NCBI GenBank assembly: GCA_030747595.1
Contig: JASLKK010000006.1
Location: 62,001-126,000 of the forward strand
Reading direction: 5' to 3'
Origin: Acidimicrobiales bacterium
GTDB taxonomy: Bacteria > Actinomycetota > Acidimicrobiia > Acidimicrobiales > MedAcidi-G1
DNA: 64,000 nucleotides
The notes beneath the pieces are model-generated. The model searched no databases. It had not been told where the DNA came from and saw nothing but the letters and a program-made list of their open reading frames with translations. The first letter of the stretch is position 1. Every line of letters begins with the position of its first letter. This document shows, in pieces, positions 1-64,000 of this stretch. The position numbers and the translations under genes are program-made.

Positions 1-2031
1 GTCGACGAGGAGAAGGGGATCATCGCTCCCACCGAGGCTGGAGTGCACGCCGTCGAGGCCGCCCTCGGTGTCGACAACCTCTACGACCAGGTGTCGTCCA
101 ACCTTGTCCACCAGTTCCATTCTGCGCTGAAAGCCAAGGAGCTCTACAAACGCGACAAGGACTACATCGTCGTGGATGGCGAGGTCCGGATCGTCGACGA
201 GTTCACCGGCCGAGTACTCGAGGGCCGGCGCTGGTCGGACGGCATCCACCAGGCCGTGGAAGCCAAGGAGGGGGTGTCGATCAAGGAGGAGAACCAGACA
301 CTCGCGACGATCACCCTCCAGAACTACTTTCGCCTCTACGACAAGTTGGCCGGCATGACCGGAACGGCTGAGACCGAAGCGGCCGAACTGGCAGGCATCT
401 ACGGCCTCCAGGTGGTCCCCATTCCCACCAACCGCCCGTTGGCCCGTCTGGACCAGAGCGACCTGATCTTCAAGTCCGAAGCCGGCAAGTTCAGCGCTGT
501 GGTCGACGACATCGTGGAGCGCCGTGACGGCGGCCAACCTGTGCTGGTCGGAACGGTGAGCGTCGAGAACTCCGAGCGCCTATCCCGCGAACTCGAGAAG
601 CGAGGCGTGGACCACGAGGTGCTAAACGCCAAGCAGCATTTCCGCGAGGCCGACGTGGTTGCCCAGGCCGGTCGCCCGGGGGCCGTGACGGTAGCCACCA
701 ACATGGCCGGTCGAGGCGTGGACATCGTTCTAGGTGGCAACCCGGAGAACCTGGCTGAGCGGGAAATGAAGGCGGCCGGGCTGGAACCCACGAGCCGCAA
801 AGGCCAAAAGAAGTACGCCGAACTGCTGGCCCACCATGAGCCGGAGTGCAAGGCCCTCGGTGAGCAGGTAAGGAGCAACGGTGGCCTCTACGTGCTGGGA
901 ACCGAACGGCACGAATCGCGGCGAATCGACAACCAGCTACGGGGTCGTAGCGGTCGACAGGGCGACCCCGGCGAGAGCCGTTTCTACCTCTCGCTAGAGG
1001 ACGACCTGATGCGTCTCTTTGCCTCGGACACCATGAGGGGTGTCATGGACCGGGCGTTGCCAGAGGACGAGGCCATTGAATCCAAGATGGTCACCAAGGC
1101 CATCGAGCGGGCCCAGACGACCGTCGAGCAGAAGAACGCAGAGGTCCGCAAGAACGTCCTGAAGTACGACGAAGTGATGAACGAACAACGCAACGTCATC
1201 TACCGCCGTCGTGACCAGCTGTTGGTGAGTCGACCAACGAACGATTCGGCGCTGGAGGAGTCGGCACTGGAGAACCCGGCCGAAGACCTATCGGAGAACG
1301 ATTCCTCGGGAGAACCGTCTAGTGAGGGTGATCTACGTGACGAGGTCCTCGACGCGTTGGGCGCGGTGGTCGACGGTGCCATTGAGGCTTTCTGTGGATC
1401 GGATCTGCCTGAGGAATGGGACGTCGACGGCCTGCGGGTTGAACTGGACTCGTACTGGCCACTGGGCGACGGTGCCGACGCCATAGGCGCGGCACAGTCA
1501 ACCGACGAGCTCTACGACCTCCTGAGCGCCGACGGCCTTGCCGTGTTCGAGAGACGTGAGACCGAGCTAGGTGCCGACACCATGCGCGAAGTGGAGCGCC
1601 AGGTGATGCTCCGCATCATCGATCAGCGGTGGCGTGAGCACCTCTACGAGATGGATCACCTACGTGAGGGCATTCATCTGCGGGCCATCGGCCAACGCGA
1701 TCCGGCCACCGAGTGGAAGCGTGAGGGTTTCGAGTTGTTTAGTCAACTCGATGGGCTGATCGCCCGGGATTTCCTGCGGTATGTGATGCGGATTCAGGTG
1801 ACTGCGGCCTCCGAGTCCGGTGAGCCCGAGGAAGTGATGACCAGCGGCCCTGAGGGGCCGGTGACCGGTGCAGCGGCTGTCGCTGCCGCCGCGGGTGCCC
1901 CGGCCCGGGTTGAGGAGTCCACGCCAGTTCCTCAGGCCACCAAGGTCAACAGCGAGTGGGAGAACACGCCCCGTAACGCCCCGTGCCCATGCGGGACGGG
2001 GCGGAAGTACAAGCAGTGTCACGGAGCCTGA
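1..2031 (+). CDS. secA: Preprotein translocase ATPase SecA, 5' end cut by window
   Basis: This is the ATPase motor that drives unfolded proteins through SecYEG. The reading frame is open from base 1, so the gene begins before the window and 676 codons are visible; the first GTG at 43 is not the start. Visible parts are the second helicase domain with MAGRGVDIVLGG and the arginine-finger region RGRSGRQGDPGESRF, the helical scaffold (LKYDEVMNEQR), an acidic low-complexity insertion near window residues 415-440, and the C-terminal zinc-binding SEC-C motif CPCGTGRKYKQCH. Only one nucleotide lies between its stop and the GTG proposed for prfB, which suggests co-transcription. Identity is firm; only completeness is limited. 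Confidence 0.97.
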   Translation, partial: VDEEKGIIAPTEAGVHAVEAALGVDNLYDQVSSNLVHQFHSALKAKELYKRDKDYIVVDGEVRIVDEFTGRVLEGRRWSDGIHQAVEAKEGVSIKEENQTLATITLQNYFRLYDKLAGMTGTAETEAAELAGIYGLQVVPIPTNRPLARLDQSDLIFKSEAGKFSAVVDDIVERRDGGQPVLVGTVSVENSERLSRELEKRGVDHEVLNAKQHFREADVVAQAGRPGAVTVATNMAGRGVDIVLGGNPENLAEREMKAAGLEPTSRKGQKKYAELLAHHEPECKALGEQVRSNGGLYVLGTERHESRRIDNQLRGRSGRQGDPGESRFYLSLEDDLMRLFASDTMRGVMDRALPEDEAIESKMVTKAIERAQTTVEQKNAEVRKNVLKYDEVMNEQRNVIYRRRDQLLVSRPTNDSALEESALENPAEDLSENDSSGEPSSEGDLRDEVLDALGAVVDGAIEAFCGSDLPEEWDVDGLRVELDSYWPLGDGADAIGAAQSTDELYDLLSADGLAVFERRETELGADTMREVERQVMLRIIDQRWREHLYEMDHLREGIHLRAIGQRDPATEWKREGFELFSQLDGLIARDFLRYVMRIQVTAASESGEPEEVMTSGPEGPVTGAAAVAAAAGAPARVEESTPVPQATKVNSEWENTPRNAPCPCGTGRKYKQCHGA

Positions 2032-2032
2032 C

Positions 2033-3142
2033 GTGCAGAACTTTGCTCCCGACTTGGCCTCCCTGAGGACCCGTCTAGACGAGGCCGCCGGCTACCTCCG
2101 GATCGCCGAGCAGGCGAAACGTCGGGCCGGTCTGGAGGCCGAGATGGCGGACCCAGAGCTGTGGAACGACCAGGACCGTGGTCGACGCGTCCAGAAGGAC
2201 CTGGCCTCAGTCATCGAGGATCTCGACCTCCACGCCGGCCTGACCGGCGATATCGAGGAAGCTGAGACCTTGGTCGAGATGGCCGTCGAGGAGGCTGACG
2301 ACAGCCTGGAGGGAGAGATCACCGCGGCGGTGGCATCTCTGGGCAGTCGCTTCGACGAACTCGAACTGCGGTCGCTGTTCAGTGGCCAATACGACGAGGG
2401 CGACGCGGTCTGTCAGGTGCAGTCCGGAGCGGGCGGGACCGATGCACAGGACTGGGCTGAGACCCTGCTGCGCATGTACACACGGTGGGCCGACCGGCGG
2501 GGCTTCGCCCTCCAGGTCGAGTCCATCTCGGAAGGCACCGAGGCCGGCATCAGCTCGGCGGAGTTTGTAGTGCGTGGTCGCTACGCCTTCGGGCTCCTGC
2601 AGGCCGAACGTGGGGTCCATCGGCTAGTTCGGATCTCGCCGTTTAACAAGGAGGCCAAGCGGCAGACTGCGTTTGCCTCGCTGCAGGTCGTTCCGTTCTT
2701 CGACGAGATTGTCGATGAGATCGACATCGATGAGACCGATCTTCGCATCGATACCTACCGTTCGTCGGGTGCCGGCGGCCAGCACGTCAACGTGACCGAT
2801 TCGGCAGTTCGGATCACACACCTACCGACGGGGGTCGTGACGTCCTGCCAGAACGAACGGAGTCAGCACCAGAACAAAGACAAGGCTATGCAGATGCTGG
2901 CCGCGCGCCTGCTCGACCTGGAGCGTCAAAAGCGCGACGCCGAACTGGCACAGATCGGCGGCGAGAAACTGATCGTCGACTTCGGTAGTCAGATCCGGTC
3001 CTACGTATTGCAGCCGTACCAGATGGTCAAAGATCTACGGACCGACCATGAGGTGGGGGACGTGGCCGGTGTGTTGGACGGTGACCTGGACGGCTTCATG
3101 GAGTCGTACCTCCGCTGGTCACGGACCAACGCCAGCAACTGA
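2033..3142 (+). CDS. prfB: Peptide chain release factor 2
   Basis: Recognises UGA and UAA stop codons and triggers peptide release on the ribosome. The 369-residue frame holds the RF2 anticodon-like element SPF (VRISPFNKEAKR) and the catalytic GGQ loop (SSGAGGQHVNV). The GTG at 2033 is chosen because it lies one base after the secA stop and has GGAG about 7 nt upstream. The longer frame back to 1868 lies inside secA. The gene reads through without the internal UGA plus-one frameshift that autoregulates prfB in many bacteria. Confidence 0.95.
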   Translation: MQNFAPDLASLRTRLDEAAGYLRIAEQAKRRAGLEAEMADPELWNDQDRGRRVQKDLASVIEDLDLHAGLTGDIEEAETLVEMAVEEADDSLEGEITAAVASLGSRFDELELRSLFSGQYDEGDAVCQVQSGAGGTDAQDWAETLLRMYTRWADRRGFALQVESISEGTEAGISSAEFVVRGRYAFGLLQAERGVHRLVRISPFNKEAKRQTAFASLQVVPFFDEIVDEIDIDETDLRIDTYRSSGAGGQHVNVTDSAVRITHLPTGVVTSCQNERSQHQNKDKAMQMLAARLLDLERQKRDAELAQIGGEKLIVDFGSQIRSYVLQPYQMVKDLRTDHEVGDVAGVLDGDLDGFMESYLRWSRTNASN

Positions 3143-3205
3143 CTGGCCGGCCCAGAAGGAACCCGTCGACCGGCCCGCTGACCCGATGGGCGAGGGTGCC
3201 TCTGG

Positions 3206-3272
3206 TACCGTGCGCGCCGTGCCGATCCGACCGATCCGACCTGTCGCGACTCGACCGGAGGAAGGTCGATGA
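3206..3272 (+). promoter_or_regulatory. Putative leaderless promoter and 17-codon upstream ORF for ftsE
   Basis: A -10-like TACCGT lies at 3206-3211 and a GTG follows 7 nt later at 3219. That GTG opens a 17-codon frame rich in proline and arginine whose TGA (3270-3272) overlaps the ftsE ATG (3269) as ATGA. The layout matches other leaderless starts in this window and suggests translational coupling of a leader peptide to ftsE. No clear -35 was found, so this is inference. Confidence 0.35.
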
Positions 3273-3946
3273 TCCGGCTCGAGGGCGTCTCGAAGGTCTA
3301 CAAGGGCGACGTGGTGGCCCTGAAGAACGCCACTGCCGAGATCCAGCGTGGCGAGTTCGTCTTCCTGGTCGGGCCGTCGGGTTCGGGCAAGTCGACCTTC
3401 ATCCGGTTACTAAACCGTGAAGAGGTGGTCGACGAGGGGCGGATAATGGTCGCCGGCAAAGACCTCGGCGAGATGAGCACGTGGCGGGTGCCGTACCTGC
3501 GACGCCAGATCGGGTACATCTTCCAGGACTACAAACTTCTGCCGAAGAAGACGGTGTACGAGAACGTGGCCTTCGGCCTCGAAGTGATTGGGCGTCCCCG
3601 CCAGGTCATCCGCACCCAGGTGCCGGCCATCCTCGAGTTGGTGGGCCTCAGCCGCAAGTCCGAACGGCTACCTGACGAACTGTCCGGCGGCGAACAACAG
3701 CGGGTATCCATTGCCCGCGCCTTCGTTAATCGGCCGTTGATCCTGTTGGCCGACGAGCCGACCGGAAACCTAGACCCCGCCACCTCTGTGGGGATCATGC
3801 GCCTGCTGGATCGCATCAACCGAAGCGGCACCACGGTGGTTATGGCCACCCATGACCGGGGCATCGTCGACACGATGCGTCGACGGGTCATCGAGTTGGA
3901 CCGTGGAGTGATCCGGCGTGACGAGTCTCAGGGCGTGTACGAGTGA
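3269..3946 (+). CDS. ftsE: Cell division ATP-binding protein FtsE
   Basis: ABC-type ATPase that pairs with FtsX at the divisome and controls peptidoglycan hydrolases. The 225 residues show Walker A (GPSGSGKST, about residues 34-42), the Q-loop region ([11 protein letters not shown]), signature [10 protein letters not shown] and Walker [14 protein letters not shown], followed by the switch histidine (MATHD). The ATG at 3269 has GGAGGAAGG about 6 nt upstream. Length is normal for the family. It sits after prfB and before ftsX, the usual actinobacterial order. Confidence 0.96.
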
Positions 3947-3991
3947 GCACGCTGGTACCTGAGACGGTGGCGACGGGACGGGTGGACTGAC

Positions 3992-4888
3992 GTGCTGTCG
4001 CGGCTCTGGTACTACGCCCGCGAGACCTTCGTTAGCCTGTGGCGGAACCTCAGCTTGACCATGGCAGCCATCCTGACGGTGGCAATCTCGTTGTCGTTAG
4101 TCGGCGCCTCCCTGCTTATCCGGGAGGGGGCTGACCGGGCCACGGCCCAATTCCAGGAAGGCGTGGAGTTCATTGTCTTCATGCGAGCCGACGCTTCGGA
4201 CGACCAGGACGGCGCCATCCGGAATGTGTTGGACGGTAGCCCGGCCATCTCGGGCTATACGTATGTCGACAAGGAAGCGGCATACCTCGAGTTCCAGGAA
4301 CTATTCGCCGACAAGCCCGAGTTGGTGGAGAGCGTGACAGCCGAGGTCATGCCGCCCTCCTACCGCATCGTGCCAGCTAACCCGGAGGCCGGAAACGTGG
4401 CCGAGATGGCCCGCCAGTTCGGCGAACAACCCGGCGTGAAGGAAGTGGCCACGGCAACCGATGCCATCCGTCAAATCGAGGACTTCTCCAACAGGGTCAG
4501 CCAGGCGCTCCTGGTTGCTGCTGTGGTGCTGGTCGGCGTCTCCGCACTACTGATCTTGAACACGGTATTCACCGCCATTGGTGCCCGTCGTCAGGAGATC
4601 GAGGTGATGAAGTTGGTTGGTGCGACCAACTGGTTCATCCGAATCCCGTTCATGTTGGAGGGCACCATCCATGGGTTGATTGGTGCCGCGCTGGCTGTTC
4701 CTGCCCTGTTCGTGGTCGACGACCAGGTGCTGGCCTACTTCCAGAAGTCCGATGCCGTGCCGTTGTTCCGGGGCTTCGCTGTGCCCGATGGGTTCGTCTG
4801 GGACACCAGTATCTGGCTGCTGGTCATCGGCGGTGCTGTAGGCATGGTCGGTTCCGCAGTGGCCGTCACCCGCTACCTGGACGTCTGA
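3992..4888 (+). CDS. ftsX: Cell division permease-like protein FtsX
   Basis: Membrane partner of FtsE. The 298 residues have one membrane segment near residues 20-43, a large external loop of about 120 residues, then three further membrane segments (about 170-192, 218-240, 268-290), the standard FtsX topology. The conserved juxtamembrane stretch ARRQEIEVMKLVGAT is present near residue 200. The start is a GTG at 3992, 45 nt after the ftsE stop. In mycobacteria smpB follows ftsX; here a Rieske protein follows instead. Confidence 0.93.
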   Translation: MLSRLWYYARETFVSLWRNLSLTMAAILTVAISLSLVGASLLIREGADRATAQFQEGVEFIVFMRADASDDQDGAIRNVLDGSPAISGYTYVDKEAAYLEFQELFADKPELVESVTAEVMPPSYRIVPANPEAGNVAEMARQFGEQPGVKEVATATDAIRQIEDFSNRVSQALLVAAVVLVGVSALLILNTVFTAIGARRQEIEVMKLVGATNWFIRIPFMLEGTIHGLIGAALAVPALFVVDDQVLAYFQKSDAVPLFRGFAVPDGFVWDTSIWLLVIGGAVGMVGSAVAVTRYLDV

Positions 4889-4906
4889 CCGGTGGATACC
4901 TGAGCG

Positions 4907-5269
4907 ATGGATGGGGGCCCGCCGGAACCGGGATGGGTTCGGGTGGCCGATGCCGTGCCGTCACCGGGGACCATCGCCGAATCGACCATCGAGCGCAATG
5001 GTCGGACCGACGACCTAGTGGTCTGGGTGACCGTTTCTGGGGTGCCGTGCGTGTCGGAGGCCCGATGCCCGCACCAGTGGTCTCACCTGGCCCATGAGGG
5101 GGCAGTCGACGGCGAGGAGCTGGTCTGCTTGACCCACTTCTGGCGTTTCGGCGTGGACGGCGAGGGTTGGAAGCAGAACGTGAACGGCCGCCGAGACCGA
5201 AAGGGCGACCTCGAGGTGCTGCCGTGCGTAGCGCACGACGGCGGCATCTGGATCCAGTCTGACGACTGA
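4907..5269 (+). CDS. Rieske [2Fe-2S] ferredoxin-like protein
   Basis: A 120-residue soluble Rieske domain. Cluster ligands are visible as C54-P-H56 and C74-L-T-H77 with 17 residues between H56 and C74, within the normal range. Such small Rieske proteins act as electron carriers for oxygenases or as nitrite-reductase small subunits. No oxygenase or reductase lies next to it, so the partner is unknown. It begins 18 nt after ftsX, on the same strand, so it may ride on the ftsEX transcript. Confidence 0.85.
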   Translation: MDGGPPEPGWVRVADAVPSPGTIAESTIERNGRTDDLVVWVTVSGVPCVSEARCPHQWSHLAHEGAVDGEELVCLTHFWRFGVDGEGWKQNVNGRRDRKGDLEVLPCVAHDGGIWIQSDD

Positions 5270-5351
5270 CGGGCGCCGGGCCGGTGCTGTCGGTAGATGC
5301 TGCCCGTGGAAGGCTGACGGCACCACGAGCGACCACGATTAGGAGTGCGAC

Positions 5352-6407
5352 ATGGGTGTCGACGGCGACCTTCTCAAGCAGTACACCATGACCACCTGGG
5401 GCTATAAGCAGGGGGAGTCGGTGTCGCTGATGATCCATCTGGGGGTGCGGCTCGGGCTCTACGAGGCGCTTGACGGTGCGGGCCCGGTGACGGCGGGCGA
5501 CCTGGCGGCAGCCACTGGGCTGCACGAACGGTGGCTACGCGAATGGCTTCGTTCGCAGGCGGCGGCCCAGCTGATGGTCAGTGACGAGGGGGAGACGTTC
5601 GAGCTACAGGCTGAAGCCGCCATGGTGCTGGCCCGTAAGGGCACGCCGACCTATGCCGGCGGTGTGTTTAGCCACCTTCGGAACCCGAAGGTCGCGGACG
5701 GGCTGGCCGAGGCATTCCAGACCGGTCTGGGCCTGACGTACGACGGCCAAGGTGAGGGATCCGAGCAGCACGTTGAAGCGATGCTGGCGCCCATGGCCAG
5801 AGCGCTGTTGGTGCCGAAGGTGATTCCGGCTCTGGACGGGGTGGCCGACCGGTTGGCGGCCGGCGCCAAGGTCGTGGACGTGGGCTGTGGCACCGGGCTG
5901 GCCCTCGAGTTGATGGCTGCCGCATGGCCCGACTGCACGTTTGAGGGATACGACGTGTCCGAACGGGCGGTGTCGGTAGCCCGGCACCGATTCGACGACG
6001 TCGACAACGTGACTATCCACCTAGCTGGCGGGGAGGACGTGCCTCCGACCGCCGACGTCGACCTGATGATGACTCTTGACTGCCTGCACGACATGCCGAG
6101 GCCCGACCTGGCAATGGGAGCTATCCGGGCGGCCATTTCCGACGACGGGACATGGCTGGTCAAGGAGATCAAATCGTCGCCCGAGTGGTCCAAGAACCTA
6201 CGCAACCCGATGCTGGCCATGATGTATTCGACGTCGGTGGCGTCGTGTATGTCGTCGGCCATGTCAAGTGAAGATGGCCTAGGCCTTGGGACGCTCGGCA
6301 TGAACCCGGCGGTCCTCGAGTCGATGGTCACCGACGCCGGCTTCACCCGGTTCTCCATGCACGATCTCGATGATCCCACCAACCTCTACTACGAGGTACG
6401 TCCCTAA
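5352..6407 (+). CDS. SAM-dependent methyltransferase with N-terminal winged-helix domain
   Basis: The first ~90 residues resemble a winged-helix dimerisation domain (LYEALDGAGPVTAGDLAAAT), and the C-terminal part is a class I methyltransferase with motif I VVDVGCGTGLALEL near residue 176 and an acidic motif II (GYDVSE). This architecture is shared with small-molecule O-methyltransferases and with the mycobacterial Rv2258c-type proteins. The substrate cannot be told from sequence. The ATG at 5352 is preceded by AGGAG. The gene stands between the ftsX block and a convergent GNAT gene. Confidence 0.8.
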   Translation: MGVDGDLLKQYTMTTWGYKQGESVSLMIHLGVRLGLYEALDGAGPVTAGDLAAATGLHERWLREWLRSQAAAQLMVSDEGETFELQAEAAMVLARKGTPTYAGGVFSHLRNPKVADGLAEAFQTGLGLTYDGQGEGSEQHVEAMLAPMARALLVPKVIPALDGVADRLAAGAKVVDVGCGTGLALELMAAAWPDCTFEGYDVSERAVSVARHRFDDVDNVTIHLAGGEDVPPTADVDLMMTLDCLHDMPRPDLAMGAIRAAISDDGTWLVKEIKSSPEWSKNLRNPMLAMMYSTSVASCMSSAMSSEDGLGLGTLGMNPAVLESMVTDAGFTRFSMHDLDDPTNLYYEVRP

Positions 6408-6495
6408 AGCCAGACAGTGCGCATGCAGTAGCACCCACAGGTTTTCAGCCTGTTTTGAGAGTTTCTGTTCTTTCCAGAACCGGTTCAGACGCTGC

Positions 6496-7041
6496 TCAAC
6501 GGCTGAAGCCGGCGGTATCTCTGTCCAAGGCCCAGATGCCGTGGGGGGCCGACGGAAAGAACGCCATAGTGCGCTCCTCCAGCAACTCCATGCCCAGCCG
6601 TCGGGCTACGGCCTGGGATGGCCCGTTGTCGGGGAGGATGCACGAGAAGATCCGGTCCAAGTCCAGTTCCTCGAATGCGTACCGGATGGCCGCGGCACCG
6701 GCCTCCGTGGCGTAGCCCTTCCCCCAGTGATCGGGGTGGAGCGTCCAGCCGACCTCCACGCCCGGCCAGTCCGGACGCTCGGGACGGTGGAGGCCTGCTC
6801 GGCCCAGAAAGACTCCCGTGAACCGCTCCTCTAGCGCCCACTGTCCGGTTCCCCGGAGCACCCACTGGCCCAGGAACCCAGCGATCTGCTGCCAAGCGTC
6901 GCTCCGGTCCAGGCTCTCCGGGAGGTGCAGGCAGCGTCGCACCTCCGGACTGTCCAGCACGGCGAAGTAGTCGTCCACGTCGTCATCTCTGAACGGGCGC
7001 AGAACAAGCCTTTCGGTCTCAAGCGTCGGGCAGGCCACCAT
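6496..7041 (-). CDS. GNAT family N-acetyltransferase (RimJ/RimL-like)
   Basis: A 181-residue acetyltransferase of the RimJ/RimL type. It begins with the usual LETERLVLRPFRDDD strand-helix and has the acetyl-CoA pyrophosphate loop HPDHWGKGYATEA near residues 102-114, then the C-terminal SQAVARRLGM helix typical of the family. Members acetylate ribosomal protein N-termini or small amines; the substrate here is unknown. It is convergent with the methyltransferase and divergent from the DUF2061 gene, with a structured inverted repeat in the gap. Confidence 0.85.
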   Translation of the reverse strand: MVACPTLETERLVLRPFRDDDVDDYFAVLDSPEVRRCLHLPESLDRSDAWQQIAGFLGQWVLRGTGQWALEERFTGVFLGRAGLHRPERPDWPGVEVGWTLHPDHWGKGYATEAGAAAIRYAFEELDLDRIFSCILPDNGPSQAVARRLGMELLEERTMAFFPSAPHGIWALDRDTAGFSR

Positions 7042-7045
7042 CCGC

Positions 7046-7110
7046 TGAGTTTGTCACCCGACTGGCAGGGCGACCCCCCGCCCCCTCAGGGGAGGGGGGT
7101 GACAGACTCA
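7046..7110. repeat. Nested inverted repeat filling a divergent intergenic gap
   Basis: The outer arms 7046-7059 (TGAGTTTGTCACCC) and 7097-7110 (GGGTGACAGACTCA) match at 13 of 14 positions. Between them lies a second C-run/G-run hairpin (about 7073-7099). The element fills nearly all of the 76-bp gap between the starts of the GNAT and DUF2061 genes. It could be an operator, a structured leader or the edge of an inserted segment. Confidence 0.6.
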
Positions 7111-7117
7111 ACCTACG

Positions 7118-7663
7118 ATGAGAGAACATCCTGAAAGTCCGATCTTTGGTCCTGAGGACCCGCGCTTAGATCCCCCGAACCCTCCGGAAATCCAACCGGT
7201 TCGTTCGATCGCCAAGGCGATCTCTTGGCGGGTGGTGGGAACACTCGACACCCTGATCTTGTCCTTCGTCATCCTGAGTTTTCTGGGCCCTTTCTTGGGC
7301 CTTGAGGAGGCAAGCGGAGTTGACAAGATAAGAACCGCCGCCTTAATTGCTTTGACCGAAGTGGCAACCAAGATGACGCTCTACTACCTGCATGAGCGAC
7401 TCTGGTCGCGGTTGCAATGGGACCGCACCGTGGACGAAGAGGGCCACTACCGGGAGGGGCGACGGCGCTCGGCTACCAAGACGGCGACATGGCGGGTGTT
7501 GGCGAGCGCCGACACGATGGTGCTCGGGTTCGTCTTCACCGGCAATTTGGCGACAGCCATATCGATCGGTGGATTCGAGGTCATTACCAAGTTGGTGCTC
7601 TATTTCTTCCATGAACGCTATTGGGCGCGGATCCGTTGGGGGATCATCGCGGGGAGTGCATGA
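7118..7663 (+). CDS. DUF2061 tandem-domain membrane protein
   Basis: A 181-residue protein with two copies of the DUF2061 hairpin. Each starts with a basic residue-rich KAISWRVVGTLDT or KTATWRVLASADT element, has two hydrophobic segments and ends with a YY(L)HER.W.R.W signature (about residues 28-98 and 110-178). The family is membrane-bound and of unknown function. The start ATG at 7118 overlaps a TACGAT hexamer, so the true 5' end is uncertain. Its codon use looks less GC-rich than the flanking housekeeping genes. Confidence 0.8.
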   Translation: MREHPESPIFGPEDPRLDPPNPPEIQPVRSIAKAISWRVVGTLDTLILSFVILSFLGPFLGLEEASGVDKIRTAALIALTEVATKMTLYYLHERLWSRLQWDRTVDEEGHYREGRRRSATKTATWRVLASADTMVLGFVFTGNLATAISIGGFEVITKLVLYFFHERYWARIRWGIIAGSA

Positions 7664-7765
7664 GGTTCGAACCGGCCTGCTGAACCAGGGCATTGTTTGG
7701 TGTATCTACACCGAGGGCGTCAGAGATACCCACCGCCCCCATAGGAGGGGTGGCAGGCTGAGACC

Positions 7766-9865
7766 GTGAAGAAGTACGCGGTTGCTCTGACGTTTCTGTT
7801 GGTCGTCTCAGGGTGTGGCGGAAGTTCAGACACCGGCACGCCAGCAACGACGGTTGCCCCTTCAGCAACTCAGGCGCCGACCACAACTGCTGTGCCGACA
7901 ACCACTGCGGCACCGACAACAACGACGGGGCCTGCAACGACTACAACTGAGGTAACTGCCAGCATCGTGGCGTCAACGATTTCCCCTGCGGCAACGACGA
8001 CGGCATCACCGCCAACCACCACCACGACGGCACCTCAGGCGGCTACGCCTCCCACCACCACTGGGGGAACCGGTGGCCAAGCCAGCGTAGAAGGCGCCGG
8101 AAAGGGCAGGCCGACAGACAGATACGCCTGCAATATCGATTCCTTGGGTTACTGCATCTTCACAGGGGTTCCGCATCAGACTGGACTTGATCCGGGAACC
8201 GAAGACGTCGTCGATCGTGACGGGAACTTCCTCTTTGCTGTAAACGAAGCAGTGGCGGTGAATGCCCAAGGCGAAGCACTCCAGGCGAGAGGAACGCCCG
8301 CCTTCGACGGAGACGACCTCCAGCGGTCCTCACAGGACGGACTAAGCGAAGACGAGAAAGCCTTCCAGCGCGTCATGGCGATCATGTTCCCAATCCGCAA
8401 TGCCCTCATGTACGACATCGCAGCAGTCACCCAAACCGAATGGGATCTCCTCGTCGGCGAACTCGGACGGAGAGAGATCAAAGAAACAACGTTCACCTCA
8501 GGACTAACTCCCAAAGACAACTACTACGGGCGACAGGGCATCTTTGACCTTGCGAAAAATCCTGAAAGGAAGGACATCCACCATGACGTCATGAAGTTTC
8601 TGGAAGAAGCAGGTCTGTATTTGCTCTGCCATGTGACGACAGATGACTTCGGAGACATGCTGAAGGAAACCCATCCCGAAGGGCACGATCCCTGCGGGGA
8701 TGCGGGGATCTCGACAAAGATTCCGTTCTCCTATCTGGCACCTACGACTGTCGCGCCAACCACCACAGCACCTACCGAGGCTCTTGAGATCTGGGAAGAG
8801 GTATACGTAGAGATTCGTCGCATAGCTGCGGAGAGACCACGCCGCGGTCAAACCATCAACCTCAGGGCCGCTCCAGGATTCTCCGACGAACACCTAGAGG
8901 TCGTCACCGCCGCTTATGCGGAGGCCGCCGACTTCTGGTCAGGCGGATTCGACTTTGCCGAGACAATCCTGCTCGTGATCGTCGATGAAACCGATAGGAC
9001 TTGGTGGGAAACTGAAATGTCACTGCTCGAAGGCGAGCGCTTCAACCCAGGGTGGTTCTCTGAGGTCCATGAATCTGCTGCTCACGGGATGGTCGAGGTC
9101 GATACGAATGGTGTACCCCATATCGTCAGCGCCACGGGAAGCCAGACCGACTTTGGACAGAACGCAGTTGCCGCGCTTGCTCAACTAGTAGCGCATCACG
9201 AGACCACTCACTGGTTCCAGTACCTAGCGACTGGGTCCAAGACTGATCGATGCCTTCTAATGGGAGACCCTTCCTGCCCATGGACATACCTCCCCTGCTG
9301 GCTGACTGAGGGACACGCCGAGCTCTACATGAAGGCGTTCGCTGACGGGCTTGAGGACAACCCTGTGCCATCAAGTGTCTGGCGAGAAGTACGACTGGCA
9401 GGAATTGGGAAGTCCATACCCGATGCGGCCTCGGTGACTGCTCAGGGCTGGCTCGATTATTTGTGGCTACCTCGGACGTCGACTGAACCACGATGCATAG
9501 GCAGCGGTGGACCCCTCGGCTACTCCCTCGGTCTTCCAGTAAACGAGATCCTCTTCTATGACTTCGGTGACGCGAAAATTAATGAGTGGCTTCTCACCAC
9601 TGGGACCTATCCGAGCACTCCGTCATGTCCTAGTTGGTTCAACGCTTTTGAAGACGTGTTCGGTGTTTCTGTTGAGAACTGGTATCGAACGTCGGGAGCT
9701 CCGTATCTGTTGGACACGTTTTCTTCTGACCGCTCAGCTAAAGATGTCCTCACCTTCGACCCAGATGGGTTCTCCCCCTACTGCCAACCAGGTCAAGTTG
9801 GCGCGACAGAAACCGGCTCTGTGGCTGGGGAAACTGGATCAGACACCGTCGACCCTCTCGAATAA
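7766..9865 (+). CDS. Lipoprotein with HExxH zinc-metallopeptidase signature
   Basis: The GTG start gives a signal peptide with lipobox VVSGC (lipid-anchored Cys17), then a Thr/Pro/Ala-rich linker to about residue 115, a first globular region (about 115-320) and a second short TTT-AP linker. The second domain contains H478-E-T-T-H482 and, 32 residues later, WLTEGHAELY with E515, the layout of gluzincin peptidases in which the two His and the later Glu bind zinc and E479 is catalytic. Several Cys pairs suit an exported fold. I cannot assign a peptidase family. The gene is less GC-rich than the genome around it and has no recognised partner. Confidence 0.75.
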   Translation: MKKYAVALTFLLVVSGCGGSSDTGTPATTVAPSATQAPTTTAVPTTTAAPTTTTGPATTTTEVTASIVASTISPAATTTASPPTTTTTAPQAATPPTTTGGTGGQASVEGAGKGRPTDRYACNIDSLGYCIFTGVPHQTGLDPGTEDVVDRDGNFLFAVNEAVAVNAQGEALQARGTPAFDGDDLQRSSQDGLSEDEKAFQRVMAIMFPIRNALMYDIAAVTQTEWDLLVGELGRREIKETTFTSGLTPKDNYYGRQGIFDLAKNPERKDIHHDVMKFLEEAGLYLLCHVTTDDFGDMLKETHPEGHDPCGDAGISTKIPFSYLAPTTVAPTTTAPTEALEIWEEVYVEIRRIAAERPRRGQTINLRAAPGFSDEHLEVVTAAYAEAADFWSGGFDFAETILLVIVDETDRTWWETEMSLLEGERFNPGWFSEVHESAAHGMVEVDTNGVPHIVSATGSQTDFGQNAVAALAQLVAHHETTHWFQYLATGSKTDRCLLMGDPSCPWTYLPCWLTEGHAELYMKAFADGLEDNPVPSSVWREVRLAGIGKSIPDAASVTAQGWLDYLWLPRTSTEPRCIGSGGPLGYSLGLPVNEILFYDFGDAKINEWLLTTGTYPSTPSCPSWFNAFEDVFGVSVENWYRTSGAPYLLDTFSSDRSAKDVLTFDPDGFSPYCQPGQVGATETGSVAGETGSDTVDPLE

Positions 9866-9934
9866 GAGCGTCCCTGGCATGCCCTCAGCACACCTCCAAG
9901 GCCATCGGAGTATCCATCCGAACCCCTTCGTTGC

Positions 9935-9965
9935 GGGGGACGTGGGGCTTTCGCCCCGTTCTCCC
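9935..9965 (+). terminator. Hairpin downstream of the lipoprotein gene
   Basis: GGGGC (9944-9948) pairs with GCCCC (9953-9957) around a TTTC loop, and an outer GGGGG (9935-9939) can pair with CTCCC (9961-9965). It may end the lipoprotein transcript, but no T-run follows, so it could instead be the first helix of a structured RNA. Confidence 0.4.
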
Positions 9966-9993
9966 TAGGGACTCCGAAGTTAACCCACCTCAA

Positions 9994-10067
9994 AACGGTG
10001 GAGAGAGGCGCTCCGCCTACCCCCTGAGCGGTTGGATAACTCCCAAATCGGGGGCTGAAACACCGTT
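9994..10067 (+). ncRNA. Candidate structured RNA with three-way junction
   Basis: AACGGTG (9994-10000) pairs with CACCGTT (10061-10067). Enclosed are hairpin AGGCG/CGCCT (10006-10010 with 10014-10018) and stem CCCCC/GGGGG (10020-10024 with 10050-10054), the latter holding a smaller TTGG/CCAA stem (10032-10035 with 10043-10046). The pairing was found by eye. No known RNA family was recognised and transcription direction is assumed. Confidence 0.25.
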
Positions 10068-10188
10068 CGCTGGGGCGCAGTCACGCCTCTCACCAGGAAC
10101 TCTACCCGCCACGGACGCGAGTCGAGCCAGAGGCTGCGGCCTACCTGCACGTATCTACACCTGGGGGCTCGCTGGTATCGATCTAGAG

Positions 10189-10207
10189 GTTGGCGCTAAT
10201 GGCCAAC
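10189..10207. repeat. Hairpin near the 3' end of a small gene
   Basis: GTTGGC (10189-10194) pairs with GCCAAC (10202-10207). It lies just past the stop of the minus-strand gene ending at 10215 and could act as its terminator, although no T-run follows on the minus strand. Confidence 0.4.
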
Positions 10208-10214
10208 TAGGCGC

Positions 10215-10523
10215 CTACGAAAGCAGGTTGGCACCAGTGTCCTGACTGACGATTCGGGCGGGCGGGTCGGCAACGAACTCTTGTCCCAGGGTGAGCCACT
10301 CCGAGTCGGCAGACAATGCATCCACGAATGCGCCGTATCCAACACCGTTCTCGAACTGGAGCACGTAGGTCATTAGGTGTCCAGGTCCTGTGTTGTGGGC
10401 GATAAGTGCGACATTGGTCGCACCGAGGCGTCGGTGGATTTCAGACCCCCGCCTACAGAAGCCGATGAAATCGCCCTCACGGCCTTGATGGACTTCCCAG
10501 ACGGTCCTTCCTACAAACATCAT
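10215..10523 (-). CDS. Small protein, probably of dimeric alpha/beta-barrel (NIPSNAP/Dabb-like) type
   Basis: A 102-residue protein whose pattern of strand, helix, strand and helix (GRTVWEVHQGREGDFIGFC, then THLMTYVLQFEN-like strand) resembles ferredoxin-like small enzymes or binding proteins. Family assignment is tentative. The start ATGATG at 10518-10523 has AAAGGAAA upstream on the minus strand. It lies in the less GC-rich accessory segment, alone on its strand. Confidence 0.55.
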   Translation of the reverse strand: MMFVGRTVWEVHQGREGDFIGFCRRGSEIHRRLGATNVALIAHNTGPGHLMTYVLQFENGVGYGAFVDALSADSEWLTLGQEFVADPPARIVSQDTGANLLS

Positions 10524-10836
10524 CTTTCATTTCCTTTCTGTTGGGCGGAAAGCCCCGTTACTCGGAGCCATCTGGATGGTGCCTTCGAGTACGCCCGATT
10601 GCAAACACATGCATGTGGCAATTGTTGACGCCACCCCGCCCCGTACGGCGTGGGGCTGAAGAGGACTGGTTGATGTCCTGCCAGAACAACTGACCAAACC
10701 CATCGGCAAAATCGGCGACGAACAAGAAAACGACCTGCTCTTCGGTGACCTCAGCCACCAGAAAATCGCGGCAGACTTTCGCCATGTCGCCTGGCTCGGT
10801 TGCCGTAATCGCCTATTTGCACTTGCGAGGAAGGCG
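10524..10836. other. 313-nt stretch without a confident gene
   Basis: It contains a GC hairpin near 10634-10655 and a short minus-strand frame (10558-10785, 75 codons) without a good ribosome binding site. The plus-strand frame of the next gene is open back to 10660 but has no ATG, GTG or TTG before 10837. I see no promoter that I can defend. Confidence 0.4.
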
Positions 10837-11106
10837 GTGAGTCAGAGTCGCGACTTCAAGATCCTTGGCTACACGGTCGGCCAGGCACCAAATCTTCCTC
10901 TGATCGTCGTGGTCCTTTCTGCACTAGTGGTTCGGGTAGCTGAAAAAGGATCAGGGGTCGATCGGATTGCTACCTCTGTGTTCGTCGTGAGCCTCAGCAT
11001 CTGGAGTTATCTGGAAGCGGTCGATGGCGTCAATGCTTTTCGAAGACTTCTGGGAATAGTGGGCTTTGCCGTCGTGTTGACCCGTCTCGTAGGACAACTT
11101 CACTAA
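10837..11106 (+). CDS. Small membrane protein, function unknown
   Basis: An 89-residue protein with about three hydrophobic segments (near residues 18-36, 42-60 and 68-84) and a soluble first 15 residues. The GTG at 10837 has GAGGAAGG about 4 nt upstream. No family was recognised. It lies in the accessory segment between two other small genes. Confidence 0.6.
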   Translation: MSQSRDFKILGYTVGQAPNLPLIVVVLSALVVRVAEKGSGVDRIATSVFVVSLSIWSYLEAVDGVNAFRRLLGIVGFAVVLTRLVGQLH

Positions 11107-11250
11107 GCCACTGGCAGGACGCCAGCGAACTGGGGTTGGTCGATGGATCCCCGGGGAACCACCAAGACCGGGAGTGCGCGTCGGGCTTCAGAGCGGAGTT
11201 GCAGCTTCCATGGAAGGATCGCCCTTCACAACAAATGGAGGAAAGAAAGC

Positions 11251-11550
11251 ATGTCCTATACCTACCTGAACGTCAGCGACATCGGTCAAAGGTTCAGAGA
11301 CGCACCAGTCGGCACCGATGAGGGCAACGCTGCTATGGCCGAGCTGTTCGCGATCTACGAGGATTGCGGAGTAGAGGCCGTCTCGACGGGTTGGTCGGGG
11401 GCTCTAGGAAAGATCATCAGCATCCAGACTGCGCCGGACGCTGAAAGTGCGACAAGGTGTCAGGTGGCTCTGACCAATGCTGGTCTCGTGGAGGGCCTGC
11501 TCACAGGCCCCTACACGTCGTTGGAAGACTTGATCGCAATGCAAATGTAG
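11251..11550 (+). CDS. Small soluble protein, function unknown (possibly GYD/ferredoxin-like fold)
   Basis: The 99-residue frame starts at ATG 11251 with GGAGGAAAG 7 nt upstream, a strong ribosome binding site that overrules the longer frame from 11143. The sequence has an alternating helix and strand pattern (AMAELFAIYEDCGVEAVST, KIISIQTAPDAES) that looks like a small ferredoxin-like fold such as GYD-domain proteins, but the match is weak. It ends 15 nt before a hairpin terminator shared with the convergent lipoprotein gene. Confidence 0.6.
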   Translation: MSYTYLNVSDIGQRFRDAPVGTDEGNAAMAELFAIYEDCGVEAVSTGWSGALGKIISIQTAPDAESATRCQVALTNAGLVEGLLTGPYTSLEDLIAMQM

Positions 11551-11565
11551 AACGCGGGCGGGCTG

Positions 11566-11590
11566 GGGGGCGGCCCGAGCGGCCGTCCCC
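11566..11590. terminator. Bidirectional hairpin terminator between convergent genes
   Basis: GGGGGCGGCC (11566-11575) pairs with GGCCGTCCCC (11581-11590), nine Watson-Crick pairs plus one G-T. It sits between the stops of the small gene ending at 11550 and the lipoprotein gene ending at 11591. No clear T-run is present. Confidence 0.55.
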
Positions 11591-13705
11591 TCAGTCGGCT
11601 TTCTCCAGGCGGCGGGCGTCGGTGGAACCGATGACCACCACGATGTCGGCGGCTAGCACCCGGTCGACGGTCGACGGCGCTACGAAGTCGATCAGCTCGG
11701 GCATCGGGACCTCATCGGCGGGTAGGGACAGTGTCGTGCCGACCGCCCTAGCGTCGCCAAGGAATCCTTCCCGGTAGTAGATCGTCGACAACGAGGCCCG
11801 GTAGGCGTTGCCGGGTGCGGTCGTCTGGTAACTGTCCAGCCCAAGGAGTCGGGTAACCTTGCCTGCCAACCCGCCCACACTGGAGCCGTTGGCTACGAAT
11901 ACGACCACTTGATCGGGGGGCCTGCTGAATGGCCCATCCGGCGGCACCGGCACGCCGGCTCGATCCAGTACCACCGGTGGACCGTCGGGCACCAAGCAGC
12001 CCGCCGACGCCCCGAAGCCGACGCCGTGAGCGCACGGGTACTCGTATCGACGGACCTGTACGGTCCGCCAACGTCGACCGTCGACCGTGGTGGGACGCAT
12101 ATCAGGCACGTCGATCGGTCCCACGCCGGCCAGCGCGACCTGCAGAGCTAGCCGGGACGGATCGGGCCCGGCTGCTTCGACAGCCCGAGCCACCCAACGC
12201 ACGAGGCTGCACGCCTCCACCACCGTCCGGTGGACGTCATCCGCGGCGCTTTCGACGGTGGGCACCGCTACGCCCTCGACCTCTGCCCAAGCCTCGACGC
12301 AGAGACGATCGAACGGTCGCCGTTCAGCATCATCAAGTCGCTGTGCACCGGTCGCCGACCCGTCGACCACCAGGGCGCCGTCGTAGTAGGCGCCAGCGGT
12401 CGGTCCGCCGAACTCGGCGATCCGTGATGCCACCGCATCCAGGCCCTGTCCGTCCAGACCCGACAGGACAAACTGTGGGCGGGGCATTTGCTGTTCCAGC
12501 ATCTCCAGGATCAGCCACGGCAGTGACGTCATGTCGACTAGCGGGATGACCACGTCCACGCCGTCAGCAATCATGGCGGCGACTGCAGTGTCTAGGCCCA
12601 CCTGGCATGTGGTGGCCCCTTCGCATCCGATCTGATACCGGTTGGAAGTCATGTCGACCTCGGCCAGTGCATGATCGACCGCGGCCATGAGGTCGTCAGA
12701 CCGTTGAGGTGAATCTGGTACGACCACCCCAATGGTCGCACCAACTAGGAGTCCGCGGTCTATGGCAGCCCCCAGGGCGAGGCTCAGACCAGTTCGGTCA
12801 CCGACCTCGATGGAGTGGAGCAGACCCTGCCCTTGGAGCAAGTCCAGGTCGGAGATGCCGCGTACGGCGAGATGGGAGACCCGGTGGCGGCGAGTGAGAC
12901 AGCTTGCGGCGGTTCCAGGTATGGGGGTGGCGGCCAGGACCACGACTGCTTCGTGAATCTCGACAGCTTCCAGACAGGCAGCCTCACGCAGGGTGTCGAT
13001 GTCGAGATCGCCACCCCCCAGCGCCGACACGCCAATGGTTCGAAGCTCGAGTGATCGACCGTGGATTCCGCCGCATGCCTCGTTCACGACATCCAGGAAC
13101 GCAGCCACCATGGCGCCGGGATCGCCCACCGGCACGCCGAAGCCCACCTTGACTAACTCGTTGAGGCGGGTGTCGATCTGGGCGATGACGATCGATTCGG
13201 CAGTGATTCCCGCCTCCACAGCAGTAGGAGCGTCTATCGGATCAGCGGAGCCCATCCGACAGAAGGAGTCCAGTCCGGAGAACCGACTGGTCCGGTCGAG
13301 AGACTCCTGAAAGGCGAGAAAGATCGGTCCGCGGGGGTCGACGTATTCGCCATCGGTAACCACCCCGTCGGGTAGGAGATCTGGCGAGAGTGTCTCTGGA
13401 GACAACTCATTGTCGCCGCTCTCGGGATCCCTGTCTTCAACCCGCTCCGTAACGGTCGGGGACATGGCTACCGAAGTCGTCGACTCGACGGGTGCAATCA
13501 ATGTCGTGCTGGTGGGCGGGGCGGTCTCGGACCCTGGAGCGCTCGTCGTCGAGGCGGAAGCGGACGTGGTTGATGGAGTGACCGTGATGACAGCAGTCGG
13601 CGAGGTCGTCGCCGGCTCGGTCGTGGGGTCATTGGTCGTGCAGGCGGGGAGGGTCGCCACGAGGGCGGCGGCGAGCGCGAGGGTGGTGGGGAGACGGTGG
13701 CGCAT
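11591..13705 (-). CDS. Substrate-binding lipoprotein fused to a C-terminal LytR_C domain
   Basis: Starting at ATG 13705 the 704-residue product has a signal peptide with lipobox LPAC (Cys22), a Thr/Ser-rich linker, and a long domain like type I periplasmic binding proteins of branched-chain amino-acid ABC systems (GITAESIVIAQIDTRL near residue 145, later FVLSGLDGQGLDAVA). From about residue 600 comes a LytR_C domain (VVVFVANGSSVGGLAGKV), normally the tail of LytR-CpsA-Psr cell-wall ligases. The longer frame upstream to 14050 overlaps the divergent gene and is rejected. No ABC permease lies nearby, so a sensing or wall-binding role is possible. Confidence 0.75.
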   Translation of the reverse strand: MRHRLPTTLALAAALVATLPACTTNDPTTEPATTSPTAVITVTPSTTSASASTTSAPGSETAPPTSTTLIAPVESTTSVAMSPTVTERVEDRDPESGDNELSPETLSPDLLPDGVVTDGEYVDPRGPIFLAFQESLDRTSRFSGLDSFCRMGSADPIDAPTAVEAGITAESIVIAQIDTRLNELVKVGFGVPVGDPGAMVAAFLDVVNEACGGIHGRSLELRTIGVSALGGGDLDIDTLREAACLEAVEIHEAVVVLAATPIPGTAASCLTRRHRVSHLAVRGISDLDLLQGQGLLHSIEVGDRTGLSLALGAAIDRGLLVGATIGVVVPDSPQRSDDLMAAVDHALAEVDMTSNRYQIGCEGATTCQVGLDTAVAAMIADGVDVVIPLVDMTSLPWLILEMLEQQMPRPQFVLSGLDGQGLDAVASRIAEFGGPTAGAYYDGALVVDGSATGAQRLDDAERRPFDRLCVEAWAEVEGVAVPTVESAADDVHRTVVEACSLVRWVARAVEAAGPDPSRLALQVALAGVGPIDVPDMRPTTVDGRRWRTVQVRRYEYPCAHGVGFGASAGCLVPDGPPVVLDRAGVPVPPDGPFSRPPDQVVVFVANGSSVGGLAGKVTRLLGLDSYQTTAPGNAYRASLSTIYYREGFLGDARAVGTTLSLPADEVPMPELIDFVAPSTVDRVLAADIVVVIGSTDARRLEKAD

Positions 13706-13737
13706 AGGCAGGGTGGGTGCCCGGAGGGCACCGCTGG

Positions 13738-13743
13738 ACAGTA
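13738..13743 (-). promoter_or_regulatory. Possible -10 element for the LytR_C fusion gene
   Basis: TACTGT on the minus strand, about 32 nt before the ATG at 13705. No convincing -35 or ribosome binding site was found. Confidence 0.3.
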
Positions 13744-13856
13744 TTCGGGTGAAACCCAACACCGTCGGACCTTTGCATGGCCATCGCTGGGGGTATTGCC
13801 GGGGTGTCCACCCAGGATGCCTTGATCGGTGCCCGGGGGGCGGGCTGTTGGTCGCG

Positions 13857-13862
13857 TAGCGT
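13857..13862 (+). promoter_or_regulatory. Leaderless -10 element (TAGCGT)
   Basis: TAGCGT lies 7 nt before the GTG at 13870, which supports that start over the longer frame from 13777. Confidence 0.5.
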
Positions 13863-13869
13863 CGACGCC

Positions 13870-15159
13870 GTGCCGGACATCGAGGACCCGATCGAGCTAC
13901 CGGATCCTGCCACCGAGGCCGAATCCGCTTCCACCGCTGAAGAGGGCTCCATGCCTGAACGGACCGAAGCAGAGGCCCGGACGGATCCTTCCGGTGAACA
14001 CCGCGGACGCCGGTCCGCCTTTTTCCGGGAACGTTCGGATTCGGTATCACCGACAGCCGGCATGCCTTCTCCTTCGGGCGGTCGGTGGACCGATGCCGAG
14101 GCCGACGAGCAGATCCGAGCCTTTCTCGTCCGACTGGCCGGCGACCGCCAGTTGGTCCACTGTGATGACCCGGTCGAGTTCCTGCAGGAGAACGACCTTC
14201 TACTGCTTTTCGGACCGGAGGAGGAGACTGCCTTCGCCGACCTGGCCTTGCGGTTTCCCGACGAGGCGGTCACTCGGTGGGCCACGCTGCTCAGCGGAGG
14301 TGACCGCACTGAGGCTTTCGGGCCCCGGTCGCGTGCCGAGCGGCGTGACGAGGCCAGCCTCGTTCGTGAGTTTCAGATCGGCATGCGGAAGCGGGCCATG
14401 GGTGGCATCCTCCTCCTGGGCGTGCTGGCCCTGGTCGGATTCGGGGCACGATCCCTGTTGGAAAATGAGCCTGAGGATCGCTCGGACCGGTCGCTGCGCT
14501 TCTCTGGATCCACGATCACCGACATAGATGGAGAGCCGGTGCTGCGCCTCGAGGGAGGCCCCCCGGTGGCCGAACCGACACTGATCGCGTCGGCCGACCG
14601 GGTGGTGGCCGTCCTTCGAGGCGACGGACCTCCGGAGAACCGGATCCGGCTCGACGTCCCGGACGTCGACCTTCCGGTCCGCCCCGGATTGCTGATGGCT
14701 ACTGTTTTTGAACACCGGGGAGGTCAGGTCGCCCTCGTGGGCCCTGAGGACTGGTGGATCGGTGCCTGTGTTCGGGTGACTGTGGCGACCGATTCCCTGC
14801 GACCGCTTGATGTCGTGGTATACGAGTCCGAGGAGGGAGCGTGTCCGGATGGGCTCGGAGGACGGGCGGCCCGGGTGACGTGCGTCGGGCGGGCCGCACT
14901 GATGTTGGGTGTCGATATCCCCCAGGGAGGCGTGGAACTCGACGAGGGCGGGCTGGGTTGGGCCGAGACCATCCGGTTCGGGGTCGAGGCCGCTCCGGGC
15001 ATCTCCTCGAAGTGGGAGGTCCTGTCCGTCCGGGGAGCGATCACCGTTGCGGACGCTTCGGGGACGGGAGAAATCTCCGTACCGGCCTTTGGTGGAGCAC
15101 CCGGCGACGTGGTGCCCGTTGAGATTGGTGGGGCCAGCGGTGATTGCACCCTCACCTGA
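13870..15159 (+). CDS. Bitopic membrane protein of unknown function
   Basis: The 429-residue product has an acidic, helix-forming N-terminal part (about 1-165, including DEQIRAFLVRLAGDRQLVHC), a single membrane segment near residues 176-194 (GGILLLGVLALVGFGA) and a 230-residue C-terminal part rich in predicted beta strands, likely outside the cell. The layout is like an anti-sigma factor or receptor, but no such motif was recognised. It diverges from the LytR_C fusion gene across 164 bp, so the two may share control. Confidence 0.65.
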   Translation: MPDIEDPIELPDPATEAESASTAEEGSMPERTEAEARTDPSGEHRGRRSAFFRERSDSVSPTAGMPSPSGGRWTDAEADEQIRAFLVRLAGDRQLVHCDDPVEFLQENDLLLLFGPEEETAFADLALRFPDEAVTRWATLLSGGDRTEAFGPRSRAERRDEASLVREFQIGMRKRAMGGILLLGVLALVGFGARSLLENEPEDRSDRSLRFSGSTITDIDGEPVLRLEGGPPVAEPTLIASADRVVAVLRGDGPPENRIRLDVPDVDLPVRPGLLMATVFEHRGGQVALVGPEDWWIGACVRVTVATDSLRPLDVVVYESEEGACPDGLGGRAARVTCVGRAALMLGVDIPQGGVELDEGGLGWAETIRFGVEAAPGISSKWEVLSVRGAITVADASGTGEISVPAFGGAPGDVVPVEIGGASGDCTLT

Positions 15160-15225
15160 GCGATGACCTAAGCGGAGACCGGAGCGGCACCTGAGCGGGG
15201 ACCGGAGTCGAGGCACCCTGCCCGG

Positions 15226-15231
15226 TACTGT
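15226..15231 (+). promoter_or_regulatory. Leaderless -10 element (TACTGT) for the SRAP gene
   Basis: TACTGT ends 6 nt before the ATG at 15238 and no Shine-Dalgarno sequence is present, the expected pattern for a leaderless mRNA. Confidence 0.55.
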
Positions 15232-15237
15232 GTCGAT

Positions 15238-16050
15238 ATGTGCGGCCGTGTGGTGACCGCGTCGGGCCCGGAGGAACTGAGCGAATACCTCGGGGCTGAC
15301 GCCATTGTCGATGTGCTGGACGGCCCCGACCACAACGTCGCACCGTCTCGCCGTCTTCCCGTGGTTTGGACTTCTGATGAGGGCGGCGGCCGACTCCTCG
15401 GCACGGCACGCTGGGGACTGGTGCCCGGCTGGGCAAAGGATCCGGCTATCGGAGACCGGATGTTCAACGCACGGGCCGAGACGGTGGCCGATAAGCCTTC
15501 CTTTCGAGATGCCTTCCGCTGCCGACGCTGTCTGGTAGCCGTGGATGGTTTCTACGAGTGGGGTCCCGGTACGCCGTCGCCTGCCGACCAACGGCCTGAC
15601 AATGCCCGAACCTCTAAACAGCCGTGGTACATCCAGCGGTCGGACGGACGCCCGTTGGTCTTCGCCGGCCTGTGGGAGCGGTGGGTCGGTACCGGATCGG
15701 ATGACCGGCGTCCAGGAACCGATCCATCCGTGAACGGACCGTCAGACGATGGGCTTCGAACCTGCGCCGTCATCACGGTGCAGGCCAATGGTGACCTCTC
15801 GCCAGTGCACCACCGAATGCCGGCCGTACTCGAGTCAGCCGAATGGGGTGCGTGGCTGGATGCCGACGACCCGAATCGTCACGAACTCGAGCGCCTGCTG
15901 GCCCCGGCTGCTGACGGCACGCTGTCTCGCCATCCAGTCGACCACAGGGTGAACAACGCCCGGAACAAGGGCGCCGACCTGCTGGATCTCTTGGACCGGA
16001 CGCGGATTGACGCGCCACCGCCACCCGCTGGACAGGGGGCGCTCTGGTGA
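15238..16050 (+). CDS. SRAP/HMCES family abasic-site crosslinking protein
   Basis: SRAP proteins shield abasic sites in single-stranded DNA by a covalent link through Cys2. All hallmarks are visible: catalytic MCGR start (Cys2), the N33 region (NVAPSRRLPVV), the GFYEWG glutamate motif and the VHHRMPAVL histidine motif. The 270-residue length is slightly long because of a hydrophilic insertion around residues 140-170. The start is fixed because Cys2 must follow Met1. The frame overlaps the next gene by 4 nt (GTGA). Confidence 0.92.
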   Translation: MCGRVVTASGPEELSEYLGADAIVDVLDGPDHNVAPSRRLPVVWTSDEGGGRLLGTARWGLVPGWAKDPAIGDRMFNARAETVADKPSFRDAFRCRRCLVAVDGFYEWGPGTPSPADQRPDNARTSKQPWYIQRSDGRPLVFAGLWERWVGTGSDDRRPGTDPSVNGPSDDGLRTCAVITVQANGDLSPVHHRMPAVLESAEWGAWLDADDPNRHELERLLAPAADGTLSRHPVDHRVNNARNKGADLLDLLDRTRIDAPPPPAGQGALW

Positions 16051-17597
16051 GAACAAAGCCGTCCCTGGAGCGAACCGCTCAGTCGCTCGAACGCACTGGC
16101 GAAACGGTGGTGATCACCGTGGTGTCGCTCCGGCGACGCCTCGACATCCGGATGCTCCGTTGGCAGGCCCGACTTGACTCCAAGGCTGGGGACCGAGTCA
16201 TTCCTTGGATCACTGCGTTCGTCCTGGCCATCGTCCTGTCGCTTCTAGCGCTGGCCCGATACCGAGATCTCGGCATCGGACCGGACCTCGGTCACTACCT
16301 CCAGGCGTCCCACCTCATGGACCGCGGATTCGAACCAGTGGTGACAAATCTTGGCCACAACCTGTTCGCCGACCAGGCGGCGTGGATCTTCTGGCCCATT
16401 GCCTGGATCCTTCGTGTCCTGCCGGCTGCTGGCACGCTGCTCGTCCTCCAATCGATGGCCTTGGCCCTCGCCGTGGTGCCCATCTGGCGGATCGCCCGAG
16501 GCCCGGCCAATCTCCGGATCGCTCCCGCTTCTGCCCTGATGGCGGCCTATGCCCTTCACCCGTCAGTGCATGACCTGAACCTGGCCGGCTTCCATCCCGA
16601 GGCGTTGGCCATCCCGGCGCTCATGGCGGCCTACCTGATGGCTCGCTCGGAACGCTGGTGGTGGCTGGCGGGGTTGGCGCTGGTGGTGGTGTCCACCCGG
16701 GCTGATCTGGGGCTGGCCGTCGCCGCACTCGGACTTATTCTGGTCGGGGAGGACAACCGCACCCGTGGCTGGTCGTTGGCCACTTTCGGCCTGACCTGGT
16801 TCCTTGTCATGTCGTTCGTGGTGCAACCCCTGATGGGTGAGGGCCACTACCCGCACCTTGGTGCCTTCGCCCACTACGGCGACGGCGTGGTCGGCATCTT
16901 CTTCGGGATACTGGCCGATCCGGCGGGACTGCTGGGCGACTTATTCGCCCGGGAGGGCTTCGACAAAGTGTTGTTGCTGCTCGCTCCGGCGCTATTCCTG
17001 CCGCTGGTACGCCCCAGGTATCTGGTGCCGATCATTCCGTTGGTCGTCTTTTACCTGGTGGCTGACGTACCAGACGCCGGCTACGGGAATCCGCAGCAGG
17101 ACGTGGCAGCGTTGGCCTTCGTATTTATCGCCGCCACGTACGCCCTCATGCGCATCGGGACTGAGGGGGTCAGTCGAATACATGTGGATCGTCGGGTTCT
17201 CATGGTTCTGGTGCTGACCGCCATGGTGTTTTTCGTCCGTGATGCCGCCTCGTCGCCCTATGAGGATCCGTGGGACTGGGGTCGACGAAGCCCGACCGAC
17301 GAGGCTCGGGTCTCGACTTCGGTGCTGATCGGAGACGACGCACGGGTGATGGTGCCGTCAGAGGTGTACCCGCTCGTGGCTGATCGTCAGGCGGCTCACA
17401 TCCTGTTGCCCACTCACGGCATGCTGCCCGATCTGGACTGGTCTGGACGTATCGACGCCGTGGTGGTCGATGTGGAGTCTCTGGGCTGGCTGGCCACCGA
17501 GATCCGAATGTTCGAGTCACGCCTGATAGCCATGGATTACCGCAAGCGGTTCGACCGTGACGGCGTCCGGCTCTGGGTGCGCCGGCCGGGCGCCTGA
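16047..17597 (+). CDS. DUF2079 multi-pass membrane protein
   Basis: A 516-residue membrane protein with a short basic N-terminus and about ten hydrophobic segments. The RYRDLGIGPDLGHYLQ motif after the first membrane segment and the NLAGFHPEAL stretch are typical of DUF2079, a family with GT-C-like topology thought to include polyprenyl-phosphate sugar transferases. The acceptor is unknown. The start GTG overlaps the SRAP stop by 4 nt, so the two genes are probably co-translated. Confidence 0.82.
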   Translation: MRTKPSLERTAQSLERTGETVVITVVSLRRRLDIRMLRWQARLDSKAGDRVIPWITAFVLAIVLSLLALARYRDLGIGPDLGHYLQASHLMDRGFEPVVTNLGHNLFADQAAWIFWPIAWILRVLPAAGTLLVLQSMALALAVVPIWRIARGPANLRIAPASALMAAYALHPSVHDLNLAGFHPEALAIPALMAAYLMARSERWWWLAGLALVVVSTRADLGLAVAALGLILVGEDNRTRGWSLATFGLTWFLVMSFVVQPLMGEGHYPHLGAFAHYGDGVVGIFFGILADPAGLLGDLFAREGFDKVLLLLAPALFLPLVRPRYLVPIIPLVVFYLVADVPDAGYGNPQQDVAALAFVFIAATYALMRIGTEGVSRIHVDRRVLMVLVLTAMVFFVRDAASSPYEDPWDWGRRSPTDEARVSTSVLIGDDARVMVPSEVYPLVADRQAAHILLPTHGMLPDLDWSGRIDAVVVDVESLGWLATEIRMFESRLIAMDYRKRFDRDGVRLWVRRPGA

Positions 17598-17624
17598 TAG
17601 TGCCGGTGATGGTTTTCTGACCCG

Positions 17625-18044
17625 TTACACGACGGCGGTGTGCCCGTCGGAGCGAAGGGCACACCGGAGTTGTTCGGCGACCGCATCGAGATGGCTGGCG
17701 TCCACCTCAGGGTCAGCTTCCGTGAAGTCGAGGTGCCCCATGTGGTTGATCGGCACGACGTGCAAATGTGTGTGCGGAACCTCGAACCCAGCGATCATTA
17801 GTCCGATTCGGGCGGGGGCAAAGACGGCCATCTGCGCCTGACCGACGGCATGGGCCACCACGGTGCAGTGGGCGGCGGTCTCGGCCGGGAGGTCGGTCCA
17901 CCGGTCGACTTCGGCGAGAGGAACGACTAGCACGTGTCCCGTGTTGAGAGGCCGGATGTCGACCATGGCCACACAGATGTCGTCCCGCCAGATGATCCGT
18001 CCGGGAAGTTCGCCTTCGATGATGCGGGTGAAGATCGTGGGCAC
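17625..18044 (-). CDS. HIT family hydrolase
   Basis: A 139-residue nucleotide-binding HIT protein with the triad H91-T-H93-L-H95 followed by VVP, and the conserved IFTRIIEGELPGRIIWRDD beginning. Members hydrolyse AMP-linked substrates such as adenosine phosphoramidates. The start is taken as the GTG at 18044, where the family's usual first residues begin; the frame open to 18344 overlaps pgsA. The gene is convergent with DUF2079 and divergent from pgsA. Confidence 0.9.
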   Translation of the reverse strand: MPTIFTRIIEGELPGRIIWRDDICVAMVDIRPLNTGHVLVVPLAEVDRWTDLPAETAAHCTVVAHAVGQAQMAVFAPARIGLMIAGFEVPHTHLHVVPINHMGHLDFTEADPEVDASHLDAVAEQLRCALRSDGHTAVV

Positions 18045-18116
18045 GGGAACTCCGGTCGTGTTGTGGCTGGAACGCCCTGCCTGAAGGCCGGCGCTTCTGG
18101 GGGTGGTTGCGGATCG

Positions 18117-18122
18117 TAGGCT
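18117..18122 (+). promoter_or_regulatory. Leaderless -10 element (TAGGCT) for pgsA
   Basis: TAGGCT ends 7 nt before the ATG at 18130, supporting that start over the GTG/ATG further upstream. Confidence 0.5.
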
Positions 18123-18129
18123 GCGCCCG

Positions 18130-18741
18130 ATGGGACCGAAGACCTCAGCGACCACGCCGACGTCACTCACCGGCTGGGCGGGAGTTTGGACGATTCCCAA
18201 CCTAATCACCGTGGTCCGCCTCGGGTGCATCCCGTGGTTCTTGTGGCTACTGGTCTCCCAGGAGAACCGCATGGCCGCCGCTTTGCTACTCGGGGTGTTG
18301 GGTGCCACCGACTGGGTGGACGGCTGGATCGCCCGTCGTTTCAATCAGATATCCGATGTCGGCAAGTTGCTGGATCCGACGGCTGACCGGATCCTGCTGG
18401 TTGTCGCTCTGGTGGCCATCGCTGACGATGGGTCTATTCCAATGTGGTTTGCGGTGACCATCTTGGTTCGGGAAATCCTGATCGGGCTGGTGGCCCTGAT
18501 CCTGTTGGCGATCGGGGTTCGGCGCATCGACGTGACGTGGTGGGGCAAGACAGGCACATTCGCCCTCTTGTGGGCCGTGCCATGCTTTCTGGCCGGCCAG
18601 TCCACGATCCCCGCGGCGGTGGCCTTCGAGGCCGGGGCCTGGATCTTCGGCATTCCGGGCCTGCTCATTTCCTGGATCGCTGCCTGGGGCTACGTTCCGG
18701 TGGCCCGCTCCGCACTCAGGGAGCGCCGGACTCGTTCTTGA
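18130..18741 (+). CDS. pgsA: CDP-alcohol phosphatidyltransferase (phosphatidylglycerophosphate synthase-like)
   Basis: Membrane enzyme that joins CDP-diacylglycerol to an alcohol, here probably glycerol-3-phosphate. The family motif is complete: DWVDGWIARRF followed by G and the two aspartates of LLDPTADR. The 203 residues carry about five to six membrane segments. It directly precedes gcvH, the same order as pgsA2 and gcvH in mycobacteria, which supports the call, but the alcohol substrate is not proved by sequence. Confidence 0.85.
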   Translation: MGPKTSATTPTSLTGWAGVWTIPNLITVVRLGCIPWFLWLLVSQENRMAAALLLGVLGATDWVDGWIARRFNQISDVGKLLDPTADRILLVVALVAIADDGSIPMWFAVTILVREILIGLVALILLAIGVRRIDVTWWGKTGTFALLWAVPCFLAGQSTIPAAVAFEAGAWIFGIPGLLISWIAAWGYVPVARSALRERRTRS

Positions 18742-18775
18742 GTAGGCCCGTTCCTGAGGAGCGGGCCGGTAGCGG

Positions 18776-18781
18776 TAAGTT
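18776..18781 (+). promoter_or_regulatory. Leaderless -10 element (TAAGTT) for gcvH
   Basis: TAAGTT ends 6 nt before the ATG at 18788; no ribosome binding site is present in the gap. Confidence 0.5.
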
Positions 18782-18787
18782 CATTAC

Positions 18788-19162
18788 ATGAACGTTCCCT
18801 CCGATCTCCGCTATTCGGTCGACCATGAGTGGGTCCGGGTGATGGGGGACAGCCGTGTGCGGATTGGGATCACTGACTACGCCCAGGATGCGCTGGGAGA
18901 CGTGGTGTTCGTCGAGACACCCGAGGTCGGGACCCGGATTGAATCCGGCAGTGTGTTCGGTGAGGTGGAGTCAACTAAGTCGGTCTCGGAGCTTTTCGCG
19001 CCGGTGACCGGCGAGGTGGTCGCGGTCAACGAGGAGTTGGAGACAGCTCCCGAGAAGGTCAACGAGGACCCTTACGGCGAGGGATGGATCTGTGAGATCC
19101 TGGCCGAATCGGAAGGCGACCTCATGGATTCAGCGGCCTATCAGGCGTTGATCGAGGACTGA
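18788..19162 (+). CDS. gcvH: Glycine cleavage system H protein
   Basis: Lipoyl carrier of the glycine cleavage complex. The 124-residue protein begins with the family's [10 protein letters not shown] and has the lipoylation lysine in [19 protein letters not shown]. The C-terminal [13 protein letters not shown] is also typical. No gcvT, gcvP or gcvL is in the window. Its stop is 2 nt before the FHA gene, so it heads a compact regulatory and metabolic operon. Confidence 0.96.
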
Positions 19163-19164
19163 TC

Positions 19165-19563
19165 ATGGTTGGGTATCCCGAGGGCACGAATGACGAACCG
19201 ACAGACGCCTTCGATCCGGTCGCTGATGTTCCGCACCGGTCCGACCGGGATCAGTTCCCCTCTGAGTGCGGGCTATTCGTCGTCGAGTCAGGCCCCAAGG
19301 CCGGTTCGCGCTACGGCCTAGAAGCTCCACTGACCTCTGTGGGTCGCCACGGCCAAGCCGACATCCTGCTCGACGACGTCACGGTGTCACGCCGTCACGT
19401 CGAGGTGGAACGGATTGCCGACCGCTATCTGGTCCGGGATGTCGGCTCCCTGAACGGCACCTGGTTGAACGGCGGACGGATCGACACGGCGGAGTTGAGC
19501 GACGGCGACGAACTCCAGATCGGCCGATTCAAGTTGGTCTTCTTCCACGGAACAGCGGATTGA
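19165..19563 (+). CDS. garA: FHA domain protein, GarA/OdhI-like
   Basis: A 132-residue protein with an acidic, disordered N-terminus (about 1-35) and one FHA domain with all core elements: SVGRHGQADILLDD, SRRHVEVE and SLNGTWLNG. By position between gcvH and a MerR gene it is the counterpart of mycobacterial GarA, which switches 2-oxoglutarate metabolism when phosphorylated. The ETTS phosphorylation motif of GarA and OdhI is not present in the N-terminus, so the control mechanism may differ. Confidence 0.85.
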   Translation: MVGYPEGTNDEPTDAFDPVADVPHRSDRDQFPSECGLFVVESGPKAGSRYGLEAPLTSVGRHGQADILLDDVTVSRRHVEVERIADRYLVRDVGSLNGTWLNGGRIDTAELSDGDELQIGRFKLVFFHGTAD

Positions 19564-19624
19564 GCCCGCGGCGAGGTCGGATGGCGCATCCGGTCCATCA
19601 CGACCTACTCGGAGGATGGAACCA

Positions 19625-20347
19625 ATGAACATCGGTGACGTGGTCACCGTTCTGGAGGCCGAGTTCCCCGACGTGACCGTTTCCAAGTTGCGGTTCTTGG
19701 AGGCTGAAGGTCTGGTTCGCCCGGCCCGATCGGCTAGCGGCTATCGGCGTTACGAGGAGGAGGACGTGGCCCGTGTCATTCGAGCCCTCCGGCTTCAGCG
19801 TGACCGGCATCTGCCGTTGAAAGTGATCGCCAGCATGCTCGATGAGAGCCCTCCGGCCGGAACCCCGGGTGACGGTGGCGTTGATGTACCGGCCTTCCGG
19901 GAGCGGGTCGGTCGCCGGGGGCGTTCTGCCGAAGGTGGCGGACTATCTGGATCGGTGAGCGTTTCCCTGGCCGAGCTGGCTGTCATGGTGGGCCTTGACG
20001 AGGACACGGTCGCTGAGCTCGAACGTCTGGGTCTGGTCCGGGGTCGCGAAGCCGGGTCCAGCACGGTGTACGACGACGAGGCGGTGTTGGTCGGCCGGGT
20101 TGCAGCATGCTTCGTGGGTCATGGCTTTGACGTGCGTCATCTCCGGATGTACCTGGTGGCCGCCCAGCGTGAGGCCGGCCTCCTGGAACAGCTGGTAGGT
20201 CCAGTCGCCGGCGGTGGGGGACCGGGGGACTCTTCCCACGGTCGGTCGTTGCTTGAGGCTCGACAGTTGGTCGACGAGTTGACCGATGCCGGCTCGGCGC
20301 TACACGAGTTGCTGGTCCGGCGGGAACTCGGCACGGTGGGCCGATGA
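19625..20347 (+). CDS. MerR family regulator (Rv1828-like)
   Basis: The 240-residue product has an N-terminal MerR helix-turn-helix (SKLRFLEAEGLVRPARSASGYRRYEEED) and a second MerR-like helical part after residue 110 (VSLAELAVMVGLDEDTV). The ATG at 19625 is preferred because GGAGG at 19611-19615 is 9 nt upstream; the earlier ATG at 19616 abuts the GGAGG. It corresponds by sequence and order to Rv1828. The ligand is unknown. Its stop overlaps the next start as ATGA. Confidence 0.88.
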   Translation: MNIGDVVTVLEAEFPDVTVSKLRFLEAEGLVRPARSASGYRRYEEEDVARVIRALRLQRDRHLPLKVIASMLDESPPAGTPGDGGVDVPAFRERVGRRGRSAEGGGLSGSVSVSLAELAVMVGLDEDTVAELERLGLVRGREAGSSTVYDDEAVLVGRVAACFVGHGFDVRHLRMYLVAAQREAGLLEQLVGPVAGGGGPGDSSHGRSLLEARQLVDELTDAGSALHELLVRRELGTVGR

Positions 20348-20922
20348 ACGGACCGAAGCTCCATCGCACCGCCGAGGAGATCGAGCGACGGATTGACTCC
20401 ATGGCCGAGGAGTTGGTGGATTGGGTAGATGTCGACACGGTGGTAGTGGGAGTTCTCAAGGGCTGCCTCCCGTTCATGGCTGACCTCGTGCGGCAATTCA
20501 CGGTGCCCGTCGAGATCGACTTCTTGGCCCTGAGCACGTTCCTGCCAGACAGTGGTCGTGTTCGCCTTACGAGGGACCTGTCGATCGACGTGACCGGACG
20601 CAAGGTCCTGCTCGTAGAGGGTGTGGTCGACACGGGATTCCGTCTCGACTATCTGCGGCGGCATTTGGCCTCCCATGGAGCGTCCGAGGTGAGGGTCTGC
20701 ACCCTTTTCGATCGTGCTGATCGGCGGGTTCTACCTGCGGATCTGAACCATGTCGGATTCGACACGGGGGCGACGTTCCTGGTCGGATTCGGACTGGACC
20801 ACCGGGGAGAGTTCCGCAACCTCCCGGCGGTGGTTGAAGTCGACCTGACCGAGCTGGATCGGGGTGGCCCGGAGATGGTGGATGCCGTGAGGAACACGGG
20901 ACGGGCCGACACGCACAACTAG
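20344..20922 (+). CDS. Hypoxanthine-phosphoribosyltransferase-like protein with altered PRPP motif
   Basis: A 192-residue type I phosphoribosyltransferase fold with the HPRT-like GVLKGCLPFMADLVRQF element and a PRPP-binding loop at residues 89-98. The loop reads VEGVVDTG where HPRT has ED..DTG, so the second acidic residue that holds the ribose hydroxyls is Gly93 while D96 and T97 remain. It may be a low-activity or repurposed enzyme. It is inserted between the MerR and DUF151 genes, which are adjacent in mycobacteria, and overlaps the MerR gene by 4 nt. Confidence 0.8.
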   Translation: MNGPKLHRTAEEIERRIDSMAEELVDWVDVDTVVVGVLKGCLPFMADLVRQFTVPVEIDFLALSTFLPDSGRVRLTRDLSIDVTGRKVLLVEGVVDTGFRLDYLRRHLASHGASEVRVCTLFDRADRRVLPADLNHVGFDTGATFLVGFGLDHRGEFRNLPAVVEVDLTELDRGGPEMVDAVRNTGRADTHN

Positions 20923-20984
20923 GGTTTCGGGGTGCTGTTTCACTCGCCCGTCGCCCTGACAGTTCCGGCCGATGAGAGCGACCA

Positions 20985-21491
20985 ATGATCGCCATGGAGG
21001 TGTTGGGCGTCCAGGAGGTCCTGCCATCGGACACTCCGGTGGTCCTGCTTCGGGAGACTGAGGGCGAGAGGATGCTGCCCATCTTCATCGGGCTACCCGA
21101 GGCAAAATCCATCGGTCTGGCTATGACCGGCCAGGATCCGCCACGTCCCATGACTCACGACCTAATGGCCTCCCTGCTGGAGACATTCTCGGTGTCCGTC
21201 GAGCAGGTGGTGGTGACCGAAATACGTGAGCGAACGTTCTTTGCTGAGGTCACCCTTCGGGGGCCGGTGGGCATCGAGGTGATCTCAGCCCGACCGTCCG
21301 ATGCCATTGCCCTGGCCGTGCGAACGGGAGCCCCGGTGTTCGCCGCCGAAGAGGTGGTCGATGAGGCGGGCTTCGTACCGCCGCCGACCGATGACACAAC
21401 GGAGTCATCCGGAGAGACGGCTGCCGAGGTGCAGGTCGAGGAATTCCGGGCCTTCCTGGACTCGGTCGACCCCGAAGACTTCGAGTCCTGA
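20985..21491 (+). CDS. DUF151 bifunctional-nuclease-domain protein (Rv1829-like)
   Basis: The 168-residue product is a typical DUF151 protein: MEVLGVQEVLPSDTPVVLL start, GERMLPIFIGLPEA, and ARPSDAIALAVRTGAPVF. A nuclease role has been claimed for plant members, but the bacterial function is unclear. The C-terminal 40 residues are acidic and variable. It keeps the mycobacterial gene order with a second MerR gene following. Confidence 0.9.
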   Translation: MIAMEVLGVQEVLPSDTPVVLLRETEGERMLPIFIGLPEAKSIGLAMTGQDPPRPMTHDLMASLLETFSVSVEQVVVTEIRERTFFAEVTLRGPVGIEVISARPSDAIALAVRTGAPVFAAEEVVDEAGFVPPPTDDTTESSGETAAEVQVEEFRAFLDSVDPEDFES

Positions 21492-21526
21492 CCAGACGTC
21501 GTTGCTCGGCTTGCTCCGGGTCCTGA

Positions 21527-21543
21527 TCGCGCGCTGAGCGCGA
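21527..21543 (+). terminator. Short hairpin after the DUF151 gene
   Basis: TCGCGC (21527-21532) pairs with GCGCGA (21538-21543) around a 5-nt loop, 35 nt after the stop. No T-run follows, so termination would be partial at best. Confidence 0.3.
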
Positions 21544-21569
21544 GAATTGCCACGCTCCGTGCGAAATCC

Positions 21570-21598
21570 TTGATTCGAGGAGGCGCCCTGCCTACGCT
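21570..21598 (+). promoter_or_regulatory. Sigma70-type promoter for the second MerR gene
   Basis: TTGATT at 21570-21575 and TACGCT at 21593-21598 are separated by exactly 17 bp, the best -35/-10 pair I found in the window. It predicts a transcript starting near 21605 with a leader of about 60 nt. Confidence 0.65.
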
Positions 21599-21619
21599 GT
21601 GTCGAGTCACAGGGCTGTA

Positions 21620-21635
21620 GTTCCAACCGTGGAAC
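21620..21635 (+). promoter_or_regulatory. Perfect palindrome in the MerR leader, candidate operator
   Basis: GTTCCA and TGGAAC flank a 4-bp spacer, 22 bp downstream of the -10. The position suits a repressor operator or an RNA hairpin, possibly autoregulation by the downstream MerR protein. Confidence 0.4.
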
Positions 21636-21663
21636 GCTGAGCCCGATTCGAGGGAGACGTCCC

Positions 21664-22182
21664 ATGGCCGCCAATTCAGATTCTTCGCTGCCAGGAAGCG
21701 GACAGGAGTCCGTCGAGCCCGAGGGCTACCCGGGCAAGCGCGCTGCCGAGATCGCTGGCATCACCTACCGCCAACTGGACTACTGGGCGCGAACCGATTT
21801 GGTTCGGCCGTCAATGGCCCGGGCGACCGGTAGCGGCAGTCGACGCCTCTACTCCTACCGCGACCTGCTGGAACTTCGGTCCGTTAAGTCTCTTTTGGAC
21901 GCCGGCATCCGCCTGGAGCTAGTCCGTGAGGTCTTCGCCTATTTGACGACACAACTCGACGAGGACGTGACCCGGGTGAACCTGGTGATCAGTGGTTCAT
22001 CGGTCATGGTCCGTACCGGCGAGGAGGAGATCGTCGACTTGCTGCGTCACGGTCAGGGAGTTCTCAACATCCTCCCTCTCTCCGGAGTCAAGGAACAGGT
22101 CGATGCCCGGATCGTGGAGCTGTACCCGGAGGGCCGTCGGGCCGCCGAAGCAGCCCCGATCGATCGGGCGGTCGGTCACTAG
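21664..22182 (+). CDS. MerR family regulator (Rv1830-like)
   Basis: A 172-residue regulator. After a 20-residue disordered start, the MerR domain reads AAEIAGITYRQLDYWAR and RRLYSYRDLLELRSVKSLLD. A compact C-terminal domain (VNLVISGSSVMVRTGEEEIVDLL) is shared with Rv1830-type proteins. The ATG has GGGAGACG 5 nt upstream. Its own promoter separates it from DUF151. Confidence 0.88.
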   Translation: MAANSDSSLPGSGQESVEPEGYPGKRAAEIAGITYRQLDYWARTDLVRPSMARATGSGSRRLYSYRDLLELRSVKSLLDAGIRLELVREVFAYLTTQLDEDVTRVNLVISGSSVMVRTGEEEIVDLLRHGQGVLNILPLSGVKEQVDARIVELYPEGRRAAEAAPIDRAVGH

Positions 22183-22209
22183 GAACAACGGCCGGGAGGG
22201 GGAGGCGGC

Positions 22210-22563
22210 ATGGGCGAAGTTCGAAGACTTCGGGTCGAAGCGCTTCCAATGGATCCCATTTTCGCCCACGAGTCTGAGCAGCGGGTGGCCGATCTGCTGG
22301 ACTTCTACGAGATTGCTTGGGACTACGAGCCCCGCACCTTCGTATTGGAGACCGCCCCCGACGGCAACCCCCGCACGGCATTCACCCCCGACTTCTACCT
22401 GCCCGATCACGACCTCTACCTAGAGGTCACTACTCTCCGCCAGTCGCTGGTGACCCGCAAGAACCGCAAGGTCCGTCTACTCCGAGAACGTCACCCTGGG
22501 ATTCACATCCGAATCCTCTATCGCCGAGACCTCGAACGCCTCCTGGTTACCCACGCCGCCTGA
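22210..22563 (+). CDS. Small PD-(D/E)XK-nuclease-like protein
   Basis: The 117-residue product has a core FTPDFYLPDHDLYLEVTT near residues 58-75, the spacing of a PD...ExK nuclease active site, but with Thr where the catalytic Lys is expected. A basic region follows (TRKNRKVRLLRERHPG). ATG 22210 has GGGAGGGGGAGG upstream. It follows the Rv1830-like gene by 27 nt. A nuclease or nucleic-acid-binding role is inference only. Confidence 0.65.
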   Translation: MGEVRRLRVEALPMDPIFAHESEQRVADLLDFYEIAWDYEPRTFVLETAPDGNPRTAFTPDFYLPDHDLYLEVTTLRQSLVTRKNRKVRLLRERHPGIHIRILYRRDLERLLVTHAA

Positions 22564-22769
22564 TCGCCCGGATCGGCCGGCCGACTACGGGGGCCCACCG
22601 GCCCTTGATCGATAGCGCCCCAGACGCGGAGACCTCTTTCCGACGTGGGACTACACAATCGCCTTGGTGTTCCCGCCGGTGAACGAGGGTGCTGCATTGG
22701 TCGTCCACTAGCTATGACCGGCGTGGACACCTATCTCATTGCCCAACCCATTGTGAGCGACTGGTCCTG

Positions 22770-22781
22770 AGGGCCGGCCCT
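22770..22781. repeat. 12-bp palindrome between convergent genes
   Basis: AGGGCCGGCCCT is a perfect palindrome in the 251-bp gap between the nuclease-like gene and the aldolase gene. It could be part of a bidirectional terminator, but it has no loop as it stands. Confidence 0.3.
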
Positions 22782-22814
22782 GAGGTGCATATCTGCCTTG
22801 GATCCGGTGCGGCG

Positions 22815-23615
22815 TCAGTCCAGGAGGTCGGGCTGTTCACGCAGGATCTGGGCGAACAACGGCTGGGCACTGAACCAGCTGGCGAAGTTGCCTGCCACCT
22901 GCCGGTGGGTCATCGCTGCGGTCTCGTCATCCATGATGACCGGCGTACCGGCTGCCTCGGCCAGCAACTGGGCCTGACAGGAGCGTTCCATGGTGACGAA
23001 GAGCCAGGTCGCCGCCTCCACGGACTGACCAACTGTCAAGAGCCCGTGATTCCTCAGGATGGCTGCACTCCGGTCTCCGAGGGCGTAGGCGATGCGTTTG
23101 CCTTCCTCGGGGTCGTTGACGACTCCGGTGTAGTCGTCGAACACAACGTGGTCGCCGTAGAAGATGCAGGCGTCTTGAGTGATGGCGTCTAGCGGTCGAC
23201 CAAGCGAGGCCCAAGCCTTGCCGTACAGCGAATGGGAGTGGGCCGCTGCGATCACATCGGGGCGGGCCATGTGGAGGCCGGAATGGATGGCGAACGCTGC
23301 CTGGTTGACGGCGAATTCGCCGTGCATGATCTCGCCGGTGTGACTCACCAGGAGGAGGTCCGAGACTCGGATGTGGCTAAACGGTGTTCCAAACGGGTTA
23401 ACCCAGAAACAGTCGGTGTGTTCGGGGTCGCGCACGGTGACATGGCCGGCCACTCCTTCGCTGAACCCGTATTTGCCGAAGATTCGGAAGGCGGCAGCCA
23501 GGCGCTCTTTGCGGTGTTGGCGCTCGGCCTCGACGTCATCGAACGTCGGGATGTCGTAGGGAATGGGCTTTTCGGATTTGAATGCCGGGTTGTTTCGCAG
23601 ATCAGGCTTACTCAC
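22815..23615 (-). CDS. Class II aldolase/adducin family protein
   Basis: A 266-residue zinc aldolase-type protein. Metal ligands are visible in AAAHSHSLYGKAWA and in the later RNHGLLTVG, and the substrate loop begins near SEGVAGHVTVRDP. The GTG at 23615 is chosen because CCTCC on the plus strand (23624-23628) gives GGAGG 8 nt upstream on the coding strand. Members act on sugar phosphates or related hydroxy-ketones; the substrate is unknown. Confidence 0.85.
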   Translation of the reverse strand: MSKPDLRNNPAFKSEKPIPYDIPTFDDVEAERQHRKERLAAAFRIFGKYGFSEGVAGHVTVRDPEHTDCFWVNPFGTPFSHIRVSDLLLVSHTGEIMHGEFAVNQAAFAIHSGLHMARPDVIAAAHSHSLYGKAWASLGRPLDAITQDACIFYGDHVVFDDYTGVVNDPEEGKRIAYALGDRSAAILRNHGLLTVGQSVEAATWLFVTMERSCQAQLLAEAAGTPVIMDDETAAMTHRQVAGNFASWFSAQPLFAQILREQPDLLD

Positions 23616-23645
23616 GTCGGGCGCCTCCGCTAAGCGATCAGGGTT

Positions 23646-23658
23646 TACATCAAGTGTA
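23646..23658 (-). promoter_or_regulatory. Candidate -10 and small inverted repeat before the aldolase gene
   Basis: On the minus strand TACACTTGATGTA holds a -10-like TACACT (23653-23658) and short TACA/TGTA arms, placing a start of transcription about 30 nt before the GTG. No -35 was found. Confidence 0.35.
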
Positions 23659-23725
23659 GATAACGACTCGCTCGTCGGCCGGATCGGGTCGAGTGGCAAC
23701 GGTCAGCAACGCGTCGCGTTCCACC

Positions 23726-24814
23726 TCAGGAGGGGAGGACGTTGACGGCCTGCTGGCGTAGCCAGTGGTCGGCCAGTACGAGGAGTGCCATGGCTTCGAC
23801 CATGGGAACAGCACGCGGTAGCACGCACGGGTCGTGACGACCCTTGGCCTCCAGGGAGACCGCCTCGTTGTCAACAGTAACGGTGTCCTGCGCCGAGGCA
23901 ATGGTGGCCGTGGGTTTGAAGGCCACCCGGAACACCACGTCGTCGCCGGTACTGATACCGCCCTGGACGCCACCGGACCGGTTGGTGGCGGTAACCGGCC
24001 CGTCGGGACCGGGCACGAAGGCGTCATTGTGCTCTCGGCCCGTCATGGACACAGCGTCGAAGCCGGCGCCCACGTCGAATCCCTTGGATGCCGGGAGCGA
24101 CAGCATGCCTTTAGCCAGGTCGGCCTCGAGACGGTCGAACACGGGTGTGCCGAGGCCGGCCGGCACGCCTCTGGCCACACAGGTCACTATGCCGCCTAGC
24201 GAGTCGCCGTCGTGGCGGGCTGCATCGATGGCTTCGGTCATGGCGGTCGAGGCGAGCGGGTCCGGACAGCGGGTGGGCTCGGCCTCCACGGCATGGAGGG
24301 TCACTGAGCCGGCATCCACGTCGGCCACCACGTCGTGGACCCGAGACACCCAGCCGAGCACCTCAATGCCGGCCACCTCGGCCAGCAGGCGCCGGGCAAT
24401 GGCTCCGGCTGCCACACGGCCAATGGTCTCGCGGGCGCTGGAACGTCCGCCGCCGCGCCAGTCACGGTTGCCGTACTTCGCGTCGTAGGTGAAGTCGGCG
24501 TGCGAGGGGCGGTACAGGTCCTTGAGGTGGTCGTAGGCCCCGGAGCGGGCATCGTCGTTGCGGACCAGCACGGCAATGGGGCCTCCGGTGGTTCGGCCTT
24601 CAAATATGCCTGACAGGATTTCCACGCGATCGGCCTCTGCCCGCTGAGTGGTGAGGCGGCTTTGGCCGGGCCGGCGACGGTCAAGGTCGTGCTGCAGGTC
24701 GTCCGCGGTCAAGGGGAGGCGGGGCGGACAGCCGTCGACCACCACACCGATCCCGGCGCCATGGCTCTCGCCCCACGTGCTGATGCGGAACAGAGTTCCG
24801 AAGGTGTTTCCCAC
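23726..24814 (-). CDS. aroC: Chorismate synthase
   Basis: Last enzyme of the shikimate pathway, converting EPSP to chorismate with reduced FMN. The 362-residue protein starts [18 protein letters not shown] and carries [20 protein letters not shown], both family signatures. The GTG at 24814 fits the family's N-terminus and a leaderless -10 (AGCATA on the plus strand) 8 nt upstream. No other shikimate gene is in the window. Confidence 0.96.
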
Positions 24815-24822
24815 GGGAATCG

Positions 24823-24828
24823 AGCATA
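24823..24828 (-). promoter_or_regulatory. Leaderless -10 element (TATGCT) for aroC
   Basis: TATGCT on the minus strand lies 8 nt before the GTG at 24814. Confidence 0.5.
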
Positions 24829-24904
24829 GGGGCGGACCCCATGGCGCTTCGTGTCCATTCGGACCGGTTGCCAGCCCGCTCCCGGGTGGTCCGCGCCGGC
24901 TGGC

Positions 24905-24910
24905 TACCAT
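24905..24910 (+). promoter_or_regulatory. Leaderless -10 element (TACCAT) for the acyl-CoA synthetase
   Basis: TACCAT ends 8 nt before the GTG at 24919 and supports that start over the ATG at 24841, which would overlap the promoter region of aroC. Confidence 0.5.
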
Positions 24911-24918
24911 CGCCGGCC

Positions 24919-26568
24919 GTGGGAGACCTCGACGGAAGACTCAACCTGGCCACCGCTTGGGAGGCAATTGCCGACGAGGTCGGTGATCAGCCGGCCCATT
25001 CAGCGGCCGGCGTACGGAGTTCGTGGACAGAGTTCGATGATCGGGCCGCCCGTCTGGCCGGCACCCTGACGTCTTACGGTCTAGGTCCTGACAGCAAGGT
25101 GGCCCTGTTTCTCTACAACGGGTGCGAATACCCGGAGGCGCAGTACGCCACGTTTAAGGTCCGGGGGGCGCCAGCCAATGTCAACTACCGCTACACGGGC
25201 GACGAACTGGCCTACATCCTCGACAATGCAGATGCCGAAGCAATTTTCTTCGACCACACCCTGATCGACAGGGTGGATGCCGTTCGAGCACGCTGCCCGT
25301 GGCTGAAGGCCATGATCCAGGTAGGCGGCGAACCGGACGACGTGGCCGACTGGGCCATCTCATATGACGAAGCGCTGGCCGCCGATCCCATGCCCCGGAT
25401 TGATCGATCGGGCAGTGACCTGTGGTTCCTCTATACCGGCGGCACCACCGGCATGCCCAAGGCGGTGATGTGGGACCACGCCAACCTGCTCGGAACCATG
25501 GAGGCCACCTTCCGACCGTTCAGGGAGTCCGTCCCGACCACGGCGGCCGAGGCTGCGGGCATCGCCCGACGGGTGGCTGATGCGAGCCGTGAGATCCGTC
25601 AACTCTGTGCTGCTCCATTAATGCACGGAACCTCGGGCATTCCCGGTCTGGCCACCCTCAGCCATGGCGGGATGTTGTCCACATTGTCCAACCGGAACTT
25701 CGATGCTGACGAGTTGTGGCGTACCGTCGAGACCGACGGGATCACCATGATCACCATGGTGGGTGATGCCTTTGGGCGCCCCATGATCGAGTCGCTCGAC
25801 CGGGCGACTGTCGAAGGCCGAATCCCCGACCTCTCGTCGCTACGGTTGTTGCTGTCGTCCGGAGTCATGTTCAGCGCCCCAATCAAGAACGCACTCCTGG
25901 ACCACCACCCGTGCACCATTGTCGACACCCTCGGCTCGAGTGAGGGCACCGGCATGGCCAGCCAGGTCACCTCGGGGAGGACCCGGGCCGCCGGTCAACG
26001 CGAGACCACGGCACGCTTCTCCTTGGGAGAGCACACCCGGGTGTTTACAGAGGACGGACGGGAAGTTGAGCAGGGCTCAGGGGAGCGAGGCCAGATTGCG
26101 CTGGGCTGGCCACTGCCCGTCGGGTACTTCAAGGATCCGGAGAAGACCGAGTCGGCATTCCCGATGGTGGATGGCCGGCGCTGGTCGATCCCCGGGGACT
26201 GGGCCACCGTGGAGGTCGACGGTTCGATCACCCTCCTGGGCAGAGGATCGGCATGCATCAATACCGGCGGCGAGAAGGTCTTCCCCGAGGAGGTTGAAGA
26301 GGCCCTCAAGGAGCTAGATGCGGTGACCGACTGCAACGTGGTGGGTGTGGAAGATGAGCGCTGGGGACAGGCCGTGACCGCGGTGGTCGAACTGACGACC
26401 CCCGGAGCGGCCGACGAGGATTCGCTAAAGACCGAGTTACGGACGGGTCTGGCTGGCTTTAAGGTGCCCAAGCGGATCGTGTTCGTACACCGTCTGGAAC
26501 GCAGCCCCAACGGGAAGTCCGACTACCGCTGGGCCAAGGAGTTTGCTGTCGCGGCTCTCGCTGATTGA
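24919..26568 (+). CDS. Acyl-CoA synthetase, FadD19-like
   Basis: A 549-residue ANL-superfamily enzyme that adenylates a carboxylic acid and couples it to CoA. The P-loop reads [18 protein letters not shown] (about residue 170), with later [20 protein letters not shown] and the catalytic lysine in [10 protein letters not shown]. The MPKAVMWDH and DYRWAKE wording is close to mycobacterial FadD17/FadD19, which activate sterol side chains (comparison from memory). It diverges from aroC and opens the acyl-CoA catabolism region. Confidence 0.85.
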
Positions 26569-26628
26569 TCCGTACCTGGTGGCCCGGCTCAGGGCCCGCA
26601 CTCTGAGCTTCATCTCCGATCCAGCTCC

Positions 26629-27495
26629 TCAGTCAAGGGCGTCCTCGGTGATGGCGCGACCCTCGGTGGGGTTCCGACGCCCGGCGATCTCGGCGTGACG
26701 GTTGGTGATGTTCTCCACGTGCCGGCCGTCGGTGAACACCCAGAATGTCCCGTCCAGAATGGCGTCGTGCACCAGGTCAGCTACCGCGTCCGGCTTGAGG
26801 GCCTGAGAGGCAATCATTTCGAGGAAGGCTTCTCGAGTGGCGCGATCCTCGTCGGCCTCGAGGTCGGGCAGCGTGTCGATGAGGTGCTCTGGCCGGTTCC
26901 GAGCGGAGTTGAAGATACCGGTATCCACGAAACCCGGACACAGCGCCGTAGCACCGACCTTCGATCCGCTGGAAGCCAGCTCGTTGTAGAGCGTCTCAGC
27001 GATGACTGCGGCTGCGTGCTTGGTGGCCGAGTAGATGCCCAGCCCGGGATATGCCGTGTGCCCGGCAACCGAGGCGGTGACCACAACATGGCCCTCGTCG
27101 CGCTCGATGAGTCCGGAGAGGAAGGCGTCCAGTCCGTGGACGACCCCCATCAGGTTGACGCCGAGGATCCATTCCCAGTCAGCCAGGGTCTGCTCGTGCA
27201 GACCTCCTGAGCCAGCAACCCCGGCGTTCAGGCAGATTACGTGAGCGGCCCCGAATGCCTCCTCGGTGGCTGTAGCCAGCCCGTGGACCGAGGCGGCGTC
27301 GGACACGTCGCAGCGAACACCCAGGACCTCGGCGCCCGCATCTCGGAGTCCGGTCACCGCGGCGTCCAGTGCAGGAACCTCGATGTCGCCGAGGACCACC
27401 TTCATGCCGGCCGCTGCGAAGCGGTGGGCGAAGGCCAGACCCATGCCTGATGCGCCGCCGGTGATGACGGCGACCTTTCCCTGCAGGTCCTCCAT
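26629..27495 (-). CDS. Short-chain dehydrogenase/reductase
   Basis: A 288-residue classical SDR with NAD(P)-binding TGGASGMG at residues 13-20, NAG motif in CLNAGVAG, catalytic serine in VVTASVAG and YSATK active site. Asp in VVLGDIE after the second strand suggests NAD(H) preference. It is the last gene of a minus-strand run with mycothione reductase and three acyl-CoA dehydrogenases, so a hydroxyacyl-CoA or steroid substrate is plausible. Confidence 0.88.
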   Translation of the reverse strand: MEDLQGKVAVITGGASGMGLAFAHRFAAAGMKVVLGDIEVPALDAAVTGLRDAGAEVLGVRCDVSDAASVHGLATATEEAFGAAHVICLNAGVAGSGGLHEQTLADWEWILGVNLMGVVHGLDAFLSGLIERDEGHVVVTASVAGHTAYPGLGIYSATKHAAAVIAETLYNELASSGSKVGATALCPGFVDTGIFNSARNRPEHLIDTLPDLEADEDRATREAFLEMIASQALKPDAVADLVHDAILDGTFWVFTDGRHVENITNRHAEIAGRRNPTEGRAITEDALD

Positions 27496-27572
27496 GATTG
27501 ATCGTTCCTCTCAGGTGGGTTCAGTTCGTTGGTCGTTGGCCAGCGGGAGTATCCGCCTGGGTCCAGCTTGCA

Positions 27573-28949
27573 TCAGAGCGCGAGGAGGGCCTGTTCGACG
27601 AGTTCGGGCATGGCGGGATGGATCCAGAGTTGATCGTGGGCCATCTGGTCGACGGTCTGACCTGCCACCATGCCCTGGATGAGTTGCTGGACCAGGGTCG
27701 GTGCCTGCGGGCCGACGATGTGTGCGCCCAGCAGGAGCCGGGTTTCCGGGTCGGCCATGACCTTGGCGAAGCCGGTCGTGTCCTCCATGGCCCACCCGTA
27801 GGCGGTTGACGCGTAATCCCGTGTGGCCACCAGGTAAGGGCGGCCAGAATCGACCAGATCCTGTTCGGTGGGACCGATGGAACCCACCTGGGGGTGGCCG
27901 AACACCGCATGGGGTACGAAACGACGGTCAATGGACCACGGGTCGTCAGGATGGACGAGGTTGTGGGCTACCAGTCGGGCCTCGGCGTTGGCCGTGTGCT
28001 TGAGTTGCACCGGATTGGTGACGTCCCCCAGGGCCCAGACGCAATCGGCCGACGTTCGGAGCTGTTCGTCGGTCGTCACGTATCCCCGTTCGTCGACAGC
28101 GATGCCACCGACGGCCACATCGGCCAGGTCACCGTTAGGGGTCCGACCGGTGGCCACCAGCAGCTGGTCGGCCTCTAGCTTCGTTCCGTCGGACAACTCA
28201 AGGTGGAAGGTGCCCGACTCTCCTCCAGTATTCGTTCTCTCGGCCTCGTGTCTGACATGGGCCACGGTCGTCTTGAGGAGTAAGCCCATCCGGTTGCCGT
28301 AGACCTCGGTGAGGCGACGTCGTACATCTGTGTCGGCACCTCGGAGGAGCAAGTCGCCACGGTGGACAATGGTGACACGGCTACCCAACCCTTCAAACAC
28401 GTGGGCCATCTCCACCGCGATAAACCCGCCTCCGAGAATGACTAGGTGCTCGGGAAGCGAATCGATCCGCATGACATCGTCCGACGTACAGAAAGGCACG
28501 TCCGTCAGACCGCTGATAGGCGGCACGACGGTACGTGCACCCATGGCCAACACAATCCGATCGGCTGTGACCTCGGTTCCGTTGAGGATCACCGTACGGT
28601 CACCCGTGAACCTGGCGGCATGGCGGTAGACGGTCACGTTGTCCAGCGACTGGCGGTAGGCGAGTCCGGCATCGGCAATGGGGTCGATCCGGCCGAAGAT
28701 GCGATCCCGGATGGCCGGCCAATCGGCCTGGCCTGCCGTGGTCCGCAGGCCGAGTTGGTCGCCGTGGCGGGCAGCCAGGCAGACGTCGGCCGCGTAGACC
28801 AGCATCTTGGATGGGATGCAGCCGCGGTTCATGCAGGTTCCGCCGAACGTCGAAGGTTCTGCGACGGCTACGTCCCAGTCGTCATGCTCCGGACCGATGA
28901 TCGAGTTCCCGGATCCGGCACCGATGATGAGGAGGTCGTGGTGCGGCAT
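27573..28949 (-). CDS. mtr: Mycothione reductase-like flavoprotein disulfide reductase
   Basis: FAD- and NADPH-dependent reductase of the glutathione-reductase fold. The 458-residue product has the FAD site LLIIGAGSGN, the redox pair GGTCMNRGCIPSK, a second nucleotide site VILGGGFIAVEMA and the C-terminal active-site HPAMPELVEQAL in place of the dihydrolipoamide-type HAHPT. The opening MPHHDLLIIGAGSGN resembles actinobacterial mycothione reductases, which regenerate mycothiol. It is embedded in an acyl-CoA dehydrogenase operon. Confidence 0.85.
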   Translation of the reverse strand: MPHHDLLIIGAGSGNSIIGPEHDDWDVAVAEPSTFGGTCMNRGCIPSKMLVYAADVCLAARHGDQLGLRTTAGQADWPAIRDRIFGRIDPIADAGLAYRQSLDNVTVYRHAARFTGDRTVILNGTEVTADRIVLAMGARTVVPPISGLTDVPFCTSDDVMRIDSLPEHLVILGGGFIAVEMAHVFEGLGSRVTIVHRGDLLLRGADTDVRRRLTEVYGNRMGLLLKTTVAHVRHEAERTNTGGESGTFHLELSDGTKLEADQLLVATGRTPNGDLADVAVGGIAVDERGYVTTDEQLRTSADCVWALGDVTNPVQLKHTANAEARLVAHNLVHPDDPWSIDRRFVPHAVFGHPQVGSIGPTEQDLVDSGRPYLVATRDYASTAYGWAMEDTTGFAKVMADPETRLLLGAHIVGPQAPTLVQQLIQGMVAGQTVDQMAHDQLWIHPAMPELVEQALLAL

Positions 28950-28966
28950 CGAGATTTTCCAGGTTG

Positions 28967-30043
28967 TCAGCGGGCGAGGTGGTCGCCGAGAGCTCTGAGG
29001 CTCTGTGTTCCGGCGCCCAGTGAGGCGGTGAGGTGCTTGTTCCAGAGGGTGTAGCGGTGGAGGGGATAGTCGACGGCCACCCCTATGCCTCCATGGCAGT
29101 GCTGGGTGGCATTGGCCACATCGGTGGCCCGTTCCGAGGCCCACCACTTGGATACCAGCAAGTCTTCCGTGGCGTCTTCGCCGTTGGCGAGGCGCCACGC
29201 CGCGGAGAGCGTGGCAAGTCGTATGCCGCCAACATTCACGAACTGGTCAGCCAGCCGTTGACCCACAGCCTGAAAGGTGGCGATGGGGCGACCGAACTGC
29301 TCTCTGGTTGAGGTGTACTCGGCCGTCAAGGAAAGCGCTCGTTCGGTCACGCCCAGCTGGGTTGCTGAGATGCCGAGCCGAAGGTGATCTAGGAGATCGC
29401 TCACCGTCGTGTGGTCGCCTAAGGGTTCGGCCGGCGTCGCCTCAAAAGTGACCTCCCAGACGGGTTGCCGCCGGGTGGAGGTTCCCTCCACACGGGCGAT
29501 GCCAGCGGCCATCGGGTCGACCAGGACGCACCGGGGCCCATCCGGGCTTCGCACGGTGACAAGAATGAGCGATGCGGCGTCAAGGTGCTCGACCACCACC
29601 TTGGTGCCGTGCAGAAGGCCGTCCTCGAAGGTCACGGAGGGCTGTGAGAGGCGGTCGTCAAGGAACTCCTGGACAGCGACGGTGAGGATGCAGCCGCCGG
29701 TGGCTACGTCTGGGAGCAGGCGATGGCGCTGTTCATGGGACCCATGTCGGTCCACAATGACGGCGGCGACCGACGACGGGAGCAGTGGTAGGGGTGCCAC
29801 ATGGGATCCCTGGACCCCCAACAGAAGGGCTAGGGCCACGACGTCTAGGCCGCTACCGCCGACATCGGCGCCGAGGGCTATGCCGAGGAGTCCGGCGGAG
29901 GCGAGGTCCTCCCAGAGGTTCTGATCGAACCATCCGCCGGCAGTCTCGACGGCAAGGTGTCGACCGATGTCCAGATGGTCGCCCATGATTCGATCGGCAA
30001 GGCCCACCATTGCCTGCTGGGCGTCCGAGGGGGTGAAGTCCAC
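28967..30043 (-). CDS. Acyl-CoA dehydrogenase, small subunit type (FadE28-like)
   Basis: A 358-residue acyl-CoA dehydrogenase lacking parts of the usual FAD-binding middle domain (an EFLDDRLSQPS region replaces the typical TEP.AGSD motif). It ends with HCHGGIGVAVDYPLHRY. Together with the adjacent 398-residue homologue it looks like a heteromeric pair of the mycobacterial FadE28-FadE29 (ChsE1-ChsE2) type, where one subunit supplies little of the active site. The genes are 5 nt apart, supporting a complex. Confidence 0.8.
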   Translation of the reverse strand: MDFTPSDAQQAMVGLADRIMGDHLDIGRHLAVETAGGWFDQNLWEDLASAGLLGIALGADVGGSGLDVVALALLLGVQGSHVAPLPLLPSSVAAVIVDRHGSHEQRHRLLPDVATGGCILTVAVQEFLDDRLSQPSVTFEDGLLHGTKVVVEHLDAASLILVTVRSPDGPRCVLVDPMAAGIARVEGTSTRRQPVWEVTFEATPAEPLGDHTTVSDLLDHLRLGISATQLGVTERALSLTAEYTSTREQFGRPIATFQAVGQRLADQFVNVGGIRLATLSAAWRLANGEDATEDLLVSKWWASERATDVANATQHCHGGIGVAVDYPLHRYTLWNKHLTASLGAGTQSLRALGDHLAR

Positions 30044-30048
30044 GGGCC

Positions 30049-31245
30049 CTACCTTCCCTCTGATTGGCGACGCTGCTGGCGTGGAAGGCCCAGGCCGGCC
30101 ATTCCGATGATGTCGCGCTGCACCTCGTTGGTACCGCCACCGAAGGTGAGCACCCAGACACTTCGGTAGGAGGCCTCGACGGCGTTTAGGATCGTGGTTC
30201 CGGGCGATCCCTCCGTCAGGTGGCCGGTGGCGCCGATCACCTCGGTGATGAGGGTGTACACGCGGTGCATCGACTCAGAGCCGTGGACCTTTATGGCGGA
30301 GGAGTCAGCGGGACTCATGCGTCCACTGGTGTTCTCCGATGCCACGTACCAGTTGAGCAGGTCAAGGTGTCGGGCCAGCGCACGACACTCGGCCAATTTC
30401 ACTCGCACCCATTCGTGGTCGATGATCCGGAGACCATCGGGGCCAATGGTGTCTCGAGCCCAGGCCACGGCATCAGCGGTGATCCGGACCAATCGTGCCC
30501 CCGGAAACAAGGACACCCTCTCGTGGTTGAGTTGGTTGGTTATCAGGCCCCAACCGCCGTTTACCTCGCCTACCCGCATTGAGTCCGGTACCAGGACGTC
30601 ATCGTAAAACGTCGAGGTGGTGTGGGTGTTGCCGAACGTCTCGAAGGGTTGGATCGTGAAGCCCGGATCGTCGGTGTCCACGAGGAACATGGTGATGCCC
30701 TTGTGGGCCGGCGCATCAGGGTCGGTCCGGGCGGCCAGCCACACGTAGTCGGCGTTATAGGCGAGGCTAGTGAACTGCTTCTGCCCGTTGATCACCCAGT
30801 TGTCGCCATCGCGTACTGCACGGGTACGAAGAGCAGCTAGGTCGGTGCCGGCATCGGGCTCCGAATAGCCGATCGAGAAGTGCATCACCCCAGCCAGGAT
30901 TCGTTGGAGGAAGAAGTCCTTCTGGGCGTCGGTGCCGAACCGCCGAATCGTCGGGCCGACCGTGTTGGTACTCAGGAACGGGATGGGACACCCGGCGGCC
31001 TGTGACTCGTCGTAGAAGATGTACTGCTCGATGGGAGTGAAGCCCCTGCCCCCATACTCGACGGGCCAGCCCACTCCCAGCCAGCCGTCGACTCCGACCT
31101 GTCTGATCAGGGCCTTGTACGCGTGATTCTCGGCGAACTCGGCGCTCGAGACACTGTCCTTCATTTCGGGCGTCATAAGTTCGTCGAAGTAGGAACGCAG
31201 TTCCAGTTGCAGGGCCTTTTGGTCCCCGGTGAGGTCGATGAACAT
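30049..31245 (-). CDS. Acyl-CoA dehydrogenase, large subunit type (FadE29-like)
   Basis: A 398-residue acyl-CoA dehydrogenase with complete flavin motif GYSEPDAGTDLAALRTRA, FTSLAYNADY, and C-terminal GGGTNEVQRDIIGMAGLGLPR. It likely forms the catalytic half of a heterotetramer with the downstream small-subunit gene. Substrates of the mycobacterial relatives are shortened sterol side-chain thioesters; here the substrate is inferred only from context. Confidence 0.87.
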   Translation of the reverse strand: MFIDLTGDQKALQLELRSYFDELMTPEMKDSVSSAEFAENHAYKALIRQVGVDGWLGVGWPVEYGGRGFTPIEQYIFYDESQAAGCPIPFLSTNTVGPTIRRFGTDAQKDFFLQRILAGVMHFSIGYSEPDAGTDLAALRTRAVRDGDNWVINGQKQFTSLAYNADYVWLAARTDPDAPAHKGITMFLVDTDDPGFTIQPFETFGNTHTTSTFYDDVLVPDSMRVGEVNGGWGLITNQLNHERVSLFPGARLVRITADAVAWARDTIGPDGLRIIDHEWVRVKLAECRALARHLDLLNWYVASENTSGRMSPADSSAIKVHGSESMHRVYTLITEVIGATGHLTEGSPGTTILNAVEASYRSVWVLTFGGGTNEVQRDIIGMAGLGLPRQQRRQSEGR

Positions 31246-31266
31246 GGGTTTCGCCGTCGTCGGGTA

Positions 31267-32532
31267 TTAGTTCCTGGGAATGTCCTGCCAGGGGGCACCC
31301 TTGAAGGGGTCGGGTTCCCTCGGCAGGCCCAGAACCCGTTCACCGATGATGTTGCGCTGCACCTCGTCGGTGCCGCCGGCCAGGCTTATTCCCGCTGCGC
31401 TTACGCAGAAGCCGGACCACTTCCGGCCAGCGATAGCTCGTTCGTCCAGTTCGTCACCGTCGCTACGTCGACCGAACGCCTGACCAGCCGTGCCGACGAT
31501 AGCCATTGCAGTGTCTCGGGCCTGGCGTGCCACTAGTGCGCCGGTCAGCTTGGCGATGGATCCCTCGGGACCGGGAACCCGCCCAGCGGCCACCGCCGAT
31601 CGGATGCGCCGCCCGATGTAACCCTTGATCTCCTCGCTGATGTGGAGGGCGGCCAGGGCCTGGCGGATCACCGGTTCGTCTGACCGACCAAGGTCCCGCG
31701 CCAACTGGATGAGTTCTGGGTTGCGTTTAGCATTAAGGGCTCCACCACCGGCCCCTATGGAGACCCGCTCGAACATGAGCATGGAGACCGCAAGATTCCA
31801 ACCCTGGTTCACGTCACCGAGGATGTTGGCCGCCGGAACCCGGACGTCACTGAAGAAGACCTCATTGAAGCCTTTCGCCCCGGAGATCTGGACCAATGGC
31901 CGGATCTCGACGCCGGAAGTGCGAAGGTCGACGATAAACATCGACAGGCCTTGGTGCTTGGGCAGGGTGGGATCGGTGCGGGCCACCACGAGGCCGTAGT
32001 CGCAGTAGTGGGCACCCGAGGTCCAAACCTTCTGGCCGTCGAGGATCCACTCGTCCCCGTCGAGGACTGCACGTGTGGACAATCCGGCCACATCGGAACC
32101 GGCGCCGGGCTCGGAGAACATCTGGCACCAGATGTTGGTGCCCCGGATCACGCCGGGCAGGTGGGATGACTTTTGTTCGTGGGTGCCGAACTGGGCGAGC
32201 ATGGGCAGGCACATGCCGTGCGAGATGCTGAGCGGAGAGTCTGGTCGGTGCCAAGCAGCAGCGGCCCGGGTAAAGAGCTCTTGGTGGTGGGCGGTTAGGC
32301 CGGCCCCGCCGTACTCGGCGGGGATGTCCAACCCGGCCAACCCGGCGTCGGTCAGCGCCCCCTGGTAGGACCGGGCAGCGATGAGGCCGTCGGGATCATC
32401 CGGACCGGCGTCAGAAACCGCTGGTTCGTCGATCCGAACACAGTGTTCTGCGTGGAAGGCCTCGACACGAGCGACAAATGCGGCGTCATCGGCCGAGATG
32501 TCGTCTGAGGCCGGCCGGTTGGTGTTGCTCAT
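31267..32532 (-). CDS. Acyl-CoA dehydrogenase
   Basis: A 421-residue member with MFSEPGAGSDVAGLSTRA, KVWTSGAHYCDY and LAGGTDEVQRNIIGERVLGLPR. The ATG at 32532 is chosen because a -10-like element lies 7 nt upstream with no ribosome binding site; the frame continues to 33132 but overlaps the divergent DUF35 gene. It is the first gene of the minus-strand operon that continues through two further dehydrogenases, mycothione reductase and the SDR. Confidence 0.88.
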   Translation of the reverse strand: MSNTNRPASDDISADDAAFVARVEAFHAEHCVRIDEPAVSDAGPDDPDGLIAARSYQGALTDAGLAGLDIPAEYGGAGLTAHHQELFTRAAAAWHRPDSPLSISHGMCLPMLAQFGTHEQKSSHLPGVIRGTNIWCQMFSEPGAGSDVAGLSTRAVLDGDEWILDGQKVWTSGAHYCDYGLVVARTDPTLPKHQGLSMFIVDLRTSGVEIRPLVQISGAKGFNEVFFSDVRVPAANILGDVNQGWNLAVSMLMFERVSIGAGGGALNAKRNPELIQLARDLGRSDEPVIRQALAALHISEEIKGYIGRRIRSAVAAGRVPGPEGSIAKLTGALVARQARDTAMAIVGTAGQAFGRRSDGDELDERAIAGRKWSGFCVSAAGISLAGGTDEVQRNIIGERVLGLPREPDPFKGAPWQDIPRN

Positions 32533-32539
32533 CGCGGTG

Positions 32540-32545
32540 ACGGTA
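32540..32545 (-). promoter_or_regulatory. Leaderless -10 element (TACCGT) for the acyl-CoA dehydrogenase operon
   Basis: TACCGT on the minus strand is 7 nt before the ATG at 32532. It is the likely head promoter for the five-gene minus-strand run. Confidence 0.5.
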
Positions 32546-32727
32546 CCGGTGGCTCCCGATGCAATCGGCATTGGGGAGGGGCCAGCGACGAGCTGGAACT
32601 GGAGTCCCTGGGGTTTGGGCCTACTCGGACACGTCGGAGGAGGTGCAGGCGAGGTTCTTGTCACCGTGGGTGCCGTCGTAGGATCGTTGAGATGCAACAG
32701 GGCGCCGATGCTTAGAGGGAATGTGAC

Positions 32728-33189
32728 ATGACGACGACCACCGGTCGGGAGCGCGTGCCGGCCGTCGAAGGCTTCTTCACCATGGGCGACGAACCACAGT
32801 TGATCGGGGGTCGCCTGGAGACAGGCGGTTACTGCTTCCCGCTTCACCTCGGAGGCAGTGATCCTCGTAGCCCAGCTGGATCGGTCGAGGAGGTTCTGTT
32901 GAGCCGGAGGGGCCGGATCTGGTCGTTCACCAACAGCGCCTATCCGCCACCTCCGCCGTTCATCGTCACTGAGCCCTATGTGCCGGTAGTGGTGGCTGCC
33001 GTCGAGCTTGAGATGGAACGCATGGTCGTCTTGGGGCAGGTGACACCGGGCTGGACGGTCGACGATCTCGAGGTGGGAATGGAGGTCGAGTTGGAGTTGG
33101 GCGTCCTTTACGCGGATGATGAGACCGACCACCTGACGTGGCAGTGGCGACCCGTTATCGCCGAAGAGACTGCTGACAAGGGGGCTTGA
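32728..33189 (+). CDS. DUF35 OB-fold protein with degenerate zinc ribbon
   Basis: A 153-residue DUF35 protein. The C-terminal OB fold (VAAVELEMERMVVLGQV) is normal, but the N-terminal rubredoxin-like ribbon has lost its cysteines: the CxxC positions are L30 and G33, only C36 remains, and no second pair is present. DUF35 proteins bind acyl-CoA and often pair with SCP2-type thiolases; the thiolase gene follows directly, as ChsH2 and Ltp2 lie together in mycobacteria. A possible promoter (TTGTCA 32658-32663, TAGGAT 32679-32684, 15-bp gap) precedes it. Confidence 0.82.
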   Translation: MTTTTGRERVPAVEGFFTMGDEPQLIGGRLETGGYCFPLHLGGSDPRSPAGSVEEVLLSRRGRIWSFTNSAYPPPPPFIVTEPYVPVVVAAVELEMERMVVLGQVTPGWTVDDLEVGMEVELELGVLYADDETDHLTWQWRPVIAEETADKGA

Positions 33190-33206
33190 CCATGCCGGAG
33201 GGAGCC

Positions 33207-34394
33207 ATGGAGGAGGTCGCCGTCCTGGGTGTCGGAATGCACCCGTGGGGGAAGTGGGGCCGCAATTTCACCGAGTACGGGGTCCATGCCGCACGGGCGG
33301 CCCTGGCTGATGCCGACGTCGACTGGAACGACGTGGGCTTCGTGTCGGGAGCCATCACGGTCCGCTGTGGGTATCCGGGCTACGTGTCCGGTTCGACGTT
33401 CGCCCGGGCGCTGGGCTTCAACGGCGCGCAGGTGGCGAGCAGTTACGCGGCGTGCGCCTCGGGGGTCACCGCTCTGTCGGTGGCCCGTGGCCAGATCCTC
33501 TCCGGAGCGTGTGACGTGGCGGTCGTGGTGGGGGCCGACACCACCCCCAAAGGTTTCCTGGCGCCGACGAGTGGCGACCGGCCCGACGACACGGACTGGT
33601 TGCGGTTCCACATGGTCGGGGCAACCAACCCGGTGTACTTCGCCCTCCACGCCCGGCGCCGTATGGCCCTCTACGGTGCTACGCCGGAAGATTTCGCCAT
33701 GGTGAAGGCCAAGAACAGCCGCCACGCCGTCCATAATCCGAACGCCCGGTACCCCAAGGAGTACGACGTGGACGATGTCGCCAACTCCCCGGTGGTGTCT
33801 GATCCGCTACGACTGCTGGAGATCTGTGCGACAAGCGACGGGGGAGCGGCCTTGGTGGTCTGCTCTATGGATTACGCCCGATCCAAGGGCGTCACCGACC
33901 CGGTACGGGTGGCCGGCCTTTCGACGGTCACGCCCACCTACCCCGACACCGTCATCGATCTTCCGTACCTGGCCACGGATTCTGCGGCCGCCGTGGAGCC
34001 ACCGGCGCTGGGCTTCAAGGATTCCATCGGAGCGCAGGTGTACGCCGAGGCCGGGATGGGCCCCGCCGACGTCGATGTGGCAGAGGTGTACGACCTCTCG
34101 TCGGCTCTGGAACTTGACTGGTACGAGCAGTTGGGCCTGTGTGCTGAGGGCGAGGCCGAGGCGCTCCTGAGGACTGGTGAGACATCCATTGGTGGTCGAA
34201 TCCCTGTCAATCCCAGCGGTGGGCTCGGAGCTTTCGGAGAGGCGGTGCCAGCGCAGGCCATTGCCCAGGTCTGTGAGCTCACCTGGCAGCTCCGAGGACA
34301 GGCTGGTGGCCGGCAGGTTGACGGCGCCCGAGTAGGAGTGAGCGCGAATCAGGGACTGTTCGGCCACGGATCTTCGGTCCTGGTCCGGCGCTGA
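33207..34394 (+). CDS. SCP2-type thiolase-like protein (Ltp2-like)
   Basis: A 395-residue thiolase-fold protein with SSYAACASGVTAL holding the nucleophile-position cysteine, GGAALVVCS, and the C-terminal VNPSGGLGAFGEAVPA. Its first residues VAVLGVGMHPWGKWG are typical of the lipid-transfer-protein thiolases. GGAGGG at 33197-33202 favours ATG 33207; ATG 33192 is the alternative. With DUF35 partners such proteins can act as retro-aldolases that cleave steroid side-chain thioesters, for example Ltp2-ChsH2. The real reaction here is untested. Confidence 0.83.
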   Translation: MEEVAVLGVGMHPWGKWGRNFTEYGVHAARAALADADVDWNDVGFVSGAITVRCGYPGYVSGSTFARALGFNGAQVASSYAACASGVTALSVARGQILSGACDVAVVVGADTTPKGFLAPTSGDRPDDTDWLRFHMVGATNPVYFALHARRRMALYGATPEDFAMVKAKNSRHAVHNPNARYPKEYDVDDVANSPVVSDPLRLLEICATSDGGAALVVCSMDYARSKGVTDPVRVAGLSTVTPTYPDTVIDLPYLATDSAAAVEPPALGFKDSIGAQVYAEAGMGPADVDVAEVYDLSSALELDWYEQLGLCAEGEAEALLRTGETSIGGRIPVNPSGGLGAFGEAVPAQAIAQVCELTWQLRGQAGGRQVDGARVGVSANQGLFGHGSSVLVRR

Positions 34395-34439
34395 TCACAC
34401 CGTGAAGTGATGGGCTGAGGGGACGACAGAGGAGAGACG

Positions 34440-35213
34440 ATGGCACTGCACGAGACGGTCACTGATGGTGTGGCCACCATCACCATGGACAACCCGCCGG
34501 TCAATGCGCTGGGCATCGCCGACACCTATGGCCTGGCCGCCCTGCTGGACGGTTACGGCAAACGCAACGACGTTCGAGCGGTGGTCCTGACCGCCGAGGG
34601 GCGGGGCTTCTGCGCCGGCGTGGATATCAAGGAGATTCAGGCAATGGATACCGATGGCGGGCATCTCGGGTTGGTGGAGGCCAACCGATCGTGTGCGGAG
34701 GCCTTCCGGGCGGTCTACGAATGCGCCATACCGGTGGTGGCGGCCGTCAACGGGTTCTGTCTGGGAACCGGGATCGGTCTGGTGGGCAACGCAGACGTGA
34801 TCGTTGCGGCAGAGGGGGTGGGCTTCGGCCTTCCCGAGGTGGATAACGGGGCGCTGGGCGCCGCCACCCACCTAATGCGTCTCGTGCCAGCACACCGGGC
34901 CCGCTGGATGCTCTACAGCTGCGAGCCGGCAAGCGCCGAGGAACTACACGGCTATGGCTCGGTCCTACGGGTTGTACCAGCTGATGATCTTGCCGCATCG
35001 GCTGTCGAGGTGGCGGCCACCATTGCCTCTAAGGACGGGTCGGTCATCCGTGCTGCTAAGGCATCGATGAACGGAATCGATCCGGTGGATGTCCGAACCA
35101 GCTATCGCTTCGAGCAGGGTTTCACCTTCGAATTGAACCTGCTGGGTCGGGGAGATGAGGCCCGGGCAGCCTTTCTGCGAGGCGAACGGGACCCCAACGC
35201 TGCCGCCGACTGA
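34440..35213 (+). CDS. Crotonase-family protein, EchA20-like
   Basis: A 257-residue crotonase with the oxyanion-hole stretches EGRGFCAGVDIKEI and NGFCLGTGIGLVGNAD. The EVDNGALGAATHLMRLVP segment resembles mycobacterial EchA20, which hydrolyses a steroid-ring CoA ester (recalled similarity). The ATG has GGAGAGACG upstream. It follows the thiolase gene by 45 nt in the same direction, in line with a shared degradative pathway. Confidence 0.8.
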   Translation: MALHETVTDGVATITMDNPPVNALGIADTYGLAALLDGYGKRNDVRAVVLTAEGRGFCAGVDIKEIQAMDTDGGHLGLVEANRSCAEAFRAVYECAIPVVAAVNGFCLGTGIGLVGNADVIVAAEGVGFGLPEVDNGALGAATHLMRLVPAHRARWMLYSCEPASAEELHGYGSVLRVVPADDLAASAVEVAATIASKDGSVIRAAKASMNGIDPVDVRTSYRFEQGFTFELNLLGRGDEARAAFLRGERDPNAAAD

Positions 35214-35239
35214 CCCGGCTCGGACGATGATGGCCCGCC

Positions 35240-36148
35240 GTGATGACTACTGAACCCGTGATCAGCCTGCTGCTCCTAGCTGGCGGCCTGGGATCGCGTT
35301 TCGGGGGCACCAAGCAGTTGGCCCCCGTGGGCCCGCAGGGATCGGCCATTCTCGACCATTCCATTCGTGAGGCGGCATTGGCTGGTGTAACGCGGGTGGT
35401 GGTGATCGGACGGACCGACCTCGACAGGGACATCCGTAGGCACCTGATGGCCCAGCATGGCGATGATCTCGACCTGGTGATGGTGCATCAGGACGCCTTC
35501 GGACCAGCGAGGGCCAAGCCGTGGGGGACCGGCCACGCCGTGGTCAGCGCCCACGCTGTACTCGATGGTCCGGTGGTGGTGCTCAACGCCGACGACCACT
35601 ATGGCCCCACCGGCATTGCCCGAATAGTGGCCGCGGTTGCCGAACCGGTAGGACAGATGCCTGTCGCTGCCATGCTCGGATTTCGTCTCGGGCAAACCCT
35701 GCCGGCCACCGGGACGGTCTCGCGGGGCGTGTGCCGTCGGGATTCCGATGGCCGTCTAGCGGGCCTTGTCGAGACCCACGGCATCGGCCGCGATAGCAAC
35801 GAAGCTCAAGGAGAGGTCATTCGTGCCGCCGACCCGCCTGGTGAGCTGTCACCAGAGACCCCGGTCTCGATGAACATCTGGGCCCTTCCTTTGGCTGCCA
35901 TCGAGGCACTGAGGGAACAGTGGATGGCCTTTCATGACGAACACCGCTACTCCGAGACATCCGAGTTCCTGTTACCCGAGGCGTTAGATGAGCAGCGAGC
36001 CGTGGGTCGGCTGTCGATACAGGTGCTCGACACCGACGAGGACTGGATCGGCATCACCAACCGGGAGGACCTAGAGGTTGCCCGTGACGCTTTTGCTGCG
36101 CTGGCCCAAGGTCGCGCCTGCTCGCCCGTCGATGAGGCCGATCGATGA
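35240..36148 (+). CDS. Sugar-nucleotidyltransferase family protein
   Basis: A 302-residue nucleotidyltransferase with the NTP-binding LLLAGGLGSRFGGTKQLAPVG and a metal-binding VVVLNADDHYGP. Such proteins make NDP-sugars or modify sugar phosphates. The frame begins GTG-ATG, so the ATG at 35243 is equally possible. It is between the EchA20-like gene and a luciferase-like gene, overlapping the latter by ATGA; its link to acyl-CoA metabolism is unclear. Confidence 0.8.
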   Translation: MMTTEPVISLLLLAGGLGSRFGGTKQLAPVGPQGSAILDHSIREAALAGVTRVVVIGRTDLDRDIRRHLMAQHGDDLDLVMVHQDAFGPARAKPWGTGHAVVSAHAVLDGPVVVLNADDHYGPTGIARIVAAVAEPVGQMPVAAMLGFRLGQTLPATGTVSRGVCRRDSDGRLAGLVETHGIGRDSNEAQGEVIRAADPPGELSPETPVSMNIWALPLAAIEALREQWMAFHDEHRYSETSEFLLPEALDEQRAVGRLSIQVLDTDEDWIGITNREDLEVARDAFAALAQGRACSPVDEADR

Positions 36149-37122
36149 TCCTTCTCCGATTTGATCTGCGAATCCCGCCGTTTGTAGACGACCTGACACA
36201 TGCACGCCAGTACGCCGAGATGCTCGAGATGTGTCGATTTGCCGACGAGCACGGGTTCGCCGGGGTCGTCCTGTCAGAGCATCACGGATCCGAGGACGGT
36301 TTCATGAGCGCCCCCTTAGTCGTGGCCGCCGGTGTCCTGGGTGCCACCCGCAACCTCTTCTGCTCGGTCTCGGCCCTATTGCTTCCCCTGCACGAGCCAC
36401 TCCGGGTGGCTGAGGACATAGCGGCCATCGACCTCATGGCCCCCGGCAGGATCAGCGTGGTGGCCGGTGTCGGCTATCGGGACGAGGAGTTCGCCATGTT
36501 TAGTCGGGACCGGACCCGTCGAGGCCGGGCCACCGACGAGAGTTTGGCCACGATGCTTGAGGCATGGAAGGGAGAGCCGTTCGTGGTGAACGGTCGCACG
36601 GCGTGGGTGACGCCGCGTCCGGCCAGCGATCCCCACTCGTTGTTGGCGGTCGGCGGCTCGGTAGAGGTATCGGCATATCGGGCAGCCCAGCATCACCTGC
36701 CGTTCGTACCCGCCGTGCACGACCCGGAACTTGAGGTCGCCTATCTGGCGGAATCTGCACGGGTGGGCCACGAGACCCCCTTCTGCATGATGCCGTCCGG
36801 CCCGGGACTCGTCTTGGTCACCCGGGATCCCGATGGCCTTTGGAATCGCATCGGCGAGAATCTTCTATACGACGCCCGGGCCTATGCCTCGTGGCAGAAG
36901 CCCGACCAGCGCACCAGTTGGCAGGTCGACGCCACCGACCTGGCAACCCTCCGGGCTGGCGGCCAGCACGCCATCCTCACCCCGGAGGAGTGCGTGGACT
37001 TGATCCGCCAAACCGGAGCGGCCGTTTCCCATCCGCTCTGTGGAGGCATCGACCCGGCCATTGGTTGGGAGTCACTGCAGTTGATGGCCGACGAAGTCCT
37101 GCCGTCCCTGGCCGCCGGCTAA
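36145..37122 (+). CDS. Luciferase-like (LLM class) flavin-dependent oxidoreductase
   Basis: A 325-residue TIM-barrel flavoprotein of the bacterial luciferase superfamily: [30 protein letters not shown], and the [15 protein letters not shown] strand. Members use F420 or reduced FMN for monooxygenation or dehydrogenation. The start overlaps the previous stop by 4 nt and the next crotonase starts 14 nt later, so it belongs to this operon. Confidence 0.87.
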
Positions 37123-37135
37123 CGAGGAGAACCGA

Positions 37136-37936
37136 GTGCCTGATCTACTGATTGACCGTGACGGCCCCGTCATGGTGCTCACCATGAATCGCCCATCCCG
37201 GCGAAACGCCATGACGTTGGCCATGTTCGCCCGTCTGGCCGACGCCTGGGACGAGATCGACGCCGACGAGAGCATCCGGGTGTGCATCCTCACCGGTAGC
37301 GGTGACCACTTCTGTGCCGGGATGGACCTCCGGGCCATGGCAGGCGATGTGGACGCTAGCGACGACTACGACGTGGCGGGTCGTATGGAGCGCGACGGAT
37401 CCGGTTGGATCTATGACGGCCTGCTCAAAACCCGTCACCCCCGGGTGCCGGTGATCGCTGCCGTGGAGGGGAACGCCATCGCCGGGGGAACCGAGATCCT
37501 CCAGGGTACGGAGATTCGGGTGGCCGGGGAGAGCGCCACGTTCGGGGTATCCGAGGCCCGCTGGTCGCTGTATCCGGGTGGTGGATCGGCGGTCCGCCTG
37601 GCCCGTCAGATTCCGTTCACCGAGGCGGCCGACATCTTGCTCACCGGGAAGCACGTGTCGGCGACCGAGGCGAAGTCATTGGGCCTGATCGGTCATGTGG
37701 TCCCCGACGGAACAGCGTTGGACCGGGCCCGTGAGGTCGCCGCAGCAGTGGCGTCTAACGGCCCTCTGGCCGTGGAAGCCATCCTCCGTACCCTTCGGGA
37801 GACACCGGGCATGACCGAGGACGAGGCCTATTCCTTTGAGGAGCCCCTTAGTCGGGCCGTATTCTCTTCTCGGGACGCGAAGGAGGGCCCGAGGGCCTTC
37901 GCCGAGAAGCGGGCGCCCGACTTCCGACGGGGCTAA
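37136..37936 (+). CDS. Enoyl-CoA hydratase/isomerase family protein
   Basis: A 266-residue crotonase with [14 protein letters not shown] (first oxyanion segment) and [19 protein letters not shown]. The usual second catalytic Glu region reads [19 protein letters not shown] 37136 has GAGGAGA 6 nt upstream. Its last 4 nt overlap the convergent nucleotidase gene. Confidence 0.9.
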
Positions 37937-38604
37937 TCGACGGCTTCGGCTACCGGGTCGGCTGGGCCCGGATCGTCGAGTCGGTCTGCGCCCTGGTCGA
38001 GGCCGGGAAGCGATACCTGGAACTCGTAGCCCCGGTCGGCGGCGTCGCGCAGCACCAGCTGCTCGCATTCGGTCCACGTCTGGGCCCGGGTGCCACCGAG
38101 ATGCTGGTTGTAGGGCGCATCGAAAATGATGACCCTATTGCCGACCTCACGAAGCGCTTCGACGTTATGGGGCCCGTCGTCGATGTAGAGGTCGGCACCC
38201 ACTTCGGGCTTGTCGCCCATGAAGCAGATGTCGCGGTACGGGATACGTACCCGGTCCAGCCACTCGACAGTGTCGGCAATGGCAGTGGCGTGGCTCCAGT
38301 TGACATAGAGACGATGGGTGATGATCCGGATCCACACACCGGCATCAGAGAGTCGCCAGAGGACGTCGGCCGCCCCCTCAAGAACCGGCATCCACGAGAG
38401 GATCCGACGCTCGGTTACCGCATGGTGGTGGAGGCGCTCGAATTCTTCTTCGTCCAGGCCCCACTCGGAGAAATCCCAAGAACGTTCCAGCGGAAGATCG
38501 TCTAGCGAACATCCCAACTCTTCGGCTACCACGGTACGGAATGCCTCTGTGTAGTCCCCGCACACACCGTCGAGGTCCACACCGAGGACGTAGGGCCGAT
38601 CCAT
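37933..38604 (-). CDS. HAD-type 5'(3')-deoxyribonucleotidase-like phosphatase
   Basis: A 223-residue HAD phosphatase of the NT5C type. The nucleophile motif reads [12 protein letters not shown] near residue 7, a threonine motif sits at IRIITHRLY and the acidic motif is [14 protein letters not shown]. It would dephosphorylate deoxynucleotides, though the substrate is not proved. It lies downstream of an SDR gene and the AlkB gene on the same strand. Confidence 0.85.
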
Positions 38605-38623
38605 GGATCCGACGGTAGTCGGG

Positions 38624-39376
38624 TCAGCCCGCGGTCAGGCCACCGTCCACTGAGACGATGGCCCCGTGCATGCGACTGGCCTCGTCGGACGCCACGAAGG
38701 CGATCACGTTGGCCAGTTCGCTTGGGTCCGCCATCTTTCGGAAGCCCATGTAGGGCTGCATCAGGGAAAAGTCGAGGTCGTCGGGCATCTTGAAGTTCTG
38801 GCTCATGGGACTGTTGACGCCGCCCGGTGCTACGGCGTTGATCCGGACAGGCTCCTTGACGTACTCCATGGCTAGTGCCCGGGTCATGTTGACCACCGCG
38901 CCCTTCGTGGTGCTGTAGGCCACCGTGTAGGCCTGTCCCATTAGGCCGGCGTTCGAAGCGATATTCACGATGTTGCCGCGGCTTTCGATCAGATGGGGGA
39001 GCGCAGCCTGAGCACACCAAAAACTGCCTGACACGTTGATTTCCATCATGCGGTTCCAGCCCTCCTCGGTGATATCGGCCACGCGCTCAGCCCACACCAC
39101 GCCGGCGATATTGGCTAGGACGTCGAGGCGCCCGTGGGTTGCCACTGCCGCGTCCACCGCTGCGCCGCAGTCGGTCCGCCTGGAGACGTCGCCGGCAACC
39201 GTGGTCATGGCGCCTCCGGAGGCGACCACTTCGGCGGCCACGGCGTCGAGACCCGCAACGTCCCGGTCGAAGCCCACGATCTTCGCCCCGTCGCCGGCCA
39301 TGCGCAGAGCGGTGGCCCGCCCTATTCCCGAAGCCGCTCCGGTTATGAGGGCCACCCGTCCGTCAAACCGTCCCAT
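38624..39376 (-). CDS. Short-chain dehydrogenase/reductase
   Basis: A 250-residue classical SDR: TGAASGIGRATALRMAG cofactor loop, NIAGV, catalytic NIASNAG and YSTTK, and the C-terminal IVSVDGGLTAG. Asp in VGFDRDV suggests NAD(H). ATG 39376 has AGGA 5 nt upstream; the frame continues upstream but into non-family sequence. Downstream is the nucleotidase, upstream the AlkB gene. Confidence 0.9.
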   Translation of the reverse strand: MGRFDGRVALITGAASGIGRATALRMAGDGAKIVGFDRDVAGLDAVAAEVVASGGAMTTVAGDVSRRTDCGAAVDAAVATHGRLDVLANIAGVVWAERVADITEEGWNRMMEINVSGSFWCAQAALPHLIESRGNIVNIASNAGLMGQAYTVAYSTTKGAVVNMTRALAMEYVKEPVRINAVAPGGVNSPMSQNFKMPDDLDFSLMQPYMGFRKMADPSELANVIAFVASDEASRMHGAIVSVDGGLTAG

Positions 39377-39470
39377 GTCGCATCCTCTCGTGGCTTCAGC
39401 CGTGTGGCGCTGATCGCTCGATTGAAGGTACCGGCCGCTGGTCAGGTAACAGGAGTCGGCCCCTGCTGGC

Positions 39471-40148
39471 TCACAGCCGGTGGTCCAGACGGCGGGGCCC
39501 GGACGGACCGGAATTAACAACCTGGTCAAACTCGCGACCACTGGGACAACGGAAGGCGACGCTGATCCGCGGGCCAGCAGAGGACGCCTTGGGTACGCAG
39601 TGCTCGAACCGCTGCTGGACCGGCCCACGCATCACGAGCAGGTCGCCAGCTGTGAGAGTCCATGCCAGCGAGGGCCCGCCACCGCGCGGGCGAACTCGGA
39701 ACGTACGGGGGGCACCTGTCGAGATGAGGGCCACGTCATCGTGGAGGCTGCCCGGACGATGCCGGTCACCGTGCCAGGCCACACTGTCGTGGCCATTCCG
39801 GTAGAGGTTGGCCCAGGCGGCCACGTAGCCCCGGTAGTAGTGGTCCGTGAGGGAATCGGCCATCGCGCGCAGGGGAGCCGACGGTTCGCTGATGCTGGTC
39901 GAGAGTCGAGGTTCTACAACCTCGTGGTCGACCATCCACCGACGGTGACTCTGCCAGGGAAGGCCTGCGAGGAGGTCGAGGAACAACTCGTCAGCTCCGG
40001 CTATCCATCCGGCCACATAGTCAATCCTGCAGTCGTCATCCAGGTCGGTGTGTCGGACGGTGGACTCGAGCAGTGAAAGTCGGAGTGGACCGCCACCGAA
40101 GAGGCTCCCCTGAAGGCCCGAGGGGCCGGGGAGGAGGACGTTGGGCAC
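39471..40148 (-). CDS. AlkB-type 2-oxoglutarate/Fe(II) dioxygenase, SOS-box controlled
   Basis: A 225-residue AlkB-family protein. Iron ligands are H126 and D128 in AWHGDRH and H183 in FEHCVPK; the 2-oxoglutarate-binding arginines are R194 and R200 in PRISVAFR. AlkB proteins remove alkyl groups from DNA bases by oxidation. The GTG at 40148 is chosen because a perfect TACAAT -10 sits 6 nt upstream; the ATG at 40208 would lie beyond the promoter. A LexA-type operator overlaps the promoter, pointing to DNA-damage induction. Confidence 0.9.
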   Translation of the reverse strand: MPNVLLPGPSGLQGSLFGGGPLRLSLLESTVRHTDLDDDCRIDYVAGWIAGADELFLDLLAGLPWQSHRRWMVDHEVVEPRLSTSISEPSAPLRAMADSLTDHYYRGYVAAWANLYRNGHDSVAWHGDRHRPGSLHDDVALISTGAPRTFRVRPRGGGPSLAWTLTAGDLLVMRGPVQQRFEHCVPKASSAGPRISVAFRCPSGREFDQVVNSGPSGPRRLDHRL

Positions 40149-40154
40149 GGCCCC

Positions 40155-40160
40155 ATTGTA
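40155..40160 (-). promoter_or_regulatory. Leaderless -10 element (TACAAT) for the AlkB gene
   Basis: TACAAT on the minus strand, 6 nt before the GTG start. It lies directly downstream of the LexA-box match. Confidence 0.65.
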
Positions 40161-40168
40161 CCGAGACC

Positions 40169-40182
40169 CGAACACACGTTCG
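40169..40182. promoter_or_regulatory. Perfect match to the Gram-positive LexA/SOS box
   Basis: CGAACACACGTTCG fits every position of CGAACRNRYGTTYG, the Bacillus and mycobacterial LexA operator. Its edge is 8 bp upstream of the AlkB -10 element, so LexA binding would cover the promoter. Confidence 0.75.
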
Positions 40183-40233
40183 TGCACCGGTCCCAGGTGG
40201 ACGTTCACGGTGGACGTGCCGGCCCCTAAAACG

Positions 40234-40271
40234 AGGAAAGCCCCGTCTCCCGGAGGAGACGGGGCTTTCCT
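40234..40271 (-). terminator. Strong intrinsic terminator of the small membrane protein gene
   Basis: A perfect 17-bp stem (AGGAAAGCCCCGTCTCC with its complement) and a CGGA loop, 12 nt past the stop at 40284 on the minus strand and followed there by TCGTTTT. It is the clearest terminator in the window and insulates the AlkB promoter region from the upstream gene. Confidence 0.85.
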
Positions 40272-40283
40272 GCTCGAACTTGA

Positions 40284-40604
40284 TTAGCGAGCTACGCCCT
40301 TGCTGAGCGCCGAAAGAGCAGCGTCCTTGACAGGGATGAAGGCCGTGATCGCAAGAGCAGAGCCGACGTCGGAACCGAAGTCGCCCATGCCCAGGATCTC
40401 GGTAGAGGCCCCATAGCCCCAGCCCCCGATATCACTGATCACGACGAAGAGATACGCCCAGATCAGGTTGAGGTTGGATCCCACGACGGGAACCGACCCA
40501 AGAATCGAGTTGACACCAACGGTGTCGAGGATGCTGTTGAGAACGGCCAGCACGCCCTGGAAGATCATTGCCAGAACGATGAGCGTAAGAATTGTTGCCA
40601 TCAT
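40284..40604 (-). CDS. Small membrane protein, family not recognised
   Basis: A 106-residue protein with a hydrophobic N-terminus (ILTLIVLAMIFQGVLAVLNS), a second hydrophobic stretch (LNLIWAYLFVVISDIGG) and a third near residues 80-95. The start ATGATG has AAAGGGG about 11 nt upstream, after an AT-rich leader. It has its own strong terminator and probably its own promoter. No family was recognised; the features suggest high expression, as of a structural or channel-like small protein. Confidence 0.7.
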   Translation of the reverse strand: MMATILTLIVLAMIFQGVLAVLNSILDTVGVNSILGSVPVVGSNLNLIWAYLFVVISDIGGWGYGASTEILGMGDFGSDVGSALAITAFIPVKDAALSALSKGVAR

Positions 40605-40675
40605 GATGTTGGTAACCCCTTTGTTTGTTTGGCGATCCCTGTCTCCGGTTGACCGGACCGGAACCGCTGAAGAAA

Positions 40676-40681
40676 AGTGTA
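40676..40681 (-). promoter_or_regulatory. Possible -10 element for the small membrane protein gene
   Basis: TACACT on the minus strand, in an AT-rich stretch about 72 nt before the start codon. TTGATT occurs upstream but only 10 bp away, so no proper -35 is assigned. Confidence 0.35.
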
Positions 40682-40756
40682 AACGAACCACAATCAACGA
40701 TCGCGGCATTCCCGTAACATAATCGCAACATCCGCGGTAGTGAAACAGCCTCCCAC

Positions 40757-40762
40757 TATTAT
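40757..40762 (+). promoter_or_regulatory. Leaderless -10 element (TATTAT) for the SGNH gene
   Basis: TATTAT ends 9 nt before the ATG at 40772. Confidence 0.5.
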
Positions 40763-40771
40763 CCCCGGCCC

Positions 40772-41848
40772 ATGAGGGAGCAGGACCCGAGCCCACGCCG
40801 ACGGGCCGCTCGGCTACTTGGGATCCTGACGCTGGTACTGGTTGGCGCCAGCCTCCTGGCACCCGACACCGTAGACACGTGGGCCGACACCCGTGATGCC
40901 GGTTGGGAGCGGGCCACGACGCGTGCTTGGGCCGACCCGATGGGGAAACTGTCCCGGCGCCTCTCACTTGATGCCCCTTTGCGGTACGTCGAGGACCTCC
41001 TTGACCGTGCGGCCCCGGCCGTCGCCGATCCGGCAGTTCGGCCGACTCCCGTTACCTCGTCGACCCCTGAAGCCACGTCCAACTCTCAGGCTCCTTCCAG
41101 TTCTGAAGCCCTGCTGACAAACGAGGCTCCGCCGACCTCTCAAGACCGGCTGGCTTCTGATGCCCCTCCGATCGCACGCCCCCCACGAGTAGGCGACGCT
41201 GAACAGCCACTAAGGATCCTCGCTGTGGGTGACTCGCTAATGCTCGACCTGCAGTACGGCCTGGAGCGCGTGCTGGGCCAGCGGTCCGATGTGCGGGTAG
41301 TAGGGAAGGGTGCCCTGGGCTTCGGGTTCACCGTGCCCCACTGGGACTGGGACGACGACGTACTGGTCGACTACGACCGGCTAGTGGCCGACGTGTCGCC
41401 CGACGTCGTGGTGGTCATGATTGGCGCCAATGAGTTCGAGGGGCACGCGATTGAGGGTTTGGATCTCGTTCCGGGGAGTCGGCAATGGCGGGAGATCCTC
41501 GCGCTCAGGGCCGACGAGGCGATCGCCCATTGGCGGGCGGGTGGAGCCCACGTGTACTGGTGGACCACCCCACGGATGCGCGACGCCAGGTACCTGACTG
41601 ATGACCTGAACGCCATCTGGATCGAGACCACCGATGCCTGGGGGGCGGGGGCCACCATGCTCGAGAGCATGGCCGTCCTGGGTGACAACGACGGGAGTTA
41701 TCGGGAGGTCCTGCGGGATGAAACCGGTGCCGAGGTGCCGCTGCGAAAAGAGCATGGTGTGCACTTCCACGAGGTGGGGGCCGACCTACTGGCCCGCCAG
41801 TTGGAGGACCGTCTGGTGGGGGACGGCTGGGTGGCACCCCGTTCCTAG
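40772..41848 (+). CDS. Membrane-anchored SGNH/DUF459-like hydrolase
   Basis: A 358-residue protein with a basic start, one membrane anchor (about residues 13-31), a Ser/Thr/Pro-rich linker to about residue 145 and an SGNH domain. The nucleophile block is AVGDSLM (S155), and the Asn block is MIGANEFEG. The last block reads KEHGVHFHEVG, so the usual Asp before Gly is replaced by His. SGNH proteins of this kind remove or move acyl groups on cell-wall glycans. Its stop overlaps the convergent DUF2304 stop by 4 nt. Confidence 0.83.
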   Translation: MREQDPSPRRRAARLLGILTLVLVGASLLAPDTVDTWADTRDAGWERATTRAWADPMGKLSRRLSLDAPLRYVEDLLDRAAPAVADPAVRPTPVTSSTPEATSNSQAPSSSEALLTNEAPPTSQDRLASDAPPIARPPRVGDAEQPLRILAVGDSLMLDLQYGLERVLGQRSDVRVVGKGALGFGFTVPHWDWDDDVLVDYDRLVADVSPDVVVVMIGANEFEGHAIEGLDLVPGSRQWREILALRADEAIAHWRAGGAHVYWWTTPRMRDARYLTDDLNAIWIETTDAWGAGATMLESMAVLGDNDGSYREVLRDETGAEVPLRKEHGVHFHEVGADLLARQLEDRLVGDGWVAPRS

Positions 41849-42291
41849 CTCTGCTCCTCGTCTGGGGCACCGTCGGAACGCCGGGTCTCTCCTGGATCGT
41901 TGTCGCTAGATCTCTTGACGACGTCGCTGATCGACGCAGGTTTAGTGGAGGCAGAGCCCTCCACTGGCCCTCGCAATAGCGCCAGTTCCTCGGCCAGTGC
42001 ACGTACCCGCTTCTCCAGACGGGAGAGTTCGTAGGAAAAATGCATGGCAACCAGCAGCAGGAAGCCGATGGCCAGCAGCAGGAAGAGCGTGGGCTGATAC
42101 CAGATGCCCAGGCGGTCGGCGAGTCGATCCAGAAGGGTGGGTACCGAGGCGGCCACGGCCAGTACAAGGCCAACCGTCAGCCAGAGGACTGAGTACTTGG
42201 CCTTCAGAGCGCCTCGCCGCACGAGCCGGATGATGACCAAGACGGCCACCACGGTGAGGGCGGCCAGGAGAGCGTGCGTTGGACCGGTCAC
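41845..42291 (-). CDS. DUF2304 membrane protein
   Basis: A 148-residue protein with two or three membrane segments (about 6-22, 36-53, 67-84), a coiled-coil-like ELSRLEKRVRALAEELALL and an acidic tail. DUF2304 genes commonly follow GT2 polyprenyl-phosphate sugar synthases and may assist or anchor them. The start overlaps the GT2 stop as ATGA. Confidence 0.82.
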   Translation of the reverse strand: MTGPTHALLAALTVVAVLVIIRLVRRGALKAKYSVLWLTVGLVLAVAASVPTLLDRLADRLGIWYQPTLFLLLAIGFLLLVAMHFSYELSRLEKRVRALAEELALLRGPVEGSASTKPASISDVVKRSSDNDPGETRRSDGAPDEEQS

Positions 42292-43019
42292 GATGTCGTT
42301 TCCACCTTCCGGGACCCATGGGTCCGTCGTGGCCGGCTGCCGGGCCCGCCGGCCACCAGGACGATGAGTAGGCGGACGAAGTGGTAAGCCAAGCGGAGGT
42401 TGCGGTTTGACGCTGTCCCCGCCGAGCGGTCTCGCATGGTAATCGGCACCTCGCGCACGGTGAATCCGTGGCGTACGGCCAGGACCAGGGCCTCCACCGA
42501 CTCCATGTACTCCATGGGGTACTCGGTGGCGAAGAACTCCAGCACTGGTCGGCTGAAGGCGCGAAAACCCGACGAGGTGTCGGTGAACCGTTGACCGCTG
42601 ATGGCGCCCACGAGTCGCCGCAGGAGCGCCATGGCCACCCCCCGACTCCGGCCCACCTGATAGCCCCCGTCATCGGCGAAGCGGCTACCGATGACCATGT
42701 CAGCGTCGTCGAGGGCGGTGAGCAGCGCCGTGATCTGGGTGGCGTCGTGCTGGCCGTCAGCATCGAACTGATAGGCCCGGTCGTAGCCCTCGCGTACGGC
42801 ATGTCGGAAACCCAGTCGGAGGGCACCGCCGATGCCCAGGTTGAAGGGAAGACGGAGGCAGGTGGCGCCGCCGTCTACCGCTGCGAGGTGCGTGCCGTCG
42901 TTGGATCCGTCGTCGACCACAATCACGTAGTGGTCTGGGACATGGGCGGCAAGGTCGGCGAGAACCGCGGGCAGGGCGTCAACCTCATTGAAGGCCGGGA
43001 TGATGACGGCGGTTCGCAC
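42288..43019 (-). CDS. Family 2 glycosyltransferase, dolichol-phosphate-mannose-synthase-like
   Basis: A 243-residue GT-A enzyme: VIIPAFNEVDALPAVLA start, VVDDGSNDGT donor loop, FDADGQHD metal-binding DAD. It probably links a sugar from its nucleotide donor to a polyprenyl phosphate on the inner membrane face, feeding the GT-C enzymes nearby. A basic C-terminal tail follows a likely membrane-associated helix. It is followed by DUF2304 with a 4-nt overlap. Confidence 0.88.
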   Translation of the reverse strand: MRTAVIIPAFNEVDALPAVLADLAAHVPDHYVIVVDDGSNDGTHLAAVDGGATCLRLPFNLGIGGALRLGFRHAVREGYDRAYQFDADGQHDATQITALLTALDDADMVIGSRFADDGGYQVGRSRGVAMALLRRLVGAISGQRFTDTSSGFRAFSRPVLEFFATEYPMEYMESVEALVLAVRHGFTVREVPITMRDRSAGTASNRNLRLAYHFVRLLIVLVAGGPGSRPRRTHGSRKVETTS

Positions 43020-43024
43020 GATGA

Positions 43025-44002
43025 TCAGTATGCGTCGAAGTCGAGGAATTCGAAGGCTGTTAGGGCCAGGTCCTCTTCGACCAGTCGGGGGACACCGTTG
43101 TCATCGAAGGCGTGGAGCACGATGCCTAGCGGACTGGGCATGAGGCGACGAGGCAACGGGAAGCCTCTACCTCGTAGCAGAGGGTTGGCCCCCCAGTGCA
43201 GGACCAGTGGCGTGCGGTGGTGCCGGGCCAGTACGGCGGCGATGCCCTGGGCCGACATGGTGTCGACGCCGGAGCGCCGCGCCAGAACTTTCAGTAGGAC
43301 GGCTACCTGGAACGGGCCATGGCGTCTGCTCGTACTGACGAGGGCTACGTCCTCGCGGACGTGGAGGACGTAGCGCGCTCCTGGTCGGGCCAGACGCCAT
43401 CGCAGGAGTTCGGCCGTCCATCGGGCGCCGTGTCCGGCGGACGGGGGCGTGCTCGGGAGAGGAAGGACCTTGTCGAGAAGTGGGCCGCCCAGGAGGTCTG
43501 CGTCAACCGGATGGCTGGTGACCGGGACGCCATCGGGAACGGGGGCCAGGAACCGGGCTCCCAAGTCAGGCAGGTGCCGCCAGCCGAAGGTCCCGACCAT
43601 TCGAGGCAGGGACTTGGCGTTGGCGACTCCGAGAATGCCGTCCAAACCGTCGGCGGTGCCTACCCGGTAGCTGTCCTCCACGGCGCGGCGAAAGGCGCCG
43701 GACCCCCGAGCTTGGGGATGGGTGACCAGGTCCACGCCTAACCCCAGTCGTAGGTCGCGGCCCGGGCCCGAACCATCAGCGGCGTGGAACCGAACCGGCA
43801 CCAGGGTGTAGTTGCCGACGAGACGCCCGTCGTCATGCGCCGTGCCCACCGAGGCCTTGCCTTCCGGATTTCCCCGGTAGTACCAGTCGAGGAGATCGGA
43901 TCCGATAGGAGGTTCGAAGCCGAAGACCAGATTAAGGAGATCCGCCGTGGGGGTCAGATCTTGTCCGTCATCGGCGTGCCCACCGTTGGCCGGGCCGGTC
44001 AT
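43025..44002 (-). CDS. GNAT-like acetyltransferase-fold protein
   Basis: A 325-residue protein. The first half has a GNAT fold (VGNYTLVPVRFH, then GLGVDLVTHPQARGSGAFRRAVEDS with the acetyl-CoA loop), the second half is a less conserved domain that may duplicate the fold. Similar proteins occur in capsule and glycan clusters, where they act as acyltransferases or tRNA-dependent aminoacyl transferases. The start overlaps the upstream gene by ATGA and the end is 5 nt from the GT2 gene, so all four form an operon. Confidence 0.72.
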   Translation of the reverse strand: MTGPANGGHADDGQDLTPTADLLNLVFGFEPPIGSDLLDWYYRGNPEGKASVGTAHDDGRLVGNYTLVPVRFHAADGSGPGRDLRLGLGVDLVTHPQARGSGAFRRAVEDSYRVGTADGLDGILGVANAKSLPRMVGTFGWRHLPDLGARFLAPVPDGVPVTSHPVDADLLGGPLLDKVLPLPSTPPSAGHGARWTAELLRWRLARPGARYVLHVREDVALVSTSRRHGPFQVAVLLKVLARRSGVDTMSAQGIAAVLARHHRTPLVLHWGANPLLRGRGFPLPRRLMPSPLGIVLHAFDDNGVPRLVEEDLALTAFEFLDFDAY

Positions 44003-44355
44003 TGGACGTCCCGGTCTACGGGCCGACCACTTCTGGCTGCCATGACCACCGACGCGATTAGTAACAGACCGCCGACGGCGACGCGGAATCGGGCTCGACC
44101 AGTGCAGTCCACTGCGCTTTCCACGACGGGATCGCCCATGATTGGAAGGGGCGAGGTGTACACCTCGGCAATCGGCTGGTCGTCTCCGAGCATTCCGGCC
44201 ACCGGAGTACGGCACCCGATCTCCGGGGTGGCCTCGAACGAGAATGGCTCTCCTCCCGGCAACGGTCGGCTAAATGGGGCGAGGAGAACCCAGAGGCCAA
44301 CCAGCAGGGCGGCGACCGCCAGCCACTGCCGTCGGGTTGGCCGGGAGCGGGTCAT
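43999..44355 (-). CDS. Small two-pass membrane protein in the glycan operon
   Basis: A 118-residue protein with a membrane segment at about residues 9-26, an external loop with two cysteines (GCRTP and VDCTG) that could pair, and a second membrane segment at about 90-107. No family recognised. It leads the operon with GNAT, GT2 and DUF2304 genes. A leaderless -10 (TAGTAT) lies 9 nt before its ATG. Confidence 0.7.
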   Translation of the reverse strand: MTRSRPTRRQWLAVAALLVGLWVLLAPFSRPLPGGEPFSFEATPEIGCRTPVAGMLGDDQPIAEVYTSPLPIMGDPVVESAVDCTGRARFRVAVGGLLLIASVVMAARSGRPVDRDVQ

Positions 44356-44364
44356 GGGCTGGTG

Positions 44365-44370
44365 ATACTA
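44365..44370 (-). promoter_or_regulatory. Leaderless -10 element (TAGTAT) for the four-gene glycan operon
   Basis: TAGTAT on the minus strand, 9 nt before the ATG at 44355. Confidence 0.5.
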
Positions 44371-44425
44371 CCGGTCGCTGATCCGCTCCTCCGGGCCGGT
44401 CCGGAGTCCGACGCTCCCTGGGTCG

Positions 44426-44431
44426 TACCCT
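44426..44431 (+). promoter_or_regulatory. Leaderless -10 element (TACCCT) for the second SGNH gene
   Basis: TACCCT ends 6 nt before the ATG at 44438, divergent from the promoter at 44365-44370. Confidence 0.5.
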
Positions 44432-44437
44432 CGCCAC

Positions 44438-45247
44438 ATGTCTGGCTCCCCGATTGGTTCCACGCACTGGGCTGGGACGCGCCGCAGGGTGCTCCTTCCC
44501 CTGCTGGTGATCGGAGCGGCCCTGGTCGTCCTACTGGCGCTGATCAGTGACCGGTCGCTACGGGTGGTGTCCATTGGAGACAGCGTGACCTACGACGCCG
44601 ATCCGGGGTTGCGCGCAGCCCTGGAGGCCACCGGGTCGGTGGTAGTCGACACACGGTCCATTGGTGGGGTCGGCCTTCTACGTCCAGGGATCGACGATTA
44701 TCTGGCTGATGTGTTGTCCGACGACCCCGCTGTGGTGGTGGTGATGCTCGGCGGTTGGGACCTCGGCGAGATCGTGGCTGACCCGACTGCCTATGCGATA
44801 CGTCTGGACGAGGTCGCCGATTACCTGACGGCCGACGGGGCACACGTGGTGTGGTTGGCCATGCCGCCGACCCCTCCGGGTGAGGGCATCGAGGAGGCTC
44901 GGCAGACGGCCAACGGCCTCTTCGGTGACCTCGCTGACCGGCGTTCCGACGTTGATCATCTCCCCACCGGGTCTCTTCTGGGTGATGAAGCGGGCGCCTT
45001 CACACGATTTCGGGCCGGAGTAACGGGACGGAACGTCCAGGTACGGAAGGTCCGCGATGGCCGTGACGACGGACACCTATGTCCGGGGGGAGCGGCCTTA
45101 CTGGGTCAGGCGGTGGCCGACCTGCTGGTGGATCGATTCGACGTACCCGAGCCCTCGGGCGAATGGTGGGCGGGGGAGTGGACGACGGACGCCCGGTACG
45201 ACGATCCGCCGGGGGCTTGTGCAGCCATGGTGACATCCTCGGGTTGA
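44438..45247 (+). CDS. Membrane-anchored SGNH hydrolase
   Basis: A 269-residue protein with a membrane anchor at about residues 17-37 and an SGNH domain: VVSIGDSVTYD with S49, MLGGWDLGE in the Asn-block position, and DDGHLCPGGAALLGQ with the usual Asp-Gly-His. It probably de-acylates or trans-acylates surface glycans. The last 142 nt overlap, in antisense, the 3' end of a glycosyltransferase gene. Confidence 0.82.
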   Translation: MSGSPIGSTHWAGTRRRVLLPLLVIGAALVVLLALISDRSLRVVSIGDSVTYDADPGLRAALEATGSVVVDTRSIGGVGLLRPGIDDYLADVLSDDPAVVVVMLGGWDLGEIVADPTAYAIRLDEVADYLTADGAHVVWLAMPPTPPGEGIEEARQTANGLFGDLADRRSDVDHLPTGSLLGDEAGAFTRFRAGVTGRNVQVRKVRDGRDDGHLCPGGAALLGQAVADLLVDRFDVPEPSGEWWAGEWTTDARYDDPPGACAAMVTSSG

Positions 45248-46614
45248 ACCTCCGGCTGATCTGCGGGCTGGCGTCGGGTCCGCCAATCGAGGAAGGCCTC
45301 GGCGGCCACGGCGGCCAAGATCACGATTGAGGTCTCCGCGGCCGTCCGGTACCGCGTGTTGCCAAAGGCGCTGGCCGCAGTGAGCGTCGCTATGGGAATC
45401 CACGCGGCCAGCACCAGGAGCGGCCCCCGTCGACGTCGGACGATGATAACGCCGGCCACCGCGGCGGGAACTAGGAGGGCGAACTGCACCAGGCCGAGGG
45501 CCGAGACGGCGAACGACCGACGGTCCGCCAGCACGTCACGCCGTATCTGCCCGATGGGGTCATAGACACCCCACATTCGACCAACCCGTGCCGGTACAAC
45601 TACTGAGAGCAGGCGCCCCCGGTTGGCAGAGATGTAGGAGGTGGCCCGTTCGCGCACTACCTCGTCGCGCTCGACCTCACCAAGTAGGCGGCCGTCCGTT
45701 CCGTAGGGGATAGGTAGACCGCAATCCAGATTCCAGTAACCGAGGTCCGATCCGAAGTAGGTGGCGTCGCAGTTGGATTGGACCAGGACGGTCCCCATCC
45801 CGTTGGAGAACAGGACCGGCGTCTCGAAAGCCATCGTGTTGCGGACGAACCACGGGAGGCACAGGAGAATCGCGGTGAGGCCGCAGATGCCGTACCGGAT
45901 GAGGCGTTCCCGCCAGGGAAGGGCGGCCCGGCCTAGGACCACGGCCGTCACCAGAGGCAGGAAGAGCACCAACTCGGCTCGGGTGAGCGCGGCGAGACCA
46001 CCAATCAGACCCAGGAGTGCTGCGGCTCGACGTGTCGGCGAGCGCCAGAAGCGGACGCCGACCAGCATGGTGGCCGCCGCGAACGCGATTGCCGGTGTCT
46101 CGGCCATTAGTAGTCCGTCGTTGACCCACACGAAGGCGTAGGTGGCAGTTATCGCGGCGGCGATTAACCCAAGTCTTTCGGAGCGGACCTCCCGGCCGAG
46201 CAGGCCCATAAGAATGATGGCCGGCGCCCCCAGAAGAGCCGACACCACCTGCTGCTCGATGATCGACGTTGCTCCAAGAAAGGAAAAGACCCCCAACAGC
46301 ATGGCCCACACCGGTGGGTGGCCGGCCGTTCGTTCTAGGTGGCCGATCGGGGTTTCCACCACAGAGGTTGCGCCATTGGAGATCGGCACCACATCCATGC
46401 CGCCGAAGAGGTGGCGGAAGGGTTCTGGAAAGCCCAGGCCGTCGGCCCATAGGTTGGCGGCAAGGTGGTAGCTGGAGGCATCGCCGCTGAGCGGGTTGTC
46501 CGCGGCGATGAGGATCAGGTGGGCCAGTCGGATGGCGAGTCCGGCCATCACGATCAGGGCCAGACGCCCCCGAAAACTAGGAGGCCACGTGACCTGGAAC
46601 GACATTGCCTTCAC
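45106..46614 (-). CDS. GT-C family membrane glycosyltransferase (GT39/ArnT-like)
   Basis: A 502-residue multi-pass protein. After the first membrane helix comes the external loop DNPLSGDASSYHLAANLWADG with the acidic pair typical of GT-C enzymes that use polyprenyl-phosphate sugars. About ten membrane segments follow, with a loop holding NCDATYFGSDLGYWNLDCG, shared with a paralogue at 47540. The last ~55 residues are hydrophilic and overlap the convergent SGNH gene. It is the last gene of a four-gene operon. Confidence 0.82.
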   Translation of the reverse strand: MKAMSFQVTWPPSFRGRLALIVMAGLAIRLAHLILIAADNPLSGDASSYHLAANLWADGLGFPEPFRHLFGGMDVVPISNGATSVVETPIGHLERTAGHPPVWAMLLGVFSFLGATSIIEQQVVSALLGAPAIILMGLLGREVRSERLGLIAAAITATYAFVWVNDGLLMAETPAIAFAAATMLVGVRFWRSPTRRAAALLGLIGGLAALTRAELVLFLPLVTAVVLGRAALPWRERLIRYGICGLTAILLCLPWFVRNTMAFETPVLFSNGMGTVLVQSNCDATYFGSDLGYWNLDCGLPIPYGTDGRLLGEVERDEVVRERATSYISANRGRLLSVVVPARVGRMWGVYDPIGQIRRDVLADRRSFAVSALGLVQFALLVPAAVAGVIIVRRRRGPLLVLAAWIPIATLTAASAFGNTRYRTAAETSIVILAAVAAEAFLDWRTRRQPADQPEVQPEDVTMAAQAPGGSSYRASVVHSPAHHSPEGSGTSNRSTSRSATA

Positions 46615-47543
46615 CGGTCCCGCAATCGTCCGTCGGCCCAGCGGGCGGCTTTGCCGGCGGTCGACGGCGTCGAGGGGTCAATCACCGGGAGGTCGGTGGT
46701 CTCCGAGGAGAGCTTGGCAGCGATCTCGCCGAGCGGTCCAGCGAGCGGATCGCCGAGGAGGCGCCGCATCTGGTATTCCATCCTGGACCGACGCAGCCAG
46801 GCGACCCGGCTAGCCAGCATCCCGATGTGCTGGTGTGGATGGAAGGCCTCATCCGGATCGAACTCCCACGGGTGGCAGTACGCCCAGAGTGCCTCGTCGG
46901 AACCGGCGCGTCGCAGGCCGAGGCGACGGAAGAAGGACGGCAGGAGTCGGAGGTAGGTGCCGCCCAGGTAAGGGAGGTCAATGCCTGGCATGCGGACTAG
47001 CGGGCATGGGAACTCGATGGGCCCGTTCAGCCATCGGAAAGTTCGCCGGGGCAGGCCTGGCCAGCCAAAGAGGGGGCTAGGTCCGGGGAGCACGCTGGAT
47101 GAGTAGGTGAAGCCGGCTTCCGCAATGAGGGGGACGGCCCATGCCGCAGCGGGTACCAGCGACATCATCGGCGCCCGGTAGCCGGACACCTCCTGACCCG
47201 ACAGGTCCTGGAGAAGAGCGCGGCCACGTCGACACTCCTCGGAGAACGTCTGGGGTGTCTGGGTGGTAATCGGTACGTGTGACCATGAGTGAAGGCCGAT
47301 CTCGTGACCCTCATCGGCTGCCCGACGGACCAGTTCGGGGCGTCGTTCGGCTAGCTCGCCGACCACGTACACCGACGCCCGGACCTCGTACTCGTCGAAG
47401 AGGTCAAGGACCTGGTTGGTCATATGGACCACTCGTTCAGGAAGCGAGTGGTCGGGCCGGAGATCCTCGACGTCGAGAGTGACGGTCACCTCAGGAAACG
47501 TGCGAGTCGACGAGGAAGCACCATGGCCCGGTGTGCCGGTCAT
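46611..47543 (-). CDS. Polysaccharide deacetylase family protein
   Basis: A 310-residue NodB-type deacetylase: VTLDVEDLRPDHS with the metal-binding Asp, EIGLHSWSH with the two His, and the SGYRAPMMS motif, as in the DUF3473-type deacetylases of exopolysaccharide loci. It removes acetyl groups from N-acetyl sugars. It overlaps both neighbouring GT-C genes by ATGA. Confidence 0.87.
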   Translation of the reverse strand: MTGTPGHGASSSTRTFPEVTVTLDVEDLRPDHSLPERVVHMTNQVLDLFDEYEVRASVYVVGELAERRPELVRRAADEGHEIGLHSWSHVPITTQTPQTFSEECRRGRALLQDLSGQEVSGYRAPMMSLVPAAAWAVPLIAEAGFTYSSSVLPGPSPLFGWPGLPRRTFRWLNGPIEFPCPLVRMPGIDLPYLGGTYLRLLPSFFRRLGLRRAGSDEALWAYCHPWEFDPDEAFHPHQHIGMLASRVAWLRRSRMEYQMRRLLGDPLAGPLGEIAAKLSSETTDLPVIDPSTPSTAGKAARWADGRLRDR

Positions 47544-48937
47544 GTCTGGAGTGTTGCAGGGTCAGGGCACGGAGGAGTGTCCGAGTTGGAGTGCTTCGCC
47601 GCGGCGATGGCCACCGACGCCAGGATGACCAAGGCCACCTCGGCGGGTACCCGGTAGCGGGTGGCGCCCATAGTGAGTGCAGCTACGAGCGTGCCTACGA
47701 CAGGCAGGGTGACAAGGAGGATCAGCGGACCGCGTCGGCGCCGTACTTCCCGACCGCCTGCCAGAGCCAGGACGACAATCAGGGCGAACTCCAAGAGACC
47801 CAGCACGGAGAGTCGGAAGGATCGACCCTCAACGAGCATGTCTGCCCGGAGTTGGTCGATCGGGGCGTAGACACCCCAGTAGCGGCCTACCCGCTTGGGG
47901 ACCACGTGGGTGACGAACCGGGCCCGGTGGTCGCCCAGGTAGTCGAGACCCCGCTGTCGGTATTCGATGTCTCGTACCGACTCGTCGGTCGCCCGTCCGT
48001 CGGCGCCCAGTGGTTGGGGAAGCGCGCAATCGAAATCCCAGGCACCCTGTTTGTCTCCGTAGTAGGTGGCATCGCAGTTGGTCTGGGCCACCAGGATCCC
48101 GGTGCCGTTGCTCAGCCATACCGGTTCCTCAAATACGGCTAGGTTTCTAGCTACCCATGGCGCCATGACCGTCGCGGCGACCAGCCCGACCCCCAAGTAG
48201 CGCCGCAGGCGAACGGCGTTTGACGCGACGGAGCCCGACCCATCGCGCCAGAGGAGGATCGGGAGGGCCAGGACCGGGAGTGCCAGCACCAGTTCGGCCC
48301 GGGTGAGAGCTGCCAACCCGCCGGCCAGACCGAGCAGGAGGACGTTGCGGGTCGCCGGAGATCGAGCGGTTCGGACCGCTACCCCCAGGAGGACGGCGGT
48401 TACCGGAACGACTAGCGACTCCGACATGACGAGGCCGTCGTTGAGCCAGAAGCCTGCGTACACAGCGGTCACTCCGGCGGCGATCGTCCCCACGTGGCGT
48501 AGGCCCAGCGATCGACCGTACTGGTGGCCGGCCCATGCGACGGCGGCTACTCCGACCGTGCCAGTCAGGACGCCGACCAGTTGGTGGGCGGTGACCGAGG
48601 TGAAACCGAGGAACGAAAAGGCGCCAAGTATCAGCACCCAGAGCGGTGGGTGACCGGCGGTGGGTTCGATATGGCCGACAGGAATAACGGTGTTGGCGGT
48701 GGTCTCCAAGGACGTGGGATCGGCGACGAACAATGCCTCTTGGGCGCCACCGTGGAGGTAGCGGTACGGCTCAGTGAAGCCGAGACCGTCGGCGAGCAGG
48801 TTCGCCGCCTCGTGGTAGTAGGTGCCGTCGCCGCTGAGGGGATCACCTCGCTCGACGAACAGGACGTAGGCCAGACGGATCATCAGGCCGAGACCGGTTA
48901 GTACGATGATCCACCGGATTCTGTTACGGCAGTTCAC
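47540..48937 (-). CDS. GT-C family membrane glycosyltransferase, paralogue of the 45106 gene
   Basis: A 465-residue multi-pass protein built like the neighbouring GT-C: DPLSGDGTYYHEAANLLADG loop, a LNDGLVMSES loop, and the NCDATYYGDKQGAWDFDCA segment. The two genes clearly arose by duplication and now flank the deacetylase gene. Donor is probably a polyprenyl-phosphate sugar. A short unstructured tail ends the protein. Confidence 0.83.
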   Translation of the reverse strand: MNCRNRIRWIIVLTGLGLMIRLAYVLFVERGDPLSGDGTYYHEAANLLADGLGFTEPYRYLHGGAQEALFVADPTSLETTANTVIPVGHIEPTAGHPPLWVLILGAFSFLGFTSVTAHQLVGVLTGTVGVAAVAWAGHQYGRSLGLRHVGTIAAGVTAVYAGFWLNDGLVMSESLVVPVTAVLLGVAVRTARSPATRNVLLLGLAGGLAALTRAELVLALPVLALPILLWRDGSGSVASNAVRLRRYLGVGLVAATVMAPWVARNLAVFEEPVWLSNGTGILVAQTNCDATYYGDKQGAWDFDCALPQPLGADGRATDESVRDIEYRQRGLDYLGDHRARFVTHVVPKRVGRYWGVYAPIDQLRADMLVEGRSFRLSVLGLLEFALIVVLALAGGREVRRRRGPLILLVTLPVVGTLVAALTMGATRYRVPAEVALVILASVAIAAAKHSNSDTPPCPDPATLQT

Positions 48938-50451
48938 CGGATCTCCTCGTGGTAGTCCTCCTCCACGTTTACCTGCCAGACGTCGTGCCAGTTTTCGTGA
49001 TCGGCGGCCAGCACGTTCTCGACGGTGAGCATGGCGGTGAACATCGAGTGGTCCTGATTGTTGTACCTGTGCATGCCGTTGCGACCCACCGGGTACACAT
49101 TGGCGGCGTGTTTAGCCAGCCAGTCTCGGATCCGGTCGACATTGTCCTGGTAGTGGGCGTCGTACATCGGATATGCCTTGGGCATCCGAACCACGTAGCC
49201 GGCTTCCACTCGTGAAGGTTCTAGTAGCCCGAGGCTTGCCATCTCGGCCTTGCCCAACTCGACCAAGTTGGCATCGTCGGCCGTCCAGAGGTGGTCGCCC
49301 TCGGTCACGAAGTACTCGAGTCCCAGGCAAGTACGGCCGTCCTTGACGAGGTGCGGTGACCACTGCCCGAAGTTCTGGATACGACCGACCTCCACGTCCG
49401 GGGCGTGTACGTAGATCCAGTTGTCGGGAAATCCGTCCTCCCGGGGGACCACGAGGGCCACGGTGAGGAAATCCCGGAATCCCAGCCCGGCGGCGGCCGC
49501 CCTCACGTCGTCGGGCACCGGTGGGTCCATGGCCCGGACGAGGTGAGGGAGCGGCATCGACGAGATCACGTCGGTGGCCTCCAGGACGACCGGGCCGTGG
49601 GGGCCCTGTGCCTCGACTTCGAAGGCCCGTCCGTCGGCATGACCAATCCGACGAACCGGATGGGAGAGGTGTACGTCAGATCCCTGTTCCTCGACTAGTT
49701 CGGCGCAACGCTCCCACATCATTCCGGGTCCGTAACGGGGGTATTCGAACTCCTCGATGAGGCTGGTCACGTCAGTCTGTTTGCGTCGGGGCATCAGTGA
49801 GTTCACGACGGCCCTCAGGAGCGACAGATTCTTGATCCGTTGGGCCGCCCAGTCGGCCTGAAGTTCGGTCCCCGGTAGTCCCCACACCTTCTCGGTGTAG
49901 GTCTTGAAGAAGGTCCGGTACAGCCGCCACCCGAACCGGCTGGCCACCCATCCTTCGAAGTTGGTCTGATCCTTCGGGGGCCTTATCCGGACCCACAGAT
50001 AGGACAGCAGACAGCGAACCGCCTCGATGAGCCCCAGGTTGCGGAGGGCATTCATGGCTCGGAGCGGGTAGTCATAGAACTGGCCCTGGTAAAAGATTCG
50101 ACTCATGCGGGGCCTGAGTAGGAAGTCGTGTGGCTCGAGGATCTCATGCCATAGGTCGGAGACGACCCGGACCTTGGTGAAGAAGCGGTGGCCGCCGATA
50201 TCGAAGCGCCAGCCGTCACGCACAGCGGTCCGACTGATGCCGCCCACCACGTCGTCGGCCTCCAGCACAGTGGCTTGGACTCCGGCCTTGCCGAACTGGT
50301 AGGCGGCGGTTAGGCCGGCTGGCCCGCCACCGATGATGACCGGTCGCAGGTCGGAGTCGATCGACGACGAGCCGTCGGTAGTCACGGGGGAGGGGTCCGG
50401 GGTGGCGGTCATCAGCGGATAGTGGGCCTTGTCGAGGTCCAGAGCGGACAT
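48934..50451 (-). CDS. FAD-dependent oxidoreductase, UDP-galactopyranose-mutase-like
   Basis: A 505-residue flavoprotein with VIIGGGPAGLTAAYQFGKAG, the second FAD loop FDIGGHRFFTK, and FFKTYTEKVWGLPGTEL, a segment shared with UDP-galactopyranose mutases and their relatives in glycan clusters. It may isomerise or oxidise a nucleotide sugar. ATG 50451 is chosen for its distance to a -10 element; ATG 50412 is a fair alternative. It heads the operon with two GT-Cs and the deacetylase. Confidence 0.78.
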   Translation of the reverse strand: MSALDLDKAHYPLMTATPDPSPVTTDGSSSIDSDLRPVIIGGGPAGLTAAYQFGKAGVQATVLEADDVVGGISRTAVRDGWRFDIGGHRFFTKVRVVSDLWHEILEPHDFLLRPRMSRIFYQGQFYDYPLRAMNALRNLGLIEAVRCLLSYLWVRIRPPKDQTNFEGWVASRFGWRLYRTFFKTYTEKVWGLPGTELQADWAAQRIKNLSLLRAVVNSLMPRRKQTDVTSLIEEFEYPRYGPGMMWERCAELVEEQGSDVHLSHPVRRIGHADGRAFEVEAQGPHGPVVLEATDVISSMPLPHLVRAMDPPVPDDVRAAAAGLGFRDFLTVALVVPREDGFPDNWIYVHAPDVEVGRIQNFGQWSPHLVKDGRTCLGLEYFVTEGDHLWTADDANLVELGKAEMASLGLLEPSRVEAGYVVRMPKAYPMYDAHYQDNVDRIRDWLAKHAANVYPVGRNGMHRYNNQDHSMFTAMLTVENVLAADHENWHDVWQVNVEEDYHEEIR

Positions 50452-50466
50452 CGACCGGGACCGGAG

Positions 50467-50506
50467 CGAGCGTACCGGGCGGCCCAGAGGCCCGACGGTA
50501 CGCTCG
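50467..50506. promoter_or_regulatory. Palindromic divergent promoter of the two glycan operons
   Basis: CGAGCGTACCG (50467-50477) and CGGTACGCTCG (50496-50506) are a perfect 11-bp inverted repeat. Each arm contains an outward-facing TACGCT -10: 50499-50504 is 7 nt before the GTG at 50512, and 50469-50474 on the minus strand is 17 nt before the ATG at 50451. Both operons may be controlled by one dimeric regulator. Confidence 0.55.
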
Positions 50507-50511
50507 GCCAC

Positions 50512-52065
50512 GTGGGCACTGGGAATCGTGATCGCTCGGCGGTGACGCCCAGCCTGTTGATCGTGGCGGTCATCGCGGTGGCTATCGGAGTTGTCCTGCG
50601 ATTTGTGGCCCTCTCGCCCATGTGGCTGGACGAGGCGATCTCCGCCTCGCTGGCCGGTGTGGTGACGGAGGACGTGACTGGCGGCTGGTCGGCTCTGGTC
50701 GACGCGTTGCGCCACGATGGTCACCCGCCCCTGTACTACGTGCTCTTGGCCCTGTGGTCGGTCCCGTTCGGAGAATCCGACGGCGCGCTCCGGGCGTTCT
50801 CGGGGATGCTTGGGGTTGTTTCACTTCCTTTGGCCTGGTTGGTGGCCCGCCGGCACCTTGATCGGCGGGGTTGCGTGCTGGTGGTGTCGGTACTGGCGTC
50901 CAGCCCGTTCGCCGTGCGGTACGCCACCGAGGCTCGGATGTATGCCCTGCTGCTTGCCCTTCTACTGGCACTCCATCTCGCTGTGGTCCGGGTCTGGGAG
51001 CGCCCGTCGGTTTACCGTTCTGCCGTGCTGGCCGGCGTGGTGGCCGCCCTCCTGTTGACCCACTACTGGTCATTGTTCGCCATTGCCGTGCTAGGCACGG
51101 CAGGACTGGTGGCCGGGACGCTTAACGGCCGTCGTGCGATTCGTCAGGCTGGCCATCTGGTTGGCGCCGTGGTCGCTGGATGTCTGGCCTTCCTTCCGTG
51201 GTTGCCCGTCTTCTTGGACCAGCTGGCCCATACCGGGACCCCGTGGTCGCCGGCGCCCCGTCCAACCGTGGTGGCCGCCCTCACTCTGGAGGCCTACGGC
51301 GGCGGCCGAGGCTCCGAGGCGCTGCTGGTCGTCGTGGTGCTTGCCGTTCTGGTGGCCGTTGGCCTGGGGTGTCGTGCCGGCTCGGATCGGCCGGTCCTCG
51401 GATGGACAGAGCTGGTCTGGTTGCAGGTGGCAGTGGTGCTGGGCGTGACCACGATGGCGCTGGGGGCCGCGGTGAGCCTGATCACCGACACCGCCTTTCA
51501 GGGCCGCTATGGGGTCTTCGCTCTGGTGCCGATGGTGCTGGCGTGCGCAGTAGGCCTGTATCGGTTGACGCCCCGGGCCTCCGTGGCGGCCCTTGCTGTC
51601 CTTGTCCTGTTGTCGGGCGCATCGGTGGCCCGTGAATTGTCGCGCGACCGGACCCAGATCGGGGAGATCGCCGACGTGGTGCGGGCCCAGGGTTCGGATG
51701 GCGACCTGGTCGTCTTTTGCCCCGACCAACTGGCGCCGGCTGGTCATCGTCTGCTCGCTGACCGGTTCACGACGTTGTCCCATCCGGCGTTGGATGATGG
51801 TCGGCGAGTCGACTGGGTGGACTACGCCAAACGCAACAGTGCTGTGGACGTAGAGGCGGTAGCTGACGCTGTGGTGGCACGGGCCGCCGGTCTCGACAAC
51901 GTCTGGTTGGCCTGGATGGACGGCTACGAGACCTTCGACGGGCAGTGTCCGCGACTCCGTGCCGCCCTGGCTGACCGGCTTGGCATGCCGAGTAAGGCGG
52001 TCTACGCCGACGCTGACGAGTTTGACGACTCGGCCAACCTCTCGAGGTTCCCGGGGGGATCGTGA
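50512..52065 (+). CDS. GT-C family membrane glycosyltransferase (GT39-like)
   Basis: A 517-residue multi-pass protein. The first loop reads SPMWLDEAISASLAG, followed by RHDGHPPLYYVLLALW, both typical of mannosyltransferase-like GT-C enzymes with the Asp-Glu catalytic pair. The C-terminal ~130 residues form an external soluble domain. GTG 50512 is supported by the -10 element 7 nt upstream; the longer frame from 50422 lies in the opposite operon's start. It overlaps the next gene by GTGA. Confidence 0.82.
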   Translation: MGTGNRDRSAVTPSLLIVAVIAVAIGVVLRFVALSPMWLDEAISASLAGVVTEDVTGGWSALVDALRHDGHPPLYYVLLALWSVPFGESDGALRAFSGMLGVVSLPLAWLVARRHLDRRGCVLVVSVLASSPFAVRYATEARMYALLLALLLALHLAVVRVWERPSVYRSAVLAGVVAALLLTHYWSLFAIAVLGTAGLVAGTLNGRRAIRQAGHLVGAVVAGCLAFLPWLPVFLDQLAHTGTPWSPAPRPTVVAALTLEAYGGGRGSEALLVVVVLAVLVAVGLGCRAGSDRPVLGWTELVWLQVAVVLGVTTMALGAAVSLITDTAFQGRYGVFALVPMVLACAVGLYRLTPRASVAALAVLVLLSGASVARELSRDRTQIGEIADVVRAQGSDGDLVVFCPDQLAPAGHRLLADRFTTLSHPALDDGRRVDWVDYAKRNSAVDVEAVADAVVARAAGLDNVWLAWMDGYETFDGQCPRLRAALADRLGMPSKAVYADADEFDDSANLSRFPGGS

Positions 52066-53174
52066 CCCGCCGGGCGGTCCCCGAGGCGCTCCTGGTCGTT
52101 CTACCAGCCTGGGTGGCTGCCCGGGCACTAGTCGGCGTCGGGTGGCTGGTGGCCCGGCTGCTGGCTGAGGGAGAGGAACCCCACGCACTTGGCCGTGGCC
52201 TACTGGCCTGGGATGGCGACTGGTACCAGTCATTGATGCTCCACGGCTACGACGGGATGCCGTTGGAGGGGGTTCGGTTCTTCCCGGGGTACGTCTTCCT
52301 CAGCCGCCTGGTTGATGTCGTGATTCCGGGTGGGCCGGCGATCGCCCTTCTCGTGGTGGCAAATGCGGGGACGCTGGTGGCCATGGTGCTACTCCATCGA
52401 CTGGTGGTGATCGAGTCGTCCGACGTTGGTCTGGCCCGCCGCGCTGTGTGGGCCCTCGCACTGTTCCCGCCGGCCTTCGTCCTGACGTGGGCCTACGCCG
52501 AGGGTCCGTTCCTTGCACTGGTCATCGGCTGCCTACTCCTGCTCCGTAGAGAGCGTTGGTGGGAGGCCGCAATCCTCGCCGCGGCGGCCTCCCTAGTCCG
52601 GCCTACGGGGGCGCTTCTGATCGTGCCGGCGCTCTGCGCGGTGGTACGCCCATCGACACCGGCCCGCTCGTCAGGCCGCCTGATGGGCCACTCGATGGTG
52701 AGTCGTCTGGCTGCCGTAGTGGCCGGCCCGGTCGCAGCCGGGGGCTACGTGTTGTGGGCGTCGATTCATTTTGACGAGGCGTTTATTCCGCTGACCGTCC
52801 AGCGCCGCTTACGGGGTGATCCGGTGGATCCCGTTCGTCGACTCTGGCAGGGCCTCGGAGAACTGTTCGGGCCCGATGCGCTTGGTGACGGCTTCCACAT
52901 TGTTGCGGTGGCCGTACTGCTGGTGGTCCTGGTGGTGCTATTACGTGCGTGGCCATTGCGGTACGGGGCCTTCGCAGCGGCGTGTCTGCTGGTCGCGTTG
53001 GCCGCTGACAACCTGAATAGTCTCGAGCGGTACAGCCTCAACGGGGTCCCCATAGTTCTTGGAGTGGCCACTATGGCCGGACACCGTCGACTCGGTGCCT
53101 TCGTGCCGGTTGCCTCGGGATTGGCATTGGTGGCCATGTCGGCTGCCGCCTGGTCCGGTAGCTACGTGCCCTGA
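52062..53174 (+). CDS. PIG-V-like mannosyltransferase family membrane protein
   Basis: A 370-residue multi-pass protein. The loop LAWDGDWYQSLMLHGYDG with the DGDWY motif and the VRFFPGYVFLSRL segment match PIG-V/GPI-mannosyltransferase-2-like proteins, which use polyprenyl-phosphate mannose. FNLNSLERYSLN-like sequence near the end (ADNLNSLERYSLNG) is also typical. It is the last gene of the plus-strand glycan operon. Confidence 0.8.
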   Translation: MTRRAVPEALLVVLPAWVAARALVGVGWLVARLLAEGEEPHALGRGLLAWDGDWYQSLMLHGYDGMPLEGVRFFPGYVFLSRLVDVVIPGGPAIALLVVANAGTLVAMVLLHRLVVIESSDVGLARRAVWALALFPPAFVLTWAYAEGPFLALVIGCLLLLRRERWWEAAILAAAASLVRPTGALLIVPALCAVVRPSTPARSSGRLMGHSMVSRLAAVVAGPVAAGGYVLWASIHFDEAFIPLTVQRRLRGDPVDPVRRLWQGLGELFGPDALGDGFHIVAVAVLLVVLVVLLRAWPLRYGAFAAACLLVALAADNLNSLERYSLNGVPIVLGVATMAGHRRLGAFVPVASGLALVAMSAAAWSGSYVP

Positions 53175-53920
53175 CCGCGGCCCGGAAAACGCGGAAACGG
53201 CCCCGAGTAGCCTCCCGGCGAACCGGTCAACTTCTCGGAGCCGCTCCGACGTCCCTACTGCCACCTGCCGGGTCGTCCCGTCGAACGATCCGGTCCGGAG
53301 TGTCGCCCCAAGGGGCTTCACCCTGATCCGACACCGGAGGATCCGTCGACCTCCGGCCCCGTATCCAGCTCGACCACCGATCCCCGACGGGATCATGGTC
53401 CACCGTTTCGTTCCCCGCCCGACGGCGTGGAGCGACCCGGTCGACCTGGCACCCCGGTTCCGGGTCCATCATCAGGTGTCATCCAGTGCCCGTCGGCGCT
53501 GGAGTGACCTGCGATGGTCCGGTACCGGCGGGTGCCTCGTCCGGCCAGTCCGACTCGTTGCCCTAAGGCTCCTCGTCGTCCCGCCCGACCTCGACACCCC
53601 TGTGCCGGTGGCCGAACCGCTGGTTCCGTTCCCGAAGGATCGGGCCAGCGTGGTTGCGGTCCTCCCCGAACACGATTCGGGGGCTTCCCCAGGGTCCCGC
53701 TCCTCCGTCCGACACCGGAACCTAAGCTCCTGTGCCTTCTGGTGGATCGGTTCCATCCGGTTCCGGATCCCCGCGCCGTGTTCGGCGTGGACGCATCATG
53801 AGCCCGGAGAACCGGTCGGTCAACCAGAAACGGTCTTATCCCCCGGAACGTCGACGATTTCCACAGCACATGGGTGGGTGGTCCACAGTTCTGTCCACAG
53901 AAACAGACGAAATACCCGTG
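53175..53920. other. 746-nt non-coding stretch, longest in the window
   Basis: Frames on both strands give arginine- and proline-rich sequences without recognisable domains, so I regard the stretch as non-coding. It contains imperfect GC-rich repeats such as CCGACACCGGA (two copies) and CCGGTTCCGG. It ends in a cluster of DnaA-box-like sequences, listed separately. No tRNA, RNase P RNA, tmRNA or SRP RNA signature was recognised. Confidence 0.6.
53836..53899 (+). promoter_or_regulatory. Cluster of DnaA-box-like sequences
   Basis: CTGTCCACA (53891-53899) and TGGTCCACA (53879-53887) each differ at one position from the actinobacterial consensus TTGTCCACA. ATTTCCACA (53857-53865) differs at two, and TTATCCCCC (53836-53844) resembles TTATCCACA at seven of nine. 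All point the same way. An origin or a DnaA-binding control site is possible; no dnaA or dnaN is in the window. Confidence 0.4.
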
Positions 53921-54358
53921 TCAGGAGCCGAGGGCGGCACCGGCCAGTAGCGCTCCGAGGGCGGCGAGGAAGCCTATGCCTCCGGTGGCACCGCGGATTG
54001 CGGCCGAGCGGGTGGTGGAGTGCACCGCAGCTGCAGCACCCGATACGGCCACCAGGAGGAGTTTGGCGAACATGGTGGCCAGGTAGCCGTCCGAGCGGCC
54101 CGACAGTCCTACCTCGGCGAGGTTCCAGATCCCGGTCACCACTGCCAGAGCGAAGCATGGCCACGCCACCTTCGCGAAGCGGTCGGCGGCCATCCGTGGT
54201 GCTTCGGCGCCAAGGCCTCGCAGGACTCCGAGGAGTCCCAGCATCAGGATCTGGCCGCCTATCCAACCCGAGACACCCAGCAGATGGAGGAACATCCGGA
54301 CGGCGTCGAGGTCCAACGCGGCGAACGATGGGAAGGTGTCGAAGAGGTCGGTGTTCAT
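53921..54358 (-). CDS. CopD-like four-pass membrane protein
   Basis: A 145-residue membrane protein with four hydrophobic segments. The first has RMFLHLLGVSGWIGGQ, the His and W.GG pattern of CopD/DUF2269-type proteins; others carry WPCFALAVVTGIWNL and AKLLLVAVSGAAAAVHS. Copper import or a haem-linked role is known for some relatives, not for this one. It borders the non-coding stretch at its 3' end. Confidence 0.7.
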   Translation of the reverse strand: MNTDLFDTFPSFAALDLDAVRMFLHLLGVSGWIGGQILMLGLLGVLRGLGAEAPRMAADRFAKVAWPCFALAVVTGIWNLAEVGLSGRSDGYLATMFAKLLLVAVSGAAAAVHSTTRSAAIRGATGGIGFLAALGALLAGAALGS

Positions 54359-54395
54359 GGCCCGAGTCTGCCGGCGTGGAGCCGGGGATCGATCT

Positions 54396-55175
54396 TCATG
54401 ACGACCAGACGTCGCGTTCGACGAGGATGGTTCGCAGTGTCGAGGGGCTGTCGGTCATGATGCCGTCCACCCCAAGATCTAGTAGACGGTGCATCTCTTC
54501 GGGGTCGTCGATGGTCCAGACATGGACGTGGAGGCCTCGTTGGTGGGCGTGGTGAACGAACCGACGGTCGACCAGCGGAATGCCTGACTGGCGCACCGGA
54601 ACCTGAAGGCAGTCCGGGCCCTTTGGAGGCTCGTCGGGGCCAACGGGGAACCCGAAGCTGGATAGTCGAAAGCGGACGATGGCCGCCGGACCGGCCGACG
54701 TGCAGAGGTCTGGTCCTAGGAGGCGTCGACAGCGGACGAGGCGTCTATCCGAGAAGGACCCGAGGCAGACCCGTTCCAGTGCGGCGTGGTGCTTGATGAC
54801 CGCAGCGAGGGGCTCGACGACCCGGTCATCCTTGGGATCGATGTTGATGCGGGCATCGGGAAAGGCCTCCAACAACTGGTCCAGAGTGGGGATGGGCTCC
54901 ACGCCACCAATCCGGGCATCGGCGATCTCGGCGGCCGTGCAGTCCGCTATACGACCTGACCGGTCGGTGACCCGATCCAACGAATCGTCATGGAAGGCCA
55001 ACACCACCCCATCGGCCGTCAAGTGGACGTCGGTCTCCAGGTATCGGTAGCCCAGGCCGACTGAGTGGGCGAAGGCGGCCAGGCTGTTCTCGGGATGTTC
55101 TTCGGTGCCTCCTCGGTGGGCAAAAGCGAGCGGACCGGGATGGTCAAGGTAGGGGTGACGGCCACTAGATCGCAC
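54396..55175 (-). CDS. Glycerophosphodiester phosphodiesterase
   Basis: A 259-residue TIM-barrel GDPD: AFAHRGGTEEHPENSLAAF with catalytic His-Arg, ETDVHLTADGVVLAFHDD with metal ligands, and VHVWTIDDPEEMHRLLDLG near the end. It splits phospholipid head-group diesters into glycerol-3-phosphate and an alcohol. The GTG at 55175 has a -10-like element 6 nt upstream. It diverges from the flavin reductase gene. Confidence 0.92.
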   Translation of the reverse strand: MRSSGRHPYLDHPGPLAFAHRGGTEEHPENSLAAFAHSVGLGYRYLETDVHLTADGVVLAFHDDSLDRVTDRSGRIADCTAAEIADARIGGVEPIPTLDQLLEAFPDARINIDPKDDRVVEPLAAVIKHHAALERVCLGSFSDRRLVRCRRLLGPDLCTSAGPAAIVRFRLSSFGFPVGPDEPPKGPDCLQVPVRQSGIPLVDRRFVHHAHQRGLHVHVWTIDDPEEMHRLLDLGVDGIMTDSPSTLRTILVERDVWSS

Positions 55176-55181
55176 CGGGCC

Positions 55182-55187
55182 ACGCTA
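55182..55187 (-). promoter_or_regulatory. Leaderless -10 element (TAGCGT) for the GDPD gene
   Basis: TAGCGT on the minus strand, 6 nt before the GTG at 55175. Confidence 0.5.
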
Positions 55188-55227
55188 GGTGCCCGGGCAG
55201 GGTCGGACTGGCAGCCAGACTGGAGCC

Positions 55228-55806
55228 ATGATCGACCGAGACTTGAAGCGTTGTCTGGGTCAGATGATGAAGGGCGTCCAGGTGGTGGCCACCACCCACA
55301 ACGACGTCACCCGCGCCTACACCTCCCACTGGGTGTGCCAGGTCTCGTTTGACGAACCCGTCCTCATGGCGTCGGTGTCACCCAAGCACGACACCTATCC
55401 GTTGATCGTCGGTTCCGGCCGCTTTGCGGTTTCCATCCTGGCTGGCGACCAGGTCGAACCCGGGCAGTACTTCAGCTACCCGGGGCACCGCTTTCGGTAC
55501 GTGGCTGACGAGTGGATCGCCGACGCCGACGGCTGGCCGGTAGTCCCCGACGCCCTTGCGTGGCTGGGTTGCGAGGTCGAGGACAGGATCGTCGGTCGAT
55601 ACGACCACGACCTTTTCTTTGCCCGGGTAGTGGCCTTCGGCGAGGGTCGCCTGGGCGAGGCCCCGCTGCTCTACTCCAGCCGCCATGGATGGAGGGTGGG
55701 TGGTGAGGCGGCCCGAGAGAAGGGCGAGTCGGTCCGCGACCGTCTCACGGCACGGGTGGAGGCAAGGTTCGGATTCGGTAGTACCGACTCCACCAACGTC
55801 CCCTGA
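55228..55806 (+). CDS. Flavin reductase-like FMN-binding protein
   Basis: A 192-residue split-barrel flavin reductase: MMKGVQVVATTHND, TSHWVCQVSFDEPVLMASVS, and FAVSILAGDQV. Such proteins reduce or bind FMN and can serve a monooxygenase, but no clear partner is adjacent. ATG 55228 has GGAGCC upstream. Pyruvate kinase follows 23 nt after its stop but seems to have its own promoter. Confidence 0.83.
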   Translation: MIDRDLKRCLGQMMKGVQVVATTHNDVTRAYTSHWVCQVSFDEPVLMASVSPKHDTYPLIVGSGRFAVSILAGDQVEPGQYFSYPGHRFRYVADEWIADADGWPVVPDALAWLGCEVEDRIVGRYDHDLFFARVVAFGEGRLGEAPLLYSSRHGWRVGGEAAREKGESVRDRLTARVEARFGFGSTDSTNVP

Positions 55807-55817
55807 GAACGGGTCGG

Positions 55818-55823
55818 TAGCCT
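55818..55823 (+). promoter_or_regulatory. Leaderless -10 element (TAGCCT) for pyk
   Basis: TAGCCT ends 6 nt before the ATG at 55830. Confidence 0.5.
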
Positions 55824-55829
55824 GTCGGC

Positions 55830-57266
55830 ATGGCCCGCAGGACGAAGATCATCGCCACCATTGGACCAGCATCCGATGACGAGGCCACCCTCCGTGACCT
55901 GATCCGGGCCGGAATGGACGTGGCCCGCCTTGGTTTGGCCCACAACACGATCGACGAGGCCGCCGACCGTATGGCACGGATCCGTCGGATCGCGGCCATC
56001 GAGGGTCGCTATGTGGGGATCTTGGTTGACCTCCCGGGCCCCAAGGTTCGTGCGGCATCGTTCGGTGAGACGGCGGTGGAGATTGTCGAGGACTCGCGGG
56101 TAAACCTGCGAGTGGGAGGCCGAGTTAGCACGGCATCAGATATCGAGATCGACTACGCGGGGCTCCTGGCCGACGTGGAAGCGGGCGACCGTCTGAGCAT
56201 CGGTGATGGCCGGGTGGTGTTGGAAGTCCAGGAAATGGACGGCGACCGGGTGTTTACCCGGGTGGCCCACGGCGGTGTCCTGACGGGCAGTCCAGGGCTG
56301 CATATCCCTTCGGACCGGCTCTCGATGCGCGCACCGACCGACGACGACCTGGTGGCCGTCGAGCGCTTCGTTGAACTGGGGGCCGACATGCTGGCCATCT
56401 CGTTCGTGCGATCGGCCGAGGACCTAGCCCGTGTCCCCGTGGATCCCCATCCTGCCGGCCCGATCGTGGTCGCGAAGATCGAAACCCGGGCCGCCATTGA
56501 AGACCTGCCGGCCATCATCGAGGCGTCTGGCGCGGTGATGGTGGCCCGTGGGGACCTTGGGAGCGAATGCAGTATTGAGGAGCTGCCCATCCTCCAGAAG
56601 GAGATCATCCGGCAGTGCATCGCTTTGGGTCGACCGGCCATCACCGCGACGCAGATGCTCGAGACAATGGTCGCCAATCCTGAGCCGACTAGGGCCGAGG
56701 CCTCAGATGTGGCCAATGCCGTCTGGGACGGATCGAGCGCGGTGATGCTTTCGGGTGAGACGGCGGTCGGTGTGGATCCGGTAAACGTGGTGACCACCAT
56801 GTCTCGGATCGCCGAGCGGGCCGACGATGCCTTCGACCACCGGGGATGGATGGCGGAACTTTCGGACCTGCGAATGACCGACACCGATGATCCAGATACG
56901 TCCATTACCGACGCAATGACCCAGGCCACGGCCCGCGCCATCGATGAGCTGGGGATCGGGACCATCCTGTGCATCTCCGGAAGCGGGTTCACCGTGCGTT
57001 CGATGGCGCGTTTCCGTCCAGCGGCGCGCATCATCGGCCTGAGCTCGAACGAACGGACGGTCGGTCAACTGACGTTGAGCTGGGGGACCGAGCCGATCCA
57101 CCTCCCCGAGGAAGGCGATCTTGATGACCGAGTCAACGCTGCCCTCGAGGCGGCCCGGAACAGGGGTTCGGTGAAACCCGGTGAACTGGTTGGCGTGCTA
57201 GCCGGAACGGACGCGCGTTCGCGGTCCACCAACGCCCTTCGAATTGAACGGGTGCCCGCTGTTTGA
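55830..57266 (+). CDS. pyk: Pyruvate kinase with K+-independent signature
   Basis: Catalyses phosphoenolpyruvate plus ADP to pyruvate plus ATP. The 478-residue protein carries TKIIATIGPAS, the catalytic VVAKIET lysine, MVARGDLG and ITATQMLETM. Three sites that bind K+ in most enzymes are changed: the usual RLNFSHG is RLGLAHN (G35, A37), and DTKGPEIR is DLPGPKVR, with Lys72 at the position (117 in rabbit muscle enzyme) that marks K+-independent pyruvate kinases. Domain layout and length are normal. Confidence 0.93.
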   Translation: MARRTKIIATIGPASDDEATLRDLIRAGMDVARLGLAHNTIDEAADRMARIRRIAAIEGRYVGILVDLPGPKVRAASFGETAVEIVEDSRVNLRVGGRVSTASDIEIDYAGLLADVEAGDRLSIGDGRVVLEVQEMDGDRVFTRVAHGGVLTGSPGLHIPSDRLSMRAPTDDDLVAVERFVELGADMLAISFVRSAEDLARVPVDPHPAGPIVVAKIETRAAIEDLPAIIEASGAVMVARGDLGSECSIEELPILQKEIIRQCIALGRPAITATQMLETMVANPEPTRAEASDVANAVWDGSSAVMLSGETAVGVDPVNVVTTMSRIAERADDAFDHRGWMAELSDLRMTDTDDPDTSITDAMTQATARAIDELGIGTILCISGSGFTVRSMARFRPAARIIGLSSNERTVGQLTLSWGTEPIHLPEEGDLDDRVNAALEAARNRGSVKPGELVGVLAGTDARSRSTNALRIERVPAV

Positions 57267-57295
57267 TCAGGACGGGGCCTCGGAGTTGAGGTGCC

Positions 57296-57664
57296 TCAGC
57301 AGTTCGGATTCAGGTCGGCTGGGATTTGGACGACCTGGCCGAAGAGGGCACACGAGCACTCGGCTGCACAGTCGGCGAGCTCGACCCGCTGGCTCCAGAT
57401 GCCCGCAGTCAGTGCGACAAGAACAACGACCACGACTATCCGCACGACCATTCTGCGGATGATCCGAGCGGCCACGAAGGCCAGGACGAGGCTCGCCACG
57501 ATGGCTACTAGAGCCACTGAGCGGAGGAATGCGGGCTCAACCCAGCCCGGTAGTTTGACGACCTGTGGGACTTGGTCGCCGAGGTCGGCGAGTCGGTCAA
57601 GCAGCGTAGGCGTCGCGCCACCGTTGACCGCCACAGAAGTGACCGCGGTGACATCATCGGACAT
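57296..57664 (-). CDS. Small membrane protein with cysteine-rich tail
   Basis: A 122-residue protein with two adjacent hydrophobic segments (about 48-67 and 71-88) and an outer C-terminal tail holding four cysteines (DCAAECSC and a final C). No family recognised. ATG 57664 has TACCCT 6 nt upstream on the minus strand. It converges with pyk, 29 nt apart. Confidence 0.65.
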   Translation of the reverse strand: MSDDVTAVTSVAVNGGATPTLLDRLADLGDQVPQVVKLPGWVEPAFLRSVALVAIVASLVLAFVAARIIRRMVVRIVVVVVLVALTAGIWSQRVELADCAAECSCALFGQVVQIPADLNPNC

Positions 57665-57670
57665 CGGGCG

Positions 57671-57676
57671 AGGGTA
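57671..57676 (-). promoter_or_regulatory. Leaderless -10 element (TACCCT)
   Basis: TACCCT on the minus strand, 6 nt before the ATG at 57664. Confidence 0.5.
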
Positions 57677-57720
57677 GCCAGCATCGATCCCGCAGTCGGG
57701 GCACCCCCGATGGCCGGTAC

Positions 57721-57726
57721 TACGGT
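57721..57726 (+). promoter_or_regulatory. Leaderless -10 element (TACGGT) for the DUF3151 gene
   Basis: TACGGT ends 7 nt before the ATG at 57734. Confidence 0.45.
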
Positions 57727-57733
57727 CGGTGTG

Positions 57734-58204
57734 ATGAACGATTCCACGTCCGGCGTCCGTCCCATCTCCCTATCCGGCTCGGGCCCCTCGGAGACGGTCC
57801 TTGGGTCCGAGGAGCCGGCAGCGGATGCCGCTCTGGCCGAGGCATTAGGTCAACCGACGCCCGGGGAACGGAGAGACGCCGTGTCCGCTGTAGCGGCCGA
57901 CTGGCCACGTCATCTGGAGTGTTGGGCCTGCCTAGGCGATCTGGGACGGGACGCGATGGAGGCTTACGCTGCCTACCGGGTCGGCTACCACCGGGGTCTC
58001 GACCGCCTTCGACAGAGCGGATGGCGTGGCAGCGGGTACGTTCGCTGGCAGCACCCGACCAATCGGGGGTTCATGCGGGCACTGGCTGGTCTAGCTCGGG
58101 TGGCCGACCAGATCGGCGAGGTGGACGAAGCGGAGCGTTGTGCCCTGTTTCTCCGCCAGCTGGATCCAGATTGGACGGAGGCGATGGCCGGGGAGACCTC
58201 CTGA
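57734..58204 (+). CDS. DUF3151 protein
   Basis: A 156-residue actinobacterial protein of unknown function. The conserved block runs from WPRHLECWACLGDLGRD through YRVGYHRGLDRLRQSGWRG and ALAGLARVADQIGE. It is helical and probably soluble. ATG 57734 is preferred over GTG 57731 because of its spacing from the -10 element. The next gene starts 2 nt after the stop. Confidence 0.85.
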   Translation: MNDSTSGVRPISLSGSGPSETVLGSEEPAADAALAEALGQPTPGERRDAVSAVAADWPRHLECWACLGDLGRDAMEAYAAYRVGYHRGLDRLRQSGWRGSGYVRWQHPTNRGFMRALAGLARVADQIGEVDEAERCALFLRQLDPDWTEAMAGETS

Positions 58205-58206
58205 CG

Positions 58207-58854
58207 GTGTTGCCCCTGATCAGCGACCTGCCCGGCAGCGGGTCTGGGAACCCATTCGTCGGTGCGGTTCTGACCGGCGGGGCGAGCCGCCGAATGGGTC
58301 GGGATAAGGCCCTCATCGAAGTCGACGGTCGTCCGATGGCTGTCACGGTGGCCAGGACGCTGCTGACCGCTGGGGCATCGGAGGTGGTGGCCGTGGGTGG
58401 CGATGCCGAGGGTCTCTCGACCGCAGGCCTCGCCGTGGTGCCTGACCGCTATCCCGGCGAGGGGCCTCTCGGCGGCATCATCACGGCACTCGGACATTTC
58501 GCGGCGTTGGACCTGCCGGTGGTGGTGCTTGCCTGTGACCTGCCGACACCTTCGGCGTCAAACGTGGCGGCCACGGCGTCGGCGGTACCGGCGGCTCCGA
58601 ATGGAGCACCGGTGGTGGTGGTGCCCCTCGAAGCAGGCAGACGTCAGTGGATGCATGCCTGCTGGTTGCCGCAGTCGAGCGTCTTGTTGACGGCGGCATT
58701 CTCTGCGGGAGAGCGGGCGCCATGGCGGGCCGCCGAGGCCTCGAGCGCTTTGGGACTCCGGATCGTGGAGGTCGATGGACTGTCGGCGGCGGGGTTTCGT
58801 GACGTTGACCAGCCCACCGATTTGGCTAGCGACCTAGGGGCCGGCGACCGGTAG
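58207..58854 (+). CDS. mobA: Molybdenum cofactor guanylyltransferase MobA-like
   Basis: A 215-residue nucleotidyltransferase with VLTGGASRRMGRDKALIEVDG, the GTP-binding signature of MobA, and LACDLPTPSASN in the place of the metal-binding LxxDxP motif. It would attach GMP to molybdopterin. The GTG at 58207 is 2 nt after the DUF3151 stop; the longer frame overlaps that gene. No other molybdopterin gene is in the window. Confidence 0.85.
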   Translation: MLPLISDLPGSGSGNPFVGAVLTGGASRRMGRDKALIEVDGRPMAVTVARTLLTAGASEVVAVGGDAEGLSTAGLAVVPDRYPGEGPLGGIITALGHFAALDLPVVVLACDLPTPSASNVAATASAVPAAPNGAPVVVVPLEAGRRQWMHACWLPQSSVLLTAAFSAGERAPWRAAEASSALGLRIVEVDGLSAAGFRDVDQPTDLASDLGAGDR

Positions 58855-58944
58855 GGTCGAACGGCGGTCCCGACGTCTCGGGACGTATCGGACGGATGCC
58901 GGTGCCGCGATCCGCCGAAGAGGCGGCATGAGGGAGAGTTTCTG

Positions 58945-59289
58945 ATGTCTGAGCAGCCAGTGGTCCCGGAAGTGGACGTTGACGAGTTGCAGGCACGTCT
59001 CGCCGACGGCGCCGCACTCCTCGACGTCCGAGAGCCCGATGAGGTTGACGAGGTCAGGGTGCCGGGAGGCGTCCGAATCCCGTTGGGGGCGTTGCCCGAG
59101 CGGATTGCCGAGATTCCCTCAGATGGCACGCTCTACGTCATCTGCGCTCTGGGTGGTCGGAGCCGCACTGCGGCCGAGTTCCTCCGTCACAACGGGATCG
59201 ATGCCGTGAACGTGGCCGGTGGTACCAACGCCTGGGTCGCTGCCGATTTCCCAGTGGAGTCGGGCTCTGTGGATGGAGCAGGATCCTGA
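58945..59289 (+). CDS. Rhodanese-like domain protein
   Basis: A 114-residue single rhodanese domain with LLDVREPDEVDEVRVPGGVRIPLG and the active-site loop VICALGGRSRTAA, whose cysteine can carry sulfane sulfur. Partner unknown. ATG 58945 has GGGAGAG upstream. The next gene may start inside its stop codon region. Confidence 0.9.
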   Translation: MSEQPVVPEVDVDELQARLADGAALLDVREPDEVDEVRVPGGVRIPLGALPERIAEIPSDGTLYVICALGGRSRTAAEFLRHNGIDAVNVAGGTNAWVAADFPVESGSVDGAGS

Positions 59290-59330
59290 GCGGGGGCCCG
59301 CCGGTCGACTTTCGACTGGTTACCGACCAG

Positions 59331-60449
59331 ATGGAGTTCGAGGAGATCCTGGACGTCCTGATGGGCGAATCGCGGATCGCCGTGGACACCGAGTTCCACA
59401 GGGAGAAGACGTATTTTCCAAAGGTCGCCATGGTCCAGGTGGCGTGGTCCGATGGCTTGGCCCTGATCGATCCGCTAGCTGTCGACCTGCGTCCCATGGC
59501 CCGACTGTTGGAGTCTGATGTTCTGGTAGTCATGCATGCCGCTGGCCAGGACCTTGAGGTCTTTGACCACACATGCGGGACCGTGCCCGTCAACCTCTTT
59601 GACACCCAGCTAGCGGCCGGGTTCACCGGCCTGTCCTCGCCGTCCTTGGCTTCCCTGCACGAACGGGAACTCGGTCTCCGCCTTCCCAAGGGGGACCGCC
59701 TCACCGACTGGTTGGCTCGCCCGTTGACCAAATCGCAACTGGACTACGCGGCGTCCGACGTAGCGAACCTGCTGGAGATACATGACCTTCTCCTTGCCCG
59801 TCTGACCGCAGACGGACGACTGGCATGGGCTGAGCAAGAATGCTTGGAGATGCTGGCCCGGGAACGTGGACGGCGTGTGCCTGAGGATGCTTGGCGGCGC
59901 ATCAAGGAAGCCCGACAGCTTCGTGGTCAGGCCAGGGACGTCGTTCGTTCGGTGGCGGCGTGGCGGGAGCGGCGGGCTGCCGACATGGATCAGCCGGTCC
60001 GCCATGTGGTGCCTGACCTCGGTGTGGTGGCCGTGGCTCAGCGAGCACCGCGATCCCTAGAGGAACTTCGGAAGATCCGTGGACTGGATGGGCGTCACCA
60101 CAAGGGGGCAGTGGCCGAGGGCCTGTTGGCCGCCGTCGCCGCCGCTGATGATCTGCCGCCGTTGGTCGCCGATCCACCTCGTCGGGACAGCGGCAACGAC
60201 GTGCGCGCGGCGGTGACCTTGGTGTCGGCATGGGTGGCCCAGTTGTCGCGTGATACCGATCTTGACCCGACACTCGTCGGGACGAGAAGTGATATCGAAG
60301 ATCTCGTCCGGGGCGTTGAGGGTGCACGGATGGCCACCGGGTGGCGCCATCAGGTCATCGGTGGCCCGGTGGATGACCTACTAAGTGGTCGGGCGGCGCT
60401 GGCCTTCGACGGCCGTGGCGGGCTACTCCTCGAGCCACGGGGCACCTGA
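59331..60449 (+). CDS. rnd: Ribonuclease D
   Basis: A 3'-5' exoribonuclease with a DEDD nuclease domain (AVDTEFHREKTYFPKVAMVQ, then HAAGQDLEVF, and DYAASDVANLLEIH) and a C-terminal HRDC region (about residues 200-290). From ATG 59331 the frame lacks the first strand that homologues have (FRLVTD lies upstream in frame). A CTG at 59286, overlapping the rhodanese stop as CTGA and preceded by GGAGCAGG, could be the true start. Confidence 0.88.
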   Translation: MEFEEILDVLMGESRIAVDTEFHREKTYFPKVAMVQVAWSDGLALIDPLAVDLRPMARLLESDVLVVMHAAGQDLEVFDHTCGTVPVNLFDTQLAAGFTGLSSPSLASLHERELGLRLPKGDRLTDWLARPLTKSQLDYAASDVANLLEIHDLLLARLTADGRLAWAEQECLEMLARERGRRVPEDAWRRIKEARQLRGQARDVVRSVAAWRERRAADMDQPVRHVVPDLGVVAVAQRAPRSLEELRKIRGLDGRHHKGAVAEGLLAAVAAADDLPPLVADPPRRDSGNDVRAAVTLVSAWVAQLSRDTDLDPTLVGTRSDIEDLVRGVEGARMATGWRHQVIGGPVDDLLSGRAALAFDGRGGLLLEPRGT

Positions 60450-60607
60450 TCACCAGAGCAGGTCTGCTCCGTGAACGGCGGCTCGCTTCGCTAGGATGAC
60501 CAACCGCACCGGTCTGCTGTGGAGGTTTTCCATCACAGCACTGACTGGACGGAATCACAGAAGAGCACACGGATGGAACATGCCGTGACCAATCGGGAGG
60601 ATGCCCG

Positions 60608-60823
60608 GTGAAGAAGGGTCGACACCGCCGCTACGAAGAAGCGCGTGCGTTGAAGCAGAACCAGGATCTTGATCTGGACTCGATCTTCGACAGCCTCGAC
60701 GTGGGTGAGCAGAACGAAAGCCAGACAGACGAGGAAAGTTCCCCGGCGTTCGACGCCTGGGCTGACGACTACGAGGACGGCGCCACTGGGGAAGCGGTCG
60801 AGGAGGCGGCCGAGACGGCCTGA
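60608..60823 (+). CDS. Small acidic protein, function unknown
   Basis: A 71-residue protein with a basic first 20 residues (MKKGRHRRYEEARALKQNQD) and a strongly acidic rest. The GTG at 60608 has GGGAGG 7 nt upstream, which supports it as a real gene. The charge pattern suggests a nucleic-acid- or ribosome-associated small protein, but no family was recognised. It converges with the ClC channel gene. Confidence 0.65.
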   Translation: MKKGRHRRYEEARALKQNQDLDLDSIFDSLDVGEQNESQTDEESSPAFDAWADDYEDGATGEAVEEAAETA

Positions 60824-60846
60824 GTCCACCACCGACGAACTGCAGG

Positions 60847-62595
60847 TCAGCTACCTGTTTCGTCCAGAATCTCGTCCAGTTTGAGAATATCCTCAGCCGA
60901 CAACATGCCAATGAACGCGCCTTCGGCGTCGGTCACCGCGAGGACGTCCACATCAGCCTGCTCCATTGCCACGGTCGCGTCCCGTAGTGACCAGTTCGGT
61001 CGGGCGGCGGGTAGTTCCGTGTTGAGGAGGTCGCCGACAGCGGTGTCATCCCACATCGAACGATCGATCTCGGACACCTCCGTGAGGCTGATCATTCCCC
61101 GGTACTCGACGCCATCGACCACCGCTACGGATCGCTCACGGCGACCGAGTACGTGGAGGTACATGAATTCAGCCACCGTGGCGTCTGGGGGAACCGTGAG
61201 CACGTCGGTGTCCAGCGCCGACGTCACGGGCAGGGTGAACCTACGTTCGAGGTGGCCCAGTCGGACTGAGTGCTGATGCTCAGCGACGGAGGACTTGCCG
61301 GCCACCAACTGACTGACCGCAGCAGCGACAAGGGCCGGCACCACGAAGGAACCGCCTGTCGATTCTGCGACGAACATCACCGCTGAGATGGGAGCGCGGT
61401 AGCCGGCGCCCAAGAAGGCTGCCAGGCCGAGCGTCGGGTAGAGGCCGGGCCGGTCGGATTCCAACATGATGCCGGTGAACTGTCCGATGATGACGCCCTG
61501 CACGGCTAAGGGAATGAATAGTCCGCCTACCCCGCCACCGGCCAGGGTCACGATGGTGGCGGCGATCCGCATGCCGAACAACAGGCCAATTAGGCCTAGG
61601 CCGTGGTCCGGCCTGACCACCCACTCCATGGCCTCGAAGCCCGGTCCGATGGTCAGAGGAGAGCCAAACGCCACGTCGGCGACGAACGCCAAACCGGCCA
61701 GTGAGGCTCCGGAGATGAGGACCCGGGAGACGAACGAGTCGGTCTTGGACTGTGTTTTGGCCCACCGGACGAGCCACGCCATGGAACGGCCTCCGAGGCC
61801 GGCAAAGACCCCAAGCAGGAGAGCGCCGAACACGTCGCCCACCTCCACGGCGGTAAACAGCCCGGCCAGGTCGGCGGCGTCGAACCAGACCACTTCGGTG
61901 TCGGCCCGGAGGGCCAACTGTTTGACGTTCAGACCGATGCGGTTCTCGGGATCGTTCAGGAACGGGATGACGGCGTCATGGCCGATGAGGTTGATGTAGG
62001 CGACGTAACTGGTGGCCGAGGCGAGCAACGAGGGCAGCAAAGCCCGACGGTTCACGTCGTCTCGGTACGGTGCCTCCAGTGCAAAGAGGACCCCGGTAGC
62101 CGGTGCCTTGAAGACGGCGGCCACCCCAGCCGCCGCTCCGGCGGTCAGGAGGATCTTGACGTCCTCTCGACGAAGCCAACGGCGGAACCGGTCACGCAAG
62201 CCGAGGCCGAGGGTCGAGCCGGCGTAGATTGACGGGCCCTCCAGGCCGAGCGCACCGCCTAACCCGATGGTCGAGATGCCTGCCAAGAGCTTGATCGGGA
62301 GGTCCCGGAGAGGAAGGCGTGGGTTCCGATCATGGAACGCGCGATTGAACTCGTCGGAGGTGCTCGGGAGCATTCGCCGACCCGGGTATCGCAGAATCAA
62401 CGAGGCTAGAAGGAGTCCCACGCCGGGGGCTATGGCGATCTGCCACAGTGGCCGGTGCAGGACTCGTTCAAGGACCACGGTTGCCGCTATATATTCGAAG
62501 GCGGCGACCAGAGTGGCTACGAGCAGCCCGGTGATGATCGCCAGGGCCAGCACCGGGGTGTCACCACGGGTGGCAATGGTGCGGAGCCGTTTCAC
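60847..62595 (-). CDS. ClC-family chloride channel/transporter with CBS domains
   Basis: A 582-residue membrane protein. ClC selectivity-filter elements are seen as LGLEGPSIYAGS (with the gating glutamate) and GGGVGGLFIPLAVQG; about ten membrane segments are present. The C-terminal ~130 residues form two CBS domains (TVPPDATVAEFMYLHVLGRRE, LRDATVAMEQADVDVLAVTD) that could bind adenine nucleotides. Ion specificity, and channel versus proton exchange, cannot be told. GTG 62595 has AGGA upstream. Confidence 0.9.
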   Translation of the reverse strand: MKRLRTIATRGDTPVLALAIITGLLVATLVAAFEYIAATVVLERVLHRPLWQIAIAPGVGLLLASLILRYPGRRMLPSTSDEFNRAFHDRNPRLPLRDLPIKLLAGISTIGLGGALGLEGPSIYAGSTLGLGLRDRFRRWLRREDVKILLTAGAAAGVAAVFKAPATGVLFALEAPYRDDVNRRALLPSLLASATSYVAYINLIGHDAVIPFLNDPENRIGLNVKQLALRADTEVVWFDAADLAGLFTAVEVGDVFGALLLGVFAGLGGRSMAWLVRWAKTQSKTDSFVSRVLISGASLAGLAFVADVAFGSPLTIGPGFEAMEWVVRPDHGLGLIGLLFGMRIAATIVTLAGGGVGGLFIPLAVQGVIIGQFTGIMLESDRPGLYPTLGLAAFLGAGYRAPISAVMFVAESTGGSFVVPALVAAAVSQLVAGKSSVAEHQHSVRLGHLERRFTLPVTSALDTDVLTVPPDATVAEFMYLHVLGRRERSVAVVDGVEYRGMISLTEVSEIDRSMWDDTAVGDLLNTELPAARPNWSLRDATVAMEQADVDVLAVTDAEGAFIGMLSAEDILKLDEILDETGS

Positions 62596-62751
62596 GTCGT
62601 TCTTCCTACACCCTCGGACCCGCTGATCCTCGGACGGGTGGGTCGTCTGATCGCGACCCCGTCCAACGTTGGGTTAGCGCCCGACCAATGTCCCGTTCGG
62701 GACCCAAGGGTGGATCCCGGCTATGGCGGCCCTGTCGGGCAGACTGCAATC

Positions 62752-64000
62752 GTGACAAGCCCTTTGACCCGGTCCCTTCTAGGGCGGCTGATTACCCGTC
62801 GGAGCGATCCGATCACCGATCCGTTGGAGCGCGACCTAGTTGAGGTCTTGGGTCGTGGCCGGGTCGAAGCCGGAGTCGGGGCCCAGAGCCTGTACAGCCA
62901 TGATGGCTCGGTGACGAGGGGTGGTCGGGCCGGGATCGTCTGCTTCCCCGAAAGTACCGCCGAGGTGGCTGCCTGCGTATCCGTGGCGATCGGCCATGGG
63001 CGTCCGTTCGTGCCCCGTGGGGCGGGAACGGGGTTGTCTGGTGGAGCCGTGCCCTGCGACGAGCCTGTAATGGTGGTGACAACCCGGATGGACGTCATCC
63101 ACGAGGTCGACGTGGAACGTCGCCTGGCCTGGGTGGGACCTGGCGTAGTGAACCTGGACCTCTCACGGCACCTGGAGGGCACCGGCCTCCATTTTGCCCC
63201 GGATCCGTCCAGCCAACAGGCCTGCACGATCGGTGGCAACGTAGCCAACAACTCGGGAGGCCCCCACTGCCTGCTCTACGGGGTGACCAGCGCGCACGTA
63301 TTGGCCGTCGAGGTGGTGCTCCCGGACGGAGAAGTGGTGATCCTCGGCGCTGAGGAAGGACGGGCATCGGGTTACGACCTCCGGGGAGCTTTTGTAGGCG
63401 GCGAGGGAACCCTTGGGATCACGACGCGTATCTGTGTTCGACTCACCGAGGATCCGCCCGAGGTGGCCACGTTGTTGTTGGACTTCGACCGTGTGGCCGG
63501 TGCTGCCGACACGGTTAGTGCGGTGATTGCCGCCGGCATCGTGCCCGCCGCGCTCGAGATCATGGACCAGCGGGTCGTCGAGGCCGTCGAACCCTTCGTG
63601 CATGCTGGCTATCCACTGGACGCTGCGGCGGTCCTCATCGTTGAGTTGGACGGCCTTCCGGGCGGCGTGGCGGAGTCCATCGACCGGATCGAGGCCATCG
63701 GGACGGCCCATGGAGCCCGGACGGTTCGGGTGGCCGCCGACGAGGAGGAGCGGATGAGGATCTGGAAGGGCCGAAAGAGCGCCTTCGGAGCGATTGCGGT
63801 GATCAAGCCCGACTACTACCTGAACGACACCGTCATCCCTCGTACCCGACTGGCCGAAGTTTTGTCCCGGATCTACGAGGTGATCGAAGAACGGGACTTG
63901 ATCGTCATGAACGTCTTCCACGCCGGTGACGGCAACCTCCACCCTCTCATTGTTTTCGACGCTCGTGAGCCGGGAGTCATGGAGCGCGTCTTGGAGGCCG
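62752..64000 (+). CDS. glcD: FAD-linked glycolate oxidase subunit GlcD-like, 3' end cut by window
   Basis: The frame from GTG 62752 stays open to the window end (416 codons seen). It has the FAD-binding FVPRGAGTGLSGGAVP, the NNSGGPHCLLYG strand and GGNVANNSGG, the second half of the PCMH FAD site FVGGEGTLGITT, and in the C-terminal domain the NVFHAGDGNLHPLIVF metal-site motif. These fit glycolate or D-lactate dehydrogenase flavoproteins. Partner subunits, if any, are outside the window. Confidence 0.92.
   Translation, partial: MTSPLTRSLLGRLITRRSDPITDPLERDLVEVLGRGRVEAGVGAQSLYSHDGSVTRGGRAGIVCFPESTAEVAACVSVAIGHGRPFVPRGAGTGLSGGAVPCDEPVMVVTTRMDVIHEVDVERRLAWVGPGVVNLDLSRHLEGTGLHFAPDPSSQQACTIGGNVANNSGGPHCLLYGVTSAHVLAVEVVLPDGEVVILGAEEGRASGYDLRGAFVGGEGTLGITTRICVRLTEDPPEVATLLLDFDRVAGAADTVSAVIAAGIVPAALEIMDQRVVEAVEPFVHAGYPLDAAAVLIVELDGLPGGVAESIDRIEAIGTAHGARTVRVAADEEERMRIWKGRKSAFGAIAVIKPDYYLNDTVIPRTRLAEVLSRIYEVIEERDLIVMNVFHAGDGNLHPLIVFDAREPGVMERVLEA

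Follow-up and report, generated by a model that had tools for sequence, protein, structure and literature searches.

The window, a stretch of 64,000 nucleotides, lies on contig C6 of an Acidimicrobiales genome and contains a gene in which a solute-binding lipoprotein is joined, within one open reading frame, to a C-terminal LytR_C domain. This architecture is supported, as are a single gain of the tail, its closer likeness to stand-alone LytR_C domains and purifying selection acting on it in close pairs. Docking of the lipoprotein at wall-assembly proteins would be the most likely role of the tail. We tentatively favour, at a little short of even confidence, a reading in which the fusion is a binding lipoprotein docked at such proteins that captures a solute for an unlinked permease or, less likely, for a signalling partner. 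The features referred to below are as follows.

11591 to 13705, minus strand: fusion gene for a solute-binding lipoprotein with a C-terminal LytR_C domain, 704 aa (open frame, Pfam, homologues).
13640 to 13705, minus strand: predicted signal peptide with the lipobox Cys at residue 22 (sequence; Cys conservation).
13385 to 13639, minus strand: T/S/P-rich linker, residues 23-107, of low confidence in the model (pLDDT; dN/dS).
11966 to 13384, minus strand: predicted type I solute-binding domain, residues 108-580, with ten conserved Cys (model, Foldseek, VIA, Pfam of homologues, Cys counts).
11624 to 11911, minus strand: LytR_C domain, residues 599-694 (Pfam PF13399; purifying selection in close pairs).
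13706 to 13869, no strand assigned: shared upstream region of the divergent pair (alignment of eight genomes).
13870 to 15159, plus strand: divergent single-span membrane protein, 429 aa if the start is the GTG at 13870 (neighbour conservation, upstream alignment, model).
5352 to 6407, plus strand: methyltransferase-like gene, the 3' neighbour of the binding-protein gene in relatives (synteny; named by reading).

The frame on the minus strand translates as 704 codons with zero internal stops. Residues 1-22 have the sequence of a signal peptide with Cys22 at the lipobox position; of the 14 aligned rows with a residue at that site, 11 have Cys. LytR_C (PF13399) was the one Pfam match, at residues 599-694 with 34.5 bits, above the gathering score of 22.2, and with 36.9 bits in a genome-wide profile search. 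An earlier note, made from the sequence of this DNA, had proposed a LytR_C domain fused to a branched-chain-amino-acid-type binding lipoprotein; the profile match, the leucine-type fold match given below and the lipobox Cys together bear this out. The same Pfam search gave no match to an LCP domain in the fusion protein at E <= 1, and an NCBIfam search and phmmer against the PDB returned zero matches for it. In the AlphaFold2 model (mean pLDDT 79, pTM 0.72) residues 108-580 are confident and are followed, after a less confident hinge, by a second fairly confident domain at about 597-704, while pLDDT is below 50 over residues 1-107. Joining of two genes by an assembly or frame error, a vanishingly improbable explanation, is ruled out: nine genomes share this uninterrupted frame, and the eight besides the window's encode proteins 56-90% identical to its own. 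Five of the fusion contigs recur as MAG records under five different accessions.

The solute-binding domain was recognised by structure and through its relatives. The fusion protein has no Peripla_BP match in Pfam at E <= 1, and its binding domain is too divergent for the Pfam models; Peripla_BP_6, for which the earlier note had advised a domain search, was matched by six of the 30 aligned homologues at E <= 0.1 (best 6.6e-14). A Foldseek search of the PDB with the AlphaFold2 model found the leucine-type binding protein 4n0q (E 1.6e-11), and VIA gave structural matches to 3lop (Z 28.1 over 340 residues), LivK 3td9 (Z 28.0, over a similar length of 339-340 residues) and LivJ 4gnr (Z 27.6). The predicted structure is thus that of the two-lobed type I periplasmic-binding fold. 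AmiC, a sensor with the same fold, is also among the VIA matches (Z 25.5), which lends something to the possibility, taken up below, that the fusion is itself part of a sensor. With the fusion model as query VIA returned no row confined to the LytR_C region. Ten Cys of the binding domain are Cys in every aligned row with a residue at those positions (eight positions in 30/30, Cys149 in 24/24 and Cys570 in 26/26) and we infer that disulfides form among them.

The distribution of the tail was determined by searching 61 genomes, 37 of the family and 24 of other families, with the window's protein as query. Binding-domain matches were found in 30 of the former and two of the latter, and 30 of these 32 binding proteins were aligned and placed in a tree, the diverged proteins of G016 and G021 being left out. 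Nine of the 30 carry the LytR_C tail, all of them in the window's genus, so the fusion recurs in related genomes as the earlier note had suggested should be looked for. The remaining 21 frames stop no more than 26 residues past the aligned binding domain, which leaves no room for a LytR_C tail. Within the genus, the 17 genomes searched comprise nine with the fusion, four with a tail-less protein and four with no detected binding domain (G003, G009, G013 and G061); G061 is only 66% complete and in G009 the binding-protein gene is cut by the contig end. In the binding-domain tree the nine fusions form one clade (support 100/99) with no tail-less member inside it, and one change explains the label. 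Since the tail-less rows fall outside the fused clade, one gain, probably within the genus, is the natural reading, change counts by themselves not distinguishing gain from loss.

A scan of a contig collection gave 27 loci, in five of which (L062, L063, L064, L065 and L068) the match extends into the tail. These five are contigs of G015, G014, G005, G004 and G010 and are annotated as Acidimicrobiales MAGs or 'Candidatus Microthrix'. The restriction of the fusion to one genus is therefore a statement about the 61 genomes and this one pattern-limited scan. LytR_C itself was found in 144 of 148 genomes of the order. Among the matches listed, the ten LytR_C loci with the longest frames were judged by eye from their translations to be eight LCP-LytR_C-like proteins, one degenerate LCP domain with LytR_C and one stand-alone protein, with no fusion of a binding protein to LytR_C among these ten.

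As to the source of the tail, the window's genome has three LytR_C matches. Besides the fusion there is a stand-alone protein on contig C11, read by eye as having a single membrane span, and on C6 a 408-aa frame that ends in LytR_C and whose N-terminal portion looks by eye like a degenerate LCP domain. The sole PF03816 match of this genome is a separate protein on contig C1, in which LytR_C was not matched at E <= 0.001. A tree was made of 29 LytR_C domains (nine fused tails, 19 stand-alone and one LCP-like, the duplicate locus L103 being left out). All nine fused tails group together in it as a single clade (100/99), whose placement among the stand-alone rows has weak support. The fused tails are 31-44% identical (mean 37%) to the 19 stand-alone domains and 17-27% identical to that of the single LCP-like protein. 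The tail thus most likely came, to judge from these comparisons, from copying of the lineage's stand-alone single-span LytR_C protein of the VirR/Cei kind. Origin from the LCP-attached LytR_C of the same genome is disfavoured by the 17-27% identity, such proteins being represented in the tree by a single row on a very long branch (7.1). A degenerate-LCP-like domain followed by LytR_C was seen by eye at L001 (G000:C6:32563-35820) and L141 (G054:C182), and these proteins possibly represent a separate non-catalytic branch.

Selection on the tail was estimated by a plain Nei-Gojobori count of dN/dS, and the conclusions leave out any pair whose dS was nan or clearly saturated. In the three closest pairs dN/dS was 0.11, 0.15 and 0.15 for the tail, 0.18, 0.11 and 0.22 for the binding domain, and 0.65, 0.83 and 1.03 for the linker, which over nine pairs, some with saturated dS, ranged from 0.33 to 1.03. 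The tail is under purifying selection in close pairs. In distant pairs it can diverge faster than the binding domain, though not always: identity of tail against binding domain was 45% against 80% for P0001-L008 (dN/dS 0.47 against 0.14) and 51% against 66% for P0001-L010 (0.56 against 0.19), while for P0001-L006 it was 88% against 81%, with a tail dN/dS of 0.11. A decaying tail was accordingly rejected for the three closest pairs on dN/dS, the distant pairs showing faster change of the tail. The tail of L008 (G014), at only 45% identity beside a binding domain at 80%, groups weakly with another sub-clade (83/72), and replacement or fast change of this tail is possible.

These results bear on a rather unlikely alternative, that the protein is an ordinary binding protein acting in trans for an ABC permease, with a tail that is neutral or merely stabilising and without a role at the wall. 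The lack of a tail in 21 of the 30 aligned relatives and its faster evolution in distant pairs are what such a protein would lead one to expect, but it sits less well with a fused clade that contains no tail-less member and with a tail whose dN/dS is low in close pairs. That most relatives lack the tail, and that it outpaces the binding domain in some of the wider pairs, also count against the docking reading that we prefer.

In that preferred reading the protein is a HAAT-type extracytoplasmic solute-binding lipoprotein, encoded away from permease genes, that acquired its LytR_C domain in a single sub-clade of a marine Acidimicrobiales genus. The tail would be a docking module acting by LytR_C-LytR_C contacts and would place the lipoprotein beside wall-assembly proteins, namely the stand-alone LytR_C protein and LCP-type proteins. 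The binding domain would capture a small solute, most likely amino-acid-like, and would hand it to a permease encoded elsewhere, for which the best candidate may be an MFS-LivF/LivHMG cluster on contig C8; a signalling partner as recipient of a solute signal is less likely than a permease. Docking is proposed for the tail from published LytR_C-LytR_C contacts and from the role of the domain in CglA. In PMC11832169, VirR is described as binding itself and truncated LCP proteins holding LytR_C in split-GFP tests and is proposed to act as a scaffold. The same paper reports a signal with truncated LCP proteins only and none between VirR and full-length ones, which counts against the docking reading. 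For Streptomyces CglA, PMC11481543 reports a contribution of the LytR_C domain to function or stability. The 'wall-facing' placement given to the protein in the earlier note would likewise follow from the roles of LytR_C in VirR and LCP proteins, as set out in PMC11832169.

It has been considered whether the tail might itself bind a wall glycopolymer or peptidoglycan, making the protein a wall-anchored capture protein. The occurrence of LytR_C on wall-ligase proteins, as described in PMC7831098 and PMC11481543, is in keeping with this, but the contacts described in the available part of PMC11832169 are protein-protein contacts, and we regard direct glycan binding as improbable. A further, doubtful extension of the docking reading is that occupancy by solute tunes the attachment of wall glycopolymers, or that uptake sits at zones of wall growth, in which case LytR_C might be a transferable docking module able to recruit a lipoprotein into a wall-ligation complex.

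A permease for such a binding protein would lie elsewhere in the genome. The window's genome has 12 permease (PF02653) matches, and the remark of the earlier note that no permease was nearby can be extended to the whole 164-kb contig C6, which holds 0/12 of them. Homologues of the binding protein in G041 and G048, genomes of two other families, adjoin MFS-LivF and LivHMG fusion genes (names by reading), and related MFS-LivF and LivHMG genes are present in the window's genome on contig C8, a different contig from that of the fusion gene. The 17-kb region that holds the C8 cluster contains no binding protein of this profile, and C8 carries none of the genome's Peripla_BP_6 matches. Two more clusters of the window's family agree: an 18-kb region with the cluster of G018 is likewise free of such a binding protein, as is the 7.4-kb contig of G036, which extends only some 2 and 0.3 kb beyond its cluster. 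Six examined clusters of other families, among 21 listed, each have a binding protein of this profile nearby (E 4.9e-9 to 5.5e-158). A permease cluster with no adjacent binding protein of this family in the same genome makes plain uptake at least as likely as sensing, and it is also what an ordinary binding protein acting in trans would be expected to serve. On C8 (G000:C8:49000-66000, L150) the MFS-LivF and LivHMG fusion genes stand beside genes that read as proline-racemase-like and acyl-CoA-metabolism-like. At another locus, L078 (OY282367.1), three tail-less members of the binding-protein family lie in tandem, and the frames listed over 11.4 kb include no permease by eye.

A survey for LivHMG at E <= 1e-120, in which 14 first-look candidates were scored per genome, found it in 26 of the 37 family genomes: 14/16 in genus g1, 0/5 in g2, 5/5 in g3, 5/5 in g4, 1/1 in g5 and 1/5 in g6. 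No LivHMG was matched at this threshold in four of the five g6 genomes and in the two g2 genomes whose binding protein is diverged. Since the binding protein is present in these six genomes, that permease is not obligatory and an exclusive link is disfavoured. In the three genomes where the neighbouring genes could be seen and no binding protein was found, LivHMG likewise gave no match, and this suits a link to transport. The pairing is not one-to-one: among the three permease copies of G041, the one beside the homologue resembles that of the window's genome least (46%, against 60% and 55% for the other two).

The divergently transcribed membrane-protein gene is part of a block conserved across the family, with the order methyltransferase, binding protein (minus) / membrane protein (plus), SRAP, DUF2079, HIT, pgsA, gcvH, FHA and MerR, in which SRAP and DUF2079 were named from Pfam and the others by sequence reading. 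SRAP was not found in the g3 region (L052) or in the five g2 regions, nor gcvH in three of the latter. The methyltransferase-like gene is part of the syntenic block only. In the window, about 4.4 kb (6408-10836) lies between this gene and the next gene in common with the 90%-identical relative G002, and by reading it contains a GNAT-like, a DUF2061-like and a 699-aa lipoprotein-like gene, among others. Only about 90 bp separates the same two frames in G002 (L034). Positions 8001-12000 have a GC content of 58.6%, while the remaining 4-kb steps of the window lie at 63-66%, and 6408-10836 looks like a recent insertion.

The divergent pair itself occurs in 17 of 20 regions from whole genomes; it is not seen in L039, where the contig stops, or in L051 and L053, which come from genomes of other families. 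It also occurs in 25 of 27 loci of the contig scan, which come largely from the same assemblies (missing in L074, on a 4-kb contig, and in L078). The divergent bitopic membrane protein noticed earlier is thus a conserved neighbour with a single span, and it adjoins tailed as well as tail-less binding proteins. Alignment and model give it one hydrophobic span, preceded by a strongly conserved stretch and followed by one rich in beta structure; the N-terminal half is the best conserved part, around LLFGPEEE and AFGPRSR. The protein has no Pfam or NCBIfam match at E <= 1, and its model, of modest quality (pLDDT 69, pTM 0.49), has no Foldseek match in the PDB at E <= 0.001. In the upstream region shared by the pair, two conserved blocks of the eight-genome alignment fit TANNNT -10 elements by eye (13738-13743 on the minus strand and 13857-13862 on the plus strand); a sigma-70 scan of 13600-14050 gave no promoter site and one terminator-like site. 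The conserved blocks, as read by eye, agree with a probable leaderless start of the membrane-protein gene at GTG 13870.

The conservation of this pair invites an explanation that is rather unlikely, in which the protein is a wall-facing sensor: a solute would be sensed by the binding domain, the signal would pass through the conserved and presumably cytoplasmic N-terminal half of the membrane protein, and LytR_C would position the complex at the wall. Such an arrangement would resemble GlnH-GlnX-PknG of mycobacteria, for which GlnH provides a precedent (PMC6069109). It gains from the frequency of the pair, from the conserved blocks upstream and from the strong conservation of just that half of the membrane protein, and the pair also persists in the four g6 and two g2 genomes in which LivHMG was not found. 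However, the membrane protein is retained where the binding protein is not. Two of the five g2 genomes still have a diverged tail-less binding protein between the methyltransferase and membrane-protein genes, and in the other three (G025, G029 and G033, of this sister genus) these two genes adjoin directly; no binding domain was found there in the region or genome-wide with the window's protein as query, a search that a strongly diverged moved copy could escape. At these loci (L192, L193 and L194) the two genes are adjacent on one strand, with the appearance of a clean loss of the binding-protein gene. In G048, which belongs to another family, the membrane-protein gene stands with SRAP, HIT, pgsA, gcvH, FHA and MerR on an 8.2-kb contig that carries no binding protein; the binding protein of this genome is encoded beside a permease on another contig. 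Because it is kept without the binding protein, the membrane protein seems to have a role independent of the lipoprotein. The proposal of a sensor coupled to the divergent membrane protein therefore holds as regards a conserved neighbour and is weakened as regards the coupling; contact between the two proteins is possible, and obligate co-occurrence does not indicate it. The lack of PDB matches for the modest model of the membrane protein likewise gives the sensor little help.

An FHA gene that is GarA-like by reading lies at 19165-19563, near gcvH and a MerR gene. PF16918 (the PknG TPR domain) had no match in the window's genome, which is 95.87% complete, and matched the control, C. glutamicum; a search with PF16919 was uninformative since its controls were silent. 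A GarA/PknG link was for this reason dropped as a mechanism, and the result also speaks against the sensor.

In a 2024 paper LytR_C is called a domain 'of yet unknown function' (PMC11481543). The present case is a natural transplant of LytR_C onto an unrelated protein, and the tail-less sisters in the same genus offer a built-in comparison that isolates the contribution of the domain. If LytR_C docks proteins at LCP complexes, the same would be expected here without any LCP domain. It also provides an example of a binding protein, with its gene apart from transporter genes, that acquired a wall-linked domain.

Several known systems share parts of this arrangement. Type I HAAT proteins (Peripla_BP_6; LivJ/LivK, AmiC) have the fold and length of fusion residues 160-587 or so in common with it; the fusion differs in missing the Pfam model, in its ten conserved Cys, long linker and LytR_C tail, and in lying on a contig without a permease. 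In the GlnH-GlnX-PknG-GarA system of amino-acid sensing in Actinobacteria (PMC6069109), the gene of a binding lipoprotein stands beside a membrane-protein gene, as it does here, and the FHA gene of the window, GarA-like by reading, is only a few kb from the pair. The neighbour here, by contrast, is single-span and is retained without the binding protein, and no PknG TPR domain was found. GlnH belongs to another class of binding-protein fold than that of the fusion. The LCP-LytR_C wall ligases (Lcp1, LcpA, CglA) likewise end in LytR_C, whereas the fusion lacks an LCP domain at the threshold given above. VirR (Rv0431) and Cei (Rv2700) of mycobacteria and the stand-alone protein on C11 have, like the fusion, LytR_C without an LCP domain. 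VirR and Cei consist of one membrane span and LytR_C alone (PMC7831098), whereas LytR_C in the fusion follows a solute-binding domain of some 470 residues on a lipid anchor, behind a signal peptide with its Cys; the fusion is thus not a protein with one TM span and LytR_C as sole domain. In the open-licence PMC literature, judged by title or the start of the abstract, no LytR_C-solute-binding-protein fusion was found, and searches there for LytR_C with Acidimicrobiia and for LytR C-terminal with Peripla_BP_6 found nothing. The parts of the fusion are thus known, and their combination is new within the literature searched and is seen in one genus only within the genomes searched.
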